IMG/VR virus record: IMGVR_UViG_3300009105_000005
Span: 1-64,000 of that record
Strand: one strand, 5' to 3'
DNA from: a virus
Length of the DNA stretch: 64,000 nucleotides
The notes beneath the pieces were generated by a model that had not been told where the DNA came from, made no database searches, and worked only from the letters and a program-made list of their open reading frames with translations. Each line of letters begins with the position of its first letter. The first letter of the stretch is position 1. Positions 1 through 64,000 of this stretch are shown one piece after another. The translations under genes and the position numbers were made by a program.

Positions 1-302
1 GATAAATCGCCACCGCCGGACATACCCGCTCCAGCCGAAATTAACCGTGAAGTCGGTACGCCAGCACCGCCAACCGGCCCGCCGGCAACAAAATCCCAAA
101 TGCTTACCCATCCCGAATTTTCCCTATACTTCAAAAGCCTATTGGTTGTGTCCAACCACCACATACCGTCGGCTACACCAACGGTCGGTGCAGATGTACC
201 GGCAAAACAGTTCTTTAACAAACCAAGATTATTCTCAAAATTCTGCATATCGGTCTGTGCTACATGACCTCCAGCAAAAATATCATCTACCCAATTAGGC
301 AT
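1..302 (-). CDS. Tail-fibre-like structural protein, N-terminal part (runs off left edge)
   Basis: An open frame starts at the ATG at 302-300 on the minus strand (AGGAAA eight bases upstream) and leaves the window without a stop after about 100 codons. It begins MPNWVDDIFAGG and later contains GAGMSGGGDL, a glycine-rich phrase common in phage fibre and head-decoration proteins. It follows the tail-tip gene by 10 nt, so it probably belongs to the tail-fibre or host-recognition part of the late operon. Only the N-terminus is visible, so the function is inferred from position and composition. Confidence 0.6.
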   Translation of the reverse strand, partial: MPNWVDDIFAGGHVAQTDMQNFENNLGLLKNCFAGTSAPTVGVADGMWWLDTTNRLLKYRENSGWVSIWDFVAGGPVGGAGVPTSRLISAGAGMSGGGDL

Positions 303-312
303 AACCTATTTC

Positions 313-3300
313 CTATTGCGGGCCTTCGTAAGCTTTCATGTTTAATTCTTTTAAATATATATTCGTATCTACCGTTGGATCTGTAATTTCAACTTCGACA
401 TACACGTACCGGGCCGAAACTTCAGCGCACAGAATTTCAAAGAAATCCACCGATCCCCAAGTTCCAACTCCCGGCGTACTGCTTGATTCACTGTAATACA
501 ACGTTGCTTTGACCTGGCCGGCTTCTTCCGGTTCAAAAATCTGATTCCAGGTTTTAACCGATGCTAAAAGGTCGTCCCAAGTTGCACCGTCTTCCGAAGA
601 AAATGCTCTTTCTGTTCCGGCGAATGTTTCCGCCACATAGGTTGCCGTTATAACAACCTCATTGGCCGTTTCAGAATCTACCGTGTTTTCTCCATCATAA
701 TTTGTTGTGCCGGACAGCATTATTCCATCGGTTGCAGAAAAATTATGATCTGTGATTGGAATGCCGACCTTACCGCCTCCCTTGTCAACGGCTGCGGCAT
801 TATCGATTGTTTCATCTACGTCTACCGGAGCTACGCCGTCCCAGGTCGTGTCGGTTGACACAAAGGCGGTCCTGAAATCACCCCAAATTCTGACTTTTTT
901 GATGGCATTTAGATCATGCACCGGACTTGTGAACGTTCCGGTTAAAACGCTTGCTGTGTGAGAACATTTTAAAGCATCTCCGCTGTCATAGGTCGTATGT
1001 TCCGTGTTGCTATGAGTGCCTGTATTGAAGTCCCAAGCCCAACTTCCATAGGTTGCAAGCTCGCTGAATCCAGGCGGAATAAATACCGTTACAGTTGCGC
1101 TGACCGGAGTGGCCGAGTAATTACCAGAGTTATCTTTGGGCGACATCCAGAATGTATGCGTTCCGGGTCTGACACCGTTTAACCGAAGTGAACAGTTTTT
1201 ATTCAGGCTGATAAAGATAGCTCCGTCCCAAGCGTCTCCGAGTCTTACTTCGTAGCCTTCGATATCGGGGTCGGTCACCGGATCGGCATAGATTGAAACG
1301 CTATCGCCGTTAGCCACAGCGGTCATGGATGACAGATTGCTTGGCGGGGCCAGTTTTCCTATGATTGTTTTGCTGACCGTTTGAGCAGCATCAAAATCTT
1401 CTTTAACACCGTGAGAAGAAACTGAACGTATTTTGCAATAATGGACTGTGCCTTCTTCCACCGGATCAAACGTATAATCTTTGGTGGCCTTAGTAACGAA
1501 TCGCCACAAACTGAATGGCCAGTAACCGATCAGATCGGTTTGCAGATCTTCAAGTTCGTATAAAGCTTCAACATTAGCTTGCGTGAGCGCCCTATTATAA
1601 ATCCGACATTCATCGAGCTTGCCGGCATACGGTGAAGAACCGTCGTCCTGCGCTCCCCAGGACACATTGCCTGCGTTCGAAGCATCTGCATCGATAGAAC
1701 TGATATCCGGTTCCGTAGCACTGATCGTTTTGTCTATATAGGCATAAATTTTATCGTCTGTTCTGTTTACAACTACGACAACATGATGCCAGCTACTATC
1801 AAATGGTGTCAGATCGGTGAATGTGCCAACAACTGAATTCACTCCATCGGCCAGTGCAACTTCAAGCTCATTGCTTGTGCCGTTCGACCGGATTAAAATA
1901 TGATCGTTGACACCGACATACTTGGAAAACATACAGCCATCACTCTGTATCGATGTGCTGTCCATCCAAAAACTGATCGAAAAATCACCATTGCCAAGAT
2001 CGGCCAGATCGGTTGTGCCGCCATCGCCACAGTCCACCCGTTGAGTCGTGCCGTTAAATTCAAGACATTTGCCCCAGACACCCCAGACACCGTCCTCAAT
2101 AGTCGGGGATCCTTCGATCGTTCCATGGTTCGCATTGCTCGTTTCATCGTTGGCGATGGTATTCATGTCGATAATCATTTGCCAGATCTCGGCATGTGAC
2201 CAAAAGAAATAATCGCCGTAGGTTGGTGGGTCGAATTTCACTTTCCAGCGTGTAAAACTTCTTTCACGATAGGCATAGACTTCTTCGGAATGGGTAATAT
2301 TCTGGACAGAGGGAACTGTTCCGGCAGGCCCATCGAATGTAATGCTGTCTGATTCGCCGTCTTCCCAATTGCTTGTTGACGAAACTGCAAAATAATATGT
2401 CTTTCCAGGTTCAAGATTATAAACATCATAATCATTCTTGCCTGTAATCGTATCGATAGCTCGCCATATATCTTCGGTTGATTCTTTTTGATATATAGTA
2501 TGAACCCCAAAGCCCCGCCATGACAGATTAACGAATGTGGTCGGAAGATCGCCTTCCACTGCCCAAATCTCCTGAACCCTCAAATCCGTTACGAATGGCA
2601 GATCATAATCAGTTTCATAGTCTTCGATTGTTGCAGTATCACTGTAAACATTGGCGTCATATTCAAGAGCCATGATTTTTCTGTTTTGATCTTGGGTGCG
2701 AGTGATACCAATGATCCTAAATTCTTTGACAACCGAATTTGTTACTCCGAACGAATAAATATCGTCAGCTTGTGGTGTTTGGCTCCATACTCCGCTAAGA
2801 GTTAAATCCTTGATTGTAATTTCGGTGTTATCAAGCGTCCAGTATGTCGTCCAGCTTCCACCGACGCCGGGCTCAGAAGAAGCCGCAGATGTATGATCTG
2901 ACTTGGAAGTATAGCTATTCCCGCCGTTCTTGACGCTCTCACCTTCTTTATATGCCGTAGCTGTGACCCAATCAGGTGCAGTAAAAGAAATGCTCGCAAA
3001 TTCAAGATCGTCGTCGTCATAGTGACGCACAACGACCTGGTATGACGTGCCTGATTCAAGCGTAACAAATCTGTCAAGATTAACAGTTGTAGATGTTGCT
3101 CCTGTTATTCTGCCTGAATACCCCCATTGTGGAACATCGTGTGAAAAATAAATAACATCACCGACATTGGAAGCTAAAGCATCGACCCCGACTTCAAATG
3201 AAATTGTCCTGGTAAGATATTCATTACAATTAAGTAAAAATTTAGCATGTTTAAGTGCGAGCGTTTTGGATGTGCAGGCATATAAAACAATGGATATTTT

Positions 3301-5082
3301 ATTTTCAGTTATATCAGCATCCGTATCAAAAGAACTTGACCGAAGCTCAAAGGTCTGCCGAGTATAATTTTTAGCAGCATCGAAATAGGTAATTTCTATA
3401 CAGTTTGCCCTGTCTTTAGTGTCTAAGAATGTTTCTTTATAAGAATTGGTAACGATATTACCCATTCCGAACATCTGGACAGGATCGTCGGCCTTGTCGA
3501 TAACAACACCGAACTTTGTACCTTTTTGAACAACAGTGCCGCGTCCCATCGTGCTGAGAATATTCACAGCCTGAGAGAACGACATAGCCGTGTCAAAATA
3601 CATATTGACGGTATAATTATTGGTTGTGCAAAAATCAGCCCAATCACTAAACTCTGAGTAATTCATTCTGGAATACGGAATGGCTGCGCCGTATTCTGCA
3701 TTAACGTGCATATCATAACAGGCCCAGGCTGGATTGTTAGATGGCTTGGTTGTCCAGCCAGTTCCAGGAACGTAAACATCTACATTGTTACGGGTAACAA
3801 GGCACGAAATCCTTGGCATTGAACCAGACAGTTGATCTGTGGCCAAGGCTTCCACTCCAAGAAGTGAGGCGCCAGGATATGCAAAATCGTCATAAATAAC
3901 TGATTGGACGTAATCAAGATATATAGTATTTGAATATCGATTGGTCGATGGCGGATCAGCCGTAAGGCAAGCTTGAATTTCATATTCATCGGCAGTTAAA
4001 TTATCTACACGATATTCTTTCCGGATAGCTTTTTGAGTCTTGTCGGTGATCGTGTCTGTTGCAATATTTGTCCATGCACCGCCGCTTGTTGGGCGATACT
4101 GGATTTGAACACTGACCGATGCGTTAGATAACGATCCGTTGTCTGCAAAATAACACAGACCGTTGGGCAGGGTGATCCCAACAACAAGCCCTTGCGTAGC
4201 ATTGCCCGTGGCAGTGTCCTGTTTCCAACTGCCGTATGCCAATGGCTGCCATACAGAGCTTTCAGTGTAAGTATCGTTGAAATTTGCAATCGGGGTCTGG
4301 CTGAGTGAACCTTTTTTAGACGTATCTATATTTATATCTGTGTATTGACTTGAAGCATTTTCGTTGATCTCTATGTCACCGATTGAATCCACAGCGTGAT
4401 CGGCAACGCCGAACAGCATATTCAAATATTGCTTATTATCGGAACTTGAAATGTATCTGCCGATCAAATAAGGAAAAACCCTCATAGTGCCGTACAGTAC
4501 AGGCCATGTTTTACCTTCTAAAGCAGTATTGCCCTGTGTAGACCATCCGTAAGTTGCGGATTCGTCAGCCGGATTTCCACCTACAGAAGTATCGGCGCTT
4601 GACCTCGGCAGCATGGCGTTTACGATCATAGCCCCGCCCATAGCTACGCCTACTGTCAACAAAGATCCAGCAACTTGACTTCCTAAGATTGCTCCTGCCG
4701 AATAGTCGCCAGCAGCTCCTGCCATAAATGTTCCACCGCCGTACATATTCGCTAAACCAGCAGCAATATATGGTGCAACAACCATAACTGCGATCATTGC
4801 CACTACAGCGAGGATGCTTGTAGTATCACCATCGCCTTGAGGGACTAAGCAGAAAACAAGATTATCATCGATATGAGGAGCAAAAGTGTGAATATCTCTG
4901 ACCGGGCCGCCGTTGACAGAACTCACCACATTGACATCTTCGGGCATGGTTGGATAGATGTCCCGCATGTATTCAAATACAGCCTTGCCGTCTTCCCAAT
5001 CAATACGCCTGACGATCCGGTTGTTCAGTGGATCCAGATGGTTCGTAATGGCGGTTATTAATATTTGACTTCTATCCAACAT
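313..5082 (-). CDS. Tail tip / host-specificity protein, lambda J-like, with LamG-type insert
   Basis: A 1589-residue protein at the end of the tail operon, the position and size of lambda J-type central tip proteins that close the tube and contact the receptor. After an N-terminal region there is a hydrophobic Ala/Gly-rich stretch (about residues 88-160), then the phage tail-protein core. A fibronectin-III-like segment lies near 850-950 (phrase LEPGKTYYFAVSS). A concanavalin/LamG-like domain spans about 985-1180 (FNGTTQRVDCG, SWHHVVVVVNRTDD, LDECRIYNRAL), followed by more beta domains. AGAAGG precedes the ATG and the start overlaps the NlpC/P60 gene by 11 nt. The LamG insert suggests glycan binding by the tip; this is inferred from fold-like motifs. 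Confidence 0.85.
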   Translation of the reverse strand: MLDRSQILITAITNHLDPLNNRIVRRIDWEDGKAVFEYMRDIYPTMPEDVNVVSSVNGGPVRDIHTFAPHIDDNLVFCLVPQGDGDTTSILAVVAMIAVMVVAPYIAAGLANMYGGGTFMAGAAGDYSAGAILGSQVAGSLLTVGVAMGGAMIVNAMLPRSSADTSVGGNPADESATYGWSTQGNTALEGKTWPVLYGTMRVFPYLIGRYISSSDNKQYLNMLFGVADHAVDSIGDIEINENASSQYTDINIDTSKKGSLSQTPIANFNDTYTESSVWQPLAYGSWKQDTATGNATQGLVVGITLPNGLCYFADNGSLSNASVSVQIQYRPTSGGAWTNIATDTITDKTQKAIRKEYRVDNLTADEYEIQACLTADPPSTNRYSNTIYLDYVQSVIYDDFAYPGASLLGVEALATDQLSGSMPRISCLVTRNNVDVYVPGTGWTTKPSNNPAWACYDMHVNAEYGAAIPYSRMNYSEFSDWADFCTTNNYTVNMYFDTAMSFSQAVNILSTMGRGTVVQKGTKFGVVIDKADDPVQMFGMGNIVTNSYKETFLDTKDRANCIEITYFDAAKNYTRQTFELRSSSFDTDADITENKISIVLYACTSKTLALKHAKFLLNCNEYLTRTISFEVGVDALASNVGDVIYFSHDVPQWGYSGRITGATSTTVNLDRFVTLESGTSYQVVVRHYDDDDLEFASISFTAPDWVTATAYKEGESVKNGGNSYTSKSDHTSAASSEPGVGGSWTTYWTLDNTEITIKDLTLSGVWSQTPQADDIYSFGVTNSVVKEFRIIGITRTQDQNRKIMALEYDANVYSDTATIEDYETDYDLPFVTDLRVQEIWAVEGDLPTTFVNLSWRGFGVHTIYQKESTEDIWRAIDTITGKNDYDVYNLEPGKTYYFAVSSTSNWEDGESDSITFDGPAGTVPSVQNITHSEEVYAYRERSFTRWKVKFDPPTYGDYFFWSHAEIWQMIIDMNTIANDETSNANHGTIEGSPTIEDGVWGVWGKCLEFNGTTQRVDCGDGGTTDLADLGNGDFSISFWMDSTSIQSDGCMFSKYVGVNDHILIRSNGTSNELEVALADGVNSVVGTFTDLTPFDSSWHHVVVVVNRTDDKIYAYIDKTISATEPDISSIDADASNAGNVSWGAQDDGSSPYAGKLDECRIYNRALTQANVEALYELEDLQTDLIGYWPFSLWRFVTKATKDYTFDPVEEGTVHYCKIRSVSSHGVKEDFDAAQTVSKTIIGKLAPPSNLSSMTAVANGDSVSIYADPVTDPDIEGYEVRLGDAWDGAIFISLNKNCSLRLNGVRPGTHTFWMSPKDNSGNYSATPVSATVTVFIPPGFSELATYGSWAWDFNTGTHSNTEHTTYDSGDALKCSHTASVLTGTFTSPVHDLNAIKKVRIWGDFRTAFVSTDTTWDGVAPVDVDETIDNAAAVDKGGGKVGIPITDHNFSATDGIMLSGTTNYDGENTVDSETANEVVITATYVAETFAGTERAFSSEDGATWDDLLASVKTWNQIFEPEEAGQVKATLYYSESSSTPGVGTWGSVDFFEILCAEVSARYVYVEVEITDPTVDTNIYLKELNMKAYEGPQ

Positions 5083-5458
5083 ATTTATAAAAAACCTTCT
5101 GTCTGTTTTTTAGATACGGATGATCTAATTTTTGCCGACAGGAATTTTTACCCTTCAATGTGTGAAGAATTTCGTTATTGCCGATATATAAAGCAAAATG
5201 ACTTAATGTATCCGGTACGTGCATACTCATAAAAACCAAACATGGAATTTTGGGTTCTTCTAAATATTCCCATTGAAACCTGAAAGACATGGCAATATGT
5301 TCGGTTAATTTAAGATCGTAATTCACTTGTTCGATGGCTTCTCTGACAATGTCATAATTCGGGACTTCAATTCCGAATTTTTTAAATCCTTGCCTAACAA
5401 GCCACCAGCAATCTGTTTCGCCTTTTACAAACGGTATGCCAATTAAATCGTTAAACAT
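5072..5458 (-). CDS. NlpC/P60-like tail tip assembly protein (lambda K-like)
   Basis: A papain-like NlpC/P60 hydrolase domain of about 128 residues. The catalytic Cys is in GETDCWWLVRQ near the N-terminus and the His in LSHFALYIG. In lambda-like phages this protein sits between L and J and may cleave peptidoglycan peptides or act in tip assembly. I chose the ATG at 5458, preceded by AAAGGT, because an upstream ATG at 5506 lies deep in the preceding gene and lacks a ribosome site. The 8-nt overlap with the L-like gene and 11-nt overlap with J imply translational coupling. There is no JAMM (MPN) domain fused, unlike lambda K. Confidence 0.8.
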   Translation of the reverse strand: MFNDLIGIPFVKGETDCWWLVRQGFKKFGIEVPNYDIVREAIEQVNYDLKLTEHIAMSFRFQWEYLEEPKIPCLVFMSMHVPDTLSHFALYIGNNEILHTLKGKNSCRQKLDHPYLKNRQKVFYKYVG

Positions 5459-6113
5459 AGATACCTTTTGTTCCAACGCCCGGGGATCCACCGAATCTTG
5501 CTTCATTACTACTTGAATCCAAGTTGATTTTTAATCTGCAAGCTGCCAGCGTTCGTTCGCAGGAAGTGTCTGCACCGTCATACCCGCAGCGCCCGCCTTT
5601 AAAATCGTAGTATCTGCAAAAATTCCTAAGCACCCTGCCCCTTGGAAATCGCAAATTGTACGGACTTGAAGCCCCAAGCACAAAGCTTGCCCACATATTG
5701 TCAGCATGCGATCCGACAATGCGATAATTAAGCTCAATTTCAGGATTACTATTATTTGCGCCTGCTCCCAATGTGGCCGAAGTGACGTTTTTGGCATGAA
5801 CAACCATGATATCCACTTCGGATTCAACCAGGCCGTCGTAGGCTTCCATATATACCTGTATTGCCCTGGTAGCGTTTCCTATTCGAACGACCACCTGTGG
5901 AACTTCGCCTTTTTTTGAATCTCCAATTTCATCCAATTCAAACGGGAAAGCTGTCCAGATATCTCCGGCAGTTACAGGCCATGTTATATCCTCAACATTC
6001 TTGCAAATCCTGATAATCGTAGAATCAGGAAAAGTGACCTTTAAAAGAACTATCCATGAATATTCAGAAGCTAATTTGTTTTTTTCTATAAAGGCTGTTG
6101 CTGATAAAGACAT
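5451..6113 (-). CDS. Minor tail protein, lambda L-like, with four-cysteine C-terminal cluster
   Basis: A tip-complex protein of about 220 residues in the lambda L position, between the M-like and NlpC/P60 genes. The N-terminal part is a beta-rich tail domain (IWTAFPFELDEIG). The C-terminal part has four regularly placed cysteines (NFCRYYDF, GRCGYDG, TSCERT, AACRL). Lambda gpL carries a C-terminal iron-sulphur cluster on four cysteines, and the same arrangement here suggests a metal or Fe-S site. Start chosen at 6113, whose ATG shares one base with the previous stop (TAATG); an in-frame upstream ATG at 6149 lies inside the M-like gene. Confidence 0.8.
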   Translation of the reverse strand: MSLSATAFIEKNKLASEYSWIVLLKVTFPDSTIIRICKNVEDITWPVTAGDIWTAFPFELDEIGDSKKGEVPQVVVRIGNATRAIQVYMEAYDGLVESEVDIMVVHAKNVTSATLGAGANNSNPEIELNYRIVGSHADNMWASFVLGASSPYNLRFPRGRVLRNFCRYYDFKGGRCGYDGADTSCERTLAACRLKINLDSSSNEARFGGSPGVGTKGIYV

Positions 6114-6469
6114 TACGCTTCTTCCAGTAAGATCGGCCCAAGCTCCCAAGCATCTTCGCCGTCAAGCTGGCCGGCATAAGAAGCTTTAGGAAGACGGTTT
6201 TCCACAAATCGTACCGTATAAACCGTACTTGTCGTGGGATGCGTCCAATTGAATGTTGTGCCGATATTGTCTTCAAAAAAAGTAATAAGCGACTGCAATT
6301 CTGTTTCTGTAATTCCATCCCATCCAGTACTGAATTCCATCCTTGATCGGGTAGCATTAGCGCGTGACTGCACATATCCTGCATCAAAATTCGTTTTCAC
6401 CTGTGGTTTAAACGGATTCTGAGAAAAATATTTGGGGGATGGTTTTCTGGATAAGGGAAAGTTAGCCAT
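6113..6469 (-). CDS. Minor tail protein, lambda M-like
   Basis: A 118-residue protein following the tape measure, as gpM does in lambda. Typical features are an N-terminal region with TRSRMEFSTGWDGITE, then IGTTFNWTHPTTSTVYTVRF and a C-terminal ELGPILLEE. It is expected in the distal tail ring between tape measure and tip. No clear Shine-Dalgarno is seen; a dispersed palindrome (6476-6488) and a TATATT sequence lie just upstream of the ATG, so it may have its own promoter. It ends in a TAATG junction with the L-like gene. Confidence 0.8.
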   Translation of the reverse strand: MANFPLSRKPSPKYFSQNPFKPQVKTNFDAGYVQSRANATRSRMEFSTGWDGITETELQSLITFFEDNIGTTFNWTHPTTSTVYTVRFVENRLPKASYAGQLDGEDAWELGPILLEEA

Positions 6470-6475
6470 AATATA

Positions 6476-6488
6476 TTACTATCAGTAA
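6476..6488. promoter_or_regulatory. Dispersed palindrome, site 1 (operator-like)
   Basis: The perfect inverted repeat TTACT-ATC-AGTAA lies seven bases upstream of the M-like ATG. It is one of at least six copies in the window, all before gene starts (see 16165, 30495, 39581, 39883, 56585). Probable binding site of a phage regulator; the regulator is unknown. Confidence 0.6.
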
Positions 6489-6507
6489 GATTAAGGTTAA
6501 AAAAAAA

Positions 6508-8877
6508 TTATCCGCCGAGACTGTCTCTTAGGCCATAGGCATTTCGGGTGAAAGCATCCAGCCAAACATTTACAACCCATTCCTGGCCGTTGAATTGCGG
6601 AGCTTCTTGACGAACCTTAGTTTGTTGCTCCGTGTTATTATGAACATTGACCGTTACAGGTGGCGCAGGGCCAATTTTATTGTTAGAAATAATATTTCCG
6701 CCGGAACCACCCATTTGTAGAATCTCCGGCCCTTTTTCACCGACGACATAAGCAGAGTATGGATCCACAGTCCCGCCACTGGCTTTGCCTGTTGATGGTG
6801 GTCCCATCCAAGTATTAAATGCACCGGCCAACGGACCAATAATGCTCTGGCGAATAGCAAGTCTCGCCAGATCAGCAAGCATGCCATCGACAAGATTTCT
6901 GAAATTTAGCTTTCCTGTAGTAACAAAATTTACAAGGGAATCTTCCATATTTTGAAACCCGTTGGTTATAACATTCTCAACATTTTGAGCGGCATTGGTC
7001 GCTTCATCGGCATAGCCTTGAAACGCCCTTTTAGCACCGTCAGTCCAAATACGAGATTCTTTAAGAACCTTTTCGGCTGTGCGGTTATTTTTTTTCGTGA
7101 TGCGTTCAAGATCACGATCCTGGTCGGCCACGGTGTATTGGGGCTTATCAAGGCCGAGCCTACGCCTTTCATGATCAGTTGGATTGAAAAAGCCGTCAAC
7201 AGCATAACCGCTTCCGTACATGGCAGCAGTTATATGATGATCTTTAGACATCGATGCTTTTCCAGCTTTAAGAATTTCTTTTGCTCTTTTTTCACGAAAC
7301 TTCCGCATATTTTCAGCAGTTTCGTGCGCTCCAACATCCCAACCCTTCGTGCCTTTCACATCGGCACCTGATGCTTTAAGCCTGCGTTTTTCATGGTCAG
7401 AGCCAGCATCTTTAGGATAGTTATAGTATTTCAGCCAGATTTCAGCCCGGGTTACTGTGTCCCATTTGAGAAGCTGTTCCAGTTTTTTCTGATCGTCTTT
7501 AAAAAACTTTTCGAATTTTTTATACAGCCTGCTATGGATTTCAGTTTCACGTTCACGATCTGTCATGCCGTAGAACTGAACTTTATCTTTGTAGATTTTT
7601 TTCCATTTATCTCCCAATGTTTTTGATTCTTTACCTTTGGCATCCCAATAACGAATATCAGCGCCAGGCTTGCCAGTATCCCAATGATCGGAACCAACAC
7701 CATGAAGCTGCATTTGCCTTTGATAATTCAAAACTCCAAGATCATCGATCAGATCTTTAAGAGTTTTGGGATTAGGACCGTAATGTTCTATATGTCGGCT
7801 TGGCTTACCGGATTTAAGATCAGAAATACCTTCCAGCAACATCTTTTCTTTATCTCTGAACTTTTCTTCCCGAATATTGTTAAAATAATTAGCCCAAGCA
7901 CGGACTTCCGGAGTTATTGCTTTGCCGATTACCGTGGCAATTTCTGTAAAAACGCCTTTAAGTTCATTGGCCGCTCCACTTAGAGTTCCGTCATAAAGGG
8001 TTTCGAGTTTATTAACTTCTGCGGACACCAGTTGCGTAGCTTGAATTGCGGTGTATCCTTCTTGGATATATGCTTGCATTTTTTCGATTGCTTTTTCAAT
8101 CGACATGTGCCCGCCGAATCCGGCGAATTTAGATGTATCTGTTATAAATCTTATTTCAGTTGAAGTTGCGCTGATCTCAGACTTTAATCCGGCCATTGCT
8201 TCTTCGGCTCTCATTGTAACCCTGGCAGTATCCCGAATCCATTGATGAAGCTTTTGGAAAACAAACATGGAAGCGGCTATACCACTCATAATGATAAAGA
8301 AATCACCGAGCCGAGTATTCAGGATGCTTACACGTCTGGCAGTTTTTTCCGTAGTTTTGCCAGTCTTTTCCATTTGTTTGTCATAGTCTCGCTGCCTCTT
8401 AATAGATTCTTCTAAATTTCTTTCAGGTGTTTTGTAATGGTCGTAAAAATCGCCCGGATGGGCGTCTAATGCGGCTCTTGATTTTGCAGCAGCACCACTT
8501 TTTTCCCGCCTGGCTTGAATTTCTTTAAGGTGAGCCCATTCCTTTTCAACATCAACCGCACCTTTAACAGCTTTCGACCTTTTTTTAATCGCCTGAGTAG
8601 ATCTGTCCGTAGCTCTGGCTTCTTCAAACAGCTTTTTAGTATAGTCACGTAAAGACTTGCCGGAAATCATGTCCAACATTTTCTTTTCTTCTTGTTTGGC
8701 CTTTACATACTTCTTGCTGAAACGTGAAGATTGAGCCTGTACTTTATCGGCAGAAGCTCCAAGTTTTTCGAATCTGTCCAAAGATTTATCTAACTGACGA
8801 TCAAGGCTATCAAAATCCTTTTTTGTCTTTCCTTTGGCTCCGATCCTCAGTTCTATGTTTGGATCTTTTGTTGACAT
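6508..8877 (-). CDS. Tail tape measure protein (lambda H-like)
   Basis: A 789-residue, mainly helical and highly charged protein directly after the G/GT chaperone genes, as tape measure genes are. There is a long N-terminal coiled-coil region, one strong hydrophobic segment near residues 193-210 (FFIIMSGIAASMFVFQ), and a C-terminal region with NMEDSLVNFVTTGKLNFRNL that is typical of lambda H-like proteins. It sets tail length and is ejected with DNA. It is short for the family, which predicts a fairly short tail. The start (8877) has GAGGG upstream and overlaps the 3' end of the frameshift extension by 68 nt. Confidence 0.9.
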   Translation of the reverse strand: MSTKDPNIELRIGAKGKTKKDFDSLDRQLDKSLDRFEKLGASADKVQAQSSRFSKKYVKAKQEEKKMLDMISGKSLRDYTKKLFEEARATDRSTQAIKKRSKAVKGAVDVEKEWAHLKEIQARREKSGAAAKSRAALDAHPGDFYDHYKTPERNLEESIKRQRDYDKQMEKTGKTTEKTARRVSILNTRLGDFFIIMSGIAASMFVFQKLHQWIRDTARVTMRAEEAMAGLKSEISATSTEIRFITDTSKFAGFGGHMSIEKAIEKMQAYIQEGYTAIQATQLVSAEVNKLETLYDGTLSGAANELKGVFTEIATVIGKAITPEVRAWANYFNNIREEKFRDKEKMLLEGISDLKSGKPSRHIEHYGPNPKTLKDLIDDLGVLNYQRQMQLHGVGSDHWDTGKPGADIRYWDAKGKESKTLGDKWKKIYKDKVQFYGMTDRERETEIHSRLYKKFEKFFKDDQKKLEQLLKWDTVTRAEIWLKYYNYPKDAGSDHEKRRLKASGADVKGTKGWDVGAHETAENMRKFREKRAKEILKAGKASMSKDHHITAAMYGSGYAVDGFFNPTDHERRRLGLDKPQYTVADQDRDLERITKKNNRTAEKVLKESRIWTDGAKRAFQGYADEATNAAQNVENVITNGFQNMEDSLVNFVTTGKLNFRNLVDGMLADLARLAIRQSIIGPLAGAFNTWMGPPSTGKASGGTVDPYSAYVVGEKGPEILQMGGSGGNIISNNKIGPAPPVTVNVHNNTEQQTKVRQEAPQFNGQEWVVNVWLDAFTRNAYGLRDSLGG

Positions 8878-9642
8878 TGTTGCCCTCAGATGTGATTTTT
8901 AGATACTCCATGTCGAGTATCTGGATGCGTCTTAGAAAAACCTGACGTTCTTCGGGATTGTCAATCTTGCGGATTTTCATATAGGCGTAGATTTCGGTAA
9001 GCGGAATCGGCCCAATTGAAAACCCCATACTGCGACTTGAATTCAACTCAAAGAACGCATTAAAATCGTAACTGAGATCTTCATAAAGAAGCGGACGTTC
9101 AAGGTAAACCTTGACTGTATGACCGGCTTTGTGAAGCCGTTCATACCATTTAAGATGTTTGCCGTGTTTCAGCGTCCATCTTAGGACGCTTGCAAGTTTC
9201 CCGAGGTATCCTCAAGCGCTTCGTCTTCATCCAGATCGTCTTCATCCAAATCTTCATCGGGATCGTCAGACCGATAATTATCAGGATCATCGGATTCTTG
9301 CAGAACCCTGAGATACATCTTTTTGTACTTCAAAAGAGCTGCAACCTTATTGTCCACAGTTGGGTCAACTGGATTGCCGTCATCGTCGAGAACGCCTTCC
9401 CAGGTTTTCAGAACGCCGATCGCAATAATTCTGGCGTTGATGCGCTGCCGATGCTTTCTGTTTCGGCGGGAAACTTCAAGCTCTTTGGCAAACTGGCGCT
9501 GAGCCTTTTCATGGCCCGGATTGCCAGCTTCGGCTATAAACAAGGTTACAGGTTCATTCTTGACATTATAACCAACAACGATGGGAACACCGTTGTTGGC
9601 CTTGTCAGTGTCACTTACAAAAAGATCGTTAAACGTTTTCAT
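8810..9642 (-). CDS. Tail assembly chaperone, G-T-like -1 frameshift fusion product
   Basis: A -1 shift at the heptamer 9202-9196 lets ribosomes leave the 153-residue G-like frame before its stop (9183-9181). They then read on through GKLASVLRWTLKHGKH to a stop at 8812-8810, giving a protein of about 277 residues. No stop interrupts the -1 frame between the site and 8810. In lambda the equivalent gpGT binds both tail tube and tape measure during assembly. The T-like extension has no strong start of its own and fills a region that would otherwise be empty, which supports frameshifting rather than an independent gene. Confidence 0.85.
9181..9642 (-). CDS. Tail assembly chaperone, lambda G-like (unshifted product)
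   Basis: A 153-residue protein between the tail tube and tape measure genes, with a very acidic C-terminal tail (residues about 120-148 mostly Asp/Glu) ending DTSGNLQAS. Position, size and the slippery site near its end match lambda gpG, which coats the tape measure during tail assembly and is not in the virion. AAAGGAA precedes the ATG. The last ten codons contain the frameshift site that makes the longer GT-like form. Confidence 0.85.
   Translation of the reverse strand: MKTFNDLFVSDTDKANNGVPIVVGYNVKNEPVTLFIAEAGNPGHEKAQRQFAKELEVSRRNRKHRQRINARIIAIGVLKTWEGVLDDDGNPVDPTVDNKVAALLKYKKMYLRVLQESDDPDNYRSDDPDEDLDEDDLDEDEALEDTSGNLQAS
9196..9202 (-). other. Programmed -1 ribosomal frameshift slippery heptamer
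   Basis: On the minus strand the sequence is G-GGA-AAC, in the zero frame TCG GGA AAC TTG. It fits the X-XXY-YYZ rule and is nearly identical to the lambda G/T site (GGGAAAG). It is in the correct phase to join the G-like frame to the open -1 frame that continues to 8810. Confidence 0.85.
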
Positions 9643-9656
9643 GCTGATTCCTTTCT

Positions 9657-10856
9657 TTAAGCAGCGATTTTGTCGATCTGCATCATGCAGTCATACGTGG
9701 TGTCACGCAGGGCCGACCATCCAACGTTCTCGACAACTTCCGTGTCAGATCCAGAGACCTTTCCGCCATCATCTTCATCAAACTTAATGCGCGGAAATGT
9801 AAAAATATAGGCGTTGCCGTCTCCATCTTCGACATTGAAAGACATGCTTGATTCCGTTCCGGCAAGGTACTTGGCGTAGATCGCACCGTCATTAAACAGC
9901 ACGTTAAATGAGCCGTTTACTCTGAACTTACCGACACCGATATCAGCGTTACCCAGGATGCCAACGCCCTTGTTGCCACGGATGTTATTACTGACATTCA
10001 GGGAAATTTCCTGAATAATCAAATCAGAAGAAACCGCTGAACCGGCTTCACGGATTGAACCGACATTGACAGCGGCGTTCATCACGGTATTGGCTGGAGC
10101 AGCTACGTTTGCTCCTGTACCGAATGATGATCCGGCAAAATCCGATGCAGCGATTGTTCCACCTACAAAGTCCATCCGTCCACTGACAAATTCTTCGGCT
10201 TGAACGATCAGAGAAAGAGCGTTACAGACCTGGCCACGGAATGCGAAAAATTTGGTCATGTCGGCCAATTGACGTTGGAACGTAAAGCTGGACATTGTTG
10301 TACCGTTCCGGAGCATTGAGCCCTTGATTGTGGCAGCATCAATTTCGTCCAAAACTTCATCGCCTGTGATGCTTTCCACGGTGAGTTCCTGCCCATCGAC
10401 CGCTGTTACCAGATGATAACCATCATCGCCGGCTGAACCGTAAAGTTCGACCCATTGACCGGCTACGATTCCGTGTGTCACAGATGAGCCGAAGGTAATG
10501 GTATTGCCTGCGGAAGCAAGGGTGAAATCCAGATTTGAGCCGGTGGCTCCGGATGTGATCGTAGTGGTTGATCCTGTACCGACGCCCACAAAGGCGCCGA
10601 ACAGCGCACCTTCCAGAAGTTCATCGGGCGGTGCTTCATAGGATAGTTCAAAATCAAATCCGCCGGCTGCTTCTCCGCCGACCCTGACAGCATCGGGAAC
10701 CTGTCGGTCTGATCGAATTTCATTGGACTCACGGGTTGCAACTCCGTGGCCGAAATCCTCTCCGGTAAAACGTAGATCGGTAAGAGCCGAGGAAGGGGTT
10801 TCTCCCCATGTACTTTCCTTTAAGTAGCTGAGTTGCCCTCTATTTGAGTCAGACAT
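9657..10856 (-). CDS. Major tail (tube) protein
   Basis: A 399-residue beta-rich protein (phrases GGFDFELSYEAPPDELLE, MSFNVEDGDGNAYIFTFPRIKF) between the tail terminator and the G-like chaperone, the canonical place of the tail tube subunit. The middle (about residues 90-170) is Gly/Thr-rich and may be an Ig-like or surface insertion. GGAGG lies before the ATG. It is expected to be one of the most abundant virion proteins. Family assignment is by context and overall pattern. Confidence 0.8.
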   Translation of the reverse strand: MSDSNRGQLSYLKESTWGETPSSALTDLRFTGEDFGHGVATRESNEIRSDRQVPDAVRVGGEAAGGFDFELSYEAPPDELLEGALFGAFVGVGTGSTTTITSGATGSNLDFTLASAGNTITFGSSVTHGIVAGQWVELYGSAGDDGYHLVTAVDGQELTVESITGDEVLDEIDAATIKGSMLRNGTTMSSFTFQRQLADMTKFFAFRGQVCNALSLIVQAEEFVSGRMDFVGGTIAASDFAGSSFGTGANVAAPANTVMNAAVNVGSIREAGSAVSSDLIIQEISLNVSNNIRGNKGVGILGNADIGVGKFRVNGSFNVLFNDGAIYAKYLAGTESSMSFNVEDGDGNAYIFTFPRIKFDEDDGGKVSGSDTEVVENVGWSALRDTTYDCMMQIDKIAA

Positions 10857-10868
10857 AATAAGCCTCCA

Positions 10869-11264
10869 CTAAAAAGATTCGTCCCTTGTAAAAGGGGTTG
10901 ATACGTTATATACAAACCGCCCATCGACCTCGCCAATGCGCGTTATACTCGATGTGTAGCAGATAATTCCTGAGAAAGTTACGCCCTGAAAAACAGCCTG
11001 TGCTGTGTCGGCCAGAGTCTTTAAAGCCCGTGTTCCTTTAGTCAGCGGCCCCCGAATGTTAATTGAAATGATCCCGGGATATCGGTAACGCTGTGACGAT
11101 CCGATATCGAGCCGAACGCCCTGGCCGTGATGAATTTCAAGTTCCGTAAAGGTCACATCCGGATCAGGGGTATAATCTGTGTTTTCCCATTTAATGGGCG
11201 TTGTGGCTCCCCATTCGGTTTCAAATCGTTGCTCTATGGCCTTTGCTTCATCTTCGAAAGACAT
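10869..11264 (-). CDS. Tail terminator-like protein
   Basis: 131 residues. It opens with a helix (MSFEDEAKAIEQRFETEW) followed by strands and the phrases GQGVRLDIGSSQRYRYPG and RGPLTKGTRAL, a pattern of tail terminator (gpU-like, DUF4128-type) proteins that cap the tube and join it to the neck. It lies just upstream of the tube gene, as expected. Only a weak ribosome site is visible. Confidence 0.7.
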   Translation of the reverse strand: MSFEDEAKAIEQRFETEWGATTPIKWENTDYTPDPDVTFTELEIHHGQGVRLDIGSSQRYRYPGIISINIRGPLTKGTRALKTLADTAQAVFQGVTFSGIICYTSSITRIGEVDGRFVYNVSTPFTRDESF

Positions 11265-11270
11265 AATTGC

Positions 11271-11711
11271 CTATCCAAATTTTAAAGTTGGAACAAACCC
11301 TCTAATCTGCGTTCCCATAAAAAGTTCAATGAACGTTAAGCCGTAAACTTGATAAGCCGGGGTATGCTTCCATCCAACGTATTCAACATTGATATTATGA
11401 GGAATACAGTTCGATATGATGATAGTGTCAAAAGGTCCGACTTGTTTTAATTTAATCAGTTCACCAAGGGCTTCTTTCTTAACGCCTTCTTTATTGACGG
11501 CCGGAAACAAGCGCATTGCCACGGAGCTGTCTTTGGCTTTAACGCCGATTCGATGGCTTAAAACATATGAGCCGGTATGGATAGGAGAGCGTGCTACGAT
11601 GCGTTTAAATGCTTTGGTGGCAACATCGATACGGAATTCTCTGGACGCTTCTTTGATACCCTGTTTGGCTTGGCCGAATGCTTTTTTTATTTGGCTTGTA
11701 TCATTTTTCAC
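11271..11711 (-). CDS. Neck / head-tail joining protein, HK97 gp10-like
   Basis: A 146-residue basic protein with the family-typical phrase RSPIHTGSYVLSHRIG (Pro-x-x-T-G-x-L-like core) and a C-terminal GTQIRGFV region. Such proteins complete the head-tail interface. The start is a GTG at 11711 overlapping the previous stop as GTGA, so translation is probably coupled. Confidence 0.7.
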   Translation of the reverse strand: MKNDTSQIKKAFGQAKQGIKEASREFRIDVATKAFKRIVARSPIHTGSYVLSHRIGVKAKDSSVAMRLFPAVNKEGVKKEALGELIKLKQVGPFDTIIISNCIPHNINVEYVGWKHTPAYQVYGLTFIELFMGTQIRGFVPTLKFG

Positions 11712-12073
11712 GACTGTCTCAATTGAAACGTCCAGATTGCTTTAGCCGGATCGGTTTTAATATTCTTAATGTCAAGATCAACGCTGTTATGCTCGATCTT
11801 GCATTTAAGATTTGGAGTGACAGACATATTTTCCACAGGGATTTGGGCTTTCATATCCGTGGGAAGCACTGTGACACCATCAACTTCATTGACACTCCAA
11901 TCCAGAAAAAGCATTTCTACCGTATATTCGTTAATGCTGTCAGAAGGCGTTCCTGATTCAGTATCGTAACCAGAATCGTCTTCGATATATTTAAATGTTA
12001 CCGTTTCAAGCAAATCGCTTGCTGCTTTAAAAGCGGCAACTGCTGCATTTTTAAACGCATCTTGCAATCCCAT
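11708..12073 (-). CDS. Head completion / head-tail connector protein
   Basis: 121 residues with an N-terminal helix rich in Ala and a beta-rich remainder (ETVTFKYIEDDSGYDTESG, KAIWTFQLRQS). Size and place (between a DnaT-like/adaptor gene and a gp10-like gene) match head-closure proteins. The ATG overlaps the previous stop (TAATG) and the stop overlaps the next GTG. Exact family is not recognised. Confidence 0.6.
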   Translation of the reverse strand: MGLQDAFKNAAVAAFKAASDLLETVTFKYIEDDSGYDTESGTPSDSINEYTVEMLFLDWSVNEVDGVTVLPTDMKAQIPVENMSVTPNLKCKIEHNSVDLDIKNIKTDPAKAIWTFQLRQS

Positions 12074-12639
12074 TAAAAGATCCTACCGTCAGCAATATTC
12101 ATTGTTAAAATGTCGTCCGAAGCGTAATTTGCTCCCCTTGTTCGTTGAAGCCTGCGGGCCGGACCTCTTTTCTTGACGCCATATTCTCTGACCATCTGAT
12201 AAACAAAATCCGGCATGACAGATTTGCGATCATATTTATCGGCTGTTAAATCAAGATTGCCGAGCTTCATGCGCCTCATGCCTTTCATGCCATCTTCAAC
12301 AGTGCGGTCAGAAGAAAGCAGCCACATGGCGAATTCAGCCGTTGCTTCTTTTAAAAAATCCGGAATTGAGCTTTCATCAACCAGATATCCTTCGGGATCG
12401 GTAACACCAATTCGGGGATATCCAAGGGCTTGAGTTGAAGCGGCCTTTAAGCCGTTCCAATCGATACCCTGGTCAAACAACCGTGTGGCCATAGCCAAAG
12501 CTATGTTCTTATTGGGATCGGTTTCACCAGCCCAAACAGTGGCGTTCAGACGACTTTCAAAATATGTGTTTGCCTCTGCGAGCGTGCTGTACGTGTTAGC
12601 GTCAACAGCGCCCGCAGTAGCGATTAATGTTAAAGCCAT
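12073..12639 (-). CDS. Head-tail adaptor-like protein (DnaT-like family)
   Basis: 188 residues beginning MALTLIATAGAVDANTYSTLAEANTYF, the signature of the phage family often annotated as putative DnaT-like ssDNA-binding protein. In structural clusters these are better explained as adaptor (gp6/gp15-like) proteins under the portal. Helical core, basic C-terminus (KKRGPARRLQRTRG). The start lies directly after the previous stop. The DnaT name reflects remote similarity only. Confidence 0.65.
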   Translation of the reverse strand: MALTLIATAGAVDANTYSTLAEANTYFESRLNATVWAGETDPNKNIALAMATRLFDQGIDWNGLKAASTQALGYPRIGVTDPEGYLVDESSIPDFLKEATAEFAMWLLSSDRTVEDGMKGMRRMKLGNLDLTADKYDRKSVMPDFVYQMVREYGVKKRGPARRLQRTRGANYASDDILTMNIADGRIF

Positions 12640-13506
12640 TTATATAAGCACCTTCGCCCAAATAGCTCCAGACGTATAAGCTGTTACGTTAGCCCGAATA
12701 TGGGTGTATGCAATTGCTACTTCATCCAGAGCGGCGGCTGTTTTACTGAGTAACGTATCCCACCTGGCAGTTCCGGCGGCAACTTCGGCATCGGTGGCAA
12801 GTGTGGCTTCGATCAAAACCGTTCCGACAAAGGCCAGAGTGCAGGCAATGTCCCAAAGATCATCGAGCGCATGTCCAGTGGCGGAACCGAATGTTACGAT
12901 AACGCCCAATTCAAGGGTTTGAGCAGCGGCCGTGATTGAAACGCCTGTTATCGGAAATGTTGACCCGCCATCACTCGACCATTTAAACGTATCCACGGTG
13001 CATGTAAACGTCCAGGTATCACCAGCAGTATGATTATCGGTGCCTACAGATGTAACCGTAACACCATTGTCAAGAGCTTGGGCCGAACCGGTGATTGCAA
13101 CTCCGGTGGCTTCCCATGTTAGCCCGCCGTCCTTTGACCATTGAAATGTATCCGGTGTGCCTTCAGCGTCAATTTCAACAACATAAACCAAATCCTCGGG
13201 ACCGGTATATGTTCCGCCGGATGTTATATCATCCGGTCCGCTTCCAGCGTGCACCGCAGCAGCAATATCTGCAATCGCATCGATTTTAACCTGGTAATCG
13301 GTTGCCACAACGCCGGTGAACGTCCCGCCGGATGTGCAATCATCAAGTCCGGGAGCCGTTGCTGATACAGCTGGAACCGTTGTACCGAAAATATGGGCAG
13401 GAATCTGGCTTATGTACGTTTCAGGGGCGCGTAATATGTTTACGATGTTAAGGGCTTCGCTTGCGCCGGTTGCTTTAACCCCATCGAGCAAGGTTAGAAT
13501 TTCCAT
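12640..13506 (-). CDS. Virion protein with internal beta repeats (possible decoration or base protein)
   Basis: 288 residues. After an N-terminal helical stretch, two to three related modules follow with phrases DTFQWSKDGGLTW and DTFKWSSDGGSTF, each followed by a TGV-ITGSAQ-like strand and an AGDTWTFTC or LDDLWDIAC segment. F-x-W-S-x-D-G-G-x-T-F repeats occur in phage surface proteins. GAGGT precedes the start. Its place between coat and adaptor genes suggests a head-exterior or neck protein. The function is inferred from context only. Confidence 0.5.
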   Translation of the reverse strand: MEILTLLDGVKATGASEALNIVNILRAPETYISQIPAHIFGTTVPAVSATAPGLDDCTSGGTFTGVVATDYQVKIDAIADIAAAVHAGSGPDDITSGGTYTGPEDLVYVVEIDAEGTPDTFQWSKDGGLTWEATGVAITGSAQALDNGVTVTSVGTDNHTAGDTWTFTCTVDTFKWSSDGGSTFPITGVSITAAAQTLELGVIVTFGSATGHALDDLWDIACTLAFVGTVLIEATLATDAEVAAGTARWDTLLSKTAAALDEVAIAYTHIRANVTAYTSGAIWAKVLI

Positions 13507-13516
13507 GCTTTACCTC

Positions 13517-13813
13517 TTACTTTGTTTTGGGGTCGTCCTTATTATCTTTATCGTCCTTTTTGGATCCAGGTTTTCCGGCAGCGGCCTGAACCTGTTCCAT
13601 CATAGCCGTGGCGTCTTTCATCATTTCCTCGGCCTTTTTCAGAACTTCCTCAGCCTGAGCTTGTGCGCTCACCGGTTCCGGAGCTTTGGCCTTGGTGTGT
13701 TTCTTAGGGTCAAAGTCCTCTAAATTGATAATAACAACCTCGGGCGCATCCTTATTCTTTTTTTTCTTCGGATTAACGATTGTAATCGTTTCCAGAGATC
13801 TCATTTCGCTCAT
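13517..13813 (-). CDS. Small Lys/Glu/Ala-rich protein downstream of coat gene
   Basis: 98 residues, very charged: Lys-rich N-terminal KKKKNK, a helical Ala/Glu/Lys segment (about 48-78) and a Lys/Asp tail. AAGGAAGG precedes the start. Not recognised; the composition suggests a head-associated or scaffold-accessory protein. It lies beyond the terminator at 13844, so it may be read by leak-through or from a separate promoter. Confidence 0.55.
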   Translation of the reverse strand: MSEMRSLETITIVNPKKKKNKDAPEVVIINLEDFDPKKHTKAKAPEPVSAQAQAEEVLKKAEEMMKDATAMMEQVQAAAGKPGSKKDDKDNKDDPKTK

Positions 13814-13842
13814 TTTATATCCTTCCTTTATGGTTAAAATGG

Positions 13843-13880
13843 AAAAAGGGGCGGGGGCTGTAGAGCCACCGCCCCTTTTA
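13843..13880 (-). terminator. Rho-independent terminator after the coat gene
   Basis: An 11-bp perfect stem (AAAAGGGGCGG at 13844-13854 with CCGCCCCTTTT at 13869-13879) and 14-nt loop. It lies 19 nt beyond the coat stop and ends in a run of T on the minus strand; A/T tracts on both sides make it partly bidirectional. It probably limits read-through so that coat is expressed above downstream tail genes. Confidence 0.85.
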
Positions 13881-13898
13881 TTTTAATGGATAAACGGT

Positions 13899-15089
13899 TT
13901 ATGCGTAGTTACGTCTGGCGACTACACACAGGTTGGGATCGAGGGTCTTAACGCCCCATAGGGCATCAAGGGTTACGACCACTTTGGCGTTTGTGTCGTC
14001 GTAGGCCAGCCGTGATCGGATAGACAGACCCGTTCGAGGATCTTGAACAACGGCCATTTTCGCGCCTGCACCGTCGCCGATTTCCGGCAATGGAGCCATA
14101 GCCAGAGCGAAAGCGTTCCGATGGAACATCAGGTTGGCGAAGTAGCGATCGGCGTAGTTAGCCGAACCGATGGTTTCAAACGTCACAACCGCGCCAGAGC
14201 TGTAGGCCTGAACTGCTTGCGGATAGATCGAAACGGCAGCGTTGGCACCACTCGACAGGGTGGCGTCGGCAGTAACAACGTACCGCTGTGTGTTGCCGGC
14301 AATCACGAAACTGTCACCGGCTTTCAAAGTTTCTACCAGAGACAGATCGGCCAGATTCATTGTGGTGGCGCGAATTGCCATGTTAGCGCCCAGGGAACCA
14401 GCCACGTCGGTTTCGGCCGAAACAACCGTACCGGAAGTATGATCGGTCAGGGTTTGTTGAACGAAATGTTCAACACCGAACCGAGTACCGAGAGAACCCC
14501 TCCGGCGGGTAGCCTTGGAGTCTTGCTCGCCGGCTACGTTAGCAGCGTGGAACAGGGTCATGTTCAACAGGGCCGCCTCAAGGGTGGAATCCAGACCGAA
14601 ATGAACCATGTCCTGATCAATCAGCGTACCGGCTGTATCCCGAAGAACCTTACGGGCATTGACGATATCGGCGGTTGTGAGAGAACTTGCCAGGTTGTAA
14701 GACCATGGACAGTCCACGTAAAGATCGGTAACATCGGATTCGATGCTGTGGGCGATAGCGTACACGGCAGGGGAAATATGATCGGTGATGATCTTTTCCG
14801 TGGTGTGGGCCAACTCTTTGTCGGTAAGGCCGAATTTAACTTCTTCCCATGTGCCGACGGTAATGTCGATCTTTGTTGGATTGACGTCGTTTACGGTTCC
14901 ATCACCGCCAGACTGGGTTGTGAAAGTACCAGGCTTGGAGATCTGGATGGTGTCGCCCTTGTTTGCGCTTTTGCGTTCTTCATCGTAGCCACGATGGATA
15001 CGTCCTGCCATGCCCAGGCAGTCTTCAAGGACGATCAGTGCTTCTTGGGCATAAAAAATTGGATTATAAGGATCAATGTAATTGGACAT
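13899..15089 (-). CDS. Major capsid protein, P22 coat (gp5)-like
   Basis: 396 residues with the P22 coat-type pattern: an N-terminal segment SNYIDPYNPIFYAQEALIVL, then GDTIQISKPG, TWEEVKFGLTDKEL, a variable beta insertion (about residues 215-290) and the C-terminal RNAFALAMAPLPE / GLSIRSRLAYD region. These are HK97-fold proteins with an inserted domain that form the shell around a scaffold. GAGGT upstream of the ATG. The scaffold gene lies 13 nt upstream and a strong terminator follows. GC content is visibly higher than in flanking accessory genes, consistent with high expression. Confidence 0.88.
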   Translation of the reverse strand: MSNYIDPYNPIFYAQEALIVLEDCLGMAGRIHRGYDEERKSANKGDTIQISKPGTFTTQSGGDGTVNDVNPTKIDITVGTWEEVKFGLTDKELAHTTEKIITDHISPAVYAIAHSIESDVTDLYVDCPWSYNLASSLTTADIVNARKVLRDTAGTLIDQDMVHFGLDSTLEAALLNMTLFHAANVAGEQDSKATRRRGSLGTRFGVEHFVQQTLTDHTSGTVVSAETDVAGSLGANMAIRATTMNLADLSLVETLKAGDSFVIAGNTQRYVVTADATLSSGANAAVSIYPQAVQAYSSGAVVTFETIGSANYADRYFANLMFHRNAFALAMAPLPEIGDGAGAKMAVVQDPRTGLSIRSRLAYDDTNAKVVVTLDALWGVKTLDPNLCVVARRNYA

Positions 15090-15102
15090 TTATTTTACCT
15101 CG

Positions 15103-15939
15103 CTAAACGATGTTCAGAGAAGCACCCGTTTTTTCCGCCCTGTCCCTGGCAGCCTTATAAGTGCCTGGGTCTTTGGCTTCTGCTTTAGAAAGGGTGATAA
15201 TTGAGCCTTCTCCGATGTTGTCGTTGCCGTGCGCCCCTGGACCTCCCGGGGTCGAACGGAGAATTCTGTTTTTGTCGGGGTAAGCTTCAACAATCGCTGA
15301 AATGGCAGTTTCAAAACCAGCCGGTTCGCCAAGTTTCTGCGGATCTTTGGAAAGGATTTTTGCACCGTTAAGATAACCGACGATTTTTACATCCCTTCCG
15401 GAGCCTTCAACCTTGAAGTATTTTCCGAAAAAGTCAGCGCCCATGTCCGGTGGCAGAATGGTTTTAGGCTTCTCGCCGTTAAACCAGGGACTCTTGGCGA
15501 ATTCAGACGTAAGCGAAAGATGCCGAATGGTGTTTTCCTGATCGGCAATCGTTGTATCTCTTTCACCAACAATCTTTTCATGTTCCGTAACAAGCTGAGT
15601 TTTCTCGGTTTCGTAAATTTCACCGAGTTGCTTTTTCAATTCTTCGACCTTTTCAGCCTTGACTAATTCTTCATCCTCAAGATTTTGAATCGTCTTGAGA
15701 GCTTCCAGAGCCTTGGCAGGATCGGTAATACTTTTAAAAGCTTTCAGCTTTTCCAGAGCTTCTTCCTTTGCCAGCCGGTGTTCTTTGGCTTCGTTGTTAA
15801 GAGCAGCGATCTTCGACAGTGCATCCGGTGCATCAAAAACCATTTCTTCGGCTTCACCACCTTCGATCTCTTTGATGTAGACAGGTTTTCCATCCTGAAC
15901 TACGACATTGCCATTTTCATCGAGTTTTAATTTCCACAT
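15103..15939 (-). CDS. Capsid scaffolding-type protein (DUF6651-like)
   Basis: 278 residues, first gene of the minus-strand virion operon. It has a beta-hairpin N-terminus (MWKLKLDENGNVVVQDG), a long coiled coil (about 45-140) and a C-terminal globular part with SPWFNGEKPKTILPPDMG that matches phage proteins of the DUF6651 type. Helical protein just before the coat gene is the classic arrangement of a scaffold that directs shell assembly and leaves the head. Very strong ribosome site (AAAGGAG). Confidence 0.75.
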   Translation of the reverse strand: MWKLKLDENGNVVVQDGKPVYIKEIEGGEAEEMVFDAPDALSKIAALNNEAKEHRLAKEEALEKLKAFKSITDPAKALEALKTIQNLEDEELVKAEKVEELKKQLGEIYETEKTQLVTEHEKIVGERDTTIADQENTIRHLSLTSEFAKSPWFNGEKPKTILPPDMGADFFGKYFKVEGSGRDVKIVGYLNGAKILSKDPQKLGEPAGFETAISAIVEAYPDKNRILRSTPGGPGAHGNDNIGEGSIITLSKAEAKDPGTYKAARDRAEKTGASLNIV

Positions 15940-16037
15940 GCTTACACTCCTTTCGGCTTCTCGCCGTATTACCTTTGGGTTGGCTTCATGCCAAAAACTT
16001 GGGTGAGCTTCACGCTCGGCTTTAGCTTGGGGAGAAA
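15940..16037. promoter_or_regulatory. Tandem short hairpins in the head/packaging divergent region
   Basis: Three spaced stem-loops share a CTTC loop core: CGGC-TTCTC-GCCG (15954-15966), TTGGC-TTCAT-GCCAA (15980-15994) and GAGC-TTCAC-GCTC (16005-16017). A weaker fourth follows at about 16018-16028. The last two sit in a direct repeat (TTGGGTkrGCTTCAyGC). They lie in the leader of the scaffold/coat transcript and close to the terminase gene, so they could be an RNA leader structure or the packaging-initiation site. No promoter for the minus operon is certain. Confidence 0.45.
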
Positions 16038-16088
16038 CAAAAAAAGGGCAGCACGATGTGTACGGACACCGTACTGCCCTTGGATTTT
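16038..16088. terminator. Bidirectional terminator-like hairpin between divergent operons
   Basis: AAGGGCAG-xACGxTG (from 16044) pairs with its near-perfect complement ending CTGCCCTT (16081), 13 of 15 bp, with a short loop. It is preceded by A7 and followed by GGATTTTTTG, so it could terminate transcription in both directions. It separates the packaging promoter (plus) from the scaffold leader (minus) and would stop stray antisense transcription. Confidence 0.65.
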
Positions 16089-16155
16089 TTGTTTCATTGA
16101 ATTCGTATTTTTAAGGTGGCCAGACCCCAAAATACAGAACCCCTTTATAAATTTC

Positions 16156-16186
16156 TTGACAATTCTTACTGATAGTGAGATTAAAT
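16156..16186 (+). promoter_or_regulatory. Packaging-operon promoter with palindromic operator-like site 2
   Basis: TTGACA (16156-16161), a 17-nt spacer and GATTAAAT resemble a sigma-70 promoter about 55 nt before the small terminase ATG. The spacer contains CTTACTGATAGTGAG (16165-16179), one member of the palindrome family found before five other starts. A protein bound there would block polymerase, so it is a likely operator. Confidence 0.6.
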
Positions 16187-16240
16187 GTCAAGACAAAAAT
16201 GTAACTTTCCAATAATTTTCTTACAAAAGTGTAGGTTTCT

Positions 16241-16804
16241 ATGTTCCGAAGACCTGTTCATCCTTCCAAAATGCACGAAATTATAGAGCGCCGTGTGAAG
16301 GTAAGTGAGCTATTTAAAAAGAGATATAAACATTATGAAATAGCCCAAATGCTCGGCGTTGATCGTTCCACAATTACCAAAGACATAAAAGCGATCCAAA
16401 AAGAATGGAAAGCCGAAGCTCTCGATAATTTACATATAGTAAGATTACGGGAGCTTGCCGATTTGGATGACATGGAACGAATTTGCATCGAAAGATTGGA
16501 AAAATTAGCAAAAAATCCACATCAGGGATCACGCTGGATGGAAGAACGCCGGAAGATCAAAGAACGCCGATCAAAACTGCTCGGCCTGGATGCAGAGCAA
16601 AAAATGAGCGTTAAGCGTGAGCTGACCATTATCACCAAGGAAAAACGCGACCAAGTTGTTTTAGCTGCTCTTGGTAACCGGCTTCCGGAAGGCATTGAGT
16701 ACAATCCTAAAATTGGTTTTACCGGAGATGCAATCGATGTGGAATTTGAGGAAATAAAATCTTCTAATGGAAATAGCGACACAACCCACACAGCAGCAGC
16801 TTAA
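16241..16804 (+). CDS. Terminase small subunit
   Basis: 187 residues with a helix-turn-helix at about residues 32-53 (HYEIAQMLGVDRSTITKDIK), a charged coiled-coil centre for oligomerisation and a C-terminal tail that would contact the large subunit. It recognises the packaging site on concatemeric phage DNA. Start: ATG at 16241 with GTAGG upstream. It overlaps the large-subunit gene by 38 nt, implying coupled translation. Family assignment rests on the HTH-plus-oligomerisation layout and on the neighbours. Confidence 0.85.
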   Translation: MFRRPVHPSKMHEIIERRVKVSELFKKRYKHYEIAQMLGVDRSTITKDIKAIQKEWKAEALDNLHIVRLRELADLDDMERICIERLEKLAKNPHQGSRWMEERRKIKERRSKLLGLDAEQKMSVKRELTIITKEKRDQVVLAALGNRLPEGIEYNPKIGFTGDAIDVEFEEIKSSNGNSDTTHTAAA

Positions 16805-19319
16805 CAGGTTGCGATCGCTACCTGTTGAAGATTTGGCGTTTTCCAATCTGCTTGCTTATGCCGCATTGATGTATAACGACTATCAAGTTGCTCCGCATAT
16901 TGAGTATGTAGCACAGCATTTAATGGCCGTTGAGCGGGGGGACATAACAAGATTAATGATCTTTATGCCGCCCCGCCACGGCAAACAACTTGCTGATAAT
17001 ACTGATATTTTAACAACACTTGGGTGGAAAAAGCATGGTGACTTAAAAATTGGAGATTTTGTTTTTGGAATTAATGGCCGCCCTGTGCGCATAAATTGGA
17101 TTGCTCCGAAAACCCTTGCTACGCTTGAGATTGAATTTACTAATGGAACCAAAATTAAATGTCATAAAAATCATGAATGGACTGTATGGGATAGGACGAA
17201 AAACGCATTTGCTACTTATGAAACAAAATATTTTATTTCGACTACAAAGTTCGGTGAACAGCGCAAATTAGAAAGTGCTGGGCGTTTTATATATCAACTT
17301 TCGCTAATTGATCCTATTGAATTCCCTGATGCAAAACTTCCCATACATCCGTATGTCTTGGGCGCATGGCTTGGTGATGGTAATTCGGATAGAGCACGAA
17401 TATGTGCAGCTCCTAAAGATTCTGCCGTTTTGGATCATATAGAAAAGTGTGGATACCTTAAAACCACTTGTACGATTCATAAAACTACTGGCGTGTTGTA
17501 CCAAAATTATTCCAGAGAACTTAAACTTGCATTAAAGAAGAATAAACTTCTAAACAATAAACATATTCCAGATATTTACCAAAGAGCATCTGTTAAACAA
17601 AGACTTCAGCTACTTGCAGGCTTAATTGATACTGATGGAAGTGTTGATAAGGATTCACGTGTGCGCATTGTTACTGGAGATTCAGTTTTAGCACGCAATA
17701 TCATCGAGCTTGTGCAATCGTTTGGTTGGCATGTTTGCAATTCTAAAATTGCGCCAACAACCTCAAGTTCTGGAATCATTGGAAAAAAAAAGATAAGCTA
17801 TATTGGATTTCAGCCAACATTGAATATCCCGGTCTGTCTTAAACGTAAAAAAATTATCAGGTATGCACTGCGCAGAAGAACATCGATTAAATCTATTACA
17901 CCATGCATACCTGAACCTGGACACTCAATTAGCGTAGAGAGCGAAGATGGCCTATATCTTGTTGGTCGCAAATTAGTTCCAACACACAACACAATGCTGA
18001 CGAGTGAATTTTTTCCTGCATGGTTTTTGGGAAGAAATCCTCAGAAACAAATAATTGCTGCTACTTATTCTTTTGAGCGTGCCGGTGATGTTGGCCGGAA
18101 AGTCAGGAACCAAGCTATTGACCAGACTTATTCTGAAATTTTTCCTGACTGTGAAATATCAAGCGATTCCAAAAGCGCCAACAAACTCGGAACTCTGCAA
18201 GGCGGTAATTATTTTAGCGTTGGTGTCGGCGGAGCAACTGTCGGACGTGGAGCGCATCTGTTTTTAATAGACGATCCTATTAAAAGCAGGGCTGATGCTG
18301 AAAGCGAAGTTGTACAGCGTAAGCTTAGGGAATGGTATCAATCGGTTGCATATACGAGATTAATGCCGGGGAAAAGCGGTATTATTCTTATTATGACCCG
18401 ATGGAGTTACTACGATCTAGCCGGCTATCTGCTTGAAGAACAAAAGCACGAAGGTTGGGTAACTATCGATTTGCCAGCGATCGCAGAAGGCCCGGATGAA
18501 ATCGGCAGGGAAAGAGATCAGGCATTATGGCCGGATGCTTACGATGTTCCGGTGTTGCGAAATATTAAAAAAGCAGTTGGTACAAGAGAATGGAATTCCC
18601 AATATCAGCAAAGACCGCTTCCCGAAGAAGGTGGGATGGTCAAGCTTGATTGGTTTAAAAGATACAGCTTTAGAGAACACAGAGACCTTGAAGTTAATTC
18701 AAGGCAAACCATGACAGAAAAGGAACGGGTTAAACTTCTTGCTGAAAAAACAGCAAACCGAATGCTTGGCGAAAAACAATTCGGATCACGGAAGTTCGTT
18801 AAAATCGTTGCGTCATGGGATACGGCGTTTAAAGAATCTCAGCTTGCAGACCCTTCAGCCTGTACTATATGGGGCGTTACTAATGACAATCTTTATTATC
18901 TGCTTTGGGTTGTTAATAAGCGACTTGAATTTCCGGAGCTTGTCAAAGAAGCCATCAGAGTCCATGAACGCAACAAAAAACATTTTAATTTTACCACAGG
19001 GCAGTGTCCTGTCCTGGTTGAAGATAGGGCCAGCGGTCAGAGTTTAATTCAGGAATTAAAACGATACACCAATATTCCTGTTATTGCGATCAAGGCCGAT
19101 GCCAATAAACAAGTTCGGCTTAGTGAAGTAACCGCAATCATCGAGGCCGGCCGTGTGTATTTACCGGAACAATCAGCGTGGCTTGTTGATTACGAAACAC
19201 AGCTTTGCCAATTCCCGTTCTCCAAGCATGACGATATGGTGGATGCGACTTCCCAATTTCTCAGGTGGGTCGGGAAACCTAAATTCGTGAAAAGTAAGAA
19301 AAAACAGTATTGGAAATAG
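16767..19319 (+). CDS. Terminase large subunit, interrupted by an intein
   Basis: An 850-residue precursor; removing the intein (residues 74-408) leaves about 515 residues, the normal size for this ATPase/nuclease. The Walker A loop is split: PPRHGK ends the N-extein and T starts the C-extein. Later come Walker B (LFLIDDPIKS), the coupling motif region and the RuvC-like nuclease with acidic residues in VASWDTAFKES and DDMVDATSQF. The enzyme cuts concatemers and pumps DNA through the portal. Intein splicing is needed to restore the P-loop, so packaging depends on it. Confidence 0.93.
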   Translation: MEIATQPTQQQLNRLRSLPVEDLAFSNLLAYAALMYNDYQVAPHIEYVAQHLMAVERGDITRLMIFMPPRHGKQLADNTDILTTLGWKKHGDLKIGDFVFGINGRPVRINWIAPKTLATLEIEFTNGTKIKCHKNHEWTVWDRTKNAFATYETKYFISTTKFGEQRKLESAGRFIYQLSLIDPIEFPDAKLPIHPYVLGAWLGDGNSDRARICAAPKDSAVLDHIEKCGYLKTTCTIHKTTGVLYQNYSRELKLALKKNKLLNNKHIPDIYQRASVKQRLQLLAGLIDTDGSVDKDSRVRIVTGDSVLARNIIELVQSFGWHVCNSKIAPTTSSSGIIGKKKISYIGFQPTLNIPVCLKRKKIIRYALRRRTSIKSITPCIPEPGHSISVESEDGLYLVGRKLVPTHNTMLTSEFFPAWFLGRNPQKQIIAATYSFERAGDVGRKVRNQAIDQTYSEIFPDCEISSDSKSANKLGTLQGGNYFSVGVGGATVGRGAHLFLIDDPIKSRADAESEVVQRKLREWYQSVAYTRLMPGKSGIILIMTRWSYYDLAGYLLEEQKHEGWVTIDLPAIAEGPDEIGRERDQALWPDAYDVPVLRNIKKAVGTREWNSQYQQRPLPEEGGMVKLDWFKRYSFREHRDLEVNSRQTMTEKERVKLLAEKTANRMLGEKQFGSRKFVKIVASWDTAFKESQLADPSACTIWGVTNDNLYYLLWVVNKRLEFPELVKEAIRVHERNKKHFNFTTGQCPVLVEDRASGQSLIQELKRYTNIPVIAIKADANKQVRLSEVTAIIEAGRVYLPEQSAWLVDYETQLCQFPFSKHDDMVDATSQFLRWVGKPKFVKSKKKQYWK
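16986..17990 (+). mobile_element. Intein with LAGLIDADG homing endonuclease, in terminase P-loop
   Basis: 335 residues inserted between Lys73 and Thr409. It begins with Gln (QLADNTDILTTLGWKK) instead of the usual Cys or Ser, has the block-B-like region NGTKIKCHKNHEWTV, and ends LVPTHN followed by Thr. A DOD endonuclease lies inside, with both motifs: LGAWLGDG and LLAGLIDTDG. Terminase P-loop insertion is a known intein site. The Gln at position 1 is unusual, though a few Gln1 inteins are known, so splicing may use a variant first step. Confidence 0.9.
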
Positions 19320-19329
19320 AGAGGGTAAA

Positions 19330-20784
19330 ATGAAAAGAAAAGATCTGATCAAAAAGCACAAAGAATATGACAAGCATATCAATGATTGGAATTTTTATCA
19401 TCTGGCTTATGAAGGTGGAGTGCCTTTTGTTAGAAAGGCTATTGGCAACCGGAATTTAAGGGAGTCAATGGCAAATTGGAGAATGCGAATAGAGGAAGGT
19501 ATTTGCTTTAATTATACGGAAGCGATCGTTGATCTTTTTAATTTTTACCTGACTGAAAAAGCAGCTATCCGTACGATTGAAAAACTGAAAAAAGATCGAC
19601 AATGGGAAATGTTTCTTGAGGATTGCGATCTTATCGGTACTGATTTTGACGTTTTTATGAACGAAGCTCAAAAACTTGCTTCCGTGTTCGGTGCGGTTGG
19701 GATTTTAACGAACAAGCCTCAAACGAATACCCAGACCCGTGAACAGGAAATTCAGCAGAAGATTTATCCATACGTTGCTATTTTTACTCCGCCTAATATT
19801 ATAGACTGGAAATTCGGAAAGCATCCTGATTCCGGCAGACCTATACTTACTTATCTTAAGCTTCGAAATGGGGATCTATATTATTTGTGGTGGCCGAACA
19901 AATGGGAAACTTGGGAAGATGTAAGCATGCGGAGAACGCCCAAGTTGATTGAAAATGGTGATAATCCACTTGGTGAAATACCGTTTACTTGGATGCAGAA
20001 TGTCAAGAAAATAAATACTCCGTATCTTGGAAAATCGGATATTGTTAATATCAGCAAAATTACAGCGAGCATCATTCGTGATATTAGCATGGGGGATGAA
20101 ATTATCAAATTTGCGGGTTTTCCAATTATGCGAAAACCAATGGAAGAAGAAGGTAGAGAATCAAAAGACGAATCAGGGCCGGAGGCAGTTGTTGAGTTCG
20201 ATCCGAGTTATGGAGATTACGGTAAAGCGGATTGGATGAAGACAGAGGTTTTGGAACCGATTGAGGCTATCTTGAAGTGGACTGATCGGAAGGCTGATGA
20301 AATTTACAGAATAGCGCATTTGTCCGGTGTTCATGGACAACGAAAAAGCAACAATAAAAATGTGGGATCCGGATTGGCTTTAAGGTATGAGTATGGTCAA
20401 CTAAGAAGTGTGTTGACCAAAAAATCGGACAGCATGACCGAAGCAGAGCGCAATATTGTCCGGTTCTTTTTTGTGTGGCAACAAACGGAATACGAGGACA
20501 AGGATATCGATATTAGACGATCAAAAGAATTTTCGATTGACGATCTGAGTATTGCCCTTGAAAATATGATTACCTCAATGAAGGCTGTTGTCAGTAAAAA
20601 ATACCGAATTCTTATTCAGCAAAACATTGCCAAAAGGACTTTACCGGATATGTCGGAAAAGGACAAAGCTGAAGTTGATAAGGAAATTACAGGCAATAAA
20701 GGCAGTATTGAAGACCTTGATAAAACCAATATCGAAGGCGTTAAAAGTGCTGCCAAAGCCAATGACAAGCCTGCGGTTAAATAA
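19330..20784 (+). CDS. Portal protein
   Basis: 484 residues immediately after the large terminase (11-nt gap, ribosome site GAGAGGG). The mix of long helices and beta segments, with EIPFTWMQNVKK and GSGLALRYEYGQL, fits the dodecameric portal of long-tailed phages. It forms the DNA channel at one vertex and docks terminase. The C-terminus is Lys/Asp-rich. This is the last gene of the plus-strand packaging operon. Confidence 0.82.
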   Translation: MKRKDLIKKHKEYDKHINDWNFYHLAYEGGVPFVRKAIGNRNLRESMANWRMRIEEGICFNYTEAIVDLFNFYLTEKAAIRTIEKLKKDRQWEMFLEDCDLIGTDFDVFMNEAQKLASVFGAVGILTNKPQTNTQTREQEIQQKIYPYVAIFTPPNIIDWKFGKHPDSGRPILTYLKLRNGDLYYLWWPNKWETWEDVSMRRTPKLIENGDNPLGEIPFTWMQNVKKINTPYLGKSDIVNISKITASIIRDISMGDEIIKFAGFPIMRKPMEEEGRESKDESGPEAVVEFDPSYGDYGKADWMKTEVLEPIEAILKWTDRKADEIYRIAHLSGVHGQRKSNNKNVGSGLALRYEYGQLRSVLTKKSDSMTEAERNIVRFFFVWQQTEYEDKDIDIRRSKEFSIDDLSIALENMITSMKAVVSKKYRILIQQNIAKRTLPDMSEKDKAEVDKEITGNKGSIEDLDKTNIEGVKSAAKANDKPAVK

Positions 20785-21060
20785 ATTATGGACATTAAAT
20801 AATAGCTTGCCCACCTTGAATTGAAAACATCACAATAATCTGGTATAAAAAATTGTTTGCTGGTCCAATGTGACCGGAATCAAATTATAATAACGCGTTC
20901 ACGATTTTGGTTCGTAATCTTTAAATTCGTGCAATTCACCATTTAGGCAAGGGATCGTCAGTTTTACAAGCCAATAAAAACTGAAGATAATCTCAATTAA
21001 TCACAAGCTCAATGATATTTGCTTTTCTGCCATGATATCTAAATTCATACAATACATAGG
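20785..21060. other. Noncoding AT-rich stretch after the portal gene
   Basis: No credible gene on either strand. An imperfect palindrome CTGAAGATAATCTCAAT at 20981-20997 resembles the perfect one at 21611; the two lie on either side of the HARE-HTH gene and may mark edges of an inserted cargo block. Confidence 0.4.
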
Positions 21061-21222
21061 TCACGAAGCAAAATTGTCGAGGAAGCAACCAGATATCAGA
21101 CGAAAGCTATAATAGCTCTGCTCGATCATCGAACGGTCGGAGAAGCTGCCGAAGCTGTCGGTATGGACTAAAGTATTCTGAAGACTGAAGAGGAAGGATT
21201 GTTGAAAGTTATATTGGCTTAA
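21061..21222 (+). pseudogene. Remnant of a small helix-turn-helix protein with an in-frame stop
   Basis: The frame reads RYQTKAIIALLDHRTVGEAA then EAVGMD, TAA (21169-21171), and continues SILKTEEEGLLKVILA to a second stop. The first part looks like the HTH start of phage or transposase proteins of the kind ALL-x-x-x-TV-x-EAA-x-x-x-G. No start codon is obvious, so I read it as a decayed fragment. Stop-codon read-through is possible but unsupported. Confidence 0.35.
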
Positions 21223-21275
21223 TCTAAATTATTTGATGTGTGAATCTGAATTATTAAAATTCTAAGGGGGATTTT

Positions 21276-21554
21276 ATGGCTACAAAACAAAAACGAACTT
21301 CAACTGAAATAGCATATGAAATATTGAAACGAAAAAAGCGCCCAATGAGGACAAGTGAAATAATTAACATTGCAATTAACGATTTTGGTCTTGTTATGAA
21401 AGGTAAAACTCCTGATGCAACATTGAATTCTAATTTTATTAACGAAAGAAAAAGAAGAGAGAAATCAAATAGAGAACAGAGGTTTGTGCGAGTGTCACCA
21501 GGAAAGTGGGGATTATTGGAATATATAGGAAGACATTATAATATTGAATATTAG
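21276..21554 (+). CDS. HARE-HTH domain protein
   Basis: 92 residues matching the HARE-HTH (HB1, ASXL, restriction endonuclease HTH) winged-helix pattern: AYEILKRKKRPMRTSEIINI, then GKTPDATLNSNF and the C-terminal RFVRVSPGKWGLLEY. The domain binds DNA and is often linked to restriction systems. A strong ribosome site (AAGGGGGA) precedes the ATG. It is convergent with the restriction-modification gene 114 nt away, so it may be a controller or accessory of that system, or an independent regulator. Confidence 0.75.
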   Translation: MATKQKRTSTEIAYEILKRKKRPMRTSEIINIAINDFGLVMKGKTPDATLNSNFINERKRREKSNREQRFVRVSPGKWGLLEYIGRHYNIEY

Positions 21555-21610
21555 ATAGAAGTGAAACTTGATCTCTTTAAATTGCAATAAATATCCCAAC
21601 TATAATAAAA

Positions 21611-21627
21611 GTTGAGATAGTCTCAAC
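21611..21627. promoter_or_regulatory. Perfect palindrome between HARE-HTH and R-M genes
   Basis: GTTGAGA-TAG-TCTCAAC, a 7-bp perfect inverted repeat with 3-nt centre. A degenerate copy lies at 20981. It could be an operator for the HARE-HTH protein, or a weak terminator stem between the convergent genes (no T-run follows). Confidence 0.4.
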
Positions 21628-21667
21628 AAATCACTGGTTGTCGCAAACACGGGATAAGTTAAGGTAT

Positions 21668-24600
21668 TCAAAGATGTAGACTAAGGAGTTTTTTTCTAAT
21701 TTCCTTTAGCTCTTTTTCCTTTTTAACAACCTCTTTATAGAAAGTGTTTAAGTCTTTTGGAATTTGTATTCCGAACGAATCGACCTTATCAAAATCTAAA
21801 TTGTTGATATTTTGCCCTCTTAGACTCCATATGTATTTTCGAAATCTTAATGACATAAGCCTGTAAAACACAGCTTTAGCAATTTTCAAATCTCTGAATC
21901 GATAAATACCTAAAAATCCACCTATCACATACTCGGGATAATCAACATCTACCCATGCCACCTTGCCTAAATGTGTTAGGCTTCCGCTCGCATTAGAAAT
22001 TATAATGTCATTTTTTTTGGGCTTTAGTTCACTGGGCACCGGATAGCCCTCTTTCAGGTAAATCATTTTATCCTCTAAAACAATGGAGGCTGATTTAAGG
22101 TCTAAATTACTGGCGGTAAGGACCCGATTTTTTGTCTCATATGGAACCTCAGCTTCAGTTTTGTTGTAAATTAACCCACTATCATAAAAAAGCTTGTCCG
22201 AAGATAAAAGCTTTTTCAAGGAAAGCTTTTTCTGTTTGTAATTATCAATAAAGTCTCCGAACGGGCTATTACTTTCAATTTTTATTCTGTTTGAAGTGAA
22301 ATGTTTAGAAGGATTATCAATGATTAGACTATTACTAAATTTGATAAGAGACGCTATGTTTTTATATTGAAGATGTTTTTCAACCTCTTCATTAATGTCA
22401 TGTGTATTTCCAACAAATGCCTCTCGTATATAGAATGCGACTTTCGTTTCTTCGTGTTTTCTATTTGATGAAAACATTTTGGTGGCGATAGAGCCGTCGT
22501 CGTTGTATAGAATTTCTAATCCCTCCTGTCCACGAGATTTAGAAAACCTATAGCCCAAATAATCCTCCTGCTCCTTTTTTTCGCCAGAATAAGAAATTAC
22601 AATAGATGACTCTTTGTTTAAAATATAAATCAAAAAAAGATAAAATTCGGCTGGCAGTCCGTTGCCAATAATTTTTTTATAAACATTATCCTTTTTTAAA
22701 GATTTTAATAAAGATGCAAGAGGCTTTAAAATTGATAGTACATCATCAACTTTAAATGATGATTCTTGGCAGAATTCATTTAATAATGCGTTTTTTGGGC
22801 CAGCTTGAATTGATTTTAAAAGCTTACCGGTAGCATTTATAACATCAGATTTTTTACGTTTTTTAGCAAACATACCAACTGTTGTTGTATTCGTTGGCTT
22901 GAAAGTTTTGTCGCGTAGTTCAACGATTCCCTTTATTTCGAAAAATATTAAGAGGAGGCGACGAGCCTGTATATATACGCGGTTTTCATTGTTTAATATG
23001 CTTAAAGGCAGAATAATGCCAAGAAAGCCACCTTCTTTAAGTAATTGAAATGATCTTTCAACAAAAAAGCATTCAATTTCGCTGCTTTTTGGAGAAACTA
23101 ATGGGAAGAAATTAAAATCAGATTTGCCATTACGGAGGTCTTTTTTAAATCCGCTTACTGAAAAAGGTGGATTAGAAACTAAAATATCAAAAACGTCATT
23201 AGTTTGTTTTTTCTTCTTTGTTGATAAAAGCCCCATGAACTTTTTTGATTTGCGAAATGAATCAAGTGCATCAGAGTTCAGTACAATTGCGTCTCCATCG
23301 CCGTTTAGAAATAAGGCAATTTTTGTCGTTTTTGCCAGTCTATAGTCTTTTTCGATGCCATAAATATAATCTTTAGCCCAGTAGAAATCATTTTTTATTG
23401 CCAAAAAATGTTTTTGTGTACGACCAACAAGTCTCTTGTAATCAAGATTTTGTATGAAATATTCGATTTCATCAATAGATTCTGTAAGAAAGTGGCCGGC
23501 GCCACAAGCGTGATCAATTAATGCTGGCAAGATATCAGGCTTTTTATCAGAAATATTATTTTCAATTAAATGTTCAACCGGAATAGACCTTATAAAAAAC
23601 CGGGACAAGGGGGTCGGCGTGAAGAACTGGCCGGCCTCTTGCTTAATTCCCGTGTTTAATAGGTCCTCAAAAAAGTCCCCTAAAAATTGGTGTTTTTTTG
23701 TATATTTAATCTGGTATTTTTGTAATAGTTCCACAATCTCTTTTACGATTGCAAAATTTTCTTCATAAGATTCCTTGTTGTAAATATCGATAAATGCGAA
23801 CTCTGAATAAGGCGAAAAATATTGATCATCAATTGATACACCGAGATAATCTTTAATTCCTTTTGAATATAAATCCGACAGCCGGTCAATCAGAGACTGT
23901 AAAGTATCGTTCGGCTTCCATTGAAAATCAACAACATCATCAAGATTATGGGTATCCTCATCATAAATTTTACAAGCGAAAAGGTTAAATATTTTATTAA
24001 ATGCATTAGACTTATCAGAAACAGCATGCCTTCTTAGAATTTCTGCGAAGCTGTTAAACAATCCCCTGCCGGTATCTTGGTCCAGCTCTTTTAAGTCACT
24101 TATTTTCAGGTGTTTCTGTTTGAGGCTATATGGCGAGGCAGCACTTTCAAAAATACTGCCAGAAACAAAAGATTTATTCCAGGATCTATGTAGTTCCTCT
24201 GAGTTTGAGCCTTTTAATGGTTTTGCATCTATAGTTACGGCAAGAAATTCAATTGGAGGACCAATTTTAGATGCATAAAGTATGAGGAAATTAGTGGACT
24301 TCTCTTGTATAAAATAGCTAAAGAGCTGGCCACCATCCTCAAGAATTTTGTTTCTTTCCTTTTCAAACTCTTCATCCCATGTTTTACATTCAATCATAGA
24401 AAACACTTGCTTTTTTCTGTCTCTTACGAGGATATCTAAACGGCCACTCGTGCCGTGACCTGATTTCCATGTCTTTTCTAATTCAATCGATTCAGGAAGG
24501 TAGCCTTTTTTCAACAAACGGATAATACATTCCAAGATCACTAAATTTTCTGATTTAGAGAGATTATTAGTTGTTTTTCTCCAAACCGTTATTTTGTCGC

Positions 24601-24730
24601 CATAGTCAATCTTTGACTTTTTAGGAGATGATTCGTTATAAAGAATTCTTAACTCATATTTATTGATTTTCTGAGATAGGGTTCCATTCTTTTTTTGCTT
24701 GAAGCCAAGAGTTTTAAGTAAATCCTTCAT
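21668..24730 (-). CDS. Single-chain restriction-modification enzyme (Type IIG-like)
   Basis: 1020 residues combining cleavage and methylation. The N-terminal part has a PD-(D/E)XK nuclease core (RLDILVRDRK with Asp99, then SMIECKTW with Glu114 and Lys116). The middle is an N6-adenine methylase with the SAM motif IDHACGAGHF (about 405) and catalytic NPPF (about 521). The C-terminal 250 residues fit a target-recognition domain (ends LRGQNINNLDFDKVDSFGIQIP). It would protect or exclude DNA by sequence-specific methylation and cutting. Low GC and isolation from neighbours suggest horizontally acquired cargo. The ribosome site is AAGGGG. Confidence 0.85.
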   Translation of the reverse strand: MKDLLKTLGFKQKKNGTLSQKINKYELRILYNESSPKKSKIDYGDKITVWRKTTNNLSKSENLVILECIIRLLKKGYLPESIELEKTWKSGHGTSGRLDILVRDRKKQVFSMIECKTWDEEFEKERNKILEDGGQLFSYFIQEKSTNFLILYASKIGPPIEFLAVTIDAKPLKGSNSEELHRSWNKSFVSGSIFESAASPYSLKQKHLKISDLKELDQDTGRGLFNSFAEILRRHAVSDKSNAFNKIFNLFACKIYDEDTHNLDDVVDFQWKPNDTLQSLIDRLSDLYSKGIKDYLGVSIDDQYFSPYSEFAFIDIYNKESYEENFAIVKEIVELLQKYQIKYTKKHQFLGDFFEDLLNTGIKQEAGQFFTPTPLSRFFIRSIPVEHLIENNISDKKPDILPALIDHACGAGHFLTESIDEIEYFIQNLDYKRLVGRTQKHFLAIKNDFYWAKDYIYGIEKDYRLAKTTKIALFLNGDGDAIVLNSDALDSFRKSKKFMGLLSTKKKKQTNDVFDILVSNPPFSVSGFKKDLRNGKSDFNFFPLVSPKSSEIECFFVERSFQLLKEGGFLGIILPLSILNNENRVYIQARRLLLIFFEIKGIVELRDKTFKPTNTTTVGMFAKKRKKSDVINATGKLLKSIQAGPKNALLNEFCQESSFKVDDVLSILKPLASLLKSLKKDNVYKKIIGNGLPAEFYLFLIYILNKESSIVISYSGEKKEQEDYLGYRFSKSRGQEGLEILYNDDGSIATKMFSSNRKHEETKVAFYIREAFVGNTHDINEEVEKHLQYKNIASLIKFSNSLIIDNPSKHFTSNRIKIESNSPFGDFIDNYKQKKLSLKKLLSSDKLFYDSGLIYNKTEAEVPYETKNRVLTASNLDLKSASIVLEDKMIYLKEGYPVPSELKPKKNDIIISNASGSLTHLGKVAWVDVDYPEYVIGGFLGIYRFRDLKIAKAVFYRLMSLRFRKYIWSLRGQNINNLDFDKVDSFGIQIPKDLNTFYKEVVKKEKELKEIRKKLLSLHL

Positions 24731-25218
24731 AATATTTTACCCCTTAAAAAGCTATCTCGATCCAACAAAAGAATTCATGCATCAGGTCAGGTTAAGTACG
24801 AAGTTCGAATAATTAAAAATCATATATATCATCAAATGTATAACGTCAAATCTTAATTCTATTGAGTTGTTAGCGGTTAATCCACTATATCTGGTGGTTA
24901 AGCCAAATTAGGTTGGATTGCTGGTTTCTGATGATATCACAGCTTTCATTTAGTTCTAAAAACTGTGCTTTCTCCAACTTATCACGGCGCGCATGGATAA
25001 AATTCAAATCTTCAATTTAGCCTGATTGAAGGTTACTGCCTTGAACCGCAAACTTCGGCGACCTCAATATTGGAATCGATGGGGATGCCGAATCTTCAAT
25101 TTATAAAATCCGCCAAATTTAATCGTATGCGATTTGTGATACGGTCAAAAAGCGGAAAAGTAGCTGGTGTTGATACGTAATGGATAGCTAATAGTGTCGG
25201 ATTTGGTTTGAACTAAAA
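24731..25218. other. Noncoding stretch upstream of the R-M gene
   Basis: About 490 nt with no supported gene. It is AT-rich and contains a weak stem (TTAA-CCAC / GTGG-TTAA near 24877-24901). It must hold the promoter of the minus-strand R-M gene, but I cannot single out a convincing -35/-10 pair. Confidence 0.4.
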
Positions 25219-25458
25219 TTACAAAATATCCTTATTGTTGAAATATAAAAGTTGACATGATTTTCTGCTAAGACCGAACCAATGGTCTTCTTTTGTTTTA
25301 GCTACGGCAAAGCAGGGAATATCACATGGATTGCCGTTGATTCTGGCATATAGTCCGCAATCTGGATTTTCCTTAATGGTGACTATCTTTTCAACTACCG
25401 GATTTTGCTCCATGATCCGTATAAAAAGATCGAGCATTTCTTGTTCTTTGAACGTCAT
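25219..25458 (-). CDS. Hypothetical small protein
   Basis: 79 residues: N-terminal helix (EQEMLDLFIRIMEQNPVVEKI) then a beta-rich part with DCGLYARINGNPCDIPCF and WFGLSRKSCQLL. Not recognised. The ATG overlaps the stop of the preceding gene (ATGA) and is preceded by GGTAGGTGG. Last gene of the operon that runs from about 29.7 kb. Confidence 0.6.
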   Translation of the reverse strand: MTFKEQEMLDLFIRIMEQNPVVEKIVTIKENPDCGLYARINGNPCDIPCFAVAKTKEDHWFGLSRKSCQLLYFNNKDIL

Positions 25459-25775
25459 CCACCTACCTTTTTGGTCATTCTAAACGCTACATTTTCGGCC
25501 AGTATTTTACGGCCATCGTCCGATTTAGGGTCAACACCAAGCATGCCCATATATATTTGGGGCTTGGTAATCATGTGTAGCCATTGGTATAATTTGGGCT
25601 TGTGTTTATGTAATAATCTGGCGTATCTAACCGTGTAGAAATGTTTCAAGTAATTTTTGCAAGGCCCGTGAAAAGTTCCAGAAACGATGAATTCCGATTT
25701 AGGAGTCCATTGACCTGTGCCGTCCGTTGTTCCGGCATGTTCATGTGCGCCTTTTAAGAATCGTCTGATGTGCAT
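25455..25775 (-). CDS. Hypothetical protein
   Basis: 106 residues, basic, with paired aromatic and His residues (HFYTVRYARLLHKHKPKLYQWLH). No recognised motif. Overlaps both neighbours by one to four bases, so it is translated as part of the MoxR/VWA operon. Confidence 0.6.
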   Translation of the reverse strand: MHIRRFLKGAHEHAGTTDGTGQWTPKSEFIVSGTFHGPCKNYLKHFYTVRYARLLHKHKPKLYQWLHMITKPQIYMGMLGVDPKSDDGRKILAENVAFRMTKKVGG

Positions 25776-25996
25776 TATTTTACCAATTCAAGTTTAAAAT
25801 CTGTATAAATACACTCCCATATTGATTCGTTTGTATAGCCGGACAGAACAAAAGATGCTACGTTATCCCTATCATCGACCAATGCTATAAATTGCTCCCC
25901 GATATGAAAAGGGCCGTGTTGCTTTACAACCATAGCCCTTTCATCGGCATGGTCAAGAAGCTGAGTATAGCCATATTCTAAATTCTTAATAAACAT
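25775..25996 (-). CDS. Hypothetical small protein
   Basis: 73 residues with a beta-sheet pattern (GEQFIALVDDRDNVASFVLSGY). Not recognised. GAGGTAGGA precedes the ATG. It sits one base downstream of the VWA-like gene and is probably co-transcribed. Confidence 0.6.
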   Translation of the reverse strand: MFIKNLEYGYTQLLDHADERAMVVKQHGPFHIGEQFIALVDDRDNVASFVLSGYTNESIWECIYTDFKLELVK

Positions 25997-25997
25997 T

Positions 25998-27317
25998 TTA
26001 TCCTACCTCAATTTGAACGATTTCGCCAAAAGGCGGAGTTTCTGCCCAATCACTGTCGCCGACTTTTGCCCATAGAACCGGAAAATCCGGATGCTGTTTT
26101 GGAAATCGGCTGCATTCAAGATCAGTAAAGACAATCAAGAATTTGGGACTTTCTCCGGTTTGTTTTTCAATTTCGTAGATATTTTCAAAAATTGGCACAA
26201 AATCAGTACCACCACCCGCCTGAGTTTCTAAAACCACGGGGACATCCTCATGGGTGTAAACTTTAGTATCTTTGTGTTTAACATCAGTATCAAAAAACCG
26301 AACAGTCAGTTCAATTTGCGGAAATTCTTCAAGAACATTTGAAATTTCAGCACCAAATTGTGCCAGTTCCTTATCATAAACACTACCGGAAGCATCAACA
26401 TCACATTCAGCTTTGAGTAAATCCAGCCCGGCAGCCAAACTTGGGAGTATTAAACCTTGCGGAAAATACCGGCGGTTTGGTCTCATCCAAGTATAATCAC
26501 CATAAGTCGTTTTTTCGACAAATTCCCGAAGCACATCCCGCCAGTCTTGTGACGGCTCAAGTAGAGATTCAATAATACGCTCTATGCCGCCCGGGAGATC
26601 GCCCATTTGTTTTGCGGTTTGGGCAGCTTGCATAGCTGCAATCTTCCAATCCTGTTCAGAATTAGCTTTTTCCGAATTTGAAGCCTGAGCAGAGTTGGTT
26701 TGTGACGGGAGATCTCTGACTTCGCCGTTTGGAAATTCTTCTTGGCCTTGATCGTCCTGGTCGTTTTGATCTTGGTCGTCCTGATTTTGGTCACCCTGGT
26801 CATCATTATCATCACCATCACCAGAGCCGCTTCCGTTTCCGCCCGAACAACCGTCCATACAATCATCACCGTCCGGATCCGGCTGTTGGTCTTCGTTATC
26901 TCCTTCCGGATCATCGGGTAGCTTGGCATAGACATTTTCAACGTGATCTTTAACATAGCTAAGATCTATATTGTCTTCATTTGGTAGAACAAATTTGGCT
27001 TTTTTGATGATGGCTTCGGCTATAAGATTGCAAGCCTTTTTCCATTTATTTTCATCTCGATTTCCCCTGCGAACGTGATGGCCGAGAATCAAGTGAATGA
27101 CAGACTTAGCCATTAAAGCTTTAACATTTTGCAATGAAAGGTCTTTAATAGCCTGCGGATTATAACCGAATGAAACTCCATTTGTGTAAACAGATTCACA
27201 GGTTGGGTCTTCATGGACTTTCATCTTTAAACAAAGACTTCCGAAAAACGGTTGATCCAATACAAGGCCAGTACGGGCTTTAAGTGCTTTTTGCTGAATT
27301 TCGTCTATATATTTCAT
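25998..27317 (-). CDS. VWA-like / DUF2201-type protein, partner of the MoxR ATPase
   Basis: 439 residues. The N-terminal part resembles the DUF2201 metallopeptidase-like domain (SVIHLILGHHVRRGNRDENKW), but the usual HExxH is degenerate. The centre (about 125-200) is an Asp/Gln/Gly-rich linker. The C-terminal part is a VWA-like domain (CDVDASGSVYDKELAQFG with the DxSGS metal-site pattern, then GGGTDFVPIF). MoxR AAA+ ATPases act with VWA proteins as chaperone-like or metal-insertion pairs, and the matching ATPase is two genes upstream. The function in this phage is unknown. Confidence 0.75.
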   Translation of the reverse strand: MKYIDEIQQKALKARTGLVLDQPFFGSLCLKMKVHEDPTCESVYTNGVSFGYNPQAIKDLSLQNVKALMAKSVIHLILGHHVRRGNRDENKWKKACNLIAEAIIKKAKFVLPNEDNIDLSYVKDHVENVYAKLPDDPEGDNEDQQPDPDGDDCMDGCSGGNGSGSGDGDDNDDQGDQNQDDQDQNDQDDQGQEEFPNGEVRDLPSQTNSAQASNSEKANSEQDWKIAAMQAAQTAKQMGDLPGGIERIIESLLEPSQDWRDVLREFVEKTTYGDYTWMRPNRRYFPQGLILPSLAAGLDLLKAECDVDASGSVYDKELAQFGAEISNVLEEFPQIELTVRFFDTDVKHKDTKVYTHEDVPVVLETQAGGGTDFVPIFENIYEIEKQTGESPKFLIVFTDLECSRFPKQHPDFPVLWAKVGDSDWAETPPFGEIVQIEVG

Positions 27318-27319
27318 TG

Positions 27320-27706
27320 TTAGCTCTGCTTTACTGCAATTATGTGATATTGAGGCTGTACGTTATCTTTTAACCAAGTTTCTCCGGCCATATTGAGTAT
27401 CTTTTTGTATGTTTCCTGATCTGGTGGCGTGTCTACTTTTTGTGGCGGTATAGTAATAACGGTATCAAGCGCACAGAGGGCTGTTTGAGATGCCGGATCC
27501 ATAAATGTGTAGGATATCTTTACGGTTATTTCGTTTGTTAAATATTTGCCTTTTAATTTCGGGTCTTCCTTTTTTACAGTTAAGATAATTATTGCAACAA
27601 CAACCAAGGATCCAATAGCAATTACTGTAGCTGCGGTGAATTCAAACTGTGCAAGAATTGCAGCGGCTATCATTAAAACAATAGCCGCTATTTCTCTTTT
27701 TTTCAT
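27320..27706 (-). CDS. Two-helix membrane protein of the MoxR/VWA operon
   Basis: 128 residues. Two adjacent hydrophobic segments (IAAIVLMIAAAILAQF and ATVIAIGSLVVVAIIILT) are followed by a soluble beta-rich domain. Not recognised. Its start overlaps the previous stop (ATGA), so it is coupled to the DUF3150-like gene and could tether the complex to the inner membrane. Confidence 0.6.
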   Translation of the reverse strand: MKKREIAAIVLMIAAAILAQFEFTAATVIAIGSLVVVAIIILTVKKEDPKLKGKYLTNEITVKISYTFMDPASQTALCALDTVITIPPQKVDTPPDQETYKKILNMAGETWLKDNVQPQYHIIAVKQS

Positions 27707-28635
27707 GCGGCCTCTTTTTGATTTTGTTCAACGGGTCCGGTGTAAAAACTCATTTTCTGGCCAATGTCGTCCAGAAGTTCCTGGCCTTTCTGGACAGTAA
27801 CTTCCCTCACGGCTTCACTCTCACGAATATCCTCAACGGAAATTTTGCCAAGTTTATCCATAATTTCCTTATGAAGCTCTGAAAGGCCGTAATTATTATT
27901 GATATTGAGTTTTGGCAAGAGAGCGGCAAGATCGGTAATGTTCGTAAGTGCCGTGTATGAAAAACTCTTATAGATCGTTTCGCCGGTTTTCTTATCTTTC
28001 TTGGTAGCTGTAAGCCTGCCAATCATATCTTCGATAACATTTTGAAGCCGATTGTAAAGATCTGTCGTTATGTTAAGCTGATTTTCGTTTTCTTGCCTTC
28101 TGACATCATCCTTAATCCGGTCGATTATGGATTCAGACAGTTTAATCCTAAAATCATCAGCGGATTCAATAGGTGTAATAGATACCCTAAAATCAAATTT
28201 GTCTTCAAGTTCCCTGAGCGAAGGATATTCACTTTGATTATACATTGATCCCAGGGTGCTCTTTTCATCGATAACAATAGCCGGATATTTCTGTTTAAAC
28301 TCGGCAACCGCAAGATCAAAATCTTGATGAAGCCTTCGCATTTCAGCGGTATATTCATCAACCATGCTGGCCGGAAGTACCCGTTCGCCATCTTGTCCCC
28401 ATGGAAGCGTGACTTCCCTGTGGAATTTCCTGGCTTCGGTTTCAATGTCCCTGATAGGTTTGAGATGCTTTTTGGATACCATGTTTTTGCGGTAAGTACC
28501 GGCATCTTGCTTGGCGCCTTGTTGTAAATGCGTGGCTTTTGTAGCTTCTTTATCTTCCTTTTTTGCAGGCCAGCAACTAACATTGAGTTTGACCTTAATG
28601 GCAACTTCTTGAATTGCTGATATACGATCGTCCAT
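27703..28635 (-). CDS. DUF3150-like protein
   Basis: 310 residues, largely helical. The overall pattern (conserved central LPWGQDGERVLPASM, C-terminal YGLSELHKEIMDKLG) resembles DUF3150 proteins, which often lie between MoxR ATPases and VWA proteins in phages. Good ribosome site (AAGGAG), 18 nt after the ATPase stop. It is likely an adaptor or substrate of the ATPase-VWA pair. The family call is from memory of pattern and context. Confidence 0.6.
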   Translation of the reverse strand: MDDRISAIQEVAIKVKLNVSCWPAKKEDKEATKATHLQQGAKQDAGTYRKNMVSKKHLKPIRDIETEARKFHREVTLPWGQDGERVLPASMVDEYTAEMRRLHQDFDLAVAEFKQKYPAIVIDEKSTLGSMYNQSEYPSLRELEDKFDFRVSITPIESADDFRIKLSESIIDRIKDDVRRQENENQLNITTDLYNRLQNVIEDMIGRLTATKKDKKTGETIYKSFSYTALTNITDLAALLPKLNINNNYGLSELHKEIMDKLGKISVEDIRESEAVREVTVQKGQELLDDIGQKMSFYTGPVEQNQKEAA

Positions 28636-28653
28636 TTACTTGCTCCTTATTTT

Positions 28654-29724
28654 TTAGGTTAATACATCTTCGTGATCAACAACCCACTCGATATAAGCGC
28701 GGGTTTCTTTTAATGTTTCATCATTGACCAGAGCATCCCGCATCATCATTACTGAAAAATCATCGGGGAACCGATTGGCTAATGTGACAAATCTTTCCAT
28801 ATTGTTATGTGAAGCTTTTTTGGAAACAGCAGCGCCTAGTGCATAGAGAACAGAAGGCTTGTCGTCAAAGCTCGGAATGTCCACAAGGTGCGGGTTCATC
28901 AAACACCAATCGGGATCGGGCAGATCCCTGAATACATCGAGGAATGCAATAAATTCCGTTGCAAAACCCTCTCCGGCGGCTCCGGCATAAGTTACAAATT
29001 CAATCTCTTTAGGAATTCCTGTTTTGTAAAGCGTGCCGACATTTTCAACTGTCCGTGGACACGGTGAATTGGTCAGGTCTGCGGTAGGCTCAAACTGAAA
29101 AAGCATATCATTTTTCCACCGAATAAAATGGATAAGCTCTGTGGGTATTCCAGCTTGTAAAGCCCATTCAATCCAATCGGGAGCGTGAACTATAAGTTCA
29201 ACGATCGTTGCAAACCTTGACTTGACCGGTTCCAATATACCTGCGACTCCGGCTTTGTCTTTCTTGCGATTAGTGGCAGCCATAAATGTAACGTGCTTCG
29301 AAATATCATGGCCATTAATCTTTCTGGCCAAAAGCAACTGCATGGCTGCTGCCTGAACCGCCGGAGCTGCCTGTCCTAAATCATCCAGAAAATAAATCGT
29401 TGGTTCTGTGACATCGATAGCAGCCTTTAGATTGCCAAAAGGCAAAAAAGTGGCATATTCTTTGCCGTTTTCGTCCGTAAGAACATACGGCATGCCTTTA
29501 TAATCAACCGGATCGTCAACTACCGGATGGCTCAAAATGACATGGGCATTGTTCCTTCTAGCAGCCTCATAGACCAATTCAGTCTTACCAATGCCCGGAG
29601 CGCCTTTAATCAAAATCGACATGCAATGCTTGACACCTATCGTTAAAAGCTGAATCATCTGTTTCGGGGTTAATCCAGTTTGAATACTTTTGCCAATATC
29701 TTCATTGTCCATTACATCGTTCAT
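28654..29724 (-). CDS. MoxR-family AAA+ ATPase
   Basis: 356 residues. Walker A GAPGIGKTEL (41-50), Walker B IYFLDDLGQA, sensor 1 TFMAATNRK and a C-terminal lid fit MoxR-type AAA+ proteins, which form hexameric remodelling engines working with VWA-domain partners. First gene of a probable operon reaching 25.2 kb, with GAGG before its ATG. The role in the phage could be virion or host-complex remodelling; this is not shown by sequence. Confidence 0.85.
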   Translation of the reverse strand: MNDVMDNEDIGKSIQTGLTPKQMIQLLTIGVKHCMSILIKGAPGIGKTELVYEAARRNNAHVILSHPVVDDPVDYKGMPYVLTDENGKEYATFLPFGNLKAAIDVTEPTIYFLDDLGQAAPAVQAAAMQLLLARKINGHDISKHVTFMAATNRKKDKAGVAGILEPVKSRFATIVELIVHAPDWIEWALQAGIPTELIHFIRWKNDMLFQFEPTADLTNSPCPRTVENVGTLYKTGIPKEIEFVTYAGAAGEGFATEFIAFLDVFRDLPDPDWCLMNPHLVDIPSFDDKPSVLYALGAAVSKKASHNNMERFVTLANRFPDDFSVMMMRDALVNDETLKETRAYIEWVVDHEDVLT

Positions 29725-29777
29725 TTAAACCTCACTTGAATTGATTTTTGATTCATAACAAAAAAGATTGTTTTTAA

Positions 29778-30227
29778 TTATAGCCATTGCCTGCCATTCC
29801 AAATTTCAAACGGCAAATGACAAAACTTAATCGATACTTCGGTGTAACAAATTCCCCATTCATCAGTATTGGCACCCCATTTCTCTGCGTACCTTTCCAG
29901 TTCAAATGCCAATTTTTTCGTAATTCCGCTATGCTTCTTGTGATCATCCCATGATACGAGTGATACCTTTTGAGTGTCGAGTTCAATTCTGACCGGCAGA
30001 ATTTGATGATAGGACTTGCTGTGCTTATAAAGGGAATCGCGTGAAAATAATTCGGAAATTCCTTTTTTTGTTAACAGGCTTTTTCTAACTGTTTGTTCCC
30101 AATCCGAATTAGAAGAAAACCATACAGCAGGTAATTCAGACTTGTTGTACGGATTGGCAAATTTGATCTTCCCATCAGTAATTATGCTTGTAATTTTTTC
30201 CCATAAAGTATAATGCCAATAATTCAT
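29778..30227 (-). CDS. Hypothetical protein
   Basis: 149 residues starting MNYWHYTLWEKITSIITDGK, a pattern seen at the start of several toxin-like ADP-ribosyl/phosphotransferase folds (H-x-T near a short helix and x-x-G-K), followed by VWFSSNSDWEQTVRK. I cannot confirm a family. Ribosome site GAGGA. It follows the 85-residue gene by two bases. Confidence 0.55.
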   Translation of the reverse strand: MNYWHYTLWEKITSIITDGKIKFANPYNKSELPAVWFSSNSDWEQTVRKSLLTKKGISELFSRDSLYKHSKSYHQILPVRIELDTQKVSLVSWDDHKKHSGITKKLAFELERYAEKWGANTDEWGICYTEVSIKFCHLPFEIWNGRQWL

Positions 30228-30229
30228 TT

Positions 30230-30487
30230 TTAATCCTCAAATAAACCTTCATAAACACGAACTGCGGTACAAAAAATGTGGCCTTCTGTCCGGCTTGCGA
30301 ATTTTACTAAATGCAATCTTGAATTTGGCATTTTAAGGCATTTGTTTTGCAGTTTCAGCCATTCTTCCTTATTGATAAAATCATCTGCCGGGCTTAAACT
30401 GGAATTACCGATACTGTCCTTAAAACTATTGCGTTCGGTGTCGAGAATATGTTGCGTTAATTCTCTAACTTCATCTAATACTGACAT
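30230..30487 (-). CDS. Hypothetical small protein behind operator-like palindrome
   Basis: 85 residues, helical N-terminus (VLDEVRELTQHILDTE) and a short beta C-terminus. Not recognised. The SD (AAGGTGA) is embedded in the right arm of the palindrome at 30495-30509, so a bound regulator or an RNA hairpin could control its translation or transcription. It begins a new unit after the parB terminator. Confidence 0.55.
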   Translation of the reverse strand: MSVLDEVRELTQHILDTERNSFKDSIGNSSLSPADDFINKEEWLKLQNKCLKMPNSRLHLVKFASRTEGHIFCTAVRVYEGLFED

Positions 30488-30494
30488 AGTTCAC

Positions 30495-30509
30495 CTTACT
30501 TTCAGTAAG
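30495..30509. promoter_or_regulatory. Dispersed palindrome, site 3
   Basis: CTTACT-TTC-AGTAAG, perfect 6-bp arms, eight bases upstream of the ATG at 30487 and identical to the copy before the Tas gene (39581). On the sense strand it reads CTTACTGAAAGTAAG and includes the ribosome site. Confidence 0.65.
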
Positions 30510-30520
30510 ACCATTGGCAT

Positions 30521-30556
30521 AAAACAACGCCGTTACCATTAAAGTAACGACGTTGC
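30521..30556 (-). terminator. Rho-independent terminator after parB-like gene
   Basis: CAACGyCGTTAC (30525-30536) pairs with GTAACGrCGTTG (30544-30555), 11-12 bp with a 7-nt loop, followed on the minus strand by TTTTATG. It lies 23 nt beyond the ParB-like stop and separates that transcript from the 30,487 gene. Confidence 0.75.
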
Positions 30557-30578
30557 TTGTTAAATAACGACGATATTT

Positions 30579-32267
30579 TTAAGAATCTTTTAAGATTTCT
30601 TCGGGAACAATGCCGGCCAGATCAGTTCCGGATTTAATAAGCAAATCGATCAACTCGCCCTTTTTGCAAACTTCAAAGCTGCCGTTACCAAGAGTTTGCC
30701 CCAGGTAGTCCTTAATTTCCGGACGTTCTGCAATCTTGAACTTATCATCGTTGAGCAGAGTGATGATTTCAGCTTTTTGTTTCTTTTTAAGGAAATCTTC
30801 GGTTATCATCCATTCTGCTTGAAGATCAACACCGACAAGATCAGCAATTTTGAAACGGCCGCTTGCTGAAAATCCTGAACTCATAATGGTTTCAACTGCC
30901 GTGGTTTGCAGAAGTTGTTTAACCGAACTAATGTCCAGGCCATTGACAAAATCAACGATGTCCTTGTCGCCCATACGGAACCATTTGCTTCCGCCAAGCT
31001 TGAAATCTTCATTGAGCTTTTCATGTAGTTCCGGCCTGGCGCTGATGATGGCAATTAAAGACAGCCGATAGGACTTTTCATTGTTCGACTTGATGGCCTG
31101 AATCTTTTTTGGAATAGATGTTTCAAAATGAATTTCCCGAAACTCAACGCCATGCTTTTGAGAACGTTGCTGTGTACGTTCCTTTTTAGCCTGCATATCC
31201 AGAGTAGCTTGGGCCTGTGGGTCTTTCGGAGCCTGTTTTTCTTTAGCGTTGAAACAACTTTCTTCACCGAAGCAAGCTTTTTGCGCCCATACGCTTCCGT
31301 CCAGCCGGATAACGGACTTAAAATAATCGCAAGAAGCGCATTTTTCCTTTAAACTGCCGTCACCAAATCCGAATTCCCTGTAAGCATCCCTGTCAACCTG
31401 TTCGTTGAACTCAAACCCTGTAGTTTTATGGTCCTTATAATAACCAGTTTTTTTCCAGTGCTTTGTTAGATGTTCTCCTTGCTTTTCAGCAAAGCAGTCC
31501 GGCTTCAAACAGCTCATATTTTCGATATCATCTTTGGCGAATAAAGACTTCTGAATGTCCGAATTATGAGGACATTGCGTACAGCCAGCTTCTTTGGTTT
31601 TGAATTTAGCATTTTTGAGCTGAGGTGAAAAATTATTGATCGAACGGCGAAGTTGATCTACGCTGGTTTTGCGTCCATAACTTTCATGGTCATCAACCAT
31701 TTCATTAAACAGCTTCAAAGCAACACTCGGTTCAATACGAATAAATTGTTCCAGATGACCATAACTAAGAAAACCTTTGTTCCATGCCTGGAGGACTTTC
31801 TTTGGAAGTTCCAGTACCTTAATCCGTTTTTGAACATACGGTGCCGGCTTCCCACAGCGGTCGGCAATAACGTTGATGTCGGCGTCTTCAACGTTGTCAA
31901 TATACCTTTTGAACCCTTCGGCTTCTTCCAAAGGCGTCAGATCGTCCCGTTGAATATTTTCAGTCAGCATGAACTCAATGGCTTGATCGTCCGTCATTTC
32001 ACGAACCAATGCGGGAATTTGAAGCTCTTTCACTCCGCCGTTGCCCTTAGCGGCTTTCTTAGCAGCCTTGATACGCCGTTCACCGGCAATCAATTCGTAA
32101 TCCTTGCCATTTGGCCTTAAAAGAACCGGTTGCAAAATGCCCTGTGTTTTGATCGATTCAACAAGTTCATCAAAGTCCGGCCCCTTGAATCGCCCTCTAC
32201 CCCTGACATTAAAACCCTTAACGATGTTAATGTCGGCAAATAATACGTGCTTTAATTCTTCCGTCAT
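30579..32267 (-). CDS. ParB/RepB/Spo0J-like protein with extended C-terminus
   Basis: 562 residues from the ATG at 32267, which has AGGAGA upstream; an in-frame ATG at 32306 lacks one. The ParB N-terminal CTPase/nuclease-like domain has AGERRIKAAK (61-70) and ENIQRDDLTPLEEAEGF (103-119), followed by an HTH (about 127-155). The long C-terminal part has a Cys cluster (GCTQCPHNS, SCLKPDCFAEK) likely to bind zinc, then an uncharacterised helical region. It may act in plasmid-like partition of a prophage or as a DNA-binding regulator. No ParA is in the window. Confidence 0.8.
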   Translation of the reverse strand: MTEELKHVLFADINIVKGFNVRGRGRFKGPDFDELVESIKTQGILQPVLLRPNGKDYELIAGERRIKAAKKAAKGNGGVKELQIPALVREMTDDQAIEFMLTENIQRDDLTPLEEAEGFKRYIDNVEDADINVIADRCGKPAPYVQKRIKVLELPKKVLQAWNKGFLSYGHLEQFIRIEPSVALKLFNEMVDDHESYGRKTSVDQLRRSINNFSPQLKNAKFKTKEAGCTQCPHNSDIQKSLFAKDDIENMSCLKPDCFAEKQGEHLTKHWKKTGYYKDHKTTGFEFNEQVDRDAYREFGFGDGSLKEKCASCDYFKSVIRLDGSVWAQKACFGEESCFNAKEKQAPKDPQAQATLDMQAKKERTQQRSQKHGVEFREIHFETSIPKKIQAIKSNNEKSYRLSLIAIISARPELHEKLNEDFKLGGSKWFRMGDKDIVDFVNGLDISSVKQLLQTTAVETIMSSGFSASGRFKIADLVGVDLQAEWMITEDFLKKKQKAEIITLLNDDKFKIAERPEIKDYLGQTLGNGSFEVCKKGELIDLLIKSGTDLAGIVPEEILKDS

Positions 32268-32326
32268 GTGGTAAATCTCCTTTTTAAAATTATAGTTACA
32301 CGGCAAATTTCTTGCCGTGAAAACAA

Positions 32327-32794
32327 TTAAAATTTAATCTTATAAACCGCTATAGGTTTATATTGCAGCCAATCCGGTGGCCTGCCGGCAAGGATTGCTG
32401 GTTCTCTGTTAATAATCATCGGGCCTATATGGTCAGAAGTGTTAAGCCCTTTTTCTATAACTCCCGGCAAGGCAACATCAACGATATCATTGTTAAGAAG
32501 TTGTACCCATGCATGGAACTCAAAAGGCGGATTAAACTCAAAACCATACTCACCATAATTATTTGGACTGAGAACATACATCGAGCCTATAACGACAAAT
32601 CCACTACCAATGACGTCCAAAACAATCTTTACCTTTGTTTCGCAGTTCCAATGACGGGTTAAACCCACCATTTGAAAATTGATACTTGCGAGCTGCTGTT
32701 CAGATAGGGCATTGCCAATAACCGGCCATTGTTCCGATCCATCGAGAACCGGCTGAGGTTCGTCAAACTTGGTATTAATCGCTGTCGTTATCAT
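32327..32794 (-). CDS. Hypothetical protein
   Basis: 155 residues with beta-rich segments (VKIVLDVIGSGFVVIGSMYV) and the phrase RPPDWLQYKPIAVYKIKF. Not recognised. It overlaps the methylase-fold gene by 20 nt. A related phrase (RRPDWLHYKF) occurs in the 530-residue protein at 40,647, which may hint at shared ancestry or function. Confidence 0.55.
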   Translation of the reverse strand: MITTAINTKFDEPQPVLDGSEQWPVIGNALSEQQLASINFQMVGLTRHWNCETKVKIVLDVIGSGFVVIGSMYVLSPNNYGEYGFEFNPPFEFHAWVQLLNNDIVDVALPGVIEKGLNTSDHIGPMIINREPAILAGRPPDWLQYKPIAVYKIKF

Positions 32795-33695
32795 CTCTAA
32801 TCAACCTTGGCATTATGGGTTTGCGCTCAATGGTTCTGGTTTTCTCAGTAGGGCTGACTTTTTCAGCATTTGTTGAAAAACCCATTTTTAGTGAATTGCC
32901 TTGAACAATACCGGACGGCGGACCATCGAAAAAATTAACCGGCTTGACTAGCCACGGAACATAAAAATAGCCGTTAAGCTTGCAGGCTTTAACGCAGATC
33001 GGATCGATATCAACACCATATAAATTCAAGCTGTAATTACTGGCGTACATAAGAAATCGACCCGAACCTACACAGGGATCGCAGACCGACATAGTGTGTT
33101 GATCTTTATCTTCGGGAGCATCTGTAAAACTCATTTGAGTCATAAAATCGACTATATGATGTGGCGTAGGGAAAAAAGCATTCGGGTTTGTCCAGTAAGT
33201 CTTGCCTGCCTTAGCTTCCGAAATAATCTCGCCTAAATAATCGTGGGGCTTTTGGATAAACGGGCCCAGGTTGAACGTCCGATACCAAAGCTCATTGACC
33301 TTTTCGGAAATTCGCGGCTTTTCATTCCCTTCTCCGAACCCCCATAGCAGCCAATCGAAAAACTCCGAATGACCGACTGAGTGCATCAGACAATGATGAT
33401 GTTCCAAACAATTACGTAGATTTTTCATTGGTTCAGGATCAGCATGACCAAGAAACTTGATCTGAGGAATCGGTTCATCAAATAGTTCGCCGTTCAGTAT
33501 GGTTCTAAACCAATAATTCCAGCGCTTACTGCCGACCAATTCGTCAATTTGAAGCATATACGGCCAGAACCAGCCCTTATAAGCTTTCTGCTCAAATGTA
33601 TAATCATCCCATGTTGACTCACCGGCATGAATGCTTTTCAGCATTTCGGTTGCTTCAACATCGTCTGTATAATTGAAATTAAGAGCAGCTTCCAT
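32775..33695 (-). CDS. N6-methylase-fold protein lacking the catalytic NPPY motif
   Basis: 306 residues. The C-terminal half has the hallmark of N6-adenine methylases: FFPTPHHIVDFMTQMSF, then the SAM-binding motif SVCDPCVGSGRFLMYAS and YGVDIDPICVKACKLN. No (N/D/S)PP(Y/F/W) follows; the protein ends after a short Pro-rich tail. It may be a non-catalytic SAM-binding protein, an anti-restriction decoy or a subunit completed by another protein. GAGGT is placed before the start, one base from the next gene. Confidence 0.65.
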   Translation of the reverse strand: MEAALNFNYTDDVEATEMLKSIHAGESTWDDYTFEQKAYKGWFWPYMLQIDELVGSKRWNYWFRTILNGELFDEPIPQIKFLGHADPEPMKNLRNCLEHHHCLMHSVGHSEFFDWLLWGFGEGNEKPRISEKVNELWYRTFNLGPFIQKPHDYLGEIISEAKAGKTYWTNPNAFFPTPHHIVDFMTQMSFTDAPEDKDQHTMSVCDPCVGSGRFLMYASNYSLNLYGVDIDPICVKACKLNGYFYVPWLVKPVNFFDGPPSGIVQGNSLKMGFSTNAEKVSPTEKTRTIERKPIMPRLIRDDNDSD

Positions 33696-34535
33696 TTAAA
33701 GTCGTACCTCTGGTCTATTATTTTTAGAATTAATCGTAACACCATAGCCGGCCGTTTCTGAATATGGTGCTGAGTCAACTATCATTTCATTTGGATCATC
33801 CGGATCGGGAATTAATGGCAGGTTATTTCTGATTTTTCCTTGAATGTTGATATACCAATCCCTAACATTAACGGGGATAAGTAAGTTTTTAATGGTTTCG
33901 CAGAGTGCTTGCATAACTTGATAACTTGTCCAGCTTGGTGATAATGAACGCCAATTCCAAATATCAGGATGCGGAAAACTTGGTTCTATGCGCTGGTATT
34001 CTTTTCTTAATTTATCGCACTGCTTTCTTTTATATTCCCAAAAAGCAATGCTATCTTTCTGTGTTGGCGTTCTATTGAAACAATTTTTACGAATCCAAAC
34101 CCTTGCAGCGCGATCTATCTCTTTTTTACTGCAATTAACGTAAAAACCGTCAAAGGCTATAATTCTGTACTTAATTGCCACCCATTTTTTAAATTTTTTA
34201 GTCCAATAAACTAACGGCTTGAAACTTTCAAATTTGCATTTTGCGTGAACATCATGCCGAAGCATATATCCAAAAGAAGTGGCAGTAGATACACTTGGCT
34301 TTATGCTTAAAACAACTCCGTCCATGGAAGTTGTTAAATAGTAAATAGTTAATTCCTTATAATCATCCCATCCATAACATGGGTATCCAAAACGCCTGAA
34401 AAGATAAGCAAACACATTGCCGTAGTTTAATTCACCCAAAATACGATATGCTTCTGCACCGGGATTAAATAATCCCGCGCTTGCACCTTTGTACTTTGCT
34501 TCAAATTTAGCTTGTTTACATAAAAAACGTGCCAT
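33696..34535 (-). CDS. Hypothetical protein
   Basis: 279 residues, basic, rich in Trp/Tyr. Segments such as RLGELNYGNVFAYLFRRFGYP-type aromatic stretches and KKEIDRAARVWIRKNCF are not assignable to a family. It immediately precedes the methylase-fold gene and lacks a clear SD, which suggests coupling to the 34,537 gene. Confidence 0.55.
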   Translation of the reverse strand: MARFLCKQAKFEAKYKGASAGLFNPGAEAYRILGELNYGNVFAYLFRRFGYPCYGWDDYKELTIYYLTTSMDGVVLSIKPSVSTATSFGYMLRHDVHAKCKFESFKPLVYWTKKFKKWVAIKYRIIAFDGFYVNCSKKEIDRAARVWIRKNCFNRTPTQKDSIAFWEYKRKQCDKLRKEYQRIEPSFPHPDIWNWRSLSPSWTSYQVMQALCETIKNLLIPVNVRDWYINIQGKIRNNLPLIPDPDDPNEMIVDSAPYSETAGYGVTINSKNNRPEVRL

Positions 34536-34536
34536 T

Positions 34537-34809
34537 TTATAAGTCCATTACCCAAAACTTACCGAGAATCCAGCCGAATTTAGTTCTTTCCAAAGGATAA
34601 ACCTCGGCTTTAATTTTCTGAGCATACTCCCATGTATTGTTATTGCCATGATGCTGTTCCCAACAGGCAACGATCGCTTCTTTGGGAGAGCATGAATATT
34701 CTGCAACGGCTTTACCGGTGTGTCTGTCATAAACCGTGACAAGGCTTTGAATCATTGAGCGTGCTGCTTTGCCCTTTAAGACTGTTTCTTCGATCATTAA
34801 AGCATCCAT
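34537..34809 (-). CDS. Hypothetical protein
   Basis: 90 residues: TVYDRHTGKAVAEYSCSPKE and AQKIKAEVYPLERTKFGW are typical of small phage proteins of unknown role. It starts inside the end of the 62-residue gene and is followed one base later by the next gene. Confidence 0.6.
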   Translation of the reverse strand: MDALMIEETVLKGKAARSMIQSLVTVYDRHTGKAVAEYSCSPKEAIVACWEQHHGNNNTWEYAQKIKAEVYPLERTKFGWILGKFWVMDL

Positions 34810-34985
34810 TTGTTTAGTAAAACCTCTTTAGTAATAATAGCCATCATATCAACAAACCAGGAATCAACATGGCCGTCCCTATAAACAGCTTTGTTACCGT
34901 TGGAATTATTGACATCAACACCTAATTTTTTAGCCAGTTCTTTTAACTTAGCCATATCAGCATCCAACAAATTAATTTGAACCAT
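34797..34985 (-). CDS. Hypothetical small protein
   Basis: 62 residues, MVQINLLDADMAKLKELAKK followed by LGVDVNNSNGNK. AAAGGAA precedes the ATG. Not recognised; a short helical plus beta layout. Confidence 0.55.
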   Translation of the reverse strand: MVQINLLDADMAKLKELAKKLGVDVNNSNGNKAVYRDGHVDSWFVDMMAIITKEVLLNKWML

Positions 34986-34999
34986 TATCTGCGATTCCT

Positions 35000-35173
35000 T
35001 TACTTTGATTTTCTGGCCATTTTACGACGCATACGTCGCCTGGCTATTTGATTGCGAGCCATGTTGCCATGAGTGCTTTTCTTAAACTGGCTTTTCTTTA
35101 CTGAAAAACTAGGAAGTAAGCTTTTTGGCATCATGGGCCGATCATCTTGCGGAATTGGAATTGGTTTGTCCAT
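35000..35173 (-). CDS. Small arginine/lysine-rich protein
   Basis: 57 residues (MDKPIPIPQDDRPMMPK at the start, ARRRMRRKMARKSK at the end) with AAGGG seven bases before the ATG. The net charge is strongly positive, so it probably binds nucleic acid or an acidic partner. No family is recognised. It lies between the 62-residue gene and a tRNA-like gene. Confidence 0.55.
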   Translation of the reverse strand: MDKPIPIPQDDRPMMPKSLLPSFSVKKSQFKKSTHGNMARNQIARRRMRRKMARKSK

Positions 35174-35194
35174 TTTTAACCCTTTTAAATTGGG

Positions 35195-35262
35195 AGCGGG
35201 AAGGGGAATTGAACCCCTGCGACCTGGGATATGAGCCCAAGCGGATCACCTGATCTTCCCGC
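35195..35262 (-). tRNA. tRNA with CAU anticodon (Met or Ile2), reduced D-arm
   Basis: Acceptor stem GCGGGAA/TTCCCGC (7 bp), anticodon stem TTGGG/CCCAG with loop CTCATAT (anticodon CAT) and a perfect T-arm (AGGGG-TTCAATT-CCCCT). The D-arm is GATC-AGGT-GATC directly after the acceptor stem, so the total is only 68 nt and the usual positions 8-9 and GG-containing D-loop are compressed. It could be a minimal functional tRNA or one in decay. No CCA at the exact end. Confidence 0.65.
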
Positions 35263-35324
35263 GTCAAATTAAACTGGCCAGATAGAACGCTACACAGGCC
35301 AAAACAATTGTTAAAAGAACAAAA

Positions 35325-35951
35325 TCACGCACATTTTTTAAAAAGGCTAACATCAAAGTATTTATTCCTGTTGGTAAACTCATCCACATGAGGGATCAGT
35401 TCATGCACTCCCTCGATATAAAAAATATTCCGATATTTCTTGATGTTCGGAATGGGATTGTAATTCTTCCGGACTAACGGAATAACAAAGTTTAAATCAG
35501 CAAGCTCCAAGGCCGTCCGTCTGCGATCTTCAACAAAATAGTAATAACCGGATAAATGTTGCGACTTATGGCATCTGGGATGCTTTAAGACGACAGCAAA
35601 GGGCGTTTTCTTGGCAACCCTTTTGACTATCTGATAAGTCAGGCTGGCTGAATCCGGCGGCCTGGCCGTGACGATCAGCGGCGGTTCGTTGGTCTTTTCA
35701 TATAATTTGGCCAGAAGTTCCGTTGCGCCCGGGTAAATAGGTGTAGTTTTAACTTCCGTGTAAACCATCCGGTATATCTCCCATAACTTCTTGGAAGATA
35801 TGCCGGTTGCTTTGACTAAATTGAATTGGTCGTATTCAGGGTCGTTATCCTGTAAATCAAAATCATAAAGTTCTAATAGAAGCCTTTTGATCGGTGTAAC
35901 AATATCTATCAGAACTCCATCAAGGTCGAAGGCAATTGAACTTTCTGGCAT
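35325..35951 (-). CDS. HAD-superfamily 5'-nucleotidase-like phosphatase
   Basis: 208 residues. HAD motif I IAFDLDGVLIDIVTP (Asp9 nucleophile, Asp11), motif II in LIVTARPPD, motif IV in YYYFVEDRRRTALELA. The overall form resembles cytosolic deoxyribonucleotidases (NT5C type) found in phages, which dephosphorylate nucleotides, though the substrate is not fixed by sequence. GGAGA lies before the ATG and the gene follows the zinc-ribbon protein by one base. Confidence 0.75.
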   Translation of the reverse strand: MPESSIAFDLDGVLIDIVTPIKRLLLELYDFDLQDNDPEYDQFNLVKATGISSKKLWEIYRMVYTEVKTTPIYPGATELLAKLYEKTNEPPLIVTARPPDSASLTYQIVKRVAKKTPFAVVLKHPRCHKSQHLSGYYYFVEDRRRTALELADLNFVIPLVRKNYNPIPNIKKYRNIFYIEGVHELIPHVDEFTNRNKYFDVSLFKKCA

Positions 35952-35952
35952 A

Positions 35953-36729
35953 TTACATCTCCGTTAGTTTGCGGCGTATTGCGCTGGTAATTTTTGCAAG
36001 TTCAGGTATAACGTCCATTTCTTCTAAAATGACCAGAATTGGTACTCCGATAATGTCCTGAATTTTTCCATAAGTAGAATCATGTTCCATGCAAGGCTTA
36101 TGAGTAGCCGCATAAGTGCATCGAGTGCAGTTCTTTGAAACCACTTTGGTTTCATGGCTAATTTGGGTTGAAAAAGCGAGACAGAACGGACAAGACCATA
36201 TGTCGTTTCGAGAACTTTCAAACAAATGGGCTATTTTCCACAATTGGACACGATTAAAATCAAAAATGGCGTCTATGTCCGCATCGGTGAAATACTGCGG
36301 AAATCCATCTTTGGTGTTAAGGCCTACATAACGCTCAACAGCTTCGCATTTGACGTTCATAAAAGTACAAAGCAAAACCTTAATATCTTGCTCAGCCTGA
36401 GCTATTTGATCGAACCTGGCCTGCTTTTTAGCCTGATATTTTGCCAGAACTTCCGGATCCGCGAACATGGACAAAACATCAGTAGCACTTTCGGCTTTCA
36501 AGGTCTTCCAGATAGTGTTTCTTCCACACTCCGGACAACGATACCAACCGCCAGTCCCGGCCTCATTGGTATCGTAAAACTCTAATTTTTCGTTCGGGCA
36601 ACTGCATACAGGGCAGTCAAATCCTGTTTCAACGGCTTCAATAACCATATTTTCCACTCCTTCCATCATCCGTCTGTCACGCTCTTGATCGTAAACTCTG
36701 TCGATAAGATCGCCAATATGCTCACCCAT
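35953..36729 (-). CDS. Zinc-ribbon protein, unknown function
   Basis: About 258 residues from ATG 36729 (GGAAAA upstream; ATGs at 36747 and 36762 are weaker). Two metal-binding groups are visible: FDCPVCSCPNEK with RCPECGRN, and SCPFCLAFST with KNCTRCTYA. A helical central part lies between them. It may bind nucleic acid. It overlaps the end of the preceding 58-residue gene by 8 nt. Confidence 0.6.
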   Translation of the reverse strand: MGEHIGDLIDRVYDQERDRRMMEGVENMVIEAVETGFDCPVCSCPNEKLEFYDTNEAGTGGWYRCPECGRNTIWKTLKAESATDVLSMFADPEVLAKYQAKKQARFDQIAQAEQDIKVLLCTFMNVKCEAVERYVGLNTKDGFPQYFTDADIDAIFDFNRVQLWKIAHLFESSRNDIWSCPFCLAFSTQISHETKVVSKNCTRCTYAATHKPCMEHDSTYGKIQDIIGVPILVILEEMDVIPELAKITSAIRRKLTEM

Positions 36730-36898
36730 TGTCGAATTTTCCGTCATATTTAGGCATATCATCGGAATTTAATACGGGGACTTTAAATAGTTCCCTCTTG
36801 ACCGACTGCGGGGCGGCATCAATAACCTGCCCTACTGTAATCCGACCTTCGGCCAAAGCCTTATCCACTTTGTTTAAAACTTCCGTTATTTCAGCCAT
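36722..36898 (-). CDS. Hypothetical small protein
   Basis: 58 residues from the ATG at 36898 (sequence MAEITEVLNKVDKALAEGR), with GGAG upstream and a TAATG overlap with the preceding stop. Helical, acidic. Not recognised. Confidence 0.55.
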   Translation of the reverse strand: MAEITEVLNKVDKALAEGRITVGQVIDAAPQSVKRELFKVPVLNSDDMPKYDGKFDNG

Positions 36899-37236
36899 TA
36901 TTTCGTTAGCTCCTTTATGTTTTTTAAAGCCCAATCCCGCATAGCACAGGCTTCGGTTCCGCAACTGTTATGACCGCCGCCTTCACTCCAAGCATCATAA
37001 AGCTCTTTCGGAACAGGTATGGCAGCATTATAAACTTCATCGATGTCCGTGGTGTGCGGCAATCCATCACTGCCGTAAGAACCGCTGAGCGTTATGCTAT
37101 GGCCTTTAATCCTGGCAGTTCCCATCATGAAATGACCAAATTGGTGCAAAGCAACCTTGCGCACTATTGCGCGAAAATTGTCAGGGCCAAGAGGTTTATC
37201 TTTGTGTTGGATCAGAATCAAAAACCTGGCGGGCAT
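36898..37236 (-). CDS. Hypothetical protein
   Basis: About 112 residues from MPARFLILIQHKDKP. Upstream in-frame starts at 37287 and 37353 exist, but the extra sequence looks non-conserved and no start has a good ribosome site. The core contains ALHQFGHFMMGTARIKGHSI and a C-terminal NSCGTEACAMRDW. Not recognised. Confidence 0.5.
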   Translation of the reverse strand: MPARFLILIQHKDKPLGPDNFRAIVRKVALHQFGHFMMGTARIKGHSITLSGSYGSDGLPHTTDIDEVYNAAIPVPKELYDAWSEGGGHNSCGTEACAMRDWALKNIKELTK

Positions 37237-37432
37237 AGTTCTTTGCTCTGTGCTTTTATAATATATTCGTGTTTTTTCGATATACATAATTTTGTATCTC
37301 TGTATGCAAATTGTTGTACGGCTTGGTACAAAAACGTCGGCACATACGGGCAATTGCCGATGTTTTTGATTTTTAACTCAAGACCTTCAGAACCAATTTG
37401 GAAATACAAATCAACCAGATCTAAAATCGATA

Positions 37433-37765
37433 TTAAGCTGCTATTGGCATTTGCTTGGCCCAATGGACAAGCTTATCCCTGTGAGATTCAAGCTCATGGG
37501 GACATGGTCCGAAACACTTATTGCAATTAGATTGTTTTAGGCCGAGATATCCATCTTTAAGTAAAAACCCCATAAAGTACCGATCTTTTTCGGCATAAGA
37601 AATGAGTTGAGAATCTACTACAATTGCCTTATTGGCACGTAATATGCCATCTTGGAAATTGTATTTGAGATGGTCAAACATAAACTCTGCGAGCACCATA
37701 CAATTTACCACTTTGGCAATTTTAGCTAATGTTAGCTTTTTTCCCGTTGCTTCATAATGTAACAT
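37433..37765 (-). CDS. Hypothetical protein
   Basis: 110 residues with AGGAG before the ATG. Helical N-terminal half; the C-terminal half has SNCNKCFGPCPHELESHRD, which looks like a metal-binding knuckle. First gene downstream of the tRNA region on the minus strand. Not recognised. Confidence 0.6.
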   Translation of the reverse strand: MLHYEATGKKLTLAKIAKVVNCMVLAEFMFDHLKYNFQDGILRANKAIVVDSQLISYAEKDRYFMGFLLKDGYLGLKQSNCNKCFGPCPHELESHRDKLVHWAKQMPIAA

Positions 37766-37911
37766 TTATTTTTCTCCTGTTTGTTTGTTTAATGGGGCAG
37801 GGTCGAAGGTCGGTGTTTTAGCCCAACCGACAGGCCAGTTCCGGAGCCGTAAGTGCTATTTCACACCCTACGCCGGTTCTCCCGTGATACGACGATCCAC
37901 ATTCCCCAAAC
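37766..37911. other. Structured noncoding stretch beside tRNA-Asp
   Basis: No gene. It contains an inverted repeat GCCAGTT/AACTGGC (about 37831 and 37909) enclosing roughly 70 nt, and a hairpin GTCGGT...ACCGAC near 37814-37835. It resembles a decayed tRNA in size, but no T-arm or anticodon arm can be drawn. Confidence 0.35.
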
Positions 37912-37990
37912 TGGCAGTCCAGACGGGATTTGAACCCGCGATCTTCGGCGTGACAGGCCGACGTGATAGACCAGACTTCACTACTGGACT
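37912..37990 (-). tRNA. tRNA-Asp (GUC)
   Basis: Acceptor AGTCCAG/CTGGACT with discriminator G and encoded CCA, a D-arm with GG in its loop, anticodon stem TCGGC/GCCGA with loop CTGTCAC (anticodon GTC), and a T-arm CGGG-TTCAAAT-CCCG. All canonical; 76 nt plus CCA. Confidence 0.92.
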
Positions 37991-37998
37991 ATAAAACT

Positions 37999-38149
37999 GT
38001 TTTCTTTGGTCTAAAACTCCGTCTCTCCGGAGTGTCACCCTTTTGTTCTCGCCACACTTCCTTGATAGGATCATTGAACGAATTTTTCGAACTCCCCGTA
38101 CCTCATGGTCTGGACACAATCAGGTCAAAGCACTTAGGCCAAAGAAAAC
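37999..38149. ncRNA. Hairpin-bounded noncoding RNA candidate between two tRNA genes
   Basis: A 16-nt arm at 37999-38014 (GTTTTCTTTGGTCTAA) is complementary, with one G-U, to 38134-38149. Inside lies a perfect 6-bp hairpin ACTCCG-TCTCTC-CGGAGT (38016-38033) and a further AGTGT/ACACT pair. The segment has no supported gene and would be co-transcribed with the tRNAs on the minus strand. It may be a processed small RNA or a tRNA-cluster linker. Confidence 0.5.
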
Positions 38150-38154
38150 AAAAG

Positions 38155-38228
38155 TGACGCGTACGGGATTTGAACCCGTGAATACCGGCGTGAAAGACCG
38201 GTGTGTTCGACCGCTTCACCAACGCGCC
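38155..38228 (-). tRNA. tRNA-Glu (UUC)
   Basis: Acceptor GGCGCGT/ACGCGTC (one G-U), D-arm GTGAAGCGGTCGAACAC, anticodon stem CCGGT/GCCGG with loop CTTTCAC (anticodon TTC), T-arm CGGG-TTCAAAT-CCCG. CCA is not encoded. It begins 41 nt beyond the last repeat of the TIGR array on the same strand, so array and tRNAs could share a transcript. Confidence 0.9.
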
Positions 38229-38268
38229 ATATAAACTATAATTTAAAAAGAACAACTAAAATTACTTT

Positions 38269-38692
38269 AAAATCGCTGAACAAGATTGGTTTTCTTCTTC
38301 TTTCTGACCCACTACTGCTCGTTGGATTTCTTGTAAGGATTGATTCGCTAACAAATGACTGGATTACTCTCACCTCCTGGCACGCTATTTGACAATGGAT
38401 TTCTTTGTCCTCCTGACTCGCTATATTGTGCTGGTTTGCTTACACCAAATGACTCGCTAAATTATGTTGGGTTAATTTTTCCATAGACTCGCTGTGGTAA
38501 ATTGGGTTTCTCCCCCTTTCTGGCACACTTCAAACTTATTGGATTTCTAACCCTTTCTGATCCACTACTTTAATCTGGTTTTCTTGCCAGGGACGGTACG
38601 CTAAAGATGTCAGGGTTTCTGTATATCGATGACTCGCTACAAGATGTTGGATTTCTTAATGCCAATGACTCGCTATGACACTTAGGGTTACT
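38269..38692 (-). repeat. TIGR (tandem interspaced guide RNA) array, 12 units
   Basis: Two 9-nt repeats alternate on the minus strand: B (consensus AGAAATCCA) and A (consensus AGCGAGTCA), separated by spacers of 9 nt (a few of 8 or 10). B starts every 36 nt from 38684 down to 38287 (12 copies) and A from 38666 to 38269 (12 copies, the last degenerate AGCGATTTT). That gives 23 spacers between repeats, nearly all different, e.g. AAGTGTCAT, TTGGCATTA, ACATCTTGT, TCGATATAC. The 36-nt unit with two spacers is the layout of TIGR arrays, processed to 36-nt guide RNAs. It starts 7 nt after the Tas stop on the same strand, so one transcript probably carries both. Confidence 0.93.
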
Positions 38693-38699
38693 AACGGAC

Positions 38700-39569
38700 T
38701 TAAGCAGCCTTCTTATGCTCCATGCCAAGCTTGGCCTCACTGTATTCAACTGAAACAGGTAAACCCTCAATCGCACGCCACGCAATATGCAGATCCACAA
38801 GAAAACGCTTCACCGCATACCGCAAAGCCATACGATGACGATGCATTTTGGTCTTTTCTTGATGGTCCGGATGATTCTCAAGACGATTCTTGTAATCATA
38901 ATAAGTCTTGGCATAATTAGACCGATCCGGCCCCAATCTCAAAAATGAAGTCCCAAGAACACCAAGCAACTTCGTCTTTAAAAACGGATTGAACGTTATG
39001 CTGTTTCGAAGCTTGGCCTCCCCGTCAGCAGCTTTATATTCAACCTCAATAAGATGCTCCTTGCGCTTACTCCGACCCTTGCCGTCCTCAGCAACGTCCA
39101 AACCCGCATACTTCCACAGTGAGGACGGATACTCCGCCTTTTCGATGTCAATCTCCGAAATAATCACACCGGCCATAGCGGGGCCCACGCCCTTAACCGA
39201 CTCCAAATACTTCGTCCAAAGCGGAAATTCAGCCAATATACCCTCTAATTGCTTAAAATGACGCTTCTCCGATTCCTCAAGTCCAATGTACTGAGAAATC
39301 AAAGCAAATTCCGTGTATGACGAAATAACACCCTCGGCCTTAAATTTCTTCCGGTTCGGCAAACTCAAAACACCGTCAGTAATCTTCCGAAAAGCAGCCC
39401 GAATGTCTTCCATGATCCGCTTACCTTCCTTGTCAAGCTCATCTTCCTTCTGACTCGGATCCAAACCCAACTTGGCCCTAAAGTTGGCAACCAACCGATT
39501 GCCAGTCTGAATTCTTAATTTCTGAACGGTATAACAACCCCGAACCATAGTCTTTAAATACTGTTTCAT
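38700..39569 (-). CDS. Tas-type Nop-domain protein without nuclease domain (TIGR-associated)
   Basis: 289 residues. Residues 1-120 form long charged helices like the coiled coil of Nop5/Nop56 and IS110 C-terminal regions. The core is SVKGVGPAMAGVIISEID (124-141) with SSLWKYAGLDV (149-159), the Nop/Transposase_20 signature, and a basic region follows (GKGRSKRKEH). There is no RuvC DEDD domain and no HNH, so it is neither a complete IS110 transposase nor a nuclease-bearing Tas. In TIGR-Tas systems such proteins bind array-derived guide RNAs with two spacers and recognise DNA. Strong ribosome site AAGGAGAA, overlapping the palindrome 39581-39595. It may block or mark DNA rather than cut it, or recruit a partner. 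Confidence 0.85.
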   Translation of the reverse strand: MKQYLKTMVRGCYTVQKLRIQTGNRLVANFRAKLGLDPSQKEDELDKEGKRIMEDIRAAFRKITDGVLSLPNRKKFKAEGVISSYTEFALISQYIGLEESEKRHFKQLEGILAEFPLWTKYLESVKGVGPAMAGVIISEIDIEKAEYPSSLWKYAGLDVAEDGKGRSKRKEHLIEVEYKAADGEAKLRNSITFNPFLKTKLLGVLGTSFLRLGPDRSNYAKTYYDYKNRLENHPDHQEKTKMHRHRMALRYAVKRFLVDLHIAWRAIEGLPVSVEYSEAKLGMEHKKAA

Positions 39570-39580
39570 GAATAATTCTC

Positions 39581-39595
39581 CTTACTTTCAGTAAG
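39581..39595. promoter_or_regulatory. Dispersed palindrome, site 4, in front of Tas gene
   Basis: CTTACT-TTC-AGTAAG, identical to site 3. On the minus strand its right arm runs directly into the ribosome site of the Tas gene (AAGTAAGGAGAA). A regulator bound here could control the whole TIGR-Tas transcript. Confidence 0.65.
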
Positions 39596-39613
39596 ATGGT
39601 TAATAAAATTTTT

Positions 39614-39859
39614 TCAACAATTAAAATATTGGCGAAAATTATTGGTATTTTCACGATAAGCCTGCATTATGGCAAGCCTGACCGCTTTTTCAAATTCTTC
39701 CTGACTATTAAATACGATCGGTGTATTTTGGACTTGGGACTTGGGACTTTTTTCAAGATGGATAGCAACTGCTGCCAGACTGTTAGCAATCAGAGGTAGG
39801 GATGATTCTAAAATAGAGCGGAATCTTTGACCTGGATGGGTACTCCAAAAATCTTTCAA
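39614..39859 (-). CDS. Small protein upstream of Tas (possible accessory)
   Basis: 81 residues, read from a TTG at 39859 that has a strong AAGGAG eight bases upstream. Helical N-terminal part (RFRSILESSLPLIANSLAAV), a linker with SPKSQVQNTP and a C-terminal helix (EEFEKAVRLAIMQAYREN). Not recognised. It lies 44 nt upstream of the Tas start on the same strand, with palindromes before both genes, so the two are likely co-regulated. Confidence 0.55.
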   Translation of the reverse strand: MKDFWSTHPGQRFRSILESSLPLIANSLAAVAIHLEKSPKSQVQNTPIVFNSQEEFEKAVRLAIMQAYRENTNNFRQYFNC

Positions 39860-39882
39860 TTAGATATCTCCTTTTTGTAATT

Positions 39883-39897
39883 CTTACTATTAGTAAC
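39883..39897. promoter_or_regulatory. Dispersed palindrome, site 5, in divergent lipoprotein/Tas-operon region
   Basis: CTTACTATTAGTAAC (core TTACT-ATT-AGTAA, perfect). It is 24 nt upstream of the TTG start at 39859 and is in the AT-rich divergent region that also holds a TTGACA (39967-39972) facing the lipoprotein gene. Confidence 0.6.
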
Positions 39898-40025
39898 AAA
39901 TAATTATAAAAAAGCAAGTGTTATTTTCATATTCATAACAATTTTATAATATTTTTTAAAATTCCCTTGACATCTTAATAACTTTTATGATCGGTTTTTA
40001 TAAAAATATTCTTTGGAGGAATTTT

Positions 40026-40454
40026 ATGCGGAAAATTACTACTATAATAATTATGTTGATGTTAATTTTAGCTGGATGCGGCAGCAGCACATTAAAACAA
40101 AGCTCCGCTAATCCCAATATTAGTAAATTCAAAGTGGCCGGAGACTACCAGAACGTTTATCGTGACCTGCTGGAAAAAACCGTAAATTGCTTTGCTCGAT
40201 CAGCAATTCCAATGCTGCGCCCGGGTAGCTACGTAGACGGAAACCTCTATCCAGACATTAAAGAAGGACATATTACCGTTTCCTCAGATTTTTGCGAATT
40301 ATTCGTTGTTCAAATTAGAAATGACGGAGATCAGGGGACTTTGGTTGTTAGTTATTATAAGACTGATAGGTGGTTAAAAAGAATCAGCCCTGTTATTATG
40401 GATTGGGTACAAAATAATATTGATAAATGTCCGGAATTAAAAGGTCCGATTTGA
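40026..40454 (+). CDS. Lipoprotein, probable moron
   Basis: 142 residues from the ATG at 40026, which has GGAGG upstream (an ATG at 39987 lacks one). The signal peptide MRKITTIIIMLMLILAGC has a lipobox (LAGC, Cys18), so it should be lipidated in the inner or outer membrane. The remainder has no recognised domain. It is the only plus-strand gene between 21.6 kb and the right end, has its own promoter-like sequence and stands beside the TIGR-Tas locus. These are signs of a moron, for example for superinfection exclusion; that role is inferred. Confidence 0.75.
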   Translation: MRKITTIIIMLMLILAGCGSSTLKQSSANPNISKFKVAGDYQNVYRDLLEKTVNCFARSAIPMLRPGSYVDGNLYPDIKEGHITVSSDFCELFVVQIRNDGDQGTLVVSYYKTDRWLKRISPVIMDWVQNNIDKCPELKGPI

Positions 40455-40609
40455 AAAATAAAAATGCGGAAATTCGTAAAATTTTAGAGACAAGTCCAAC
40501 CTGTCCTACCTCTATGTAATCAGCCTACATACCTTCCCTTCCTGCCTACCTATGCGTTGCACATAAGATTGGCCTGAGTATGAACATGATGTTCATCCTT
40601 ATCAATGCG

Positions 40610-40638
40610 AAAAAGACCGAGACTCCGTAGAGTCCCGG
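40610..40638 (-). terminator. Rho-independent terminator
   Basis: CCGGGACTC-TACG-GAGTCTCGG (40617-40638) followed on the minus strand by TCTTTTT. It ends the transcript of the 530-residue protein gene and separates it from the convergent lipoprotein gene. Confidence 0.8.
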
Positions 40639-40646
40639 CCTGGTAA

Positions 40647-42239
40647 CTAAATTACTTGTTCGTTGGGCACATGCACCGTCCAGTCGTCGAACTCCTCGTA
40701 AGTGTGTTCATGGTAGAACGCATCATCGTAGCTATCAAAGAGCATTTCCGGTTCAGGCGGCGTCATGTCCGGCAGTTTTTCAAGCATCTGCTGACGTTTG
40801 TTCAATTCAGGCTTGAGCACGTACTCGACAAACCGTGGGCGGCCAAGGTTCTTTGTGTTTGAGTAGATCAAGTACCAATAGAACTTAGCCTGCTTGATGC
40901 TTTTAGTGTTACGCATCATGGTCAGAGAGCGTTTCTCAACTGCCGTAATACTATCAAGCAACGTTTGTACGTAGATCGCCTTGCATCCTTCAAGGTAGCT
41001 TTTGCGTTGCTTGGTAACGCCCCAGAATATAGAGCGTTGGTAGTAGTTCATCCAGTCACAGTTGTTATGTGCTTTGCGACGGATGGCGTTTATCTGGGCA
41101 AGGTTCGCATTCTCGATGAAGCGGCGTATCTTGGCGTAGCGTGGACAACCCCAAGCCCACCAGAGCTTGGGATATGTGCGTGTACCATCATCAAGAACAG
41201 CCGGTGTATGTTGAGGCCAGTACAGGTCGTCATTGATGACGTTGTACCTGAACGTATCCGGCGTACCAAACCCACGATCAAGGCGAAGTTGGCCGCACTC
41301 TGTTTCATAGGTGAATTTACCGAAGATTTCGTCAATTTCGTGATCAAGATAGTTTTCTCCGGCGTATTCTTCGTGGTCAACGAACAACGCGTCCCAAGCA
41401 TCAGCCAGTTCATCGAAGGTTTTGAAAGTGCCGATATCTTCGATGGAGCCTGATTCTATGATATCAGCGATCATGGCCTGCTCGTAGTCGCCTTCGCCTA
41501 TTTCCTGGTGGGGCGAACCGTTGTTCATAGGCTTATCGTTGATGCAGACTTCATCATCAACCAATGAGCCGGCCAGATTTTCGAAGTAGTCAAGGGCTTG
41601 TTCTATGCCGCCTTTGACTGTCCATACGAAGAAATCCGTCCAGATTCTACAGTCGGGATCGATGATATTCCAAAAATCTATCAGATCTTCGGCCTGGTCG
41701 AATGTAACTTCAAGGCCAGCGCCCTTGAATTTATAATGCAGCCAGTCGGGTCGGCGCCACTTGGAAACGATTGGTATATTCATGCCTTGACGTTGGACTT
41801 TGCCGGATCCGTTGTGGCCGTCTTCGAAGATCATACGATCAAGGCCGGTCATTTCGGTAACGTGAGCGCCAACGGCTGTCCAGCATTCGCCAAAATCGTA
41901 AACTGGCCGGTCAGCCAGATCATCGGCAATCTGCTGGTACTGATCGTCGGTGTGTTCTTTGACAACACCGCAGATTTTACCTTCGGGGCTGTACCTTGTA
42001 ATGATGTATTCCGTAGGCGGCAAGAAGGCCACGATATCCATAGAGCGATTATCGTGGGTGAACACGTCAACGTCACGTTCATGGGTGACGATGTTTTCGA
42101 CAAGTTCAGATTTGGGTTGGGTGAAGTGAATTTCTTTAGGAGTTGGCCAGCCGGGTAGATGAGACTTGACTGATGTGTGAATAGCAATGTGTTTATCGAT
42201 CCACGCTTGACGCCAAATTGATTTTGCAGTATTACGCAT
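40647..42239 (-). CDS. Hypothetical phage protein, 530 residues
   Basis: Start chosen at ATG 42239 with AAAGGAG (an ATG at 42305 has none). Acidic, rich in Trp/Tyr/Asp; phrases LPPTEYIITRYSPEGKICG, RRPDWLHYKFKGAGLEV and WGCPRYAKIRRFIE. No family is recognised. The middle contains an acidic segment (SPHQEIGEGDYEQ). The RRPDWLHYKF phrase is shared in part with the 155-residue protein at 32,327. GC is higher than in neighbouring small genes and it has its own terminator, so it may be well expressed. Confidence 0.65.
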   Translation of the reverse strand: MRNTAKSIWRQAWIDKHIAIHTSVKSHLPGWPTPKEIHFTQPKSELVENIVTHERDVDVFTHDNRSMDIVAFLPPTEYIITRYSPEGKICGVVKEHTDDQYQQIADDLADRPVYDFGECWTAVGAHVTEMTGLDRMIFEDGHNGSGKVQRQGMNIPIVSKWRRPDWLHYKFKGAGLEVTFDQAEDLIDFWNIIDPDCRIWTDFFVWTVKGGIEQALDYFENLAGSLVDDEVCINDKPMNNGSPHQEIGEGDYEQAMIADIIESGSIEDIGTFKTFDELADAWDALFVDHEEYAGENYLDHEIDEIFGKFTYETECGQLRLDRGFGTPDTFRYNVINDDLYWPQHTPAVLDDGTRTYPKLWWAWGCPRYAKIRRFIENANLAQINAIRRKAHNNCDWMNYYQRSIFWGVTKQRKSYLEGCKAIYVQTLLDSITAVEKRSLTMMRNTKSIKQAKFYWYLIYSNTKNLGRPRFVEYVLKPELNKRQQMLEKLPDMTPPEPEMLFDSYDDAFYHEHTYEEFDDWTVHVPNEQVI

Positions 42240-42274
42240 GATATTGCTCCTTTCACCAGAGAGAGTTGCAATTT

Positions 42275-42309
42275 GCCCGTGGGTTTCGTTTGCGGCGTTG
42301 CCCACGGGC
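42275..42309. promoter_or_regulatory. Strong hairpin in leader of the 530-residue protein gene
   Basis: GCCCGTGGG (42275-42283) pairs perfectly with CCCACGGGC (42301-42309) over a 17-nt loop. No T-run follows on the minus strand, so it is more likely a leader structure or stabilising hairpin between the NADAR gene and the next gene than a terminator for them. Confidence 0.45.
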
Positions 42310-42328
42310 GTTTTAATTTAAGAACAAT

Positions 42329-42763
42329 TTAAGATTTATTTAATTCTGCCCGAATTTTCATAAGCAACTTTCCAAGCAAATTCTGGCCTTTAATATTTTG
42401 GCATTTGTTGCAGGTGCAATTGCCCCAAATATTATCATGCCAATAATTCCATTCGATTATTTCATCATTGCCGGTAGCGAGCAATTTTTTGCGCCATGTT
42501 GATGCTTGGAACTTATAACGCAAAGCATATTCCATAACGTCTTGTTTAATTTGCTCCCAATCGGAGCGAAGCTTGATTGACCTGCCTCGGCGCTTTGCTT
42601 GACCAGGTGTTCGTGCCAGGCTAACGTGATGCCGGTCGTTAAAGTCCTTGCTTTTCATAGCCTGGTAGAAATGTTCAGGCGTTACAAAGAAAAGTCCTTG
42701 GTACTTTAACGATTCTTCAAATGGCAAAAAATTACTAAACCAATTACGTCCTGATTTATTCAT
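42329..42763 (-). CDS. NADAR-domain N-glycosidase (YbiA-like)
   Basis: 144 residues with the NADAR pattern: NWFSNFLPFE at the start, VTPEHFYQAMKSKDF, the core ARTPGQAKRRGRSIKLRSDWEQIKQDVM and near the end WGNCTCNKCQNIKGQNLLGKLLM. NADAR proteins hydrolyse N-glycosidic bonds (riboflavin intermediates, ADP-ribosylated bases). In phages they may reverse ADP-ribosylation imposed by host defences. Ribosome site AAAGGAG. Its ATGA overlap with the DUF4326 gene implies a joint function. Confidence 0.85.
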   Translation of the reverse strand: MNKSGRNWFSNFLPFEESLKYQGLFFVTPEHFYQAMKSKDFNDRHHVSLARTPGQAKRRGRSIKLRSDWEQIKQDVMEYALRYKFQASTWRKKLLATGNDEIIEWNYWHDNIWGNCTCNKCQNIKGQNLLGKLLMKIRAELNKS

Positions 42764-43098
42764 GATACGCTCCTTTCGGAATTAATCCATTCGATAGCGT
42801 TTTTAATAACATCTCCATGACAGGCTTTCGGAGCGCAGCAACATGTTAAAATCACTGTTTTTCCATTTTTAATTTCTCCAGCAAGCCTGTAGAGTTCCAA
42901 CCTAATCAGACTGTCCATTTTTTGCATTTCAGCCCATAAATAAGACCGAAACTTCTTAACAGCCTGATTTCTCGGTTCTTTATAAAACGGATTGCCGAGA
43001 ATTGCTCCTTTAGACTGCATAATTCCAGTTTCAGCCCAAGTATCAGAATCACACATAATACTTGGAATCTCGTTTCGATAATTGTGGACGATAACCAT
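42760..43098 (-). CDS. DUF4326-family protein
   Basis: 112 residues with the DUF4326 signature: GAILGNPFYKEP, AVKKFRSYLW and the C-terminal TCCCAPKACHGDVIKNAIEW (Cys-Cys-Cys-x-P-x-x-CHG). The conserved Cys/His suggests a metal or catalytic site. Such proteins often accompany NADAR or nucleotide-modifying enzymes in phages. The start has AAGGGGG. Biochemical role unknown. Confidence 0.8.
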   Translation of the reverse strand: MVIVHNYRNEIPSIMCDSDTWAETGIMQSKGAILGNPFYKEPRNQAVKKFRSYLWAEMQKMDSLIRLELYRLAGEIKNGKTVILTCCCAPKACHGDVIKNAIEWINSERSVS

Positions 43099-43707
43099 AA
43101 GAGCCCCCTTATAATCTTAAAGTTTTTGCCAAGCTTTTTTCAAAAAGCGGAAACTATAATCAGCCAAATAAAATAAAAAAAGTTTTTGGTTCCACCAAGG
43201 GAAATCGTGAGGGTTCTGTCAAGACTCATGCAAAGTACATGACAGCTTGCTGGCGTGGGCTTTGCTGACTCGCTGTTTGGTCGGAACGTTCGTTTTTTGG
43301 TAAACTTTCAAAGTTCTATCGTCCTGAAAGTTTGCCCAAAAACTCCCGATCAAACAGGTCTTGACAGGTTCTGAGCGATTTCTCCAAGAACAACAAAAAT
43401 CTTTTTTTGGATGCTCTCCGCATCTGTCAAGGAGTCGCCGATTTATGTTAGGCTTGGCGCGTAAGAAGCTCTATAAAATAAAAATCAGATGTTTCCTTTA
43501 AATCTTTTTCGTCTGATTTTGATTTTTAGAGCTTCCGCGAATCCAAGCCTTACAGAAATGGGCGAAAAGAAGCCGCTTGCGGCGTTCCTTTTGACAACCG
43601 GAGGGCGTCAGGCGATAGGGGGGCTGGAAGGTGTAGTCCCTTGGGACCGAGCGAACAGCGAGCCTGGAAGACAACCGACCCGGAGGGGATCGCACTAATC
43701 TAACATA
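43099..43707. ncRNA. Large structured noncoding RNA candidate (about 0.6 kb)
   Basis: No gene on either strand, but two very long hairpins. In the first, three nested pairings close on a 14-nt loop: 43216-43225 with 43358-43367 (10/10 bp), 43274-43284 with 43346-43356 (11 bp, one G-U) and 43292-43310 with 43325-43343 (18 of 19). Side hairpins lie at 43226-43273. In the second, 43450-43489 pairs with 43512-43550 (CGCG, AGGCTTGG/CCAAGCCT, AAGCTCTA/TAGAGCTT and a 15-nt AT stem). A GCCGC-TT-GCGGC hairpin follows. The transcribed strand is uncertain. The length and ornate form recall the large phage RNAs of GOLLD/ROOL type; membership is not shown. Confidence 0.6.
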
Positions 43708-43742
43708 AAAAAAGCCCCAACTTAGAGAGAAGGGGCTTAATT
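43706..43742. terminator. Hairpin terminator at the edge of the structured region
   Basis: AAGCCCC (43712-43718) pairs with GGGGCTT (43732-43738). On the minus strand it is followed by T7, on the plus strand by TTAATTT. It could end minus-strand transcripts from the 44-kb genes or a plus-strand RNA from the structured region. Confidence 0.7.
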
Positions 43743-43960
43743 TATGCTGTTTAACCCGGACTTATATGCCGCCACGACAGCGAAAGGGGCTGGGCGGTTT
43801 TGGAACAAGGTGGCTGGCCTTGCTACTTATACATGAGGCGATACCGGTGCCACCGCAATCCCCTCACGAAGTCCTATGTGTCACACTCTCGGCAACATAT
43901 AGGCCAAATTGTTATAGTGGAAGCCAAGCTCTGCTCAATGATCCCGATTGAACCGGACTC
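43743..43960. other. Noncoding stretch between structured RNA and envelope-protein genes
   Basis: About 220 nt without a supported gene; GC higher than the surroundings, with short inverted repeats (e.g. CCGG-rich segment near 43952-43975). It would be the 3' untranslated part of the minus-strand transcript before the terminator at 43706. Confidence 0.35.
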
Positions 43961-44509
43961 TTACCGGACTTGGCGGGCGGGATTGCGCCCATTTTCCTTC
44001 CGATTGTCTATAATGAACAGATTTTTATGCCTTGTCAGAATCCCAGAGGCACTTACAACGGATTTTTCGGGTTTTGTCCATACTCGGATTCCCTTTTTTC
44101 CGTTAATAAGCAATATGGAGCCGTCTGGCATTGCCTTGAGTTCATTATATCGGAAGGTAAGGGTGATTTCCTCACCCTCAAATTGCTTTGGCGAATGAGC
44201 AAGCACCTTGGCTCTTAGAGCCCTGGTGTAATAATCGCCGGATTCGGCGTAAGATTGGTATGATATAAAGGCAATTGGCTGAATCCAGCCTAAAGTGTAG
44301 TTTACGACCTTCATGGTGCCAGTGATTCGCTTCATCATCTTGCATCCATCGTAAACTATGTCCCACCTTTGGGCGTCCTGGGCCGGCCAAGTGCCGAACA
44401 TGACGGTTTGGAAGCTTTCTTCAAGTATAAAGAGGCTGAATGTGACCAATCCCATGATAGATAAAATCAAGGCCACGTATTTCAGCCAGTTTTTAGACCG
44501 GCCGATCAA
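43961..44509 (-). CDS. Inner-membrane protein, unknown
   Basis: 182 residues with a TTG start at 44509 overlapping the previous stop (TTGA) and GGAG upstream. One N-terminal transmembrane helix (YVALILSIMGLVTFSLFIL), a second weaker hydrophobic stretch (LGWIQPIAFISY) and a soluble domain with EEITLTFRYNELKAMPDG. Not recognised. It forms a unit with the next membrane protein. Confidence 0.6.
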   Translation of the reverse strand: MIGRSKNWLKYVALILSIMGLVTFSLFILEESFQTVMFGTWPAQDAQRWDIVYDGCKMMKRITGTMKVVNYTLGWIQPIAFISYQSYAESGDYYTRALRAKVLAHSPKQFEGEEITLTFRYNELKAMPDGSILLINGKKGIRVWTKPEKSVVSASGILTRHKNLFIIDNRKENGRNPARQVR

Positions 44510-44862
44510 TATTTAAGCTCCAAATTTACGAGTTGAGCCGTCCATTGGGCATCCATCGGGTTCATGTCCGAAGGCACGAAGCCGTTAGGCGACAGAACAT
44601 GGAGCCGGTATCCCTGCGAAGTGATGGCATGGAATATTTGAGCGGCGGTTTCACAGGCTCCGTCTGTGCCGGTGGCTAAAGTTTCATCAATCAAAACCGT
44701 GACAAGCCGTGAATCGTGATTTATCCAATGGTGCTGAATATGTTTAAGCTGATCCGGTCTTAGATTCAGACTTTTCTCGAATGACAGCTTGGAGTACCAT
44801 CCGATCATGATCATAAACACCAAGACCACGGATAATAGCATGATTTCAACTTTGTTTTCCAT
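44506..44862 (-). CDS. Single-pass membrane protein, unknown
   Basis: 118 residues: an N-terminal helix (EIMLLSVVLVFMIMIGWY) anchors a periplasmic or cytoplasmic domain with SRLVTVLIDETLATGTDGAC. AGGAG before the ATG. Not recognised. Coupled by overlap to the downstream membrane protein gene. Confidence 0.6.
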   Translation of the reverse strand: MENKVEIMLLSVVLVFMIMIGWYSKLSFEKSLNLRPDQLKHIQHHWINHDSRLVTVLIDETLATGTDGACETAAQIFHAITSQGYRLHVLSPNGFVPSDMNPMDAQWTAQLVNLELKY

Positions 44863-44885
44863 AATATGCTCCTGATTTTAGATAA

Positions 44886-44934
44886 CAAAAAATGGACAGG
44901 CCGCTCATTATTTTTGGAGGCGGCGACCTGTCCA
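44886..44934 (-). terminator. Rho-independent terminator
   Basis: TGGACAGG (44893-44900) pairs with CCTGTCCA (44927-44934), extended by CCGC/GCGG. On the minus strand it is followed by TTTTTTG. It ends the transcript of the secreted-protein gene. Confidence 0.8.
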
Positions 44935-44955
44935 TCGGTCGGTGATGCAGGCGAC

Positions 44956-45291
44956 TTAGAAGAAAGTACGGATATTGTACGAGACTCTGCCGTTATATTC
45001 CGTCCTGTCAGCGATCACGTTGATTTTGTCGCCGGGTTTGAGGGACTTGGCAACCTCGGCATGGTTACCAAAGGCCATCAGCGGGGTTCCGGCGGGGTAT
45101 TTGATTCCGTCAATGGAACGTTGTTCCGTGAAAATGATCCGGACGTACTCGGCACCGTTTTTGTCGATCTTGGTGACGGCGGAATCGACGGTAACGCCTT
45201 CCAGTTTGAGGTCTCCAGCGTAAGCCACGCCAACGCTCAGTACCAAAGCGAACATTGCTGCGAAAAGGGACAGTTTGAGTAAACGATTCAT
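44956..45291 (-). CDS. Secreted (periplasmic) small protein
   Basis: 111 residues from ATG 45291 (AAAGGAGAA upstream). The Sec signal peptide MNRLLKLSLFAAMFALVLSV continues to a GVAYA-GD cleavage site. The mature 87 residues are beta-rich (EYVRIIFTEQRSIDGIKYPAG, KPGDKINVIADRTEYNGRVS), like a small OB or SH3-type fold. A secreted protein between SSB and membrane protein genes suggests envelope modification during infection. Function unknown. Confidence 0.65.
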   Translation of the reverse strand: MNRLLKLSLFAAMFALVLSVGVAYAGDLKLEGVTVDSAVTKIDKNGAEYVRIIFTEQRSIDGIKYPAGTPLMAFGNHAEVAKSLKPGDKINVIADRTEYNGRVSYNIRTFF

Positions 45292-45379
45292 GATTAGTGT
45301 TCTCCTTTCGAGAAAGTTAAAAATTTTAGGAAATACAATTGACAATAGTTTTTGGGGGCTTCGCGCCCCCGTTTCAGGT

Positions 45380-45835
45380 TTAGAACGGAATGTCGTCTTC
45401 CACACGGACAGGTGCAGGCTGCTCGGTGCTTTGAGCGGCGGCGGCAGCTACTGCGGGCGGAGCGTCAGCATCCGAGGGGACGGGAGCGTTTTGACCGGCT
45501 CCGGCGGGTGCGGGGCCAAGAAGACGCAGGCGAGTGGCGCGAATTTCGGTGGTGTAACGGACGATATCATTATCATCCGTCCACTTACGGGTTTGCAGGG
45601 TGCCTTCAACAAGGATCTGCTTGCCCTTGGTGTAGAGTTCGCCGGCAATCTCTGCCAGCTTGCTCCATGCTACGATGCGGTGCCATTCGGTGCGCTCCCG
45701 AGCTTCGCCGGACTCCTTGTCCTTCCAGCGTTCGGAAGTAGCAACACTCAGGTTGGCAACTGCCACACCGCTCGGAGTGTACCGGAGTTCGGCATCACGT
45801 CCGAGGTTTCCAATCAAGGTAACTGAGTTCAGCAT
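45380..45835 (-). CDS. ssb: Single-stranded DNA-binding protein
   Basis: 151 residues. The OB-fold domain (1-105) has the SSB landmarks [40 protein letters not shown] and [17 protein letters not shown] Pro/Ala-rich linker and the acidic tip DDIPF follow, which recruits replication and repair partners. It coats ssDNA during phage replication. Strong ribosome site AAAGGAG. High GC suggests relatively recent host origin or high expression. Confidence 0.95.
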
Positions 45836-45892
45836 AATGTTGACTCCTTTCGTTAAGGGTTAAAATTACTTCAAAAACAACCAAAAATATTT

Positions 45893-45985
45893 TTACAAGC
45901 ATAGCCAGGCGAAAAAACAAAACGTTACGACCATGCTGATAATGAGTCCGGCGAACTGAACTATGAACAGGGCTAATGCACGCAA
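45893..45985 (-). CDS. Possible 30-residue membrane peptide
   Basis: A TTG at 45985 opens MRALALFIVQFAGLIISMVV, continuing to a stop at 45893; it is almost entirely one transmembrane helix. It overlaps the end of the 71-residue gene by 13 nt. The ribosome site is weak, so this is a tentative call; a short membrane peptide could relate to lysis inhibition or exclusion. Confidence 0.3.
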   Translation of the reverse strand: MRALALFIVQFAGLIISMVVTFCFFAWLCL

Positions 45986-46188
45986 GCTCTGTTATTCCAT
46001 TTTCTCAGAGCTTGCGACGTAACCTCTCCGGTTGGTAGCCATCTCCCCATCCATACTTGCAGTTCCGCCGAACATTTACCGGACTTCGCAATTTCATCAA
46101 TAAACCGCAAAGCCTCGGTGTACCCTGCCACCGGCTCATGATACGTTCGACCGGTGGGAGTAGTGTATTCAACCCTGAGTTCGAGCAT
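45973..46188 (-). CDS. Hypothetical small protein
   Basis: 71 residues with AAAGGGGG before the ATG. It reads MLELRVEYTTPTGRTYHEPV and AELQVWMGRWLPTGEVTSQA. Not recognised. Confidence 0.55.
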   Translation of the reverse strand: MLELRVEYTTPTGRTYHEPVAGYTEALRFIDEIAKSGKCSAELQVWMGRWLPTGEVTSQALRKWNNRACVH

Positions 46189-46512
46189 AAAAACCCCCTT
46201 TCTGCGAAGGTTGAAACCTACGAAAGAACAACAAAAAATTGTTTTTAATATATTAAATCGGAAAGGATCCGTTTAGGGTGGGGGGTGGGTGTCCTTGAAG
46301 TGCTGCGACTTTAGATGCGAATTTGTCTTTGCATCTAAAACGGGGACGCGGGTTGGCCCCTTTACCCTATATTCCCCTTTAGAAAAGGCAGCGTATGAGA
46401 AATTTGAAATGAGGTCTAAAAACGGGGAACAGGGAACAGGCATGCCTGTCCGGTGGACGAAGTGCGAAAAATTTTTGAGCAGCGCCCCCGACCCTGTTCC
46501 CCCCAGGGTAGA
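46189..46512. ncRNA. Structured noncoding stretch
   Basis: No supported gene. Contains TTTAGATGC/GCATCTAAA (46310-46318 with 46331-46339), a perfect 11-bp pairing GGGGAACAGGG/CCCTGTTCCCC (46424-46434 with 46492-46502) and the palindrome AGGCATGCCT between them. It could be a small RNA or the leader or trailer structure between the DUF5664-like and 71-residue genes. Confidence 0.4.
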
Positions 46513-47019
46513 TTAAGCAGCTTCGGGCAGAGGTCCGCCTTCGGTGTAATTTGGATATGGCACCGGCCGGTCGTCCAAAGATGCAGGCAAACGGCCTAAT
46601 TTGAGCATTTCTTCGGTATGGATGAACCCGAACATATTCCAGATGATCGCAGCAGCGTGATCTTCGGTCATTTCACCAAGTAGCAAGGCAGCTTTGAGGT
46701 CATTGATGTGCCTCTCGGCACTCTCCAGATAGCGCATAATATTTTGACCCTTTTCCCAATTACGGACAGCATACTTTATAGCCCCGCCTTCATAATGCAC
46801 GGCCAGCCGCTTCATGGCAAAAGGCGTAATTAAATCATACCGACCCTTGCCAACCTGAGAATCTCGAACAGAGCCCGTGTCGAATTCCTGTCTGTCCCCC
46901 GAATCCTGAATATCGAGGAAATCTACTGTGTTCTTGCTATTATCTGTTCCGTTCATAATACTTTGTACCTCCATCGCTTTTAATAATATTTTAATTGCTA
47001 AGTTTGTTCCTCCGAACAT
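46513..47019 (-). CDS. DUF5664-like protein (dATP/dGTP diphosphohydrolase-type N-terminal domain)
   Basis: 168 residues. The core matches DUF5664: RYDLITPFAMKRLAVHYEGG, IKYAVRNWEKGQNIMRYLES, AERHINDLKAALLLGE and HAAAIIWNMFGFIH. These helical proteins are predicted nucleotide pyrophosphohydrolases of the MazG/dUTPase-like class that shape phage nucleotide pools. Two starts are plausible: ATG 47019 (AAGGAG) and ATG 46956 (GGAGGT). Confidence 0.75.
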   Translation of the reverse strand: MFGGTNLAIKILLKAMEVQSIMNGTDNSKNTVDFLDIQDSGDRQEFDTGSVRDSQVGKGRYDLITPFAMKRLAVHYEGGAIKYAVRNWEKGQNIMRYLESAERHINDLKAALLLGEMTEDHAAAIIWNMFGFIHTEEMLKLGRLPASLDDRPVPYPNYTEGGPLPEAA

Positions 47020-47121
47020 AGCACTTCGCTCCTTTTTCCTGAATCACGACTGACTATCAATTTTCTACGGGCGTTTCCGAGTGAGACGGTGTAGCCGTGA
47101 TATGTGACATTTTTGTAACTT

Positions 47122-47346
47122 TTACTTATCTATACAGTCTGTGCAAACACTTGCAATCCTGCCTTTATAAACCTTAAAATCTTCAACAAATTTCAGCTTT
47201 TCGCACATTAAACAATGCGAAAAATTCTTATTGACATAATCCAAAAGATGGTCATTATCTAATAAGACCTCTGCCTCGAAAGAAAGCTGTGTTCTTGTTT
47301 CACAAATGCTCTTTACGTTTTTGATTTCCCCTACACCTTCACACAT
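47122..47346 (-). CDS. Small zinc-knuckle protein
   Basis: 74 residues with CLMCEKLKFVEDFKVYKGR and a later SVCTDCIDK, a CxxC...CxxC zinc site like the HNH-associated or recombination-protein ribbons of phages. N-terminal half variable. Function unknown. Confidence 0.55.
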   Translation of the reverse strand: MCEGVGEIKNVKSICETRTQLSFEAEVLLDNDHLLDYVNKNFSHCLMCEKLKFVEDFKVYKGRIASVCTDCIDK

Positions 47347-47375
47347 ATCCCCTACCCTTTCTCCCCTTAAATTGT

Positions 47376-47768
47376 CTATGCAGCTAAATCCATTTCATTG
47401 ATGGCTTCGTGATTTATTAACCGCCATTCATCATCCAGCGGTAAGTTAATAATGCTATCAGAATCTTTGAATGATTCGTAATTCTGGATAATCCAGACCA
47501 GTTCATTGAATGTCCAAAATCCTGCACAAAGCGCACCTGTTGGTTGCCATTTTCGCATCCAGGCTTCTTGAAGGGGTGAAAGCTTATTGTCACCAACTTT
47601 AGCTTCAAGTTCGACCTTTAGGCCGGCCATACATCCTGTTAAATCAGCTTTACCCTTTCTACCCGGACCCGCATGACGTTTTTCTATTAAAGTTAGGTCA
47701 AGTTTGTTCAGATAGGTCAAACTCTGTCTGACCAGGTTCTTTTCTTTCTGTCTCAAACCTCGGCTCAC
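47376..47768 (-). CDS. VRR-NUC-domain nuclease
   Basis: 130 residues. The VRR-NUC (PD-(D/E)XK) core reads GPGRKGKADLTGCMAGLKVE then LEAKVGDNKLSPLQEAWMRKW; the Asp of KADLTG and the E-x-K of ELEAK form the active site, with conserved Gln downstream. Such stand-alone phage nucleases cut branched or other structured DNA. It overlaps the 92-residue gene by about 70 nt in another frame. Confidence 0.85.
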   Translation of the reverse strand: MSRGLRQKEKNLVRQSLTYLNKLDLTLIEKRHAGPGRKGKADLTGCMAGLKVELEAKVGDNKLSPLQEAWMRKWQPTGALCAGFWTFNELVWIIQNYESFKDSDSIINLPLDDEWRLINHEAINEMDLAA

Positions 47769-47976
47769 TATCTGCCTCCTCGCCTTCCGGCATATAATCT
47801 ATTTCGGTTATTTCCGATTGAGCCATGTCCACAGTGGGAACAATCTTTACGTCAGCCCATTCAACGGCAGCTTCGTTGCCAGCTTCATCCTCATGGATAC
47901 ACCATGATTTTGACATAGCAACGATTGGCCCCTGGCCGAATTGACTTTCAACAATGTCGCCAATTTTAATTTTCAT
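47698..47976 (-). CDS. Hypothetical acidic protein
   Basis: 92 residues. MKIKIGDIVESQFGQGPIVA is a small SH3-like start also typical of phage proteins; the C-terminal half is Glu/Asp-rich. A related IGxxVxxxFGxGxIxG-type phrase occurs in the 162-residue protein at 54,119. Function unknown. Confidence 0.55.
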   Translation of the reverse strand: MKIKIGDIVESQFGQGPIVAMSKSWCIHEDEAGNEAAVEWADVKIVPTVDMAQSEITEIDYMPEGEEADSEPRFETERKEPGQTEFDLSEQT

Positions 47977-48229
47977 TTAAATTTATCTCTCTTTCCGGTA
48001 TTAAAATTTCAGCCACCTTTACTCGCTGAGAAATTATTATCAAAATATAAGGTTCATCTTCATCCATTTTAAACTGTTTATAAAACCGGAAATTGGAAAT
48101 CGGAATTGCTTTATTATCTTTACGATACCAAATCAGATTTATAACAGCCGGCCTTAAATATTCATTGATCCAGACAGACATTGAAACTTTACCAGGATCT
48201 CGGAAATAGACCTGAAATGTTTTTTCCAT
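47966..48229 (-). CDS. Hypothetical protein
   Basis: 87 residues, basic N-terminal part with FQVYFRDPGKVSMSVWINEY, C-terminal strand-rich YILIIISQRVKVAEILI. Its ATG overlaps the stop of the exonuclease gene. Not recognised. Confidence 0.55.
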   Translation of the reverse strand: MEKTFQVYFRDPGKVSMSVWINEYLRPAVINLIWYRKDNKAIPISNFRFYKQFKMDEDEPYILIIISQRVKVAEILIPEREINLNEN

Positions 48230-48810
48230 TATGCCGCCTTCCTTAGTTGATCCTCAGCAAATAGCGCCAGTTCACGTGTGGCCCTAACATCGGCAATAGC
48301 ATCATGTTCTTTTTCAAGTTTAATGCCGAAATGCTTACAAATCGTTCCTAATTTGTAGTTTTTGAGCCTTAAACCTGACCGGCAGATCAATTTAGCCACA
48401 TCGGTTCTGACGTCCCACGGACAGTTAAACATATAACTTCCAGGCCCGTACCGATCTCCGGCTGCCACCCATGTCTGTCTAAGGAAATCACAGTCGAACA
48501 TCACGTTAAATCCGACCTGCACAAACTTATCGGTTTTGTCGAATTTATTGACGTACTTGCTAAGTTTTTTTTTGAGAGCTGTAATTCCAATGGAAGGATG
48601 CGGAAATTCCATCAATTCAGCTTCGGTACGCCGGTTAATTTCCAGTGCCACCGGATCGATCTTCCGTCCTGGCAGCGGCTGAAATAAAAATTCAATTTCT
48701 TCTTTAATTACTCCGTCAATTTCAATGATTGCGCCAAGCTGAACCATAGAGTTCTGCCTGCAATCAACGCCTGTCGTTTCGGTGTCAAACCAGAATAACT
48801 TATTGCTCAT
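48229..48810 (-). CDS. DnaQ-like 3'-5' exonuclease
   Basis: 193 residues with DEDDh exonuclease motifs: Exo I FWFDTETTG (Asp9, Glu11), Exo II in VQVGFNVMFDCDFLRQTW, and Exo III HDAIADVRATRELA with the catalytic His and Asp. It would proofread or degrade ssDNA/RNA ends during replication. Strong AAAGGAA ribosome site. No polymerase is in the window; one probably lies beyond it. Confidence 0.88.
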   Translation of the reverse strand: MSNKLFWFDTETTGVDCRQNSMVQLGAIIEIDGVIKEEIEFLFQPLPGRKIDPVALEINRRTEAELMEFPHPSIGITALKKKLSKYVNKFDKTDKFVQVGFNVMFDCDFLRQTWVAAGDRYGPGSYMFNCPWDVRTDVAKLICRSGLRLKNYKLGTICKHFGIKLEKEHDAIADVRATRELALFAEDQLRKAA

Positions 48811-48825
48811 GTCTATTCCTTTCGG

Positions 48826-49062
48826 TTAGATTTTAGACCAACGGTTATCTGGACAGACCTCCTTTTCTTTATATATATCAAACACCGGTTTATCTGATTT
48901 TTCACAATAAAGCTGATTGAATCCTGTTTCTTCATCAAGCTGTATCCAAACAAGCTTCACATAATTGCACTTCCCCGCCAGACATTCCGGTGTATTGCTT
49001 TCTAAATAAGTTTCAACATCCCCTTCTTCTGTATTAAAATTCAGCGCAATCCCAGAACTCAT
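48826..49062 (-). CDS. Small cysteine-containing protein
   Basis: 78 residues with ECLAGKCNYVKLVW, LYCEKSDKP and EVCPDNRW, four cysteines placed for a single zinc site. GAGGG before the ATG; overlaps the next gene by 4 nt. Function unknown. Confidence 0.55.
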   Translation of the reverse strand: MSSGIALNFNTEEGDVETYLESNTPECLAGKCNYVKLVWIQLDEETGFNQLYCEKSDKPVFDIYKEKEVCPDNRWSKI

Positions 49063-49274
49063 TCGATTATCCCTCTATCTTTTGCCAGCCAGTCCGGAAT
49101 AATGATCTTAATGTCACGACCTTTTATCTTCGACCATCTAATTTGGGACTTTGGCAGAGACTCTTTGTTAACCCCATCCGTTACGATCAATGCACCTTTA
49201 TTTGGGTTGCCATAATGAGTTTCTTTGATAAGCTCAAAATAATATTCATCTTCATTAACGCCAACTTGTTGCAT
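49059..49274 (-). CDS. Hypothetical small protein
   Basis: 71 residues (YYFELIKETHYGNPNKGALI, then LPKSQIRWSKIKGRDIKIIIP), a beta-rich layout resembling small SSB-like or OB-type phage proteins. GAGAGGG before the ATG. It directly follows the helicase gene, suggesting a replication accessory. Confidence 0.5.
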   Translation of the reverse strand: MQQVGVNEDEYYFELIKETHYGNPNKGALIVTDGVNKESLPKSQIRWSKIKGRDIKIIIPDWLAKDRGIIE

Positions 49275-49286
49275 ATCCCTCTCCGA

Positions 49287-51827
49287 TTATAGATCTATAA
49301 AATACCATCCACCCCTTTGCCTTGTGGGAGCCAGTATAATCAATTTTTCCTTAGCCCTTGTCATGCCGACATAAAACAGTCTGTAGATTTCATCTTTCTT
49401 TTGAGCAATGTTTTTGCCATCGGTCAGTTCTTTATATCCTTGATATGAAATATCAGGAAATAGATAGATGCAATTATGTACAACTATTTTATTTGCAATA
49501 TAATAATGCCACGGCTGGACCTTTAAAGAATATACCTTTCCATTATATAAATATTCTGAATATTCAGGCGTAAACCATTTTGCTTGTTGCTTTCCAACAT
49601 CAACCGGAACTTTCATTAGCCCTGGTAAAAAATTCACTGCTATTATTTCAAAACTATAATTTTGCCCTACCACTTGATTTCTTTTTGCTGAAATATTATT
49701 TTTATAAAACGGCCAACGAATATCCCGCCCAAATTCTTTAAGTAAATCAACAGCACGATTTTCCATACCTTTAAAACTGTTAAAAATATTATCAATCTTT
49801 TCTTGAGAAAGACTTCCCCTTGTAGCACGAAATACCATTCCAGAAATTCCATATTGAGTAGTTATTTTTGCTTCTTCAACTAAAGCATCGTATATATTAT
49901 CATGAACACCTAAGATCCATGATACTTCCGCACCTTCTCTACGAGTACGACCGCCAAGCCCAAATTGATATTTATCTCTACCTTTACGATTAAAATTATA
50001 TATAAGTTTACATTGTCCCACTCTCCACCAATTTTTCTTTTTCATTAAATAAGTAATATATTTCTTTTTTGCTAAATTATTTAATCTAACTGTCAAATGG
50101 TGATTAGGTGTTACCTCAGTAATGGCATCATCTTTTTTTAAGCAAATAATTTTTCCATTATATAATTGTGATGCTTTTATAAAACTATATCCATATAGGC
50201 CATTACTTCGCCTGCGTGTACCACGAAGAATTTTACTATTTCTTAAACTGAAACTAACAAGTTTATGTTTTGTAGAATCAAGGTTTCGAATTGGGATATA
50301 CCCATTAGTAGTTAAAATAGGAGTGTGCCCTGGATGGCAATCGGCTTCTCCGCCCTTAACACTATGGATGGTTCCAATAATAATTTTAGGCCGTTCACGA
50401 ACAGCTTCTTCCCCAAATCTCTTATACACACGGATAGGATAATCGAGTGCCGGTTGTCGGGATGCTAAAAGGTTTCCGTAAAGCCAGTCGATATCGCGGT
50501 TTAATGCCGGAGTTACCGCTTCGGCAGTTAAAAGCTGCTTTAGAACGTTTCTGGCAGTATGCAATCCTTCATGGCCTTCATCAATTGCCGCTTTCAGGGC
50601 TTTTATTCCCGCTTTTCCTTGTTTACGGATTAGGCCGCTCTCTCCAACTTTCAGATATTGCGCCCAAGAAATAAACTGCGGAATATTCCAATAATTATCA
50701 TCTATTCCACATGAAGCGAAGTTGACCAGCAGATCTCTGGCCGTAACTTTAGAATTTCCTGATTGAAGTGGGTTCCAGTCGCTTCTTTCTCTGCGGTATG
50801 GATTATGAAATGGCATTCCCTGTTCTCTCAGCAGCCTTTTTATCGGATCGATCATATAGGCGCATGTTGCCAGAAACATGATTGTTTTGCCTTCAAGAAG
50901 ATGCTGTTTAGCGTGGCCGAGAATAGCGTCCGGGTTGGTATATGTTTCATCAAGGATTTCTACGCTGCCTTCTGCTTGCCTTGGACTGTATTCTTTAGGT
51001 TCTCTTTTAGATATTTTACCTGTTAGCCTTATAGCCCTTTCAAAGACTGCCCTTGGAACTCTATATGACTGATCCAGAACCCTTTTAAATTTTTCATCTA
51101 TCGGCGGATTTAAAAAAGCATCCGGTGTTGCTCCGGCAAAACCATAAATAGTCTGATCATCATCTCCGACCAGAACGATCCATTGAGCCTGATTGCCCCA
51201 ACTTCTGACCAGCTCTAATTGTAGCCTTGTAAAATCCTGTGCTTCATCGACAAAGATTACATCCGGATTACCCGGGGCATAAGGAAGATCGGTTAGTGCA
51301 GTTTCGATCAGGTCGGTAAAATCCATAAAATCGCACTGCTTTTTAAAATCGTCCCATGCTTTGCTAAACGCCCTTAAAGCATATGGCCAATATCGGCGAT
51401 CGATCATTTTAGCCCTAAAGATATTCAGCATATTGAGAAGTTTATTCCCGCTATGTCTGCTTTCAATTCCATCAAGGTCACCACCGGCCATGGTGCTTTC
51501 GTCAAGACCGCCGATTCCTTTTTCATCGATGGCATACCTTGGATGCTCGGTGTTAAATTGCTTAAGATTCTTTTCAGCGATCTGTGGATTTCCAAGCTGG
51601 CGATAACAAAGGGCATGTAGTGTTCCAACGTGCTGTGGGTTCACAGGGATGGTTCGGCCAGTAGCAATACTTTTCTTGGATGCTATTTCCTGTGCGCCGG
51701 CTCGCGTAAAAGATGTGACGACCACTTTATCTGTGCCGAACTTTCTCACAGCATTAGGGATCTCCTCTGTAGCCAATCTGGTGCTTTTTCCCGTTCCCGG
51801 CGGCCCGAATATTCGAAGTTCCTTCAT
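49287..51827 (-). CDS. SF1 (UvrD/PcrA-like) DNA helicase, interrupted by an intein
   Basis: An 846-residue precursor; removing the intein (497-785) leaves about 557 residues. Motif I FGPPGTGKST (7-16), Ia VVTSFTRAGAQEI, motif II VIFVDEAQDF, motif III VLVGDDDQTIYGF, IV/V around TIHSVKGGEAD, and motif VI FYVGMTRAKEKL are all present. It unwinds DNA in replication or repair. The intein splits motif V between Asp496 and Cys786, so the helicase is inactive until spliced. Only a weak ribosome site is visible. Confidence 0.92.
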   Translation of the reverse strand: MKELRIFGPPGTGKSTRLATEEIPNAVRKFGTDKVVVTSFTRAGAQEIASKKSIATGRTIPVNPQHVGTLHALCYRQLGNPQIAEKNLKQFNTEHPRYAIDEKGIGGLDESTMAGGDLDGIESRHSGNKLLNMLNIFRAKMIDRRYWPYALRAFSKAWDDFKKQCDFMDFTDLIETALTDLPYAPGNPDVIFVDEAQDFTRLQLELVRSWGNQAQWIVLVGDDDQTIYGFAGATPDAFLNPPIDEKFKRVLDQSYRVPRAVFERAIRLTGKISKREPKEYSPRQAEGSVEILDETYTNPDAILGHAKQHLLEGKTIMFLATCAYMIDPIKRLLREQGMPFHNPYRRERSDWNPLQSGNSKVTARDLLVNFASCGIDDNYWNIPQFISWAQYLKVGESGLIRKQGKAGIKALKAAIDEGHEGLHTARNVLKQLLTAEAVTPALNRDIDWLYGNLLASRQPALDYPIRVYKRFGEEAVRERPKIIIGTIHSVKGGEADCHPGHTPILTTNGYIPIRNLDSTKHKLVSFSLRNSKILRGTRRRSNGLYGYSFIKASQLYNGKIICLKKDDAITEVTPNHHLTVRLNNLAKKKYITYLMKKKNWWRVGQCKLIYNFNRKGRDKYQFGLGGRTRREGAEVSWILGVHDNIYDALVEEAKITTQYGISGMVFRATRGSLSQEKIDNIFNSFKGMENRAVDLLKEFGRDIRWPFYKNNISAKRNQVVGQNYSFEIIAVNFLPGLMKVPVDVGKQQAKWFTPEYSEYLYNGKVYSLKVQPWHYYIANKIVVHNCIYLFPDISYQGYKELTDGKNIAQKKDEIYRLFYVGMTRAKEKLIILAPTRQRGGWYFIDL
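49473..50339 (-). mobile_element. Intein in helicase motif V
   Basis: 289 residues. It begins with Cys (CHPGHTPILTTNGYIPIRNL), has block B-like DDAITEVTPNHHLTVRL, block F-like VYSLKVQPWHYYIANKIVVHN and ends in His-Asn before Cys+1, so all splice residues are standard. The insert between splicing blocks (about 105 residues, SWILGVHDNIYDALVEEAKI, AVDLLKEFGRDIRWP) contains no LAGLIDADG pair and no HNH that I can see. It is either a degenerate or an unrecognised endonuclease. Confidence 0.9.
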
Positions 51828-52134
51828 TTTTTATTTTGGCCCTTTATATATAAGACAGCTTTCTTCGACTACCAAAACGCCTCGTACCTCTCCTGACATG
51901 TGGATTGTAGTCGGTTTGTAGTCGGAATGTATTCGATTTGTAGTCATAGTTAAGTATGTACAATTAAAGATTATTTTATTGATGTAGTCAGATAGTCAGA
52001 TTGAAACAAAAAAAGTAAAAAAGGTTTTCTATATATATAAGGACTACAAAACTTATTCTTTCTAAGTCCAAAGTCCCAAGTTCCAACCACCGTGACCATC
52101 GCAGCCGGCGTTAAGTTCCAAGTTCGTTATTTTA
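51828..52134. promoter_or_regulatory. AT-rich spacer with GTAGTC repeats (possible replication origin)
   Basis: Between the primase and helicase genes. TTGTAGTCGG occurs twice head-to-tail (51905-51914, 51916-51925), TTGTAGTC again at 51938-51945, and TAGTCAGA twice (51985-52000), beside long A/T tracts. Short iterated motifs next to AT-rich DNA and primase/helicase genes are typical of origins. Chance repeats or a regulatory role are not excluded. Confidence 0.35.
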
Positions 52135-52197
52135 TATTTCGCTATCTTTCTGTGGGTTTCTTTTTTCACTTGGCTCGCTACCTCTCTTGGGGTTAAT
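52135..52197 (-). repeat. Short TIGR-type array at the primase stop codon
   Basis: Minus strand: B ATTAACCCC (52197-52189), spacer AAGAGAGGT, A AGCGAGCCA (52179-52171), spacer AGTGAAAAA, B AGAAACCCA (52161-52153), spacer CAGAAAGAT, A AGCGAAATA (52143-52135, degenerate). Period is 36 nt for both repeat types. The primase TAA lies inside the first B repeat. The last A keeps AGCGA but loses the rest, as does the terminal A of the main array. Confidence 0.8.
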
Positions 52198-54112
52198 CAT
52201 GCCTATCGGCGTTTCTTTTATCATCCAGATGTACCACGTCGGCTCCTTCGGATTCTGCCTGCGGTGCGGTGTTTAGTGTTCTTGATGGATCGATTATTGC
52301 TATGGGGACTTTCCAGCATTTAACTGAGGTTACTTTTTTATCGGTCTTTTTCCTGTAGCTGATACTTTTCTTTGATAACCCAAGGTCAAATTCCAATATT
52401 CGGAACAGGATTTCTCTTGGGTCTCGGTTGTTGCATGTTTGTCGGGTATAGGCATCGAACTGTATGGGGAACATGTACCAATTGCCTTTATGGATGAACG
52501 GTTGGTTGTCGGGCGCGCCTTCTTCGACTGGGTATTTTGGTCGGCTCTTGAGATACTTTTTTAGCCAGATTTTAACGATGCCGATTGCAGTACGCATTTC
52601 ATCGACAGGCACATCTTCAACTATTGACATGATAAGGTCTGCGAGTTTGTCATCCCATTCCTTTTTTGAGCATACGATTCTTTTTTTAATTAAGTTACCG
52701 ACTTGTTCTCTGAACTGGCGGAATTCCATTAGTTTATTTGAACTTCGGAATTCCGTTTTTTTATTATTGACAATCAGCCGGAACACTGGCGGATCTTCCG
52801 GGAAGCACAGAATTCTGATATCTTGAAAGCCAAGGCGTTTACAGACAGCTTTGCGGTTTTGGTCAATGTTTTGATAATCGGAGCCGGTAAGGTCGGCGGC
52901 GACATCTACGGCTTTTTGGGCTTCTTCGGTTTCGATCTTTGAGCGGGCATTGATGATCGTCCGGATGTACTTTTGTATATTGCTCAGGTGTAAGTCATGG
53001 CCGTGCTTACGCCTGAACGCAATCATGAGATCCATGATCTCTTGATCTGTCCAGTTGCATTGGGCTGCCATTAAAGCCAGTGTGAAATCGTAGCCCGAAG
53101 GTGATGTGTCGTTGAGTTCATCATCTCGGTCATTATTCCAGGTGTTTATAAATTCGGGTGCAAATATTTGGTTGATAGCGGCGAACTTTTCGAAGGACGG
53201 TTCAGCATTTTCGTTAAGTTCCAAGGTCTTTGATTTTTCTTTGATTTCCTGGGTTATATTTACGACCTTATTGGCGCTTGTATTTTTTGGTTTACTTTCC
53301 GAACAAGACTCGCTATCCGTAATAGGGTTGCTCGCTCCCCGTGGCTCGCTTTTCCCAAGTGGGTTGCTGGCGCTTGATGGCTCGCTGACGACTTCAGGGT
53401 TACTCTGGGTTATTGGCTCGCTATTTGAGATTAGGTTACTTGAGATGCTTGGCTCAATTTCAAGCAGGATTTCATCGAAATCATCCGGGTTGTATCTGAC
53501 TTTTTCGTTATACTGCAACACTGTGGCCATGACAGGGTCGCAGTTTTCTTTTTGATTGACTGTACCGATCGGACGCATTAGGCGGTCTAAATTAGAAGTG
53601 TTGTCGATTTCCCATCCTTTTTCATTGGCACGTTCTTTGATGGTGGCCTGTAGCCGGCGGGAAAGTCCCAAGGTTTCTGCCCATTCATCTTGGTCGTCAA
53701 ACATCAAGGGTTCTTTGAACAACCACCACGCCTGGAGTCCATGTCCGGAGTGCATGATTATGGTTGGGTCCCACCCATAACTTTCGATCAGTGAGCGTGC
53801 TTCTTCGATGGTTGCAGGCAGGTTTTTCTTTTTATGGGCGTGTTTATGCTGGACGTCTATATCGATGAAGAAGCCCGGGATGCCGTGAACTTGATCGACG
53901 GTCATTCTTTTATATTTGCCACGGTTTTGCCATGACATACCGGCGCAGATGTAGATATTTTGCTTACCTGCAATATAAGCGGCGGCTTCCAGGTGGCTTT
54001 GGAACCATTTGGACCGGCCTTGTTTTGGGTCGAGATCTTTTTCCCATGTTAAGATCCAGGTCCGATCATCTTTGAGGCCGAACAGTTGGTCTATAAATTG
54101 CTTAGTGTCCAT
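52193..54112 (-). CDS. Archaeo-eukaryotic-type primase with PriCT-like domain (RepB/PrimPol-like)
   Basis: 639 residues. AEP primase motifs: FFIDIDVQHKH with Asp84/Asp86, HSGHGLQAWWLF (121-132) and DRLMRPIGTVNQK (176-188). A linker (219-275) is made of alternating Ser-Glu-Pro and Ser-Asn-Pro every six residues, which is the translated TIGR-type array. A PriCT-like helical domain follows (about 300-395, GYDFTLALMAAQCNWTDQEI), then a C-terminal domain of unknown type. It should prime or initiate phage replication together with the downstream helicase. Start: ATG 54112 with GGAG at some distance. Confidence 0.85.
   Translation of the reverse strand: MDTKQFIDQLFGLKDDRTWILTWEKDLDPKQGRSKWFQSHLEAAAYIAGKQNIYICAGMSWQNRGKYKRMTVDQVHGIPGFFIDIDVQHKHAHKKKNLPATIEEARSLIESYGWDPTIIMHSGHGLQAWWLFKEPLMFDDQDEWAETLGLSRRLQATIKERANEKGWEIDNTSNLDRLMRPIGTVNQKENCDPVMATVLQYNEKVRYNPDDFDEILLEIEPSISSNLISNSEPITQSNPEVVSEPSSASNPLGKSEPRGASNPITDSESCSESKPKNTSANKVVNITQEIKEKSKTLELNENAEPSFEKFAAINQIFAPEFINTWNNDRDDELNDTSPSGYDFTLALMAAQCNWTDQEIMDLMIAFRRKHGHDLHLSNIQKYIRTIINARSKIETEEAQKAVDVAADLTGSDYQNIDQNRKAVCKRLGFQDIRILCFPEDPPVFRLIVNNKKTEFRSSNKLMEFRQFREQVGNLIKKRIVCSKKEWDDKLADLIMSIVEDVPVDEMRTAIGIVKIWLKKYLKSRPKYPVEEGAPDNQPFIHKGNWYMFPIQFDAYTRQTCNNRDPREILFRILEFDLGLSKKSISYRKKTDKKVTSVKCWKVPIAIIDPSRTLNTAPQAESEGADVVHLDDKRNADRHD
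53288..53458 (-). repeat. TIGR-type array embedded in frame inside the primase gene
   Basis: Ten repeats, alternately A and B, each 9 nt, separated by nine spacers of exactly 9 nt. On the minus strand: A ATTGAGCCA (degenerate), B AGTAACCTA, A AGCGAGCCA, B AGTAACCCT, A AGCGAGCCA, B AGCAACCCA, A AGCGAGCCA, B AGCAACCCT, A AGCGAGTCT, B AGTAAACCA. A starts at 53450, 53414, 53378, 53342, 53306; B at 53432, 53396, 53360, 53324, 53288. Spacers include ATCTCAAAT, ATAACCCAG, GAAGTCGTC, TCAAGCGCC, CTTGGGAAA. The 36-nt period equals twelve codons, so the array is open and in frame. Confidence 0.9.
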
Positions 54113-54118
54113 AAATGA

Positions 54119-54607
54119 CTATAATTTCTCCTGTTCGGTATAGATTGCTTTTCTTAGCACTCTTTCATAATCGATCAGATAGTAGTATTTGTCGGTGAAG
54201 ACTTTTTTGACTTTATACCGGGCTGTTTTATGGGAAATACCAATGATAATACCTTCTCCAAACTGTTGAATAACGACATAGTCTCCAAATTTAAAATCCG
54301 GCCTAATATTACACCAGTTTACCCATTTCATTACCCATTCCGTATAGACAGTGTTGTGGTCGTAATAAATTTCTTCGAGTATTTCTATGAGTTCTGTATT
54401 AATGCCATACCAACAGCATTTGTCGTCCAGAAATTTTGCAAGTTTGTATCCGTTACTTGCACCTTCGAATTTAATTGCTTTAAGAAGGTCACTCCGGATT
54501 TGCTTTTCATCGTATTCTGATCCTTGATGCCAGTTAATGACGTTTTTAATTGTCCGATCTATGGTTCCATTGATGATGCCAGGATCGTATTTCCATGGCC
54601 GTTTCAT
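54119..54607 (-). CDS. Hypothetical protein upstream of primase
   Basis: 162 residues from ATG 54607 (AAGGGGA upstream; in-frame ATGs further out lack it). Aromatic, helical (ELIEILEEIYYDHNTVYTEW), with a C-terminal SH3-like stretch FGDYVVIQQFGEGIIIGISH related in pattern to the start of the protein at 47,698. Ends six nt before the primase ATG. Not recognised. Confidence 0.6.
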   Translation of the reverse strand: MKRPWKYDPGIINGTIDRTIKNVINWHQGSEYDEKQIRSDLLKAIKFEGASNGYKLAKFLDDKCCWYGINTELIEILEEIYYDHNTVYTEWVMKWVNWCNIRPDFKFGDYVVIQQFGEGIIIGISHKTARYKVKKVFTDKYYYLIDYERVLRKAIYTEQEKL

Positions 54608-54896
54608 GGTGTTCCCCTTTGCCCTGTTTTTCCCCATTTTTTGGCATGGTTCCAACATAAAAACAGGGCGGCTTTTTGAGTTGAAACTCACATGGCTTAT
54701 CGCTACATATGGTTCAACTGATTGCCGCCCTATTTTTTTTGGGGGATTAAGTTGGAGTGTCTGATTGCTCCCCAGGGCTAATGCTTTACGGCTACATTTG
54801 CGCTTGAGACATTATTGCCGTCGTCCGGGCTTATTCGGTCTTATTGGACAGGAAGCGAGTTTTGCAGCGCCCGACAGACACTAAGTTTATAGCAAG
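54608..54896 (-). terminator. Long hairpin/terminator and noncoding spacer
   Basis: AGGGCGGC (54665-54672) pairs with GCCGCCCT (54724-54731), and inside it AGTTGAA (54679-54685) pairs with TTCAACT (54713-54719). On the minus strand the stem is followed by GTTTTTATG, on the plus strand by ATTTTTTTT. It probably ends the transcript of the 263-residue protein gene. The rest of the spacer (54732-54896) holds no gene; a further weak CGGGC/GCCCG pairing is present. Confidence 0.65.
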
Positions 54897-55688
54897 TTAG
54901 GCTGCTGCCTTTTGTTCGGCGGCCGGAGCATCGTATCCGGCCTCGGTGTGCGCCATTTCCTTGGCTGTCTTTTTCAGGAACGGAGTGATGTTTGCGACAT
55001 ACTCGTTAATGGCCGGAATTTGCTCGGCCGGAATTGAATCCTTCAACGGAGTGAAGATAACCTTGCTGTACTCCACGCTTCCGGTGCGGGATTTATCCTT
55101 TTCCAGAGTCAGCCGTGTAACCACGTGATGCGGTTCCATACCGGCCGAAGTTAGCCCAATCAGGTATTGAAGGGCGTTCTTCAATGAGGCCGGAGCAGCG
55201 TTTAGGGTCATGGGCAGGATGTTCCCTTCCCGCAGGAAGAAGAACGTGCGTTTTTTGCTGCACGCCTGACCATCGCCTTTGCCGCCCTTAGCGGTTCCGA
55301 ATTTGGCCATGGGGCAATCTTTGCACTTACCGGATGCGCTCGGGCATTCGGGGTTGCCGATGCCGTTGACTGCATCTTCGGAGAAACAATCCGGTGGAGT
55401 TGGATCGCCTTCGCCGTAGGGAACTTCCCAATAGGTACGATTGACGGCATTATAGATGATAAGAACATTCAATTCTTTTATTTCATCGATGCCGCCGAAT
55501 TTCGGAACTTCCCATGTGGTTCCGCCGGAGCCGGGGATTTTTACCCGTTCCAGATCCAGAGCGGAAAGCTGTTCTCCGCCGAGGTTGTTTTCGATAACCT
55601 CTTTGATGTCAATGTCCTGACGCATAATGGCATAATTTTGAATGCCGACTACAGCCACTTCCTTGCCTTTTGTATTTTTTTTACTCAT
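54897..55688 (-). CDS. Phage protein with cysteine cluster, probable replication accessory
   Basis: 263 residues. N-terminal helical/beta part, a central zinc-like cluster (PECPSASGKCKDCPMAKFG then GQACSKKRTFFFLREG), a C-terminal helical part and an Ala/Lys tail. Proteins of this type lie near primases in long-tailed phages and may bind ssDNA; no family name is certain. AGGAG is 14 nt upstream. High GC suggests good expression. Confidence 0.6.
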   Translation of the reverse strand: MSKKNTKGKEVAVVGIQNYAIMRQDIDIKEVIENNLGGEQLSALDLERVKIPGSGGTTWEVPKFGGIDEIKELNVLIIYNAVNRTYWEVPYGEGDPTPPDCFSEDAVNGIGNPECPSASGKCKDCPMAKFGTAKGGKGDGQACSKKRTFFFLREGNILPMTLNAAPASLKNALQYLIGLTSAGMEPHHVVTRLTLEKDKSRTGSVEYSKVIFTPLKDSIPAEQIPAINEYVANITPFLKKTAKEMAHTEAGYDAPAAEQKAAA

Positions 55689-55781
55689 AAAGCTTCAATA
55701 CTCCTTGTTTAAGTGGTCTAAAGTTTAAAAGTTCAAAGTTTGTTTTTCCACCCCCTCTCTTATTTGATTCCGGTTTAGTGG

Positions 55782-56123
55782 TTATGCTGCCTTGGTCTGA
55801 GCGTCGGCAGGTTTGTCCACTGTTACGGTTTCTCCTACAGACGGGACTACCTTAATTTTCCTTTTGGAGACAATCACATCTGTTTGAGGTTTGTTAGAAA
55901 ACAAAGAAGACAAAATTTTATTATACCACTTTGCTTTTCGTTTCTTTTGGTTGAAGTAGGCGCGGGCGAGGCACACGATGCAGATCGATTCTTTATCAGG
56001 TTCGCTGATATCGATCCGGTGATCGGTGCATTTCAGTCCGCATTCGGCGCAGATTTTAAATCTTTTTTGGGGCGCATTACGGCCCCTGCCGACTTTAATT
56101 GCTTGAAAGATAATTTTACCCAT
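55782..56123 (-). CDS. Small zinc-finger protein
   Basis: 113 residues with ICAECGLKCTDH and SICIVCLARAYF forming a four-Cys zinc site, followed by a basic stretch (KKRKAKWYNK) and a beta-rich tail. AAAGGAAA precedes the ATG. Likely nucleic-acid or protein-binding; not assigned. Confidence 0.55.
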   Translation of the reverse strand: MGKIIFQAIKVGRGRNAPQKRFKICAECGLKCTDHRIDISEPDKESICIVCLARAYFNQKKRKAKWYNKILSSLFSNKPQTDVIVSKRKIKVVPSVGETVTVDKPADAQTKAA

Positions 56124-56145
56124 TGGTTTTCCTTTCTATAGGTAT

Positions 56146-56538
56146 TTATGATGTTTTTGACCGGAGCGTAATAACGCTGTTGATACTGATACGGCCTTCG
56201 AATGCTTCGGGGAGCTTTTCGCCGTTTCTGGTCATTTCGGCAAGCAGGGCATTGAGTGAAGTAGTGTTATACCCTTCGTCAATATAGCTTTGGAAGCCTG
56301 CCTCTTTGAGTGCTTCGATGGCGTCCCTTTTGGATTTAACTTGAGACACGATACGGACATGCGGGTGGATTGTTCGGCCCAGGATAGTTATTTTGTCGAT
56401 CTTTTCGTCTGCGAGATTTTCCACCAGCGCCGGGCCGATATCGTTTTTGCGTTTTTTGAGCTTATTGACCTTGGCGTCAAGGTCAGCTATTTCATTTTCA
56501 AGTTGAGCAAATTCCCGTAATCCTTCCATGTCTAACAT
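56146..56538 (-). CDS. Coiled-coil protein, unknown
   Basis: 130 residues from ATG 56538 (AAAGGAGAA upstream; an ATG at 56580 has none). Residues 8-45 form a coiled coil (ENEIADLDAKVNKLKKRK) and the remainder a small alpha/beta domain. The layout recalls phage Gam/Gp157-like recombination accessories, but I cannot assign it. The palindrome 56585-56599 lies in its upstream region. Confidence 0.55.
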   Translation of the reverse strand: MLDMEGLREFAQLENEIADLDAKVNKLKKRKNDIGPALVENLADEKIDKITILGRTIHPHVRIVSQVKSKRDAIEALKEAGFQSYIDEGYNTTSLNALLAEMTRNGEKLPEAFEGRISINSVITLRSKTS

Positions 56539-56584
56539 GGGATTCTCCTTTAGTAAGATTTTCAAAGAATGCTGACACATTTAT

Positions 56585-56599
56585 CACACTATCAGTAAG
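56585..56599. promoter_or_regulatory. Dispersed palindrome, site 6 (promoter-like context)
   Basis: On the minus strand TTCTTACTGATAGTGTGATAAATG, nearly the same as the packaging promoter segment at 16163-16186 (TTCTTACTGATAGTGAGATTAAATG). The core CTTACTGATAGTGTG is an imperfect palindrome 47 nt upstream of the ATG at 56538. The shared flanks suggest a common promoter-operator element. Confidence 0.6.
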
Positions 56600-56606
56600 A
56601 ATACAA

Positions 56607-56804
56607 TTAAAAAATTTTATTTTTTAGGAACTTTTTTAGGTGATAATAGCAGATTGTTATGCCCTTGCCCCATAATTTGCACATCAGCCAGATACACCAA
56701 GATATGATGGCTATTGCGGCCAATTCATCATTAGGGCTACATATAATTTCATGGGCTGAGATGATCTTGGCTGGTCCTTTATAGTTAAGAAGATATTCCA
56801 ACAT
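56607..56804 (-). CDS. Hypothetical membrane protein
   Basis: About 65 residues from MLEYLLNYKGP (ATG 56804) with a hydrophobic helix LAAIAIISWCIWLMCKLWG and a basic C-terminus. The start is uncertain and the gene overlaps the end of the zinc-ribbon gene. Not recognised. Confidence 0.45.
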   Translation of the reverse strand: MLEYLLNYKGPAKIISAHEIICSPNDELAAIAIISWCIWLMCKLWGKGITICYYHLKKFLKNKIF

Positions 56805-57051
56805 TGAAATTTCGGAATAAGATTTCTTTACGTTTGCAGTCCGGGCAATATAGATGCCAACAGTCGCCGCAGTCCAGATCTTCGGCATTTGGAGCCATGC
56901 AGTCGAATTCGCCCCAATAATCTTTCACCCCATATCCGCAGTCAGAGCATATACGGAAGCCACAATTTGGGCATGGTCTTATGTTGCCCCATGAAACGTT
57001 CTGCAGGTCGTACAACCACTCCCAGAACATCTCTTTCTTAAACGGCATCAT
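56785..57051 (-). CDS. Multi-zinc-ribbon protein
   Basis: 88 residues from ATG 57051 (GGAGCAAGC before; overlaps the previous stop). Four CxxC pairs: RPCPNCGF, ICSDCGYG, LDCGDCW and YCPDCKRK, enough for two zinc ribbons. Probably nucleic-acid or protein-binding; function unknown. Confidence 0.6.
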   Translation of the reverse strand: MMPFKKEMFWEWLYDLQNVSWGNIRPCPNCGFRICSDCGYGVKDYWGEFDCMAPNAEDLDCGDCWHLYCPDCKRKEILFRNFNVGISS

Positions 57052-57281
57052 GCTTGCTCCAGGTTGTCTGCTATTGAACACATTTTCTTAGTGATGCTGT
57101 CGATTTCTCTTTGCACCATCATTAACTTGACCTTTAGATCACATTTAGGCTTCGAGGGGCATTCGGTGCATTTTCCATTTATATACAAATGCCAATTGTT
57201 ACATTCTGATAAAGGTATCATTGGATTATTATTCCCTCTGTGGCAAAGACGGTGGCCGTACAGATCGTCTTTAGATTTCAT
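57048..57281 (-). CDS. Small cysteine-rich protein
   Basis: 77 residues with ECNNWHLYINGKCTECPSKPKCD (cysteines in zinc spacing) and a C-terminal helical part. Weak ribosome site. Not recognised; the gene is joined by overlap to the zinc-ribbon gene downstream. Confidence 0.55.
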   Translation of the reverse strand: MKSKDDLYGHRLCHRGNNNPMIPLSECNNWHLYINGKCTECPSKPKCDLKVKLMMVQREIDSITKKMCSIADNLEQA

Positions 57282-57311
57282 TTGGACGGTTTTTATCGGG
57301 ATTTACTCATA

Positions 57312-57506
57312 TTATAAAACCAAATCTGAAGCATTAACATTGAGAGTAAAACTTTTACCTGATAGTGGTCCGTCTATAAATTCGATATCCACTCTGGTTT
57401 CACTGCTAAATTGTTCAGCGTGCCAGTCTGGTCCGGCATTTAGCACTTTGACATGAAACAACTGATCATTTAATAAGCTTATTAATTTTTGTCTTTTTGT
57501 ACTCAT
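57312..57506 (-). CDS. Hypothetical small protein
   Basis: 64 residues, KRQKLISLLNDQLFHVKVLN followed by a beta-rich RVDIEFIDGPLSGKSFTLNV. Not recognised; weak SD. Confidence 0.5.
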   Translation of the reverse strand: MSTKRQKLISLLNDQLFHVKVLNAGPDWHAEQFSSETRVDIEFIDGPLSGKSFTLNVNASDLVL

Positions 57507-57511
57507 TTAAA

Positions 57512-57874
57512 TTAGCGTCCTTTCCGTATTTTATTTATACGTTTAGGTAGATGTCCGCTTTTGGAAAATCTTGCTGTTCTAATTAGGCCCCAAATTCCAA
57601 ATTCAACTTGCGGTGTTTTGAATTTTTGGATCTGGTTGTAATAATCGGAGCGTGCTTTTTCCTGGGCTATATCCAAAGCAATTTCGAATTCAAAATCGGG
57701 TAGCGTTTCAAACAGCACCTCGTCGATGGGTGGCAGATCATAGATTTCATCGATGACTTTGATACAGCCTGTAACTTCGTAATATTGGCCATTGATTATG
57801 ACGATGGTTATTTCTTCAGAAATTGTTGAAGAAGTATCAAAAGGGTCTGGTCTACTGGTAGCTGTTGCAATCAT
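57512..57874 (-). CDS. Hypothetical protein
   Basis: 120 residues with beta-rich EEITIVIINGQYYEVTGCIK and helical ALDIAQEKARSDYYNQI segments and a basic C-terminus. GAGGG before the ATG, which overlaps the end of the next upstream gene. Not recognised. Confidence 0.55.
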   Translation of the reverse strand: MIATATSRPDPFDTSSTISEEITIVIINGQYYEVTGCIKVIDEIYDLPPIDEVLFETLPDFEFEIALDIAQEKARSDYYNQIQKFKTPQVEFGIWGLIRTARFSKSGHLPKRINKIRKGR

Positions 57875-58179
57875 GTATTTATAAGCCCTCTGGCTGGTGT
57901 AGTGAGTTTGCCTTTTGGTTGGGGTTCCTGGATTTTAAATTCATCACAATCAACCCACTGTTTGAGCCTGTCAAAACAGTTTTCTGCTGACCAATAGACC
58001 ACGTTAGGTGCTTCGAGTTCGGGGGCGTATTTTTGGATAGCATTTTCGTACCATCTTTGAGTGAATGTTGAATAAATAACGAACAGACAATTTGGTTTTT
58101 CCTGGATTTGCTCGATCAGGCTGCCAAAAAGCGATATGATACTATCTTCGCACCCCGGGCCGACACCGCCGAAATCCAT
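57871..58179 (-). CDS. Hypothetical protein (Rossmann-like pattern)
   Basis: 102 residues from ATG 58179 with AAGGTGG about 12 nt upstream (a GTG at 58194 is the alternative). MDFGGVGPGCEDSIISLFGS, then CLFVIYSTFTQRWYENAIQK and APNVVYWSAENCF suggest a small alpha/beta fold. Not recognised. Confidence 0.55.
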   Translation of the reverse strand: MDFGGVGPGCEDSIISLFGSLIEQIQEKPNCLFVIYSTFTQRWYENAIQKYAPELEAPNVVYWSAENCFDRLKQWVDCDEFKIQEPQPKGKLTTPARGLINT

Positions 58180-58265
58180 TATATAGATATCCACCTTGTC
58201 GTTTTTTAATTGGTGCGGCCAGACTTCGGTTTTAAAAATAAAGTCATTCCTGCCGAACGTTCTGA

Positions 58266-58436
58266 TTAATTCTGTCTGGATTTCTTTATATTCATCTTTG
58301 TATGGTCTACATTAATACTAACTTGGTCAAAATCATCTTCAAAAGCAGCACTATGGCTTTTAATATTGGCGGATCCCCAAATAGCCACGTTTACTTCATC
58401 ATGGCCGCACTTCGGGCATTTGATTTTGTCTGTCAT
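58266..58436 (-). CDS. Small zinc-ribbon protein
   Basis: 56 residues beginning MTDKIKCPKCGHDEVNVAIW, a CxxC half-ribbon common in phage proteins. The ATG overlaps the stop of the upstream gene (ATGA). Function unknown. Confidence 0.5.
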   Translation of the reverse strand: MTDKIKCPKCGHDEVNVAIWGSANIKSHSAAFEDDFDQVSINVDHTKMNIKKSRQN

Positions 58437-58597
58437 GATTTCTCCAGTTTTGTTCCACAAAATGGGCAATATTCTATATCAGTAAGCACATAGCATCCAC
58501 CGCCGCAGCACCCATTAATATTCCAACCTTTGCAATATTCGAACCCACCAGCGTCCTCTTTGGTTTGCTTTTCGAATTTATCACAGCAATATGTCAT
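58433..58597 (-). CDS. Small cysteine-rich zinc-ribbon protein
   Basis: 54 residues: MTYCCDKFEKQTKEDAGGFE, a middle NGCCGGGC and a C-terminal YCPFCGTKLEKS, the typical ending of phage zinc-ribbon proteins. Eight cysteines in total. Overlaps the next gene by 4 nt. Confidence 0.6.
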   Translation of the reverse strand: MTYCCDKFEKQTKEDAGGFEYCKGWNINGCCGGGCYVLTDIEYCPFCGTKLEKS

Positions 58598-58745
58598 ACT
58601 TTAATCCTTAAAGATGGAAATGTCGGATTCACACCCTGGTTACTCACCCGTCACCACGTCCGGAGAATCGCTATCAGCGCCCGTTTTCCCCAACTACTGC
58701 TGATAGGGGTTGTGCTTTTTTCATACTCCGCCGACATTATATTTT

Positions 58746-58835
58746 TTAACTATGAAGTGGAAACGGGGACACCACGATGATCCCTGCAAGTCCGAGTCCG
58801 CCTATTTTAAAACCTTCTTTAACTTCGTTTTTCAT
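58746..58835 (-). CDS. Possible 29-residue peptide
   Basis: MKNEVKEGFKIGGLGLAGII then a short Pro-rich end, preceded by AAAGGAAA. A glycine-rich hydrophobic stretch suggests membrane association. A second small frame (about 28 codons, MSAEYEKS) follows. Both are tentative. Confidence 0.3.
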   Translation of the reverse strand: MKNEVKEGFKIGGLGLAGIIVVSPFPLHS

Positions 58836-59085
58836 AGTTAAGATTTCCTTTTCTTGTTTAATTGCTTGATAAAATGATTAATATCTGTAAGACAGCCAGT
58901 ATTAAGCACAATGTTAGGTTCAGTGAAAAAGCAATATTGCCGCCAGGGGCCGTACTATTTAACAACACCCAATAAAGCATGGCTTTTATTGTTGCGACAG
59001 TGCCAAACAGATGTTTTAGGTTTGTCTTCGACCCAAATAAAATAGATATATTTATATTCTTTTTACATAATTAAACTTTACAATT
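58836..59085. other. AT-rich spacer upstream of the 58-kb small genes
   Basis: No firm gene. A minus-strand frame ending at about 58864 carries a hydrophobic segment (LTLCLILAVLQILIILSSN) after an ATG near 58986, but no ribosome site is visible. The spacer follows tRNA-Tyr on the minus strand. Confidence 0.3.
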
Positions 59086-59170
59086 TGGTGGGCAGGGTAG
59101 GAGTTGAACCTACACAGGTTGCCCGGCGGATTTACAGTCCGTTGTCTTCACCACATAGTCGAGCCTGCCC
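59086..59170 (-). tRNA. tRNA-Tyr (GUA)
   Basis: Acceptor GGGCAGG/CCTGCCC with discriminator A and encoded CCA, anticodon stem CGGA/TCCG with loop CTGTAAA (anticodon GTA), a long class II variable arm and T-arm GTAGG-TTCAACT-CCTAC. It lies 3 nt from the end of the adjacent membrane protein gene. Confidence 0.93.
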
Positions 59171-59173
59171 TTG

Positions 59174-59467
59174 CTATATTAACTGTTTTAGAGCCATGAG
59201 TAAGATTATAATACTGGCTGCTGTATCTGTAATTGCCGTGATTTTTGTATCTTTCAATGCTCTCATTATGACGTAGGCGATCAGGACTAATCCGTAAGCC
59301 TGAAAGCCTGGAATGAACAGCATGGCAATGGTAAAGATCCAGTAAATAAATCCACAGATCCAAAAGACCGGTCTGGTGGACGGAACTTTAAAGACATAAA
59401 ATCCAAACTGATCGAACTCATAGACCAGTGATAGGGCTGCCATTATTATACAAACGTCTCTAAGCAT
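59174..59467 (-). CDS. Polytopic membrane protein, unknown
   Basis: 97 residues with three to four hydrophobic helices (CIIMAALSLVYEFD, PVFWICGFIYWIFTIAMLFI, YGLVLIAYVIMRAL, SIIILLMALKQLI). No clear ribosome site; it starts 7 nt after the upstream gene's stop. The topology could suit a holin-like or envelope-altering protein, but no lysis partner is nearby. Confidence 0.55.
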   Translation of the reverse strand: MLRDVCIIMAALSLVYEFDQFGFYVFKVPSTRPVFWICGFIYWIFTIAMLFIPGFQAYGLVLIAYVIMRALKDTKITAITDTAASIIILLMALKQLI

Positions 59468-59474
59468 GGTGCAG

Positions 59475-60356
59475 TTATCCTGATTTAGCGCCAGTGAAAT
59501 TCCATCCTTCGGACAAGCCGTTAAGCGTTAAATTATCAGGGCTACCGGTGAATTTTTTACCGAACAATTTCTTTTGTTCCTGAAATGTCAGCTTGGGGTT
59601 CGATTCGATATGCTTTGTAAACGGACAGTCCGTATTGAGCAGTACATCAACCGCATGGGAACAAGTAACGTCACGGTGAGGTTCACGGCCATTCATGCCG
59701 AGTACAGCGTAGCTTTCAGCTATTTGTTTGCCGGTATCGGCGCAGGGTTCGTCCAGTTCCGAACAGATAGCTACTCCACGGGAAGTTTTAAGAATGATGT
59801 GTCCGTTTTTTTGCACCTTTTTAAATAAGGTGCATGTCCAGATAACTTCTTCACCGAACAGATCGCCATCGACAGCGATAAAAGGCTGGAAGGTTTTGCG
59901 TTGTTCGATTACGGGCTCTTGGTTCATTTTTGCTTTACTCCTTTCTTCTTTGTTTGGATTGTATAAATCTACACGCCATCCCAACGGAAAGCGGTGTTCG
60001 TTGCCGAGTTCTTTGCAGCGGCTAAAAGTTTTGTCGCATTGAATTTGAGCGCCGCTGTATTGACAGATGTGGCCTTTAAATAAATAATGGCATCGTTTTT
60101 TATATATATCTGGTGTGGTTTTGAACTCACCGTATACATAGCTTTTTTGATTTCCCAATTTTCGGCACCGTATATAAGTTTTGTCACACCAAGATCCAGG
60201 GCCGGTATAACCGCAGGCATGGCCTTTGAATTTAAGAGGGCATCGTGATTGATCCATATTAATTTCCATTCTTTTTAAAATTTTACGTTGATAAGGAAGT
60301 AGGTAAAATTCCTGAGTGTCAGGGTTGTAGTGGTTGAAAAAATCTATGGCATCCAT
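59475..60356 (-). CDS. Protein with two tandem cysteine-rich phage zinc-finger repeats
   Basis: 293 residues. Two copies of a Cys module lie near residues 39-70 and 88-120: RCPLKFKGHACGYTGPG with WCDKTYIRCRKLGN, and RCHYLFKGHICQYSGAQ with QCDKTFSRCKELGN. Each has four or more Cys with conserved FKGH and K-x-LGN. The C-terminal half has a VDGDLFGEEVIWTCTLF core and RDVTCSHAVDVLL. Unknown function; probably nucleic-acid binding. The ATG of the next gene in the operon touches its stop. Confidence 0.6.
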   Translation of the reverse strand: MDAIDFFNHYNPDTQEFYLLPYQRKILKRMEINMDQSRCPLKFKGHACGYTGPGSWCDKTYIRCRKLGNQKSYVYGEFKTTPDIYKKRCHYLFKGHICQYSGAQIQCDKTFSRCKELGNEHRFPLGWRVDLYNPNKEERSKAKMNQEPVIEQRKTFQPFIAVDGDLFGEEVIWTCTLFKKVQKNGHIILKTSRGVAICSELDEPCADTGKQIAESYAVLGMNGREPHRDVTCSHAVDVLLNTDCPFTKHIESNPKLTFQEQKKLFGKKFTGSPDNLTLNGLSEGWNFTGAKSG

Positions 60357-61483
60357 TATTCATAATCCCTGATCGCTATGCCGACATTAAAGATCGGCAC
60401 TTTATCTTCACTGAGTTCCTGATACCGGATAGTCAGTTTTTCACCCAACAGTGAAATCATGTTACGCAAATACTTTGCGCGTAAGTCATGTCCGCCTCTT
60501 GGAACCGATGTGAACTCGTTGCCGAATTCGTCTTTCACGCGGAAAATAACGCATTCTGTTTCGGTGATAGAGCCATCGTCCTCCATCTTTTCAACGACTT
60601 CGACTTCATAGCCGATAATTGTGACCTCTTTATCGAAGAACTTTTTGAATTTCTGGAGCATGTGGCTGCGGGTATTAAAGAGATACATGCCGCCCTTCAT
60701 CCTGACCATTGCGCCCTCAAAACCATCTGCAAAAGATCTGTCGTGGAAAGCCATAAAATCATCATGGTTTTTGACGGTTTCATGTTTGACAATTTTGATG
60801 TGCGAGCTTTCCTGGGTTTCGTTTTCATTGATCCACAACCGTTCCTCGCTGGGAAGTGTCGGATCGGAAACATCAAACGACCAGAATTGAAGATCTTTGG
60901 TGTAAGGCCGGGGTTTGTTCATGGCCCTTCTTATTTTTTGCAATGTCCAGCCATGGACATAAAGCTCACCGTCACGCTTGCCGCCGATCGGCAGAAAGTC
61001 CAAAAAATGAGGCGTAAGATGCCCGACGCTTTGAAAAAAGTTACCTTCATTGGATTTATACAAAATGGTATTTATATCTTTTCGCAGTACGTCGCACCGG
61101 ACACCATTGAGCTTTATTTGAGCATCGGCCGGCCAGGACATACGATGTCCGGCATCTTTGTAGTCTTCGGCCTTCATGGGAAGCTGAACGTCGCTGATAC
61201 CGCTTGGGTCTTCGGTATAGCCTTTCTTTTTCTTTTTCGTCCACTTGGCTTTGGCTTCGAGGCATGCCTGTTCAAAGGGAGTTGTTGCGTTGGATTTGCC
61301 GATATTCTTACCGACCTTGATTGTTTTGGGATGCGTTTTAAGCTTACCGCCGACCAATCCGGTTTTGGTAAGGATCTGCCCATGACCGTTTACTGACGTA
61401 ACTCCAATATGATACACTTTGATTTTGCCGGTTTTAGGCGATTTCATATACAAAGGTTCTTGATGTACTCCTGCATTTTCCAT
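60356..61483 (-). CDS. ATP-dependent DNA ligase with N-terminal WGR-like region
   Basis: 375 residues. Residues 10-90 resemble a WGR-like or DNA-binding extension (KSPKTGKIKVYHIGVTSVNG). The nucleotidyltransferase core follows: motif I KLNGVR (Lys124 should take the AMP), motif III GELYVHGW/FWSFDVSD, motif IV EGAMVRMKGG, and motif V QKFKKFFDKEVTIIG, then an OB-like C-terminal domain. It seals nicks during phage replication or repair. Motif I has Asn in place of the common Asp. Strong AAGGAG. Confidence 0.85.
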   Translation of the reverse strand: MENAGVHQEPLYMKSPKTGKIKVYHIGVTSVNGHGQILTKTGLVGGKLKTHPKTIKVGKNIGKSNATTPFEQACLEAKAKWTKKKKKGYTEDPSGISDVQLPMKAEDYKDAGHRMSWPADAQIKLNGVRCDVLRKDINTILYKSNEGNFFQSVGHLTPHFLDFLPIGGKRDGELYVHGWTLQKIRRAMNKPRPYTKDLQFWSFDVSDPTLPSEERLWINENETQESSHIKIVKHETVKNHDDFMAFHDRSFADGFEGAMVRMKGGMYLFNTRSHMLQKFKKFFDKEVTIIGYEVEVVEKMEDDGSITETECVIFRVKDEFGNEFTSVPRGGHDLRAKYLRNMISLLGEKLTIRYQELSEDKVPIFNVGIAIRDYE

Positions 61484-61506
61484 AGATTTTCTCCTTGATT
61501 TAAAGT

Positions 61507-61962
61507 TTATACATGCCCGCCTTCGACAAGATCGTAATAGCCGTAAAAGGATATATCGCCATCAGAGTAAGAACCGTCCGGTTGTCGTTGGAGTTTAAAA
61601 CCGTCTGTGGTGATGACTTCATCCGGACTTCGTTCTGGAAGCTGAGCGATCTGTAGGGCGAGTTCAGCACGTTCGGCCAATTTGCTCTTTTTTCCATTCA
61701 GGCGGAACCATTGCGAATAAAGTCCATTGACTTCATCTTTTATTCCAAAGCAGTGATTTCCCGGCCATTCAAGCAAACAGCAGGATTTACCGCACAGAAA
61801 GCATGCGGCATGGGCTGTTTTAAGATCGTCCATCGGGTACTTACCGCCGTTATGTCTCCATTTAGGCCAGTCTGTTTTATCTTTGTCCGGATTTTCAGAA
61901 CACCAGAGCCAAAGCTCCCTGTGCAGGGAGATACGTTCTTCGTCTGACAGTTTAATTGTCAT
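61507..61962 (-). CDS. Cysteine-motif protein, copy A of a tandem pair
   Basis: 151 residues. Starts with SDEERISLHRELWLWCSENP, then DWPKWRHNGGKY, a Cys knot CFLCGKSCCLLEWPGNHCFG and LYSQWF. It is clearly paralogous to the next gene (same order of motifs). The four-Cys knot suggests zinc binding. A C-terminal extension is absent from copy B. Strong AAAGGAGAA. Confidence 0.6.
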   Translation of the reverse strand: MTIKLSDEERISLHRELWLWCSENPDKDKTDWPKWRHNGGKYPMDDLKTAHAACFLCGKSCCLLEWPGNHCFGIKDEVNGLYSQWFRLNGKKSKLAERAELALQIAQLPERSPDEVITTDGFKLQRQPDGSYSDGDISFYGYYDLVEGGHV

Positions 61963-62302
61963 TGATATTCTCCTTTACCGGCAATTCGGCGATTTGACGG
62001 GCGCAGTTTATCCTGGTTTCGTCAGTTTCAGCATCGATCCATTGACTGAAAAGACCGCCATCAATGCATTTCTTAGTGCCATAATTATTTTCCGGCCATT
62101 CTAAAAGGCATAGATGGCACATGGGCATGCCGTCCATATGGATACACATAAAACAGTAATAAGGATGGAGATCTTCATATTCTCCGCCATTGAGTTTCCA
62201 GCCAGGCCAGTCTTCTTTTTCTTTCCAGGGATTATCAGCAAGCCAGTTCCACAATTGGCGGTGGGCTTTGATACGTTCCTGATCGGTTAGTTTTTCTGCC
62301 AT
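61952..62302 (-). CDS. Cysteine-motif protein, copy B of a tandem pair
   Basis: 116 residues: TDQERIKAHRQLWNWLADNP, DWPGWKLNGGEY, YCFMCIHMDGMPMCHLCLLE and GLFSQW. The same scaffold as copy A, so the pair arose by tandem duplication. The genes overlap by 11 nt. Function unknown; zinc binding is inferred. Confidence 0.6.
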   Translation of the reverse strand: MAEKLTDQERIKAHRQLWNWLADNPWKEKEDWPGWKLNGGEYEDLHPYYCFMCIHMDGMPMCHLCLLEWPENNYGTKKCIDGGLFSQWIDAETDETRINCARQIAELPVKENINDN

Positions 62303-63060
62303 TGCTTCAACATCCTTTCTAATTCTTCGTCCATTACCTTGCCGCGAATATTGATGGCATCGGCAAATTCTTGAAGATGAACAATACCGGATCGGTATTT
62401 GGTATCGGGTGGGAAATATTTTTCAACTTGAAGAATACTTTTATAAACGGACAATGTAAGACTATATTTATTGTAGTCTGAGCTTTGAAGGTGGGTGATC
62501 GGTTCAAGGCCGCGTTCCCACGGATTTTCCATGGTAAGGTTTTGATTTTGCTTCCAGTCCAGTACAATGATCCGTTTAGGTTCGGCCTTATCTCGTAAAA
62601 CAAGATCTATGAATCCGCACAGGCCGAGCGTGGCGGAGAATACGAACATTTCAACACCGAGAATCTCATAGTGCATCTTAAGGTGAGTAATAGAATTGTC
62701 CGTACATTTAAAGAGCCGTTCACACCGGTCGGAAATCGGTGATGGTTCGACTATTTGTTCTTCGGGAAATTCTTCGGAGAACTTGTAGCGAGCGTATTCG
62801 TGGACGTTGGTTCCTTCATTTCGGCTCCAATTGGCCTTGGCTTTCCATTGTTGCCGGATTTGCTCTGCGGTCATGTCTTTGTATTTCGGCTTGCCGACAC
62901 AATTTTGGGAAACGGCTTCGGTATCGAACTTCGGAAAGAAGCTGTTAACGAACTTGCCAACGCCTGCCAGAACTTGCCCTGTGGATTCGATAATGTATTT
63001 ATACTTGTCTTTATCAAAAATACAGACATCACCGTTTGGGTTTATTTTTTCCTTTTGCAT
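62287..63060 (-). CDS. PD-(D/E)XK-type nuclease (RecB/Cas4-like fold)
   Basis: 257 residues. Active-site pattern: a conserved His in GTNVHEYARYKF, GFIDLVLRDK (Asp) and IIVLDWKQNQN (Asp-x-Lys), then YNKYSLTLSVYKSIL (the QxxxY-like helix). This matches exonucleases of the lambda/Cas4/RecB group used in phage recombination. Ribosome site AAAGGAAC. It starts within the end of the 37-residue gene. Confidence 0.75.
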   Translation of the reverse strand: MQKEKINPNGDVCIFDKDKYKYIIESTGQVLAGVGKFVNSFFPKFDTEAVSQNCVGKPKYKDMTAEQIRQQWKAKANWSRNEGTNVHEYARYKFSEEFPEEQIVEPSPISDRCERLFKCTDNSITHLKMHYEILGVEMFVFSATLGLCGFIDLVLRDKAEPKRIIVLDWKQNQNLTMENPWERGLEPITHLQSSDYNKYSLTLSVYKSILQVEKYFPPDTKYRSGIVHLQEFADAINIRGKVMDEELERMLKQWQKN

Positions 63061-63155
63061 CGATTCGGGTTCCTTTCTTTGGCGGCTATCATTTTTCTCA
63101 TTCGCTGCTGGTCTGCCATTTTCCTTTCTGTTGGGGTCTGGATGTATTTTGTCAT
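63042..63155 (-). CDS. Very small basic protein
   Basis: 37 residues, MTKYIQTPTERKMADQQRMR then KMIAAKERNPNRCKRKK. It has GAGGTA before its ATG, and the ATG overlaps the previous stop (ATGA); its end overlaps the nuclease start by 19 nt. Strongly basic, so probably nucleic-acid binding. Not recognised. Confidence 0.5.
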   Translation of the reverse strand: MTKYIQTPTERKMADQQRMRKMIAAKERNPNRCKRKK

Positions 63156-63565
63156 GCTGCGTACCTCTTTGTTCTATGGTTTATGTCAAGTATTGGGGTT
63201 GTTCTTAGCGGTTGGGTGAATTCAATAAGTTTTTTTCTTCTGGAGGGATGCCTGAGCCGATCCAAGGCGCCACGTTCATTGTCGATTATTTGCCGTACTC
63301 TTTCACGGCTGATCCCGCCCATGATATCGGCAATTTGTTGTAAAGTTTGCGGTCCTTTGTCGGCAACATCGAGCAAGCATGTTTCTCGCAATTTAGCGAT
63401 TCTTTTAATAATGGCATAGATGGGAGTTTGGGAGAGCCACTGTTCATTATGGAACAGCCATATAAGATGGTACTTACAGCCGATGAACGGACAGGGCCGT
63501 TCTTTATGATCTCCATGGAGACAGTCGTAGCGTATTACGGGTCTTAGCTTTTCAGGTTGTGCCAT
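63152..63565 (-). CDS. Sigma-70 region 4-like regulatory protein
   Basis: 137 residues. The C-terminal half has the sigma region 4 helix-turn-helix: TLQQIADIMGGISRERVRQI, then IDNERGALDRLRHP. The N-terminal half has a CLHGDHKERPCPFIGCKYH cluster that may bind zinc. Phage sigma-like factors redirect polymerase to middle or late genes. A plain DNA-binding regulator is the alternative, since regions 2-3 are absent. Confidence 0.7.
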   Translation of the reverse strand: MAQPEKLRPVIRYDCLHGDHKERPCPFIGCKYHLIWLFHNEQWLSQTPIYAIIKRIAKLRETCLLDVADKGPQTLQQIADIMGGISRERVRQIIDNERGALDRLRHPSRRKKLIEFTQPLRTTPILDINHRTKRYAA

Positions 63566-63574
63566 ATTTAGCCT

Positions 63575-63739
63575 TTAGTGTAATTTGTCTATGATGCTTG
63601 CTGCGGTTGCCAGTAGAATATAAAGACCGGCCAGGCCCATGCCGATTTTAAGCCCCAAGTCCAAAGCGGGTATCAGCCAGTCCAGATAGCTTTTGTCGAA
63701 GAATTCCAAATTTTCTTCAGTTTCAAATTCAAATTCCAT
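63575..63739 (-). CDS. Small single-pass membrane protein
   Basis: 54 residues: an acidic N-terminus (EFEFETEENLEFFDKSYLDW) and a hydrophobic helix LGLKIGMGLAGLYILLATAA. GAGGTTG precedes the ATG. Not recognised. Confidence 0.5.
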   Translation of the reverse strand: MEFEFETEENLEFFDKSYLDWLIPALDLGLKIGMGLAGLYILLATAASIIDKLH

Positions 63740-63740
63740 T

Positions 63741-63929
63741 TTATTCAACCTCTTTTATGTCATCTAAAGTGATGCCTAATTCGCTGGCGATCCATTCAAG
63801 GTCGTCGCCGAGAACAACAACTTCTCCGCTCATTATGAAATTTTCGATATTGTCTGCATCGAGTTCTATGCTTGTTATTTTCAGGGCGTACCATTGGTCG
63901 GTCATTTTGACGAGTCTGTATATTTCCAT
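63741..63929 (-). CDS. Hypothetical small acidic protein
   Basis: 62 residues from ATG 63929, which shares one base with the preceding stop (TAATG). MEIYRLVKMTDQWYALKITS and DDLEWIASELGITLDDIKE look like a small acidic alpha/beta domain. A TTG at 63935 is the alternative start. Confidence 0.5.
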   Translation of the reverse strand: MEIYRLVKMTDQWYALKITSIELDADNIENFIMSGEVVVLGDDLEWIASELGITLDDIKEVE

Positions 63930-64000
63930 TACCAATCCATTGTTCCTTCGACCATGCAGGCCATTCCGAACACAGCGCCTACGGCGATATCCATCAACTC
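63929..64000 (-). CDS. C-terminal end of a gene entering from the right edge
   Basis: The last 23 codons read ELMDIAVGAVFGMACMVEGT then MDW and stop. A glycine/alanine hydrophobic end suggests a membrane segment. Too short to identify. Confidence 0.5.
   Translation of the reverse strand, partial: ELMDIAVGAVFGMACMVEGTMDW

What the first reader, a model, noticed from the sequence alone, without database searches (positions are those of the whole stretch)
53288..53458. A TIGR-type guide array encoded in frame inside the replication primase gene
Seen: the primase linker (residues 219-275) is written in the same A/B repeats as the Tas-linked array (AGCGAGCCA, AGTAACCCT) with nine spacers of exactly 9 nt and 36-nt period. 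Translated, repeats are Ser-Glu-Pro and Ser-Asn-Pro. In the intergenic array some spacers are 8 or 10 nt; here none deviates, as expected if frame must be kept. Inference: one stretch of DNA could serve both as a protein linker and as a source of guide RNAs, tying guide production to replication-gene expression. I know of no described coding TIGR array.
Basis: partly seen in the sequence, partly recalled or inferred. Interest (0 to 1): 0.97.

Follow-up and report, generated by a model that had tools for sequence, protein, structure and literature searches.

The report
Guide-RNA array inside phage primase gene
In a phage that carries an RNA-guided TIGR-Tas system, a complete array of five predicted guide RNAs is written, in reading frame, into the middle of its DNA primase gene, so one stretch of DNA appears to encode both a flexible protein linker and guide RNAs; unrelated phages show the same arrangement in other genes.

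Summary
Residues 219-279 of the phage AEP-type primase are written in alternating edge/loop repeats of the TIGR kind: ten different 9-nt spacers and canonical truncated edges at both ends (AGCCA...AGCG), i.e. exactly five 36-nt units at 53275-53454 (-). A further two-unit array straddles the primase stop codon. The genome encodes a Nop-domain TasA (profile matches PDB TasR at 1.6e-25) with its own intergenic array. Homologous primases have a 24-36-aa linker there; here it is 92 aa, so five units were inserted in frame. DNA, not peptide, is conserved: Glu codons are GAG in 5/5 repeats against 1/42 elsewhere in the gene, and 0 of 200,000 synonymous recodings match the TIGR profile as well. A RecT gene in another Tas+ phage has the same in SEP/SNP frame; an HTH gene in a third reads the repeats in another frame. 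True Ser-Glu-Pro peptide repeats in bacteria behave differently. Coding TIGR arrays are not mentioned in the TIGR literature I could read. Shown: an intact, in-frame coding TIGR array. Inferred: transcription, Tas-dependent processing of primase mRNA into tigRNAs, and any regulatory link. No targets were found.

The parts
52193..54112 (-). AEP-type (archaeo-eukaryotic) primase gene, 639 aa, containing the array
   Evidence: PHROG 2478 DNA polymerase/primase 1.1e-11; DxD, SGxG..W, RxxR...N.K motifs aligned with relatives
53459..54112 (-). AEP catalytic domain, residues 1-218
   Evidence: 79 relatives in IMG/VR, best 34-40% identical
53275..53454 (-). in-frame TIGR array: 5'-truncated edge (AGCCA), five spacerA-loop-spacerB-edge units, 3'-truncated edge (AGCG)
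53414..53449 (-). unit 1: AGCATCTCA [AGTAACCTA] ATCTCAAAT [AGCGAGCCA]
53378..53413 (-). unit 2: ATAACCCAG [AGTAACCCT] GAAGTCGTC [AGCGAGCCA]
53342..53377 (-). unit 3: TCAAGCGCC [AGCAACCCA] CTTGGGAAA [AGCGAGCCA]
53306..53341 (-). unit 4: CGGGGAGCG [AGCAACCCT] ATTACGGAT [AGCGAGTCT]
53275..53305 (-). unit 5: TGTTCGGAA [AGTAAACCA] AAAAATACA [AGCG]
52196..53200 (-). C-terminal part of the primase, beginning with the conserved PSFEKF / W..xRxD block (PriCT-like)
   Evidence: same block follows a 24-36-aa linker in relatives
52140..52211 (-). two-unit mini-array across the primase stop codon (the first loop repeat ATTAACCCC supplies the TAA), ending in truncated edge AGCG
38700..39569 (-). TasA gene (Nop-domain protein, no nuclease domain detected), 289 aa
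   Evidence: PF02371 5e-6; profile vs PDB TasR 9mty 1.6e-25 and TasH 21kl 3.6e-19; model pLDDT 87 matches TasH, TasR, then IS621
38269..38692 (-). Tas-linked intergenic TIGR array (24 repeats, about 11 complete units) directly after the tas stop codon

Best explanation
A complete TIGR array of five tigRNA units lies in frame in the primase gene, between the catalytic domain and the C-terminal domain. SHOWN: its DNA has the sequence features of a TIGR array, was inserted as about 60 codons into a linker that is short in relatives, and is kept as DNA rather than as peptide. INFERRED: the primase mRNA is a precursor of five guide RNAs here plus two at its 3' end. The phage's TasA binds the repeats and an unidentified host RNase cuts within each edge repeat, as shown experimentally for other TIGR systems. 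The same mRNA, if translated, gives primase with a longer, probably disordered Ser/Pro-rich linker. Because maturation cuts the message, each transcript would give either full-length primase or these guides, so guide supply would follow replication-gene expression and rising TasA would reduce primase.
For: Alternation, exact pitch and canonical truncated edges. Spacer identity 0.26, as in the Tas array (0.28-0.29), with same-parity repeats more alike (0.80) than cross-parity (0.60). Codon test 3.9e-6 for Glu, 0.002 for Ser; 0 of 200,000 synonymous recodings. Coding edges fit the family profile better than the window's own Tas array (15.1 vs 8.9 bits), so the edges show no decay. Linker 92 aa vs 24-36 aa in relatives. 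TasA in the same genome; Tas relatives in many array-bearing loci. Independent cases: RecT in G034, with both flanks coding, TasA in the genome and the same codon result; triple-HTH gene in G003 with the repeats in another frame and a Nop-domain gene in the genome; C-terminal tail of a gene in G059. Maturation to 36-nt RNAs in Tas systems, TasA included: PMC12045711.
Against: No RNA evidence is available. The array is about 13.6 kb from tas and has no terminator-like site behind it on its strand. Loop repeats fit the family profile somewhat less well than in the Tas array (7.1 vs 10.2 bits). No target within 2 mismatches in the phage's own 64 kb. All database copies are identical, so selection within the species cannot be measured. 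Coding arrays are rare: 3-4 solid ones among 384 arrays.
Confidence: 0.7

Rival explanations
1. Passenger insertion: a piece of TIGR array was copied into a tolerant linker. It is harmless to the primase and no guide RNA made from it has a function.
For: The site is a variable interdomain linker; the RecT array is likewise in a variable C-terminal tail; no target was found; the array is far from tas.
Against: Edges are better preserved than in the Tas array; both ends carry exactly the truncated edges needed for five complete units; a second small array sits on the same transcript; similar arrays occur in unrelated genes.
Confidence: 0.2
2. Ordinary peptide repeat: a Ser-Glu-Pro/Ser-Asn-Pro linker that resembles TIGR repeats by convergence.
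For: Real SEP peptide repeats exist and match the same DNA pattern in bacterial genomes (L348, L353, L354, L356, L358, L362).
Against: Those have near-identical spacers (0.69-1.00), no clear A/B alternation, and mostly no Tas in the genome; the primase array has spacer identity 0.26 and a TasA. Codons in repeats are not those of the gene. Another gene reads the same DNA repeats in a different frame.
Confidence: 0.03
3. Regulatory binding site: TasA binds the repeats in the primase mRNA and lowers primase translation or mRNA stability; the excised RNAs themselves do not guide anything.
For: The repeats are what Tas contacts (PMC12045711); position inside a replication gene; a second repeat cluster at the 3' end of the same message.
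Against: A pure binding site would not need ten different 9-nt spacers or complete terminal half-edges.
Confidence: 0.07

Closest known systems
TIGR-Tas systems, TasA type (Faure et al. 2025, PMC12045711)
   Same: Nop-domain Tas protein; alternating edge and loop repeats of 8-12 nt; 9-nt spacers; 36-nt units; truncated terminal edges; C-box-like CCA ends
   Different: The array is inside a protein-coding sequence, in frame, far from tas, with no terminator. The paper describes arrays upstream and/or downstream of tas; a term search of its text found no coding array
Archaeal C/D box sRNA genes overlapping ORF ends (PMC7994747, citing Tripp et al. 2017)
   Same: Guide RNAs of a Nop-domain RNP cut from protein-coding transcripts; stop codon often placed in box C. 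Here 55 of 340 TIGR arrays start with a stop codon overlapping the first truncated edge, and the primase mini-array carries the stop codon
   Different: Those overlap gene ends; here a whole multi-guide array is internal and translated in frame
Ser-Glu-Pro tandem-repeat linkers in bacterial proteins
   Same: Same amino-acid motif, 18-nt pitch
   Different: Spacers are also repeated, no clear alternation, mostly no Tas

Membership tests
TIGR array | two distinct alternating repeats of 8-12 nt | tested here: met
   edge AGCGAGYC, loop AGYAAMCC; same-parity identity 0.80 vs cross-parity 0.60
TIGR array | spacers about 9 nt, variable in sequence | tested here: met
   ten spacers of 9 nt, mean pairwise identity 0.26
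TIGR array | starts and ends with truncated edge repeats | tested here: met
   AGCCA at 53454-53450 and AGCG at 53278-53275, as in 338 arrays
TIGR array | box D / box C ends shared by edge and loop repeats | tested here: met
   both start AG and end in CC or TC plus N; TasR arrays have UG...CCA, but the motif is reported to vary jointly in edge and loop
TIGR array | adjacent to the tas gene | tested here: not met
   primase array is about 13.6 kb from tas; the intergenic array is adjacent
TIGR array | followed by a rho-independent terminator | tested here: not met
   no minus-strand terminator-like site in 51700-56200, expected for an array inside a gene
TIGR array | processed to 36-nt tigRNAs bound by Tas | not testable with these tools
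   needs RNA sequencing
Tas protein (TasA) | Nop domain related to TasR/TasH/IS110 | tested here: met
   PDB TasR 1.6e-25, TasH 3.6e-19; fold match to TasH/TasR/IS621
Tas protein (TasA) | no HNH or RuvC nuclease domain | tested here: met
   289 aa; Pfam finds only PF02371
AEP primase | DxD, SGxG and RxxR...N.K motifs | tested here: met
   D84, D86, S122, G123, G125, R177, R180, N186, K188 invariant in a 4-sequence alignment
SEP peptide repeat | whole unit repeated, spacers included; codons follow gene usage | tested here: not met
   spacer identity 0.26; codon tests

The most novel reading that the evidence does not exclude
TIGR arrays are a class of dual-coding DNA in phages: guide arrays are inserted in frame in disordered linkers or tails of replication, recombination and regulatory proteins, so that Tas-dependent guide maturation and translation compete for the same mRNA, tying RNA-guided targeting to the expression of the gene that holds the array.
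Probability: 0.4. Interest if true: 0.95.

Novelty: new variant of a known kind. Interest (0 to 1): 0.86.

Why it matters
Guide arrays are treated as non-coding. An array that is also an open reading frame would be, as far as I know, the first multi-guide array written inside a protein. It would suggest how arrays without their own promoter are expressed, offer a built-in link between guide supply and phage replication, and show that searches restricted to the neighbourhood of tas miss part of a TIGR system's guide repertoire. It is testable in laboratory E. coli with methods already used for TasA.

Tried and rejected
Peptide repeat: rejected by codon, frame and spacer tests. ORF embedding as evidence by itself: rejected, because the antisense control gives 44 embedded cases against 4 in sense; only cases with homology or a coding signature on both flanks were kept, and L105, L186, L252, L022 and L046 are left as uncertain. 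Self-targets of the spacers, with geometry deduced from the published cut sites: none within 2 mismatches, not better than shuffled spacers. Strain variation: the other IMG/VR contigs are 100% identical. Close relatives of the primase or RecT carrying arrays: none found. Relatives in annotated phages: only a 34% match to part of the Tsukamurella phage TPA4 primase; none for the C-terminal part. AlphaFold of the primase from a single sequence: pLDDT 39, not used. RNA folding of the array: not structured, z +1.3, which agrees with the report that unprocessed TIGR arrays form no extended duplex. Rfam: only tRNAs.

Full report
WHAT IS THERE. The window is part of a 74-kb IMG/VR virus record of a tailed phage with tail-fibre J, tape-measure and terminase genes. 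On the minus strand, the 639-aa gene 52193-54112 matches a PHROG of DNA polymerase/primases (1.1e-11) and carries the AEP motifs DxD, SGxG and RxxR...N.K. From 53454 to 53275 it is written as a 5'-truncated edge repeat (AGCCA), then spacer A, loop, spacer B, edge, repeated to make exactly five units, ending with a 3'-truncated edge (AGCG). All ten spacers are 9 nt. Translated, edges read Ser-Glu-Pro and loops Ser-Asn-Pro.

THE SAME PHAGE HAS A TIGR-TAS SYSTEM. Gene 38700-39569 is a Nop-domain protein. A profile of it and 28 relatives matches the solved TasR (9mty, 1.6e-25) and TasH (21kl, 3.6e-19), and its predicted fold matches TasH, TasR and then IS621. No nuclease domain is seen, so it is a TasA. 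It is followed by a 24-repeat intergenic array with edges AGCGAGTCA and loops AGAAAYCCA, including spacers of 8 and 10 nt. A third, two-unit array straddles the primase stop codon: its first loop repeat, ATTAACCCC, contains the TAA, and it ends in AGCG. So the primase transcript would carry seven units.

THE ARRAY IS CANONICAL. Three pattern scans of IMG/VR gave 384 non-redundant arrays of this repeat type, and the window's TasA has relatives in many of those loci. In 338 arrays of at least six repeats, 95% of spacers of 8-10 nt are 9 nt, arrays start with AGCCA and end with AGCG. The primase array has both ends in register. Edge positions 3 and 6 are C-G in most copies, with T-G and some T-A alternatives, like the covarying edge pair described for TasR arrays.

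IT WAS INSERTED INTO THE GENE. A profile scan found 79 relatives of the catalytic domain. Where the boundaries can be read, relatives with the same architecture have 24-36 residues between the catalytic domain and the conserved PPFEKF block; the window has 92 (two automatic parses that overran were re-read by eye). The excess of about 60 codons equals five 36-nt units. None of the relatives has an array there.

DNA, NOT PEPTIDE, IS CONSERVED. Glu is GAG in 5 of 5 edge repeats but in 1 of 42 other Glu codons of the gene, spacers included (Fisher 3.9e-6); Ser is AGY in 9 of 10 repeats against 10 of 33 elsewhere (0.002). Across the other genes examined, GAG is 125 of 669. Recoding the repeat peptides with the gene's own codons never reached the observed TIGR profile score in 200,000 trials. 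The coding edges score higher than those of the window's Tas array (15.1 vs 8.9 bits) though loops score lower (7.1 vs 10.2); the profile is biased toward the pattern used to find arrays, so these bits are for comparison only.

INDEPENDENT CASES. In G034 a RecT gene (PF03837, 4.7e-39) carries the array in SEP/SNP frame in its C-terminal tail, absent from its nearest named relatives, followed by a further 46 residues with coding GC pattern; the genome has a TasA with arrays on both sides; its codons give the same result. In G003 a gene with three HTH domains (2.6e-22) reads the repeats in another frame, as Glu-Arg-Ala / Glu-Arg-Thr, with coding GC pattern on both sides, and 0 of 100,000 recodings match; the genome has a PF02371 Nop-domain gene. 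In G059 an array forms the C-terminal tail of a gene with phage relatives, and the genome has a Tas relative. Two reading frames for one DNA repeat is hard to explain by selection on protein.

CONTROLS. Antisense ORFs embed arrays 44 times against 4 in sense, so ORF embedding alone proves nothing; the claim rests on homology and codons. Scanning bacterial genomes with an in-frame pattern brought true Ser-Glu-Pro peptide repeats: their spacers are 0.69-1.00 identical and the genomes mostly lack Tas (six of seven tested have no match; one has a weak 1.5e-6 match). Arrays with diverse spacers (L349, L355) lie in genomes with Tas.

HOW IT LIKELY WORKS. TIGR arrays elsewhere are cut into 36-nt tigRNAs in a Tas-dependent way by an unknown host RNase, and TasA binds such RNAs (PMC12045711). 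By analogy, TasA would take guides from primase mRNA. Cutting in the edges breaks the message, so translation and maturation would compete. This step is inference. Targets are unknown; none was found in the phage itself.

CONTEXT. [quoted passage not shown]). Archaeal C/D box sRNA genes, also Nop-bound, often contain the upstream stop codon in box C (PMC7994747). Arrays joined to gene ends in this way offer a simple route to arrays that become coding. The TIGR paper's text and one review show no coding array in term searches, and only a few papers in the library mention tigRNA; papers outside that library were not searched.

Noticed in passing
[quoted passage not shown]
   Followed up: partly
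52140-52211: Two-unit TIGR array across the primase stop codon; its first loop repeat supplies the TAA.
   Followed up: yes
38154-38228: Phage tRNA-Glu (anticodon TTC) directly downstream of the Tas-linked array; the phage strongly prefers GAA (544 GAA vs 125 GAG in other genes examined), but the tas gene itself prefers GAG (10 GAA vs 16 GAG), suggesting recent acquisition.
   Followed up: no
30579-32306: ParB-like gene (PHROG 4715, 1.3e-29); TasA genes of other systems are sometimes in operons with parB-like genes, here it is about 6 kb from tas.
   Followed up: no
L145:5549-5665 (-): A seven-repeat array lies in frame directly upstream of, or in the N-terminus of, a Tas-like gene.
   Followed up: partly
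L348, L353, L354, L356, L358, L362: Bacterial proteins with Ser-Glu-Pro peptide repeats mimic the TIGR repeat at DNA level; a caution for pattern searches.
   Followed up: yes
L349, L355, L361 (archaeal and bacterial genome contigs): TIGR arrays of the same repeat type in Altiarchaeales, Spirochaetaceae and Bathyarchaeota MAGs, each with a Tas relative in the genome.
   Followed up: partly
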